The position numbers and the translations under genes are program-made. Below the pieces are notes generated by a model, which was not told the DNA's origin, did no database searches, and was given only the letters and a program-made list of their open reading frames with translations. Shown here in pieces: positions 1 to 14,419 of a stretch of 14,419 bases of DNA (the stretch's first letter is position 1; every line of letters begins with the position of its first letter). This stretch comes from Candidatus Bathycorpusculum sp. (GTDB taxonomy: Archaea > Thermoproteota > Bathyarchaeia > Bathyarchaeales > Bathycorpusculaceae): assembly GCA_009779045.1 (NCBI GenBank), contig WREZ01000011.1, positions 1-14,419 on the forward strand. Direction: 5' to 3'.

Positions 1-1
1 A

Positions 2-793
2 CTTTTAATTGTTTCTTTAATTGTAGTTGTTGTGTTACTGGTTTCTTTGTTGGCTTATCAGTCTTTAGTTGTAACCAATGGTTCTGTACGCGTTAAAAAC
101 GCGGCTGAGTTAAGAGATGCTGTTAATAAAGCAGAGGTTGGGGTACATGTTGATATTGTTCTTACTAAAGATATTTCTCTTGGTCCTGAGCTTACTATTC
201 CTGCAGGTGCAGACATTACATTAAAAAGTGCTGGCGGAAGGGGCTTTTTTAGGCTGATTGGACTGGATGGACAAAATGTTATCACTATTATGAGTGGTGG
301 ACGGTTGACGCTTGATGGGATTATTGTAATGCATGAGAATGGTGATAGGGGGTTGGGCGTATCTGTTTTTGGGGGTACACTTATTATGGTTAATGGAGAG
401 ATTTCCGGTAACACAGATGATCGTGGTGGTGGCGTAAATATTAGTGCTGAGGGTGTTTTTGAGTTTGTTGGCGGTGTGATTTCGGGTAATGCTGCAACAT
501 GGGGTGGTGGAGTGTATAATTGGGGTACATTTGAAATGTATGGTGGCAAAATTTCTGGTAACACAGCCACACTTACATATGCATGGGCCCATAATGGCGG
601 TTATGGCGGTGGCGTATACATGATGTATGGCTCCTTTAGTATGTCAGGTGGTGAGATTTCAGGTAACACCGCTTTACAGAGTGGTGGCGGTGTATACATT
701 GATGGCACTATGAACTCTTTTGAACGGTTAGGTGGTGAGATTTCAGGTAACACCGCTAACATAGATAACGATGTGGGTAACGGAACCGAGTAA
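2..793 (+). CDS. Beta-helix repeat surface protein (5' end outside window)
   Basis: Partial gene. The frame stays open to the left edge, and the GTG at 32 is only an internal codon of a hydrophobic stretch (codons from base 2 read LLIVSLIVVV and continue into VLLVSLLAYQS), so this is a signal peptide or membrane anchor whose beginning lies outside. The rest is a secreted right-handed parallel beta-helix. Counting from the GTG at 32, ISGN repeats occur at residues 124-127, 150-153, 174-177, 209-212 and 237-240, usually followed by GGGVY. Such GGxISGNTA repeats are known from adhesin-like or polymorphic-membrane-protein-like proteins of gut bacteria and methanogens, and I infer a cell-surface binding role. 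The protein stops right after a repeat with a short polar tail and no visible C-terminal anchor or sorting signal, so it may be shortened. No ligand can be named. Horizontal origin is possible but not shown. Confidence 0.8.
   Translation, partial: LLIVSLIVVVVLLVSLLAYQSLVVTNGSVRVKNAAELRDAVNKAEVGVHVDIVLTKDISLGPELTIPAGADITLKSAGGRGFFRLIGLDGQNVITIMSGGRLTLDGIIVMHENGDRGLGVSVFGGTLIMVNGEISGNTDDRGGGVNISAEGVFEFVGGVISGNAATWGGGVYNWGTFEMYGGKISGNTATLTYAWAHNGGYGGGVYMMYGSFSMSGGEISGNTALQSGGGVYIDGTMNSFERLGGEISGNTANIDNDVGNGTE
646..757 (+). repeat. 28-bp exact direct repeat inside the beta-helix gene
   Basis: Bases 646-673 and 730-757 are identical over 28 bp, beginning AGGTGGTGAGATTTC. They are 84 bp (28 codons) apart and in frame, and each encodes a GGEISGNTA repeat. 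The three upstream ISGN copies differ at synonymous and other positions, so these two look recently duplicated or homogenised. Confidence 0.9.
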
Positions 794-822
794 ACAGGAT
801 TATCAGCGTAAATACTTTACAA

Positions 823-1033
823 CCCTAACTTCCCAAAATTAAGCAACATATTTCGGCCATAAGTCGTGTTTATCAGCCATTTTTACAATTAGATCCATAT
901 TTAACCTTTTAGGGATGTGTCTATATTACTTATTTAAGTAATGTGTTGTTTCCATAAAAAAGCTTCCATTGTAAAAATAACGTAAAAACAAGCTCAGAAC
1001 CAAAAACATATTACTTAAATCAGGAAGTTAGGG
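823..1033. repeat. Long imperfect inverted repeat in a 398-bp non-coding region
   Basis: The gap 794-1191 has no convincing gene. It holds a symmetric structure centred near 928. CCCTAACTTCC at 823-833 is the exact reverse complement of 1023-1033, and ATTTTTACAAT at 879-889 is the exact reverse complement of 968-978. Between these anchors the arms share TTAAG-AA-AT spaced elements, and many of the differences are transitions that would still allow G-U pairs in RNA. Near the centre sits ATTACTTATTTAAGTAAT (925-942) with 8-bp arms. It could be a decayed MITE-like element or a transcribed long hairpin. No target-site duplication is obvious. Confidence 0.6.
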
Positions 1034-1163
1034 ATAAATTGTTGTTATCCTGTTGGAGTCAATAATGGGTATACTTATTGTTTTATCGTTAAACTGTTCT
1101 TATTTTTAGTGAGGGTTATTGGATGTTAATTGTTGAAAATTGAGAAGGGTTAGGGGGTTAGTT

Positions 1164-1187
1164 GGAGTTATGGTGTTCCATAACTTT
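1164..1187 (-). terminator. Hairpin just downstream of the synthase gene
   Basis: AGTTATGG (1166-1173) pairs with CCATAACT (1178-1185) around a 4-nt loop, and two further G-T pairs are possible. It begins within a few bases of the stop codon of the minus-strand synthase gene. No strong T-run follows on the minus strand, so it could be a 3'-end stabiliser rather than a true terminator. Confidence 0.35.
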
Positions 1188-1191
1188 GGGG

Positions 1192-2412
1192 TTATTGTGT
1201 GATTTTTAGGTCTTGGAGGATTTTTTTGAATTCGTCGTCGTTTAGTGAGGCGCGTCGGCCGTTTGCGTATATGTTTTTGACTGTGTCTACGACTGTGGCG
1301 ATGTTTTGGTCATCTGGTTCTGTGCCGGTGATTTCAGTTATTTTGTGTTTGATTATGCCTTTGCCACTTTGCTTGCCTATGGTTAGTCTGCGTTTGTTAC
1401 CCACAAGTTCTGGTGGGTATGGTTCGTAAGTCCAGGGGTTGCTTAGGACACCGTGAGTGTGTATGCCTGATTCGTGGGCAAAGCCATAGTCGCCAATGAT
1501 GGCCTTGTTAGGGGGCAGGTGGAAACCTGTGGCGTGGCTGATGTAGTCTGCTGTTTGTTTTAGTTTCTCTGTTTTGCCTTCAAATTTGCGTATGCCATAG
1601 TGTAAATACAGGTTTAAGATGACTTTTTCTGTTTCAGCATTACCTGCGCGTTCGCCAATACCTAGATATGTTGTGCTTGCGTAAATTTTTTCCCAGACAC
1701 CTTGAGCGGCTTTAATGGCCGCTATAGTGTTTCCAACGGCATTGCCAAAGTCATCGTGGGCGTGTATTTCTATGGCTTTGATTTTGGTTTCTTTTTTAAT
1801 TGCAACAACCTTAGCGGGGATGCCACTTGGCAGAGGTGCATCATCACCTGAGAGGCCGATGCCTACAGTGTCACAAACACGATAACATTCTGCACCTGCA
1901 TCAGCAACACTGTTAATTAGTTTAGATTCAAAAGTCCAGTCTGCTCGTGTACTATCTTCGCCGTGAACAAATGTGCGCAAACCACAGGTTTTTGCGGCAT
2001 ATTCGGTTACATCAATTAGGTTAGCGAGGATTTGTTCACGAGTTTTTTCAGGCCATTTTGCTTGGAAATGCATGTCTGAAACGGGGTGAGAGATGCCTAC
2101 TTCATTGAAACCTAATTGTACTGCACTGTCAATGTCTTCTTTTACTGCACGACACCATGCTGCAATTCTCATGTCTAGTTTTTGGTTTAGGATGAGTTTT
2201 GCGGCTTGTTTGTCAGGTTCTTGATAGTGGAATAATTCGATTCTTTCTACGCCTATTTCGCTTAATAGTTTAGCTATTTGTGCGGCGTCTTGTGGTCCAA
2301 CGGCTAGGCCAGGCATTTGAATGCCGTCTCTTAATGTGCTATCGTCGATTATTGGCTCTGTTTTGAGTTCAGGAAGTTTGAAATAAAATTGATTTAACTC
2401 CAATTTTTGCAT
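1192..2412 (-). CDS. Homocitrate synthase / 2-isopropylmalate synthase family enzyme
   Basis: A 406-residue member of the LeuA/HCS superfamily (HMGL-like TIM barrel), which condenses acetyl-CoA with a 2-oxo acid. Visible motifs: DSTLRDGIQ at 24-32 (metal-binding Asp and catalytic Arg), the metal-binding HAHDDFGNAVGN at 217-228, GIGERAGNAE at 251-260, FAHESGIHTHGV at 311-322 and LTIGKQSGK at 343-351. The C-terminus ends at about 406, so the long LeuA-type leucine-binding regulatory domain is absent. This favours homocitrate synthase (lysine via alpha-aminoadipate, or an AksA-like role) over feedback-regulated isopropylmalate synthase, but substrate cannot be settled from sequence alone. I31 stands where many relatives have Glu (DGEQ). 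The ATG at 2412 has GGAG only 2 nt upstream, an unusually short Shine-Dalgarno spacing. The gene appears monocistronic; downstream lies a hairpin and upstream a 188-bp control region. Confidence 0.85.
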   Translation of the reverse strand: MQKLELNQFYFKLPELKTEPIIDDSTLRDGIQMPGLAVGPQDAAQIAKLLSEIGVERIELFHYQEPDKQAAKLILNQKLDMRIAAWCRAVKEDIDSAVQLGFNEVGISHPVSDMHFQAKWPEKTREQILANLIDVTEYAAKTCGLRTFVHGEDSTRADWTFESKLINSVADAGAECYRVCDTVGIGLSGDDAPLPSGIPAKVVAIKKETKIKAIEIHAHDDFGNAVGNTIAAIKAAQGVWEKIYASTTYLGIGERAGNAETEKVILNLYLHYGIRKFEGKTEKLKQTADYISHATGFHLPPNKAIIGDYGFAHESGIHTHGVLSNPWTYEPYPPELVGNKRRLTIGKQSGKGIIKHKITEITGTEPDDQNIATVVDTVKNIYANGRRASLNDDEFKKILQDLKITQ

Positions 2413-2445
2413 CTCTCCGTTTACTTTATGCTTTTCTCAAACATA

Positions 2446-2530
2446 ATGTAATGTTAGGTAATATTTCTGTGACATTGATAAACATTACTATATAGATTTA
2501 ACAACCTTATCAAACAGTTTAACATTACAT
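2446..2530 (-). promoter_or_regulatory. Putative control region of the synthase gene
   Basis: On the minus strand a TATA-like CTATATAG lies at 2488-2495, which would place transcription start near 2465. ATGTAATGTTA (2446-2456) and its exact inverse TAACATTACAT (2520-2530) flank the TATA box, and a third AAACATTACTA copy lies at 2480-2490. The near-palindrome AATGTTAGGTAATATT (about 2450-2465) would overlap the start site. The arrangement looks like operator sites around an archaeal core promoter. No regulator is known, and AT-rich background makes chance matches possible. Confidence 0.4.
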
Positions 2531-2601
2531 ACTGTCGTTTATCTTGTCACACAGCAAATAAAACCTTTACATATAACAAAAAAGTAAACACACATTAAAT
2601 A

Positions 2602-2913
2602 CTAAAAATGTTTAAGCAAAGCCTTAATGGTTCCTGAAACCGCCAAAACATGCACAGAAGCCGGCATACCCGCAACACGTATAATACAAGCCAAAGAAGC
2701 CCTAACAAAATCCAACGTTTCAAGCGAAGTACGAACAACAACAATTTTACAAGAAACATCAAAATTAATCAAAGCCATACTAGTCAAACTAGCGCCCACC
2801 TCACCATAAAGCCGCGTAACAGACCCCCAAATAGCATCCATTAACTCTTTTTCAGAGGGCACACCTTCCATTTCCACTTGCAATGCCAAATAACGCCGCT
2901 TCACCCGCTTCAC
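2602..2913 (-). CDS. rnp2: Ribonuclease P protein component 2 (Pop5)
   Basis: Small archaeal RNase P subunit of 103 residues from the start chosen here. Pop5 pairs with Rpp30 on the catalytic domain of RNase P RNA during tRNA 5'-end maturation. The N-terminal KRVKRRYLAL is the typical basic Pop5 opening, followed by the alpha/beta fold with ALINFDVSCKIVVVRT in the middle. The frame extends to a TTG at 2922, but AAGGAGG (2924-2930) leaves no spacing for it. The GTG at 2911-2913 lies 10 nt after that Shine-Dalgarno and overlaps the TGA of the upstream Rpp30 gene as GTGA, the classic coupled arrangement, so I place the start there. It is the last gene of the operon; the proteasome and exosome genes that often follow in other archaea are not present here. 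Its sense strand is G+T-rich, unlike the A+C-rich 5' genes of the same operon. Confidence 0.85.
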   Translation of the reverse strand: MKRVKRRYLALQVEMEGVPSEKELMDAIWGSVTRLYGEVGASLTSMALINFDVSCKIVVVRTSLETLDFVRASLACIIRVAGMPASVHVLAVSGTIKALLKHF

Positions 2914-3644
2914 AGACCACAAACCTCCTTAACAATACGCACTCCTGGAGCAACAAAATTGCTACACAGCTTTTCACGATTACGTAAAACAATAGCTAAA
3001 GGATTAGACGAAACAGCATTTAAACCCTCAACAATATCTAACCCAAATATGTAGGATAAACTTGCCATGTCACGTGGCATACGCATAAAACGTTCTTCAT
3101 TTACACCACTGGAAACAATCAAGGGTACACCAAAAGTTTTGGCAATTGTAATTTCACGCCGTAAACAAGCCAGAAAACGAATACGCGCTGGGCCTTCTAA
3201 AGTAAACAATGGTTTAACATCAATTTCTAAAGCTGCATTGCCACTACGAGCAAGTTCAGCCTCAGAACGATCAAAAAAGCGGTTACGATAGTCAAGATTG
3301 GGAAAATTCAACAAGTCTACCCGACGATCTTTGGCAGCTTGACGAGAAAGCTCTTTATTATCGCAAAGAACGCAAATTATGTCAAATTTACGTCTTAATC
3401 GGCGTAGACTATTCATAAGGTCATTTTCGTTTCGAGGATACAAATCCGCTCTTAAAACAGGTTCGATGCCGGAAGTTTTACAAACTGTTGTTAGGTTCTC
3501 AATTTCACTTGTCGTTGGTTCAAAAGAAAAAGGGACTGCTATGTAGCGATAACCAAAATTTGTTGCGCGCTGTATTGTATTTTGAAGGGTTTGTGTGTCT
3601 TTTGGGTTAATTTTTAGGTGTAGGTCAGCAAATAAGCGTTTCAT
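2910..3644 (-). CDS. rnp3: Ribonuclease P protein component 3 (Rpp30)
   Basis: A 244-residue PHP-like TIM-barrel protein, the normal length for archaeal Rpp30. It forms a complex with Pop5 and supports the catalytic domain of RNase P RNA in 5'-processing of pre-tRNA. Diagnostic segments: FADLHL at 5-10, KDRRVDLLNFP at 105-115, ALEIDVKPLF at 138-147 and VSSG at 177-180. The PHP metal ligands are incomplete, as expected for this non-enzymatic branch. Its ATG overlaps the TGA of the upstream COG1325 gene (ATGA), and its own TGA overlaps the GTG of pop5, so the three are probably translationally coupled. The base composition changes partway through this gene, roughly 3400-3500. Confidence 0.92.
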   Translation of the reverse strand: MKRLFADLHLKINPKDTQTLQNTIQRATNFGYRYIAVPFSFEPTTSEIENLTTVCKTSGIEPVLRADLYPRNENDLMNSLRRLRRKFDIICVLCDNKELSRQAAKDRRVDLLNFPNLDYRNRFFDRSEAELARSGNAALEIDVKPLFTLEGPARIRFLACLRREITIAKTFGVPLIVSSGVNEERFMRMPRDMASLSYIFGLDIVEGLNAVSSNPLAIVLRNREKLCSNFVAPGVRIVKEVCGL

Positions 3645-4087
3645 GGTAGTAACCCAGATTTTTTGAGAATCTCTATTATTTCTTCATGTGTTTTATTTTT
3701 GAAGTGAATTTTAAAGTGGATGGGATCGTTTTGTGTGAATTTAATTTTGCCTAGTAATGCTGCTTGTTTGTCAAAGCGTAGGTATAAGTTGGTTTTGTCT
3801 ATATGTAGCTGGAGGTTGTTGTTTAGGGTGTCTTTGTCTATGGCGTTTATGTTTTGACCTATTTTTTCAAGTAGGGTGGGTAGGTGTTTTTTTTCGGTTA
3901 GTTGGGTTGTAAAAAGGGTGATAGAGTTCCCGTGATGTCCTGTTAAATTGTTTTTTTCGAATTGTACAGTTTCAGATAGTTCTGTTGGTAGTAGTTTATG
4001 TAGTGCTGATAGGACTTTTTCTGGGTCTTCTGTGGCGTGAGCAAAGGCTCTTAAATCGATATAGTTGACAAGTGATTTTTGGGACAT
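3641..4087 (-). CDS. COG1325-type RNA-binding protein (predicted exosome-associated)
   Basis: A 148-residue protein of the archaeal RNA-binding family PF01877/COG1325. The N-terminus reads VNYIDLRAFAHATEDPEKVLSAL and the middle has GHHGNSITLF, both characteristic. The family adopts a ribosomal-L5-like fold and is predicted to act with the RNA exosome or in rRNA/tRNA handling; no exact role is proven. It lies between eL13 (43 nt upstream) and rnp3 (4-nt overlap), the usual neighbourhood of this family. The ATG is preceded by GGTG with short spacing. The coding strand is strongly A+C-rich, giving many Lys, Asn, Thr and His codons, in contrast to pop5 in the same operon. Confidence 0.8.
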   Translation of the reverse strand: MSQKSLVNYIDLRAFAHATEDPEKVLSALHKLLPTELSETVQFEKNNLTGHHGNSITLFTTQLTEKKHLPTLLEKIGQNINAIDKDTLNNNLQLHIDKTNLYLRFDKQAALLGKIKFTQNDPIHFKIHFKNKTHEEIIEILKKSGLLP

Positions 4088-4130
4088 TGGGCACCGAGTT
4101 CTTTTGACTTATAGCATTATTTAGCTAAAT

Positions 4131-4337
4131 TTATGCTTCAGTCTTTTTGTCAGCTATACGGCTTAAGGTTTCAATGTTGCTTTCGTGTTCGCTTTTGCGT
4201 CGAAAGTCAACGGGTATGCCTAATTGTTTAGCTTGAAAGCAGGTTATGCCTGCTTTTGTTAACTCGTTTGGGCTAAAACCTCTGCCTTTTTTTGTTTTGC
4301 CATCGGGTTTTTGGATAACGGGTTTTATGTTACACAT
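4131..4337 (-). CDS. rpl13e: Large ribosomal subunit protein eL13 (short archaeal form)
   Basis: A 68-residue protein recognisable as the archaeal eL13 core: KGRGFSPNELTKAG (residues about 17-30), then AKQLGIPVDFRRKSEHESNIETL. eL13 is a 60S/50S protein that in archaea is confined to TACK-like lineages and their relatives, so this gene carries taxonomic weight. The start ATG lies 2 nt beyond the eL15 stop, with GGAGA about 9 nt upstream inside the last eL15 codons, which indicates translational coupling. The protein is short but complete from start to stop. Cys-2 and Cys-33 are present but do not form a zinc motif. Confidence 0.85.
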   Translation of the reverse strand: MCNIKPVIQKPDGKTKKGRGFSPNELTKAGITCFQAKQLGIPVDFRRKSEHESNIETLSRIADKKTEA

Positions 4338-4339
4338 GA

Positions 4340-4927
4340 TTATTGGTCTCCGTGTTTTCTTGCGCCTTTCCGGAGGCTTGGTCTAACTTTTTCTGCTCCG
4401 CGTCCACGGTTGCGTAATCCTCTTACTTGTTTACCTGCGCTAGTTAGGCTTCTAAAGACGCGGCTTGTGTGTTGACGTTCGGTAATCCAGTTTATGTCTT
4501 TATCTGCTTGTATAACTGGACTATGAGGGTCAACTAGTATTACTTCAAACCATTTGCTTCTTCCATCTTGACCAACCCAGTAGCTGTTTAGGACTTCTAA
4601 GTTAGGGAATTTTTTTGCCGTTCTTTCCTCGGCGATTAATCGGATACTTTTTGATGGTTTAAATTTTGCAACACCCATACGTTTTGGCCGTCTACCAGAG
4701 CGTGGTCTTATTTTACGTAGTCCACCACGTCTTACGCGTGTACGGACAACTACAAAGCCTTGTTTTGCTTTGTAACCTAGTTTACGGGCTTTATCGAGCC
4801 TTGTTGGATGTTCAATACGTGTTACGGTTGGTTGTCTTCTCCATTGCACTAAGCGTTGTCGCATTAGTTCTTCAACAAAGGAGTCTTCGGGCTTTGCCCA
4901 TTCATCTGCCATGTATTTGTAGGCCAT
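4340..4927 (-). CDS. rpl15e: Large ribosomal subunit protein eL15
   Basis: At 195 residues this matches the usual archaeal eL15 length. Recognisable parts: N-terminal [34 protein letters not shown] around 43-62; the Arg/Gly-rich [20 protein letters not shown]; and [22 protein letters not shown] near 113-132. eL15 binds 23S rRNA early in large-subunit assembly. It is first in the five-gene operon with eL13, COG1325, rnp3 and rnp2. The ATG at 4927 is preceded by AGGTG 7 nt upstream (4936-4940). That Shine-Dalgarno overlaps the TAG of a 22-codon reading frame in a GC-rich leader, so translation may be coupled or controlled there. Confidence 0.95.
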
Positions 4928-4938
4928 TTGTTTTTCAC

Positions 4939-5007
4939 CTAATGTATTATTTGTTTACGGTTCAGCCTTTCGGCCACATCCCTGCGGACATGTTTATCCG
5001 CCTGCAT
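4939..5007 (-). CDS. Candidate leader peptide / structured leader of the eL15 operon
   Basis: A 22-codon frame starts at the ATG 5005-5007 ([16 protein letters not shown]...) and ends at TAG 4939-4941, which overlaps the AGGTG of eL15. GGTG lies about 5 nt before its ATG. A TATA-like box at 5029-5040 would start transcription within a few bases of this ATG. The stretch 4958-5005 is 29/48 G+C, far above its surroundings. It can also fold: GCGGA (5001-4997) with TCCGC (4988-4984), and GGCC-GAAA-GGCT (4975-4964) with a GNRA tetraloop. So it may be a small basic peptide, an autoregulatory RNA leader, or both. I do not recognise homologues. Confidence 0.4.
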
Positions 5008-5028
5008 TTTTACACCAGATTACCATTG

Positions 5029-5040
5029 CATAAAATAAAC
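5029..5040 (-). promoter_or_regulatory. TATA box of the eL15 operon
   Basis: On the minus strand GTTTATTTTATG reads as an archaeal TATA element. About 25 nt downstream is the ATG of the leader frame (5007), giving an eL15 mRNA leader of about 80 nt. Upstream to 5198 the sequence is AT-rich and A+C-biased on the plus strand, with no gene that I can support. Confidence 0.5.
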
Positions 5041-5198
5041 CTTTCCAGAAAACAGGCACTCTTAATACGTCAACAGCAAACAAAGAAACAAAATAACCCA
5101 AAACATGACGCTCTGGATACTTCAATTAAAAGATGCGCCATTCAATAATTACAAAATATAGTTAATACATAAGTTAAGTGACAAAATAATTAAGAGGG

Positions 5199-5223
5199 AA
5201 AAATTGTTGTAAAAATAAAAATT
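5199..5223 (-). terminator. T-rich terminator after P1
   Basis: Reading the minus strand, the sequence 10 nt after the P1 stop is CAATTTTTATTTTTACAAC, then another T5 run. Poly-T stretches of this kind are the usual archaeal transcription stop signals. It separates P1 from the eL15 operon. Confidence 0.65.
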
Positions 5224-5233
5224 GAGGCGTTAT

Positions 5234-5554
5234 TTATCCGAATAATGCGCCTAATCCTTCTAGTGCTGCTTCTTCTTTGGCTTTTTCGTCTTCAGCTTTC
5301 TTCTTGTCATCTATTGGTGCGGCTACTTTAGCTTCATCACCTGTTGCGGGTGCTGCTGCTGGAACTGCGGCCATCATAGTTGGAGCTGCTTTAATTGCTT
5401 CATCAATGTTAACTTCACTAAGTGATGCAACGAGTGCTTTAACTTGTATTGTATCAACATTAATACCTGCTGCAGTAAGAACTTTTGTAACGGACTCTTC
5501 ATTAATTTCTTTACCTGCCTTGTGAAGGAGCATTGCTGCGTAAATGTTTTCCAT
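5234..5554 (-). CDS. rpl12: Ribosomal stalk protein P1 (archaeal L12)
   Basis: A 106-residue acidic stalk protein. Residues 1-57 form the helical dimerisation part ([20 protein letters not shown]). Then comes an Ala/Pro-rich hinge ([15 protein letters not shown]), a charged helix and the C-terminal GLGALFG that contacts translation GTPases such as aEF2 and aIF5B. Length and layout are those of archaeal P1. A clear GAGGTG lies about 7 nt before the ATG. In most archaea P1 follows L11, L1 and L10 in one operon; here those genes are absent and P1 has its own leader of roughly 140 nt and a T-rich terminator, so it appears to be transcribed alone. Confidence 0.95.
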
Positions 5555-5575
5555 ATCTTTTCACCTCTTCATTAG

Positions 5576-5727
5576 ACTATTTTAACCATAGCGACATAAC
5601 TAACTAAAATAGTTAATGTCTTGAATTGCAGTTGACTGCATCATCTTGCCGCTTAAAAGAAAACCCTATGCCTTAATAACCTTTCGCAGCACAGATGTTA
5701 TGATTAGATAAAATATTACGTATAAAC
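5576..5727 (-). promoter_or_regulatory. P1 promoter and structured leader
   Basis: On the minus strand GTTTATA (5721-5727) is a good TATA box, placing transcription start near 5696 and leaving a leader of about 140 nt. The leader contains TGCAGT-CA-ACTGCA (5627-5640) and a hairpin of ACTATTTTA (5613-5605) with TAAAATAGT (5584-5576), ending about 8 nt before the GAGGTG ribosome site. Such a leader could allow control of stalk-protein synthesis, which is inference. The rest of the gap to 5806 shows nothing I can name. Confidence 0.45.
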
Positions 5728-5806
5728 AAATTTTTGCAGCATACCACAACATTACAATAGCATATTCTATGATGAGAGCAAAGGGCATGCTTTCAGTATA
5801 GAACCT

Positions 5807-6955
5807 TTAGGGTGAATCATTAGATGTGGATTCTGTTGGAAGTTCTGTTTGAAGAGGGGTCGTGGGCTCTTTTTGTTTTTTATACATAAGTGTACCGATT
5901 ATTGCTATAGGTATCCAGCCTGTGATGATAAATACTGTTGCGGGAAGTCCGGTAAGGTTAGGGAATCCGTGTAGGTTAAAGTATGTTATAATGTCTTGCA
6001 TGAATATTTCCCAGATTGTGAAAGATATAACCATTGAGATGATCGCAGTGTAGCCATATTTTTTGCCGAATTTGTGGAATGTTTGAATAGCCAATATTCC
6101 GGCGAAAAAGAAGTCGCCAAGACCAAGGCCTCTAAAGGCCATAACGCCGGCGGCATTATGGTAAAAGGGAATGTTGGGTAAATAAATGATTACGGGTAGA
6201 CCCAATCCTGTGAAAGTGTTTGCTGCGGTAATCATTGGCCCACTGAAGACCAATATAATATCTAATATTGTCAATAGTGCAGCAAATATTCCAACGGTTT
6301 TCCAGTTAAACATTGGACTAATATATAGGATAATAAGTATCGCAAAGGTTGCCCCAAAAATATCTAGTACATAGGGGAACCAAATATTTAATGTATTTTC
6401 GAAGTGAAGTATGTTAAAGAAGATAAAGATTAATAGAAATAGTGCAGGTGGTTGTGCTGCAAGATACCATTTTGTTTTTTTACCGTCGTCATTTTTCTTT
6501 TGTTCATATGCTGCTATTGCAAAACATATTATGGTTAATCCAAAAAATGCTCCTACTCTAAAGGGTGTAGCGGGGTCTTGAAGGGGTTCTAAAAGGCTAG
6601 CTATGCCTGTAATCAGACTGGCTATGCCAATGCATATTGAAAATATTTGTGCTCTTCTTTTTTTAATGTCTGAGAAGAGGTGAGTGAAAGTGAATAGTAG
6701 CATTGTGTAGGATCCTAAGAAAATAGCTAGTAGAATGTTTTCAAACATGTTACCTGGGTTAAAATAGGATGTTAGAGCGATGGTTGAAACGACAACGGCT
6801 ATTACTATGGCAAACATGAGGATGTCTTTTGTTTGAAACTCTTTTTCTTCTGTCATTGTTGCTTTGATTTTTTTTTCTGCTCGTTTGTTTAGGAGAAATG
6901 CTGCTGTTACAACTAGCAGTAGAGTTAATGGCATAGCAATGTCGAAGGTAGGCAT
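5807..6955 (-). CDS. Presenilin/signal-peptide-peptidase-like intramembrane aspartyl protease
   Basis: A 382-residue membrane protein with about eleven hydrophobic helices (roughly 7-23, 44-64, 72-94, 103-122, 133-150, 165-184, 193-213, 219-240, 268-290, 302-320, 338-357) and a polar tail. Three features match the presenilin/SPP fold. An Asp lies in a helix at LLTILDIILVF (D232). The conserved active-site motif appears as FRGLGLGDFFFAGIL (D281). A PAL-like LPAT (337-340) precedes the last helix. Between the two Asp residues LPVIIYLP matches the (L)PV...P segment typical of the family. The Asp-Asp spacing of 49 is in the family range. The proteases cut transmembrane segments such as remnant signal peptides. 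Oddities: Leu replaces the usual Tyr before D232, PAT replaces PAL, and there seem to be two extra helices relative to nine. A TATA-like box about 27 nt before the ATG and no Shine-Dalgarno suggest a leaderless mRNA. The fallback is an uncharacterised membrane protein. Confidence 0.7.
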   Translation of the reverse strand: MPTFDIAMPLTLLLVVTAAFLLNKRAEKKIKATMTEEKEFQTKDILMFAIVIAVVVSTIALTSYFNPGNMFENILLAIFLGSYTMLLFTFTHLFSDIKKRRAQIFSICIGIASLITGIASLLEPLQDPATPFRVGAFFGLTIICFAIAAYEQKKNDDGKKTKWYLAAQPPALFLLIFIFFNILHFENTLNIWFPYVLDIFGATFAILIILYISPMFNWKTVGIFAALLTILDIILVFSGPMITAANTFTGLGLPVIIYLPNIPFYHNAAGVMAFRGLGLGDFFFAGILAIQTFHKFGKKYGYTAIISMVISFTIWEIFMQDIITYFNLHGFPNLTGLPATVFIITGWIPIAIIGTLMYKKQKEPTTPLQTELPTESTSNDSP

Positions 6956-6976
6956 ATGAGCAAAGTGAGAACTGAA

Positions 6977-6986
6977 GCATTTATTT
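6977..6986 (-). promoter_or_regulatory. TATA-like box of the intramembrane protease gene
   Basis: CAAATAAATG on the minus strand is centred about 27 nt upstream of the ATG at 6955, and no ribosome-binding site precedes that ATG. This fits a leaderless transcript beginning at or next to the start codon. Confidence 0.35.
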
Positions 6987-6990
6987 GTTT

Positions 6991-7033
6991 ACCTATAACC
7001 TTGAAAAAGCTTTGATAAAATGGGTTTATAGGT
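6991..7033 (-). terminator. Stem-loop at the 3' end of the SPOUT gene
   Basis: ACCTATAAACC (7033-7023, minus strand, spanning the stop codon) can pair with GGTTATAGGT (7000-6991) with one bulged A. The loop carries ATTTTATC and CTTTTTC. It could help end the SPOUT transcript, but it is weak and AT-rich. Confidence 0.25.
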
Positions 7034-7880
7034 TAAATTGTGTGTTCAGTATTGCTAAGGAGATTATAAGGGCTTCTTCTGTTCGTACTGTAGCTGTTCC
7101 TTGGTTGGGAACTGTGTTAACGATGAAGTCTGAAATGTTTTCAAGGCGTAGACCTTCATCTTTAACGATTTCATGTAGTCCACGTGAGGGGGCGCCAAAG
7201 GCCATTAATACTCTGTTAGCTTGATTCCATCGCTTGGCAATTTTGTCAGCAACATCAACAAAGTAGTTAGCAACACGGGCAGTTGATATTACTAAATCGA
7301 ATTGTTCAGTTTGCAACATGTGTCCAAATGTTTCATTTTCAACTTTAACTTGAAATCCCCAGTAAGAGGGAACATCGTTACGGTTGACTGATTGAACTTC
7401 AATTCGTTCGCCATTTTTTATAACTTGAACTGTTAAGCGTTCACCAACAAAGAATTGTCGCTCACGTAATAGGGCGGTACTTTGGACGCCAAGGTCAACT
7501 ATTAGGCCTTCTTTTGTTTGGTTTAATATTATACTTTCGCGGTATTCACCAATTTTTAGATCTCTGTTTTTACCGCTGGTCGGATGATGTGGTGCACGTA
7601 GAGGTGGCAAAATTCCAGCGTATTGTAGGTCGGGTTCTATTTTGTAGATGTTTTTTCTTAGGTATTGTGGGGTTTCTATATAGTTTAATAATTTTGCTAT
7701 AAGTTTTAGATCGCGTGTTTGGTTTGTGTGTGGGTCGTCTGGGTATATGATGATTTCTTGTATTCTAAATATTGCTGCTGCTCGGGCGATTAATCCTATC
7801 TTTGAGGTTTTCTCGCGTAGGTGAGGTGTGTCAGATATTATGGATACTGGAATAGCTATGGAAAGTTTGCTTTTGTTCAC
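7026..7880 (-). CDS. COG2106-type SPOUT RNA methyltransferase
   Basis: A 284-residue protein matching the archaeal SPOUT family COG2106/PF02598 (MTH1-like). It has an N-terminal half with LREKTSKIGLIARAAAIFRI (21-40), the motif AGILPPLRAPHHP (88-100), and a beta-rich insert around 105-180 (GLIVDLGVQSTALL). The C-terminal knot carries FGAPSRGLHEI (228-238) and NTVPNQGTATVRTEEA (255-270), which form the S-adenosylmethionine pocket. The family is predicted to methylate rRNA; the exact site is not known to me. The start is a GTG (7878-7880) preceded only by a weak GTAGG. In many archaea this gene heads the uL3 ribosomal cluster; here it has the protease gene downstream and a divergent sugar isomerase upstream, so that linkage is lost. 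Confidence 0.88.
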   Translation of the reverse strand: MNKSKLSIAIPVSIISDTPHLREKTSKIGLIARAAAIFRIQEIIIYPDDPHTNQTRDLKLIAKLLNYIETPQYLRKNIYKIEPDLQYAGILPPLRAPHHPTSGKNRDLKIGEYRESIILNQTKEGLIVDLGVQSTALLRERQFFVGERLTVQVIKNGERIEVQSVNRNDVPSYWGFQVKVENETFGHMLQTEQFDLVISTARVANYFVDVADKIAKRWNQANRVLMAFGAPSRGLHEIVKDEGLRLENISDFIVNTVPNQGTATVRTEEALIISLAILNTQFNL

Positions 7881-7964
7881 TTTTTTTGCCTACATGTTTA
7901 TAGTTGCGTTCAGCTTAAAAAGGTGTATAACGATATTAAAATAAGTAATGTTGAGGTTTAAGCG
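7881..7964. promoter_or_regulatory. Divergent promoter region, SPOUT gene / sugar isomerase
   Basis: An 84-bp gap between two divergent genes. On the plus strand CTTAAAAAGG (about 7914-7922) is a plausible TATA box, and GAGGT (7953-7957) is a clear ribosome site 7 nt before the isomerase ATG. The same CTTAAAAAG region, read on the minus strand, could serve the SPOUT gene. TATA calls are weak. Confidence 0.4.
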
Positions 7965-9086
7965 ATGGATACTCATAGGTTAGTAGATCCTCAAGAAATG
8001 AAGCGGGTAGATAAGGCAGGCATGTTGCAGTTTTGTCTAAACATGAGTAGACACTATCGAGAGGCAGCTATTTTAGCTACAGGTATAACAACTAGTTATC
8101 CTAAACCCCGCAATATTATCATTGCAGGTATGGGTGGTTCGGCTATTGGTGGTGAATTTCTTAAGGATTGGGCGAGAGGTAAAATTTGTGTTCCTATAGA
8201 GGTTAATAGAGAGTATCATTTGCCTTTTTATGCTAATGAAGAGACTTTGGTGTTGGTAACTAGTTATACGGGGGATACTGAAGAGACTTTAAGTGCTCTT
8301 CTTGATGCCCTTCGAAATAAGTGTATGATTTATTGTATAACAAGTGGTGGTACACTTATGAGGATTGCAGAGTGTCTAAATATTCCCTATTTACAGGTTC
8401 CAGCAGGTATGCCACCTAGGGCAGCTTTGCCATACATGCTTATACCTCTGCTAATGTATCTTGAGAAAATAGGGTTATCTGAGGTTTCTATAGAGTTTAA
8501 TGAAGCATTTTCCATACTAGAAGAAGTTGAAAGACAGAATGCTGCTAAAACACCGGTTGCAGATAGTTTCGTTAAAACTTTAGCGATTAACATTGAAGGC
8601 GTTATTCCTATGGTTTATGGTTTTGGCATTTATAGTGGTGCCGCTAGGCGATTTAAGCAGCAGATTAATGAGAATGCTAAAATGGTGTCAAAATGGGATA
8701 ATTTACCTGAGTTAAATCATAATGAAATAGTTGGGTATGAAAAATCTGAGGCGCATAAAGATCGGTTAGCTGCGATTTTTATTCGTGATAGGGATGAGTC
8801 CGTAGAGATTCATAGTCGTATTGAAGTAACAAAAAAGCTCATGGAGGCGTCTGGGGTAAGTCTTTATGAGGTTTGGAGTCAAGGTAAAAGTAGTCTTGCA
8901 AAGATGCTCTCAGTTATTGCTGTGGCAGATTTTTTAAGTAATTACTTAGCTATACTTCGTGGAGTTGATCCTACACCTGTTCAAACAATTGATAAATTAA
9001 AGGATTCTTTAAAGAAGAATTGTGTAAAAGAACAGGTTATTAAAGAGATAGAAAAAATGACAAATGTGTCTATTGTGACACATTGA
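7965..9086 (+). CDS. Bifunctional phosphoglucose/phosphomannose isomerase
   Basis: A 373-residue SIS-domain protein of the archaeal PGI/PMI family. It interconverts glucose-6-phosphate or mannose-6-phosphate with fructose-6-phosphate and so feeds glycolysis, gluconeogenesis and sugar nucleotides for glycans. Sugar-phosphate motifs: GMGGSAIGG (55-63) and TSYTGDTEET (99-108); PRAALPYML (151-159) is also typical. Catalytic residues line up with the Pyrobaculum enzyme: E236 and H252 have the same 16-residue separation as Glu203/His219, and T337 and K344 the same 7-residue separation as Thr291/Lys298. All four are present, so the enzyme should be active. It is somewhat longer than the roughly 300-350 usual, with an extended C-terminal tail. 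It ends in a stem-loop plus T-run shared with the convergent inositol phosphate synthase gene. Confidence 0.92.
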   Translation: MDTHRLVDPQEMKRVDKAGMLQFCLNMSRHYREAAILATGITTSYPKPRNIIIAGMGGSAIGGEFLKDWARGKICVPIEVNREYHLPFYANEETLVLVTSYTGDTEETLSALLDALRNKCMIYCITSGGTLMRIAECLNIPYLQVPAGMPPRAALPYMLIPLLMYLEKIGLSEVSIEFNEAFSILEEVERQNAAKTPVADSFVKTLAINIEGVIPMVYGFGIYSGAARRFKQQINENAKMVSKWDNLPELNHNEIVGYEKSEAHKDRLAAIFIRDRDESVEIHSRIEVTKKLMEASGVSLYEVWSQGKSSLAKMLSVIAVADFLSNYLAILRGVDPTPVQTIDKLKDSLKKNCVKEQVIKEIEKMTNVSIVTH

Positions 9087-9094
9087 GTTTTTTT
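9063..9094 (+). terminator. Stem-loop plus T7 terminator of the sugar isomerase
   Basis: AATGTGTC (9063-9070) and GACACATT (9077-9084) form an 8-bp perfect stem with a 6-nt loop, followed by GAG and T7 (9088-9094). The stem lies in the last codons and reaches into the TGA. It is a bacterial-style intrinsic terminator in shape. On the opposite strand CTTTTCTTTTC just after the convergent gene can serve that gene. Confidence 0.7.
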
Positions 9095-9106
9095 AGAAAA
9101 GAAAAG

Positions 9107-10162
9107 TTAGGCGTTTGTGTAGCGTTTAAATTCTTCCTCAGCTACATCTATGGAGGTCATTTCAGGTGGACGTTTAAATCCGTAAGCACAAATTACTTTA
9201 ATTGCGCCTGATTGTTTTTTAGTTAACGCCACTTTAACTGCGCGTACAACATCTAAAAGTATGCTGCCTGCGTTTGGGGCGTCAACAGTTTGGAATTTTA
9301 AGTCAATTTTTAGGGGTGTATTGCAAAAATAGACGCCATTTATGTAGAAATAGCTATCACGTTTGTTTTGTAAAAAGTCCACATAGTCCGTTGATCCCGC
9401 TACAATATTGGTTTTGTATGGTAAGGCTGATGCGACTGACTCGGTTTTGATTGTTCGTTTCGCGTCTCTTGTGCGTTCGAGTGTATCAACGGATTCTGCC
9501 CCGCCTCCGACGTCAAGTTGATAAGTTTCAGAGATTTTTACACCACTCTCCGAGAGCAATTTGAGTAAAGTTTTGTGTAATGCTGTTGAGCCAACTTGAT
9601 CTACTAAATCATCGCCAATAAGGGGCAAGTTTGCTTCTTTAAATTGATTTGCCCACAAGGGTTCACTTGCAATAAAGTTTGGAGTAGCATTAATAAATGC
9701 ACAACCCGCCAGGATAACCTGTTTTGCATAATATTCAGTTGCCTTAATTGCACCACTTGGGAGCAAATTTATAACCATTTCAGCCCCTGAATTTTTAAGC
9801 GTTTGAGCAACATCAACATCAACTTGGCTACTTACTTTAATTATGTCTTTTGTTGACTCCCCAACTCCATCAAGAAGTGGACCCTTACTTACTATAACAC
9901 CTGTTTTTGGCACTTGAGATACTTTTGGCGCATTATTTGGTTCAGCAAAAATTGCATCTGAGAGATCTAATCCGACTTTACGCTCATCTACATCAAATGC
10001 TGCAACAACTGTTATGTCACATGGAGTATAACCAGCTAATGTTGAGTTACGCAAACCAACAAACTCTTCTGGTTTTGAAGCTTTACTATAATAATTTAAA
10101 CCCTGAAGGAAAGCGGAAGCACAATTTCCAACACCAATTAATGCAACTTTAATTTTTGACAC
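9107..10162 (-). CDS. ino1: myo-Inositol-1-phosphate synthase
   Basis: NAD-dependent cyclisation of glucose-6-phosphate to inositol-1-phosphate, the first step to archaeal phosphoinositide lipids and some inositol solutes. From the start chosen here the protein has 351 residues, normal for the short archaeal/actinobacterial form. Motifs: Rossmann GVGNCAS (10-16), FINATPNFIA (156-165), the signature GDDLVDQVGSTALHKTLL (183-200) and active-site KIDLKFQTVDAPNAGS (285-300). The frame extends upstream to 10276, but the extra 38 residues are hydrophobic and unlike the family. The GTG at 10160-10162 has AGGTG (10171-10175) 8 nt upstream and a TATA box about 40 nt upstream, so I start there. It converges on the sugar isomerase with 20 bp between stop codons; both enzymes draw on glucose-6-phosphate. 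Confidence 0.9.
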   Translation of the reverse strand: MSKIKVALIGVGNCASAFLQGLNYYSKASKPEEFVGLRNSTLAGYTPCDITVVAAFDVDERKVGLDLSDAIFAEPNNAPKVSQVPKTGVIVSKGPLLDGVGESTKDIIKVSSQVDVDVAQTLKNSGAEMVINLLPSGAIKATEYYAKQVILAGCAFINATPNFIASEPLWANQFKEANLPLIGDDLVDQVGSTALHKTLLKLLSESGVKISETYQLDVGGGAESVDTLERTRDAKRTIKTESVASALPYKTNIVAGSTDYVDFLQNKRDSYFYINGVYFCNTPLKIDLKFQTVDAPNAGSILLDVVRAVKVALTKKQSGAIKVICAYGFKRPPEMTSIDVAEEEFKRYTNA

Positions 10163-10201
10163 TTCTTTGGCACCTACACAACTTTCATATTTATACCAAC
10201 C

Positions 10202-10213
10202 CGTATAAAAAGC
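10202..10213 (-). promoter_or_regulatory. TATA box of the inositol phosphate synthase gene
   Basis: GCTTTTTATACG on the minus strand resembles an archaeal TATA box. Transcription would begin near 10180, just before the AGGTG ribosome site at 10171-10175. It lies inside the longest possible frame, which supports the shorter start at 10162. Confidence 0.45.
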
Positions 10214-10404
10214 TACGCCACGATAAAACCGTACTATAAGTGTTTGAATAGAAAAAAATAGTACTGCAAACAACAAATAACATCATCACCAGATCAGAGA
10301 CTTTCTGAAAAGTGGATTAAATGATAATGTTTACTATGTGCTCAATTTGAAGGGTATTTTTGAGGTTTTCTGTAGAGTTATTTGTATGATTTTTTGGAGG
10401 GTTA

Positions 10405-10450
10405 TTTAAAAAAAGCTTTTAGTTATGTATGTGTTAGGTAACACATAACT
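10405..10450 (+). promoter_or_regulatory. gatDE promoter with a dyad over the predicted start site
   Basis: TTTAAAAAAA (10405-10414) is a good TATA box. Centred about 28 nt downstream is TATGTGTTAGGTAACACATA (about 10428-10447), with 9-bp arms around GG. Outer AGTTATG (10421) and CATAACT (ending 10450) extend the symmetry with a 4-nt offset. The dyad covers the expected start site, so it could be a repressor operator or a 5' hairpin in the mRNA. The gap 10277-10404 shows T-rich sequence, nothing else I can name. The ribosome site before the gatD ATG is weak (GAGAGATTAGC). Confidence 0.5.
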
Positions 10451-10499
10451 CATATGTTTAGAGTTAGCACGTGGGTTACTGTTTAATAGAGAGATTAGC

Positions 10500-11846
10500 A
10501 TGAGCGAGTTGGAAAATTCAGGTTATAATGGTATAGCGTTACACCTACTTCAAGCGGCGGATTGTCAAGTTGGAGATATCATACGTGTTATCAGCAAAGA
10601 TAGGACTTATGAAGGGATTTTAATTCCACGTGTAGAACGGGGAGATGCTGCAAATATTGTTATAAAACTGAAGAGTGGCTACAACATTGGTATAACAGCT
10701 TCTGAAAGTGTTAACGTAGAGAAAATTGGTATTGGTACCAAACCCACGTTTATATCGCCAACACCGCCCAAACAAAACTCTGCTTTGCCTCATGTAGTGA
10801 TTATGAGTACAGGTGGAACCATTGCGAGTCGTGTGGATTATCGGACGGGTGCAGTTCGTTCGGCCATATCGGCAAACGATCTTTATGGTGTTGTGCCTGA
10901 GTTATCAGAAATTGCTCGTATTGATACTGAAATTGTTTTTAGCATTTATAGTGAAAATTTAACTCCAAAAAATTGGACTGAATTGGCTCATAAAGTTGCT
11001 GAATGTGTAAAGCAAGGTGTTGATGGTATTGTAATTGCCCATGGCACAGACACTATGGGTTACACTTCTGCAGCATTAAGTTTTGCATTACAAAACTTGC
11101 CTGTTCCTGTGATTCTTGTTGGAGCGCAACGTTCATCTGACCGTCCTAGTAGTGATGCTGCAACTAATTTGATTGGCGCTGTCAAAGTTGCCAGTGAAGC
11201 CCCTTTTGCTGAGGTAGGTTTAGCTATGCATGAAACGGTCTCTGATTCAGCTATTGTTGTACATAGGGGTGTTAAAGTTCGTAAGTGTCATACAAGTCGT
11301 CGGGACACTTTCAAGTCTGTTAATGGTTTTCCTATTGCTAAAGTTTTGAATCAAAAAATTATCCTTGAAAATGAGGATTATCAACGTAGGGACAGTTCAA
11401 AGGAGTTGATTTTGAAGGCGGATTTCTGTGATAAAGTTGCGCTTGTAAAGTTTTACCCAGGTATGGATCCTTCAGTTATTGATTTTTATGTTAATCAGGG
11501 TTTTAGGGGTATTTTGCTTGAAGGTTCAGGTTTGGGGCATGTTAGTTCAGTCTGTTTTGATGCTATCAGAAATGCTACTGCTAAAGGAGTTGTTGTAGCG
11601 CTTGCTTCACAGTGTATTTGGGGGCGGGTTAATATGAATGTGTACGATACAGGTCGTGATTTGTTAAGTTTAGGGGTTGTGCCTCTTGAGGATATGTTTC
11701 CTGAGACGGGGCTTGTTAAGCTTATGTGGGCTCTTGGTCAGAGTGATGATGCTGAAGAAGTACAGTTGTTGTTGAAAACTAACATTTCAAGTGAGTTTAC
11801 GTTGTGTACTCGTTCTCAAGAAAAAATTGTTTATGGAGTGGAATAA
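10500..11846 (+). CDS. gatD: Glu-tRNA(Gln) amidotransferase subunit D
   Basis: A 448-residue amidase subunit of the archaeal GatDE complex. It releases ammonia from glutamine or asparagine for conversion of Glu-tRNA(Gln) to Gln-tRNA(Gln) by GatE. An N-terminal beta-rich domain (about 1-90, VGDIIRVISKDRTYEGILIPR) precedes the L-asparaginase-like domain. Active-site elements: MSTGGTIASRVDY (102-114) with nucleophile T107, HGTDTMGYT (181-189) with T183 and D184, and RKCHTSRRDTF (261-271) with Lys262. GIVIAHGTDTM and LVGAQRSSDRPSSDA are GatD-type rather than plain asparaginase. The archaea-only enzyme implies that the organism lacks a glutaminyl-tRNA synthetase, as is usual. gatE starts one nucleotide after the stop, with its ribosome site inside the last gatD codons. 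Confidence 0.96.
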   Translation: MSELENSGYNGIALHLLQAADCQVGDIIRVISKDRTYEGILIPRVERGDAANIVIKLKSGYNIGITASESVNVEKIGIGTKPTFISPTPPKQNSALPHVVIMSTGGTIASRVDYRTGAVRSAISANDLYGVVPELSEIARIDTEIVFSIYSENLTPKNWTELAHKVAECVKQGVDGIVIAHGTDTMGYTSAALSFALQNLPVPVILVGAQRSSDRPSSDAATNLIGAVKVASEAPFAEVGLAMHETVSDSAIVVHRGVKVRKCHTSRRDTFKSVNGFPIAKVLNQKIILENEDYQRRDSSKELILKADFCDKVALVKFYPGMDPSVIDFYVNQGFRGILLEGSGLGHVSSVCFDAIRNATAKGVVVALASQCIWGRVNMNVYDTGRDLLSLGVVPLEDMFPETGLVKLMWALGQSDDAEEVQLLLKTNISSEFTLCTRSQEKIVYGVE

Positions 11847-11847
11847 A

Positions 11848-13743
11848 GTGTCTGTTGTTGATTATACGAAGATTGGTTTGAAAATTGGTTTAGAAATTCA
11901 TCAGCAACTTAATGTTGGTTCAAAATTGTTTTGTAATTGTCAGCCAGAATTGTTTAAGGAGAATCCTGAGGTAACTTTTTTGCGTCGTCTTCGTCCGACG
12001 CAGAGTGAGCTTGGGCAGTTTGATCCTTCAGTGTTTTTTGAGTTTCAAAAGGGTGTTAGAATTCTTTATGAGGCTAAGGGTAAAAGTGTGTGTCTTGTTG
12101 AGATGGATGAGGAGCCACCACACCCCTTGAATAGAGAGGCTTTAAAAGTTGTTCTCACAGCGGCGCTTATGATGAATATGCAACCTGTTGATGAGGTGCA
12201 TGTTATGCGCAAAACCGTTATTGATGGTTCTAACACTACGGGTTTTCAACGTACAAGTGTTATAGCATTAGATGGTGGGATAAAGGTGGGTGAGAAGACT
12301 ATTTTTATGCAGGCGGTTAGTCTTGAGGAGGATGCTGCGCGAAAGATAGGTGTTGAAGATGAGGGTAAAACTATTCGTTATCGTGTTGATCGTCTTGGTA
12401 TTCCGTTAATTGAGGTTACTACGGCGCCTGTGATTTATTCTCCTCTTGAAGCGCAGCAGGTTGCCTTGGCGATTGGTAAGATTTTGCGTGATACAGGTAA
12501 AGTTATGCGTGGTTTAGGGGTTATTCGTCAAGATCTTAATGTGTCAATTTCAGAGGGTGCTTTAATTGAAATTAAGGGTGTACAGGAGCTTGAGTTAATT
12601 TCCACGGTGATTGAGTATGAAGTGCAGCGTCAACTGGGGTTACTTAGTATAAAAGAGGAGTTACATAATAGAGGTATTACTAAAGAGAAATTGGAACATG
12701 TTTTTGTGGATGTTACAGATGTTTTTAGTGAGTCTAAGGCGAAGGTTATTCGAAAAGCTGTGGATAAAAATCAGAAAGTTTTAGCTGTTAAGCTGGTAGG
12801 GTTTGCGGGGCTTTTAGGTAGAGAGTTAATGCCTAATTTTCGTGTGGGTTCAGAGTTTTCTGATAGGGCAAAGTTTTGGGGTAGGGTTGGCGGAATTTTT
12901 CATACCGATGAACTGCCTAACTATGGCATAACACTTGAAGAAGTAGCGGCGGTACGTAGAGCCGTTGGTGCAACAGACGAAGATGGAGTTGTATTTGTTG
13001 CAGATACCGCAGAAAATACTCAAGATGCACTAAAAGCTGTGGTGGATCGCGCTCAAGAATTACTTGTAGGTGTGCCTGTAGAAACTAGAACCGCTAAAGA
13101 GGACGGCACAACACGTTACATGCGACCACGTCCAGGCGCGTCTAGAATGTATCCTGAAACAGACATTCCCATACAGGCCATAACAGAGGAACTAATCAAA
13201 GAAGTTTTAGATAATATGCCTGAACCCGCAGAGAAAAAACTATCGCGCATAATGAAACAATACCAACTAAATGAAAAATTGACAAAACAAATCATAGACT
13301 CTGAATGGGCCAAATTATTTGAAGAAATTGTTAACGAAACAGCTATATCCGCATCCATTGTTGCAGCGTTTCTCACTGAAACCATAAAATCATTAAAACG
13401 AGACGGCATCACAGTCGAAAACGTCAACGAAAACCAAATAAAAACCTTATTTGCCACAGTTAGCTCAGGCACACTTGCTAAAGAAGCCTTAGCAGAAGTT
13501 TTCAGTTGGCTCGCAAAAAACGAAAATAAAACCGTACAAGACGCAATAACCACCTTAGGCCTAAAAATGCTAACAGAAACTGACCTAGAACAAATCATTG
13601 ACCGCATTATCGTTGCTAACAAACAAGCAATTGAAAAGAACGGTAAAAACGCATTTGGAATGCTAATGGGCATAGTAATGAAAGAAGTACGAGGCAAAGC
13701 TAACCCAGAAATAGTCAACAAAATTCTAAAACAAAAAACCTAA
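11848..13743 (+). CDS. gatE: Glu-tRNA(Gln) amidotransferase subunit E
   Basis: The tRNA-binding kinase/transamidase subunit that phosphorylates Glu-tRNA(Gln) and accepts ammonia from GatD. It has 631 residues from the GTG chosen, normal for the family. GLEIHQQL (14-21), RRLRPTQSELG (46-56), KTVIDGSNTTGFQRT (122-136), SLEEDAA (158-164), YRVDRLGIPLIEVTT (178-192) and IRQDLNVS (225-232) form the cradle domain. The GatE-specific GAD insert includes HTDELPNYG (352-360), and SRMYPETDIP (432-441) precedes the helical and YqeY-like tail. The GTG at 11848 has GGAGTGG (11835-11841) at ideal spacing; the ATG at 11833 and the GTG at 11791 have none. Codon use changes sharply at about base 12900 (residue 352): G+T-rich before, A+C-rich after, with the frame intact. 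Confidence 0.96.
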   Translation: MSVVDYTKIGLKIGLEIHQQLNVGSKLFCNCQPELFKENPEVTFLRRLRPTQSELGQFDPSVFFEFQKGVRILYEAKGKSVCLVEMDEEPPHPLNREALKVVLTAALMMNMQPVDEVHVMRKTVIDGSNTTGFQRTSVIALDGGIKVGEKTIFMQAVSLEEDAARKIGVEDEGKTIRYRVDRLGIPLIEVTTAPVIYSPLEAQQVALAIGKILRDTGKVMRGLGVIRQDLNVSISEGALIEIKGVQELELISTVIEYEVQRQLGLLSIKEELHNRGITKEKLEHVFVDVTDVFSESKAKVIRKAVDKNQKVLAVKLVGFAGLLGRELMPNFRVGSEFSDRAKFWGRVGGIFHTDELPNYGITLEEVAAVRRAVGATDEDGVVFVADTAENTQDALKAVVDRAQELLVGVPVETRTAKEDGTTRYMRPRPGASRMYPETDIPIQAITEELIKEVLDNMPEPAEKKLSRIMKQYQLNEKLTKQIIDSEWAKLFEEIVNETAISASIVAAFLTETIKSLKRDGITVENVNENQIKTLFATVSSGTLAKEALAEVFSWLAKNENKTVQDAITTLGLKMLTETDLEQIIDRIIVANKQAIEKNGKNAFGMLMGIVMKEVRGKANPEIVNKILKQKT

Positions 13744-13795
13744 ACCCGTAATTTAACCCCCTCCAATAACATATAGATAGAGAGGAAAAGAAGGT

Positions 13796-14296
13796 ATGGA
13801 AAAAATAAGCAGCAAAGCCAAATACATAGGAATGTTACTTGTAGCCATCGCAATTTATTACTTAACAATTTTCGTGTATTGCCGAGTGATGAATTATTAC
13901 TATTTGCATATAATACACGCGCGTACCTTCGTTAATTATGTTGTATCCCAAACTAACACATTTCTAATTGTAACCATGTGTGGAGCTGTAGGCGTATTTA
14001 TTCTATATCAAAGCCAAAAAAGCAACAAAGAAAACATAAGCAAATTAATCAGACATCAACTTCTCACAACTGCAACATGGTTCACAATACCCCTCATATA
14101 CGAGTTAATCTGCTATATCTGCAACATCCCCCTCTATCGCTGGACTCCATTCCTACAGCATCCAGGCATATTATATGTCAATGCAACAATATGGTTAACG
14201 ACAATACTCTGCTACATTATCAACCATAACAAACAGAAAAAAACAGATAAAACAAATACAATAACAACCACCATTTCAAACCATAGCAACAACTAA
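13796..14296 (+). CDS. Hypothetical four-helix membrane protein
   Basis: A 166-residue protein that I do not recognise. Four hydrophobic segments are visible (about 10-31, 54-74, 88-109 and 122-142), with a Lys-rich cytoplasm-type loop after the second (QKSNKENISKLIR) and a polar Thr/Asn/Lys tail (NHNKQKKTDKTNTITTT). There is no signal-peptide cleavage motif and no catalytic motif. Cys residues at 29, 62, 106, 109 and 139 are scattered in or near membrane segments. It starts 52 bp after gatE with AGAGG about 10 nt before the ATG, so it may be co-transcribed with gatDE, although no functional link is evident. Its A+C-rich composition continues that of the 3' part of gatE. Confidence 0.6.
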   Translation: MEKISSKAKYIGMLLVAIAIYYLTIFVYCRVMNYYYLHIIHARTFVNYVVSQTNTFLIVTMCGAVGVFILYQSQKSNKENISKLIRHQLLTTATWFTIPLIYELICYICNIPLYRWTPFLQHPGILYVNATIWLTTILCYIINHNKQKKTDKTNTITTTISNHSNN

Positions 14297-14316
14297 CTAA
14301 CCTAATTTCTCGGAAA

Positions 14317-14414
14317 AATTATACATAGGTGGAGAAAACATTTGGAAAACGTGACTAAAATTGGAAAAACGGTTTAAAAATGCTTTTTACAAAAAATAAA
14401 ACCTATGTATAATT
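14317..14414. repeat. 14-bp perfect inverted repeat at the right edge
   Basis: AATTATACATAGGT (14317-14330) and its exact inverse (14401-14414) enclose 70 bp. The interval and its left flank contain GGAAAA-type blocks at 14312, 14331, 14344 and 14363 (spacings 19, 13, 19), including TTGGAAAAC and TTGGAAAAAC. TTTAAAAATG near 14373 could be a TATA box for a gene beyond the window, and the right arm would then lie at its start site. It may be an operator pair or a small terminal-repeat element; no flanking duplication is visible. Confidence 0.55.
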
Positions 14415-14419
14415 CACAC

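Follow-up and report, generated by a model that had tools for sequence, protein, structure and literature searches.

The window analysed here is a stretch of 14,419 nucleotides of DNA from Candidatus Bathycorpusculum sp. (contig WREZ01000011.1). Its gene of interest is an open reading frame on the minus strand (positions 5807 to 6955) that begins with ATG and encodes 382 amino acids with 11 predicted transmembrane helices, the long form of what we call family C. The initial annotation had read it as a divergent presenilin/SPP-like intramembrane protease of a TACK-type archaeon, a host assignment that is borne out, and the motifs it named are present with exactly the numbering given, all on the minus strand: LLTILD, ending in D232, the predicted first catalytic aspartate (codon at 6260 to 6262); LPVIIYLP at residues 253 to 260 (6176 to 6199); GLGLGD at residues 276 to 281 (6113 to 6130), a GxGD motif ending in D281; and LPAT at residues 337 to 340 (5936 to 5947), where the last helix begins and PAL would be expected. 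D232 lies in TM6 of a nine-helix core, is preceded by Leu rather than Tyr and aligns with the Asp of the YD motif of the archaeal protein PSH, while GLGLGD, in TM7, aligns with GMGD of PSH. A two-helix hairpin is inserted at residues 97 to 161 (6473 to 6667, minus strand), with helices at 99 to 119 and 130 to 153 in the predicted model. The neighbor upstream on the same strand, across a gap of 70 bp, is a putative RNA methyltransferase gene (7026 to 7880, minus strand; PF02598, E = 3.2e-63), and downstream lies a gene of the 60S acidic ribosomal protein P1/P2 (L12-type) family (5234 to 5554, minus strand; PF00428). At the far end of the window, an open reading frame on the plus strand that is open at the contig start (2 to 793) has repeated GG-x-ISGNTA-like units and resembles, by eye, a beta-helix surface protein; no Pfam family matches it above cut-off.

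The window protein has a single match within its own genome. Used alone, it retrieves no protease in Pfam, NCBIfam, or PDB sequence searches, and so routine annotation would probably label it “hypothetical”, as had been anticipated; with this protein, every Pfam and NCBIfam model stays below its cut-off. Its sub-cut-off matches to 7TMR-DISM, PMP1_2, and DUF4010 (E from 0.011 to 0.043), each recurring in one of 34 family members, were rejected as noise from membrane composition. A scan of genome contigs with this protein as the sole query likewise returned no match. Relatives were found in 55 of the 61 genomes searched, its own included, and D232, G278, G280, and D281 are identical in all 90 members (counted as distinct by their last 200 residues), so that an ORF carrying these motifs is not a product of chance. 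A profile of 34 members (A1) matched 123 of the 189 genomes of the class with completeness of at least 80%; nine of these are mere cross-matches to canonical PSH, which leaves 114 genomes with family C. In an evenly drawn sample of the phylum, 67 of 398 genomes matched, five of them outside the class, and of these five, four (G196, G204, G225, and G264) are closer to the canonical profile A5 and one is a piece of 32 residues. A second collection of 67 loci, built with a 10-row alignment of closer relatives (A3), includes 10 from Candidatus Bathycorpusculum, and the majority of the rest come from Candidatus Bathyarchaeota. By sequence, family C thus appears as a divergent branch seen clearly so far in Bathyarchaeia only, with no clear member seen outside. 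Some genomes hold more than one copy: Candidatus Bathycorpusculum grumuli has two family C genes on separate contigs (L107 and L129), and genome G128 encodes, beside a normal copy, a second and very divergent short C-like protein of 259 amino acids that keeps the Asp and GLGD (L103, 2034 to 2810, plus strand).

Seven residues are invariant across the 90 members: D232, D281, G278, and G280 together with W218, M241, and P254, the last of which lies within LPVIIYLP. The two aspartates sit in adjacent transmembrane helices, as judged from the model, with the second in GxGD in every member. The Leu-Asp reading of the first motif is right for the window protein and generalizes to x-D, where x is M in 44 members, L in 15, V in 13, I in nine, A in seven, and W and F in one each, and is never Y; elsewhere in the superfamily this residue is Y in 17/17 canonical PSH-type proteins of the class (type A, alignment A5) and in 14/15 of the presenilin-like proteins of Thermoproteota that we call type B (alignment A6). 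Similarly, PAT in place of PAL holds for the window protein and becomes P-[AG]-T across the family, with P338 in 89/90, G (51) or A (39) at position 339, and T340 in 89/90. Three proteins outside the set of 90 (L103, L197, and L198) also show, by eye, x-D without Tyr, GLGD, and PAT. According to excerpts of PMC2947513, the active archaeal enzyme PSH/MCMJR1 has no obvious PAL and carries PPL instead, and the absence of PAL is therefore less odd than the initial annotation implied. The tyrosine of YD is thus not universal among relatives that retain both catalytic aspartates.

Kinship with the presenilin/SPP superfamily is supported by profile, by fold, and by one bridging member, and we consider it very nearly certain. 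Against PDB sequences, the A1 profile returned a single match, PSH (E = 4.6e-6, residues 11 to 231), with both aspartates aligned, and a profile of 18 short-form members retrieved PSH likewise (E = 6.9e-5). Profile–profile comparison of family C with type A, all 17 of whose members match both PF06550 and NF041679, gave E = 3.3e-11, again with both aspartates aligned, compared with 0.021 for a column-reversed control and 4.7e-3 for the best of 40 block shuffles; against type B the direct match is weak, at E = 1.3e-4, with the best of 40 shuffles reaching 1.4e-3. The search against PF06550 that had been suggested as a check finds no match to the window protein at E up to 10, while 16 of 34 members do match (best 2.7e-4) and the member from G174 exceeds the gathering cut-off (24.3 versus 23.9 bits). 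A value of 2.7e-4 would be weak on its own, since the unrelated families TraS (1/34 members, 3.0e-4) and MFS_1 (4/34, best 0.001) reach similar E-values in the same scan; neither identity has any profile or fold result in its support, and both were rejected. PF04258, the other family named for that check, is not among the matches listed (25 of 28 Pfam families, 34 members). The PSH equivalog model NF041679 does not match the window protein and matches 20 of 34 members (best E = 3.5e-5) below its curated cut-off of 125 bits, with 14 to 22 bits in the five matches whose scores were listed and no match in three of eight scanned members. Because YD, PAL, and the NF041679 cut-off are all lacking, we do not file family C as the PSH equivalog. 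In a quick tree of 67 proteins with the insert columns excluded, which carries a long-branch warning, family C separates from types A and B with 99% SH-aLRT. Within the open literature covered, which did not extend to the survey of archaeal homologues by Raut 2021 (pmid 32935885), we found no description of the family and no paper pairing presenilin with Bathyarchaeia, and excerpts of PMC2947513, PMC7768045, PMC9282858, PMC9263693, and PMC8305020 do not describe it.

The predicted model of the window protein contains 11 long membrane helices, in which the nine-helix presenilin fold can be recognized, together with a short helix at residues 240 to 250 resembling TM6a, followed by a strand at 256 to 260 within LPVIIYLP. 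Foldseek alone produced no match at or below E = 0.001 (best 0.011), and a model predicted for a short relative (L167) from its sequence alone was of poor quality (pLDDT 51) and was left out. The suggestion of about two additional helices agrees with the hairpin of the long form, which is missing in 20 of the 50 family C rows of the tree. Short relatives, of about 260 to 285 amino acids, come from other families of the same order and, within the window's own family, from a single genome (G036). The insert requires two changes on the tree, where the short protein of that genome (L035) sits at an unresolved fork among long members; this neither demonstrates nor excludes a single gain. Given that it adds an even number of helices, the hairpin leaves the orientation of everything downstream unchanged; it may act as a docking or partner surface.

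The orientation of the protein can be predicted from the positive-inside rule, which is a tendency, not a law. Transmembrane segments were placed on family hydropathy profiles, and Lys and Arg were counted in the loops. In the window protein, 23 lie on the side opposite the N-terminus and none on the N-terminal side; the corresponding means are 20.6 and 2.3 in 71 long members, and 13.6 and 2.9 in 19 short ones. By this measure, none of the 90 members of family C is N-in, versus 17/17 of type A and 15/15 of type B, and the loops of the inserted hairpin are charged in the same sense as the rest of the family. The loop after TM7 contains at least two Lys or Arg in 90/90 family C members and not a single one in 17/17 of type A and 15/15 of type B, a contrast that makes the result independent of the helix count. 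Summing over the catalytic loops, the charge falls the family C way in 88/90 members by Lys + Arg and in 87/90 by net charge, compared with 0/17 of type A and, in type B, 0/15 by Lys + Arg and 1/15 by net charge. A count anchored on both aspartates scores 89/90 as N-out, with one tie and none N-in, whereas 29 of 30 presenilin-family ORFs outside family C (27 loci) are N-in and one is unscored; 14 of these 30 lie outside the class (13 N-in and the unscored one), and the other 16 overlap types A and B. Excerpts of PMC7768045 state that, in eukaryotes, type I helices are cut by presenilins, which are N-in, and type II helices by SPP/SPPL, which are N-out, and the charge pattern thus predicts an SPP orientation for family C. 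We hold with strong confidence that the family is inverted, N-out/C-in, as in eukaryotic SPP; the initial annotation had mentioned neither this charge pattern nor the operon setting of the gene. Since PF04258 is not among the matches listed and YD and PAL are absent, this orientation was probably, to judge from the sequences, gained independently of eukaryotic SPP.

The window's genome also encodes a type B protein (G000:C171:2088-2804, E = 1.1e-77, 287 amino acids), and so has one predicted member of each orientation, C being N-out and B N-in. Among the 189 genomes of the class, where absences may be assembly gaps, C occurs in 114, B in 107, and A in 19; C is accompanied by A or B in 77 and stands alone in 37, and another 43 have A or B and no C. 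One type B ORF of 401 amino acids (L187, 1460 to 2662, minus strand) repeats a segment of about 80 residues surrounding the first Asp; the repeat may be a real duplication or an assembly artefact. The type B gene of the window's genome (L199) lies near minus-strand ORFs at 711 to 1517 and 143 to 721 that look, by eye, RIO-type kinase-like and KH-domain-like, again translation-related.

A gene of the PF02598 methyltransferase cluster lies directly upstream of family C on the same strand at 68 of 91 loci (median gap 34 bp), a tally in which at least six loci repeat a contig already counted and several contigs are truncated. Nine distinct short-form genomes have a gene of the rpl3 cluster immediately downstream (in L037, after a spurious ORF), followed, where the contig permits, by rpl4, rpl23, and rpl2, with identities checked by Pfam in one locus (L042). 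In a set of 30 chosen genomes, the methyltransferase gene and rpl3 are immediate neighbors, with no C in between, in six, and flank C in five; the remaining 19 have the two genes at a distance, in divergent orientation, or on different contigs, or yielded no hit for one or both. Read most simply, the arrangement reflects insertion of the family C gene at the head of the S10 ribosomal operon. In G043, where C is found on a different contig, the place between methyltransferase and rpl3 is taken by an ORF (L195, 1309 to 1833, minus strand) that looks nitroreductase-like by eye, and the site therefore seems to accept different genes. Within the window's family, C often adjoins the gene of the L12-type stalk protein, convergently at 34 of 42 neighboring loci and co-directionally at eight; the window is one of the eight, a local rearrangement. 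This context fits, and does not prove, a housekeeping, growth-linked role, and the linkage may reflect inherited gene order rather than function.

Our best explanation, which we consider likely, is that the window gene encodes an SPP-oriented intramembrane diaspartyl protease of a divergent presenilin/SPP (GxGD) branch, with topology, catalysis, substrate class, and hairpin role all as predictions; its computed basis is homology, invariant residues, predicted fold, charge asymmetry, and synteny. An enzyme of ordinary PSH-like, N-in orientation that cuts type I helices, its loop charges being misleading, would agree with PSH as the sole solved relative by sequence, with the N-in charges of PSH-type and B-type proteins of the phylum, and with a positive-inside rule that is not absolute. 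We regard this as improbable, however, as the excess of Lys and Arg falls on the same side in 90/90 members, long and short, and both the loop after TM7 and the hairpin loops repeat it. About equally improbable is a non-proteolytic relative that keeps the fold as a binding or insertion factor for membrane proteins, an idea that draws on the loss of the YD tyrosine and PAL and on the ribosomal genes nearby; the invariance of both aspartates and both GxGD glycines across 90 divergent members would be hard to explain without catalysis, and we are quite confident that family C is an active protease. The least credible alternative by far is an enzyme like the type IV prepilin/preflagellin peptidases (FlaK, A24). 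FlaK is likewise a GxGD-type protease, as excerpts of PMC4985597 indicate, yet sequence profiles and fold favor presenilin/PSH, and the prepilin peptidase family is not among the matches listed (25 of 28 Pfam families). FlaK/A24 is also not among the fold matches listed; for either list, absence is not exclusion.

For the SPP-oriented protease that we prefer, D232 in TM6 and D281 in the GxGD of TM7 would form the catalytic pair, and an unfolded stretch of substrate is probably received by the adjacent TM6a-like helix and a pair of short strands. With the N-terminus outside and the C-terminus inside, the active site would be inverted relative to PSH and presenilin and match eukaryotic SPP. An enzyme so oriented should act on helices with a cytoplasmic N-terminus, the likeliest being type II anchors and the signal peptides left by signal peptidase. 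That signal peptides are its substrates is a tentative proposal, to which we give slightly less than an even chance, and it makes family C a candidate signal peptide peptidase for Bathyarchaeia. A broader hypothesis, evenly poised in our judgment, is that Archaea evolved their own presenilin/SPP split, in which an inverted branch without the YD tyrosine stands beside N-in paralogues within one cell and the opposed pair cuts type I and type II helices; the inverted branch would be a growth-linked signal peptide peptidase whose gene heads the S10 ribosomal operon in some lineages. In eukaryotes, presenilin and SPP are known to be oppositely oriented, and PSH is the archaeal model enzyme. If one archaeal cell indeed holds a presenilin-oriented and an SPP-oriented member, as predicted here, the link between enzyme and substrate orientation could be tested in small single-chain enzymes.

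Presenilin is the Alzheimer-linked protease that acts within the gamma-secretase complex; human presenilin-1 (PDB 7c9i_B), at 13% identity, has the orientation opposite to that predicted for family C. From eukaryotic SPP/SPPL (SPPL2a, PDB 9k92 and 9k93), whose orientation it would share, family C differs in having neither YD nor PAL and in that PF04258 is not among its matches listed. Type B proteins have GxGD, are of similar size, and occur in the window's genome as well; unlike family C, they keep YD in 14/15 (one has FD), carry GPxGKI and FPGLP, and are N-in in 15/15. A further comparison is with PSH/MCMJR1 of Methanoculleus marisnigri (PDB 4hyc, 4hyd, 4hyg, and 4y6k; NF041679; PF06550), which shares with family C the pair of catalytic aspartates, the second in a GxGD one helix further on, a strand just before GxGD, a TM6a-like helix, and the lack of a true PAL. 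What sets family C apart from PSH is x-D without Tyr, P-[AG]-T, a charge pattern opposite to that of PSH-type relatives, and, in the long form, the two-helix insert.
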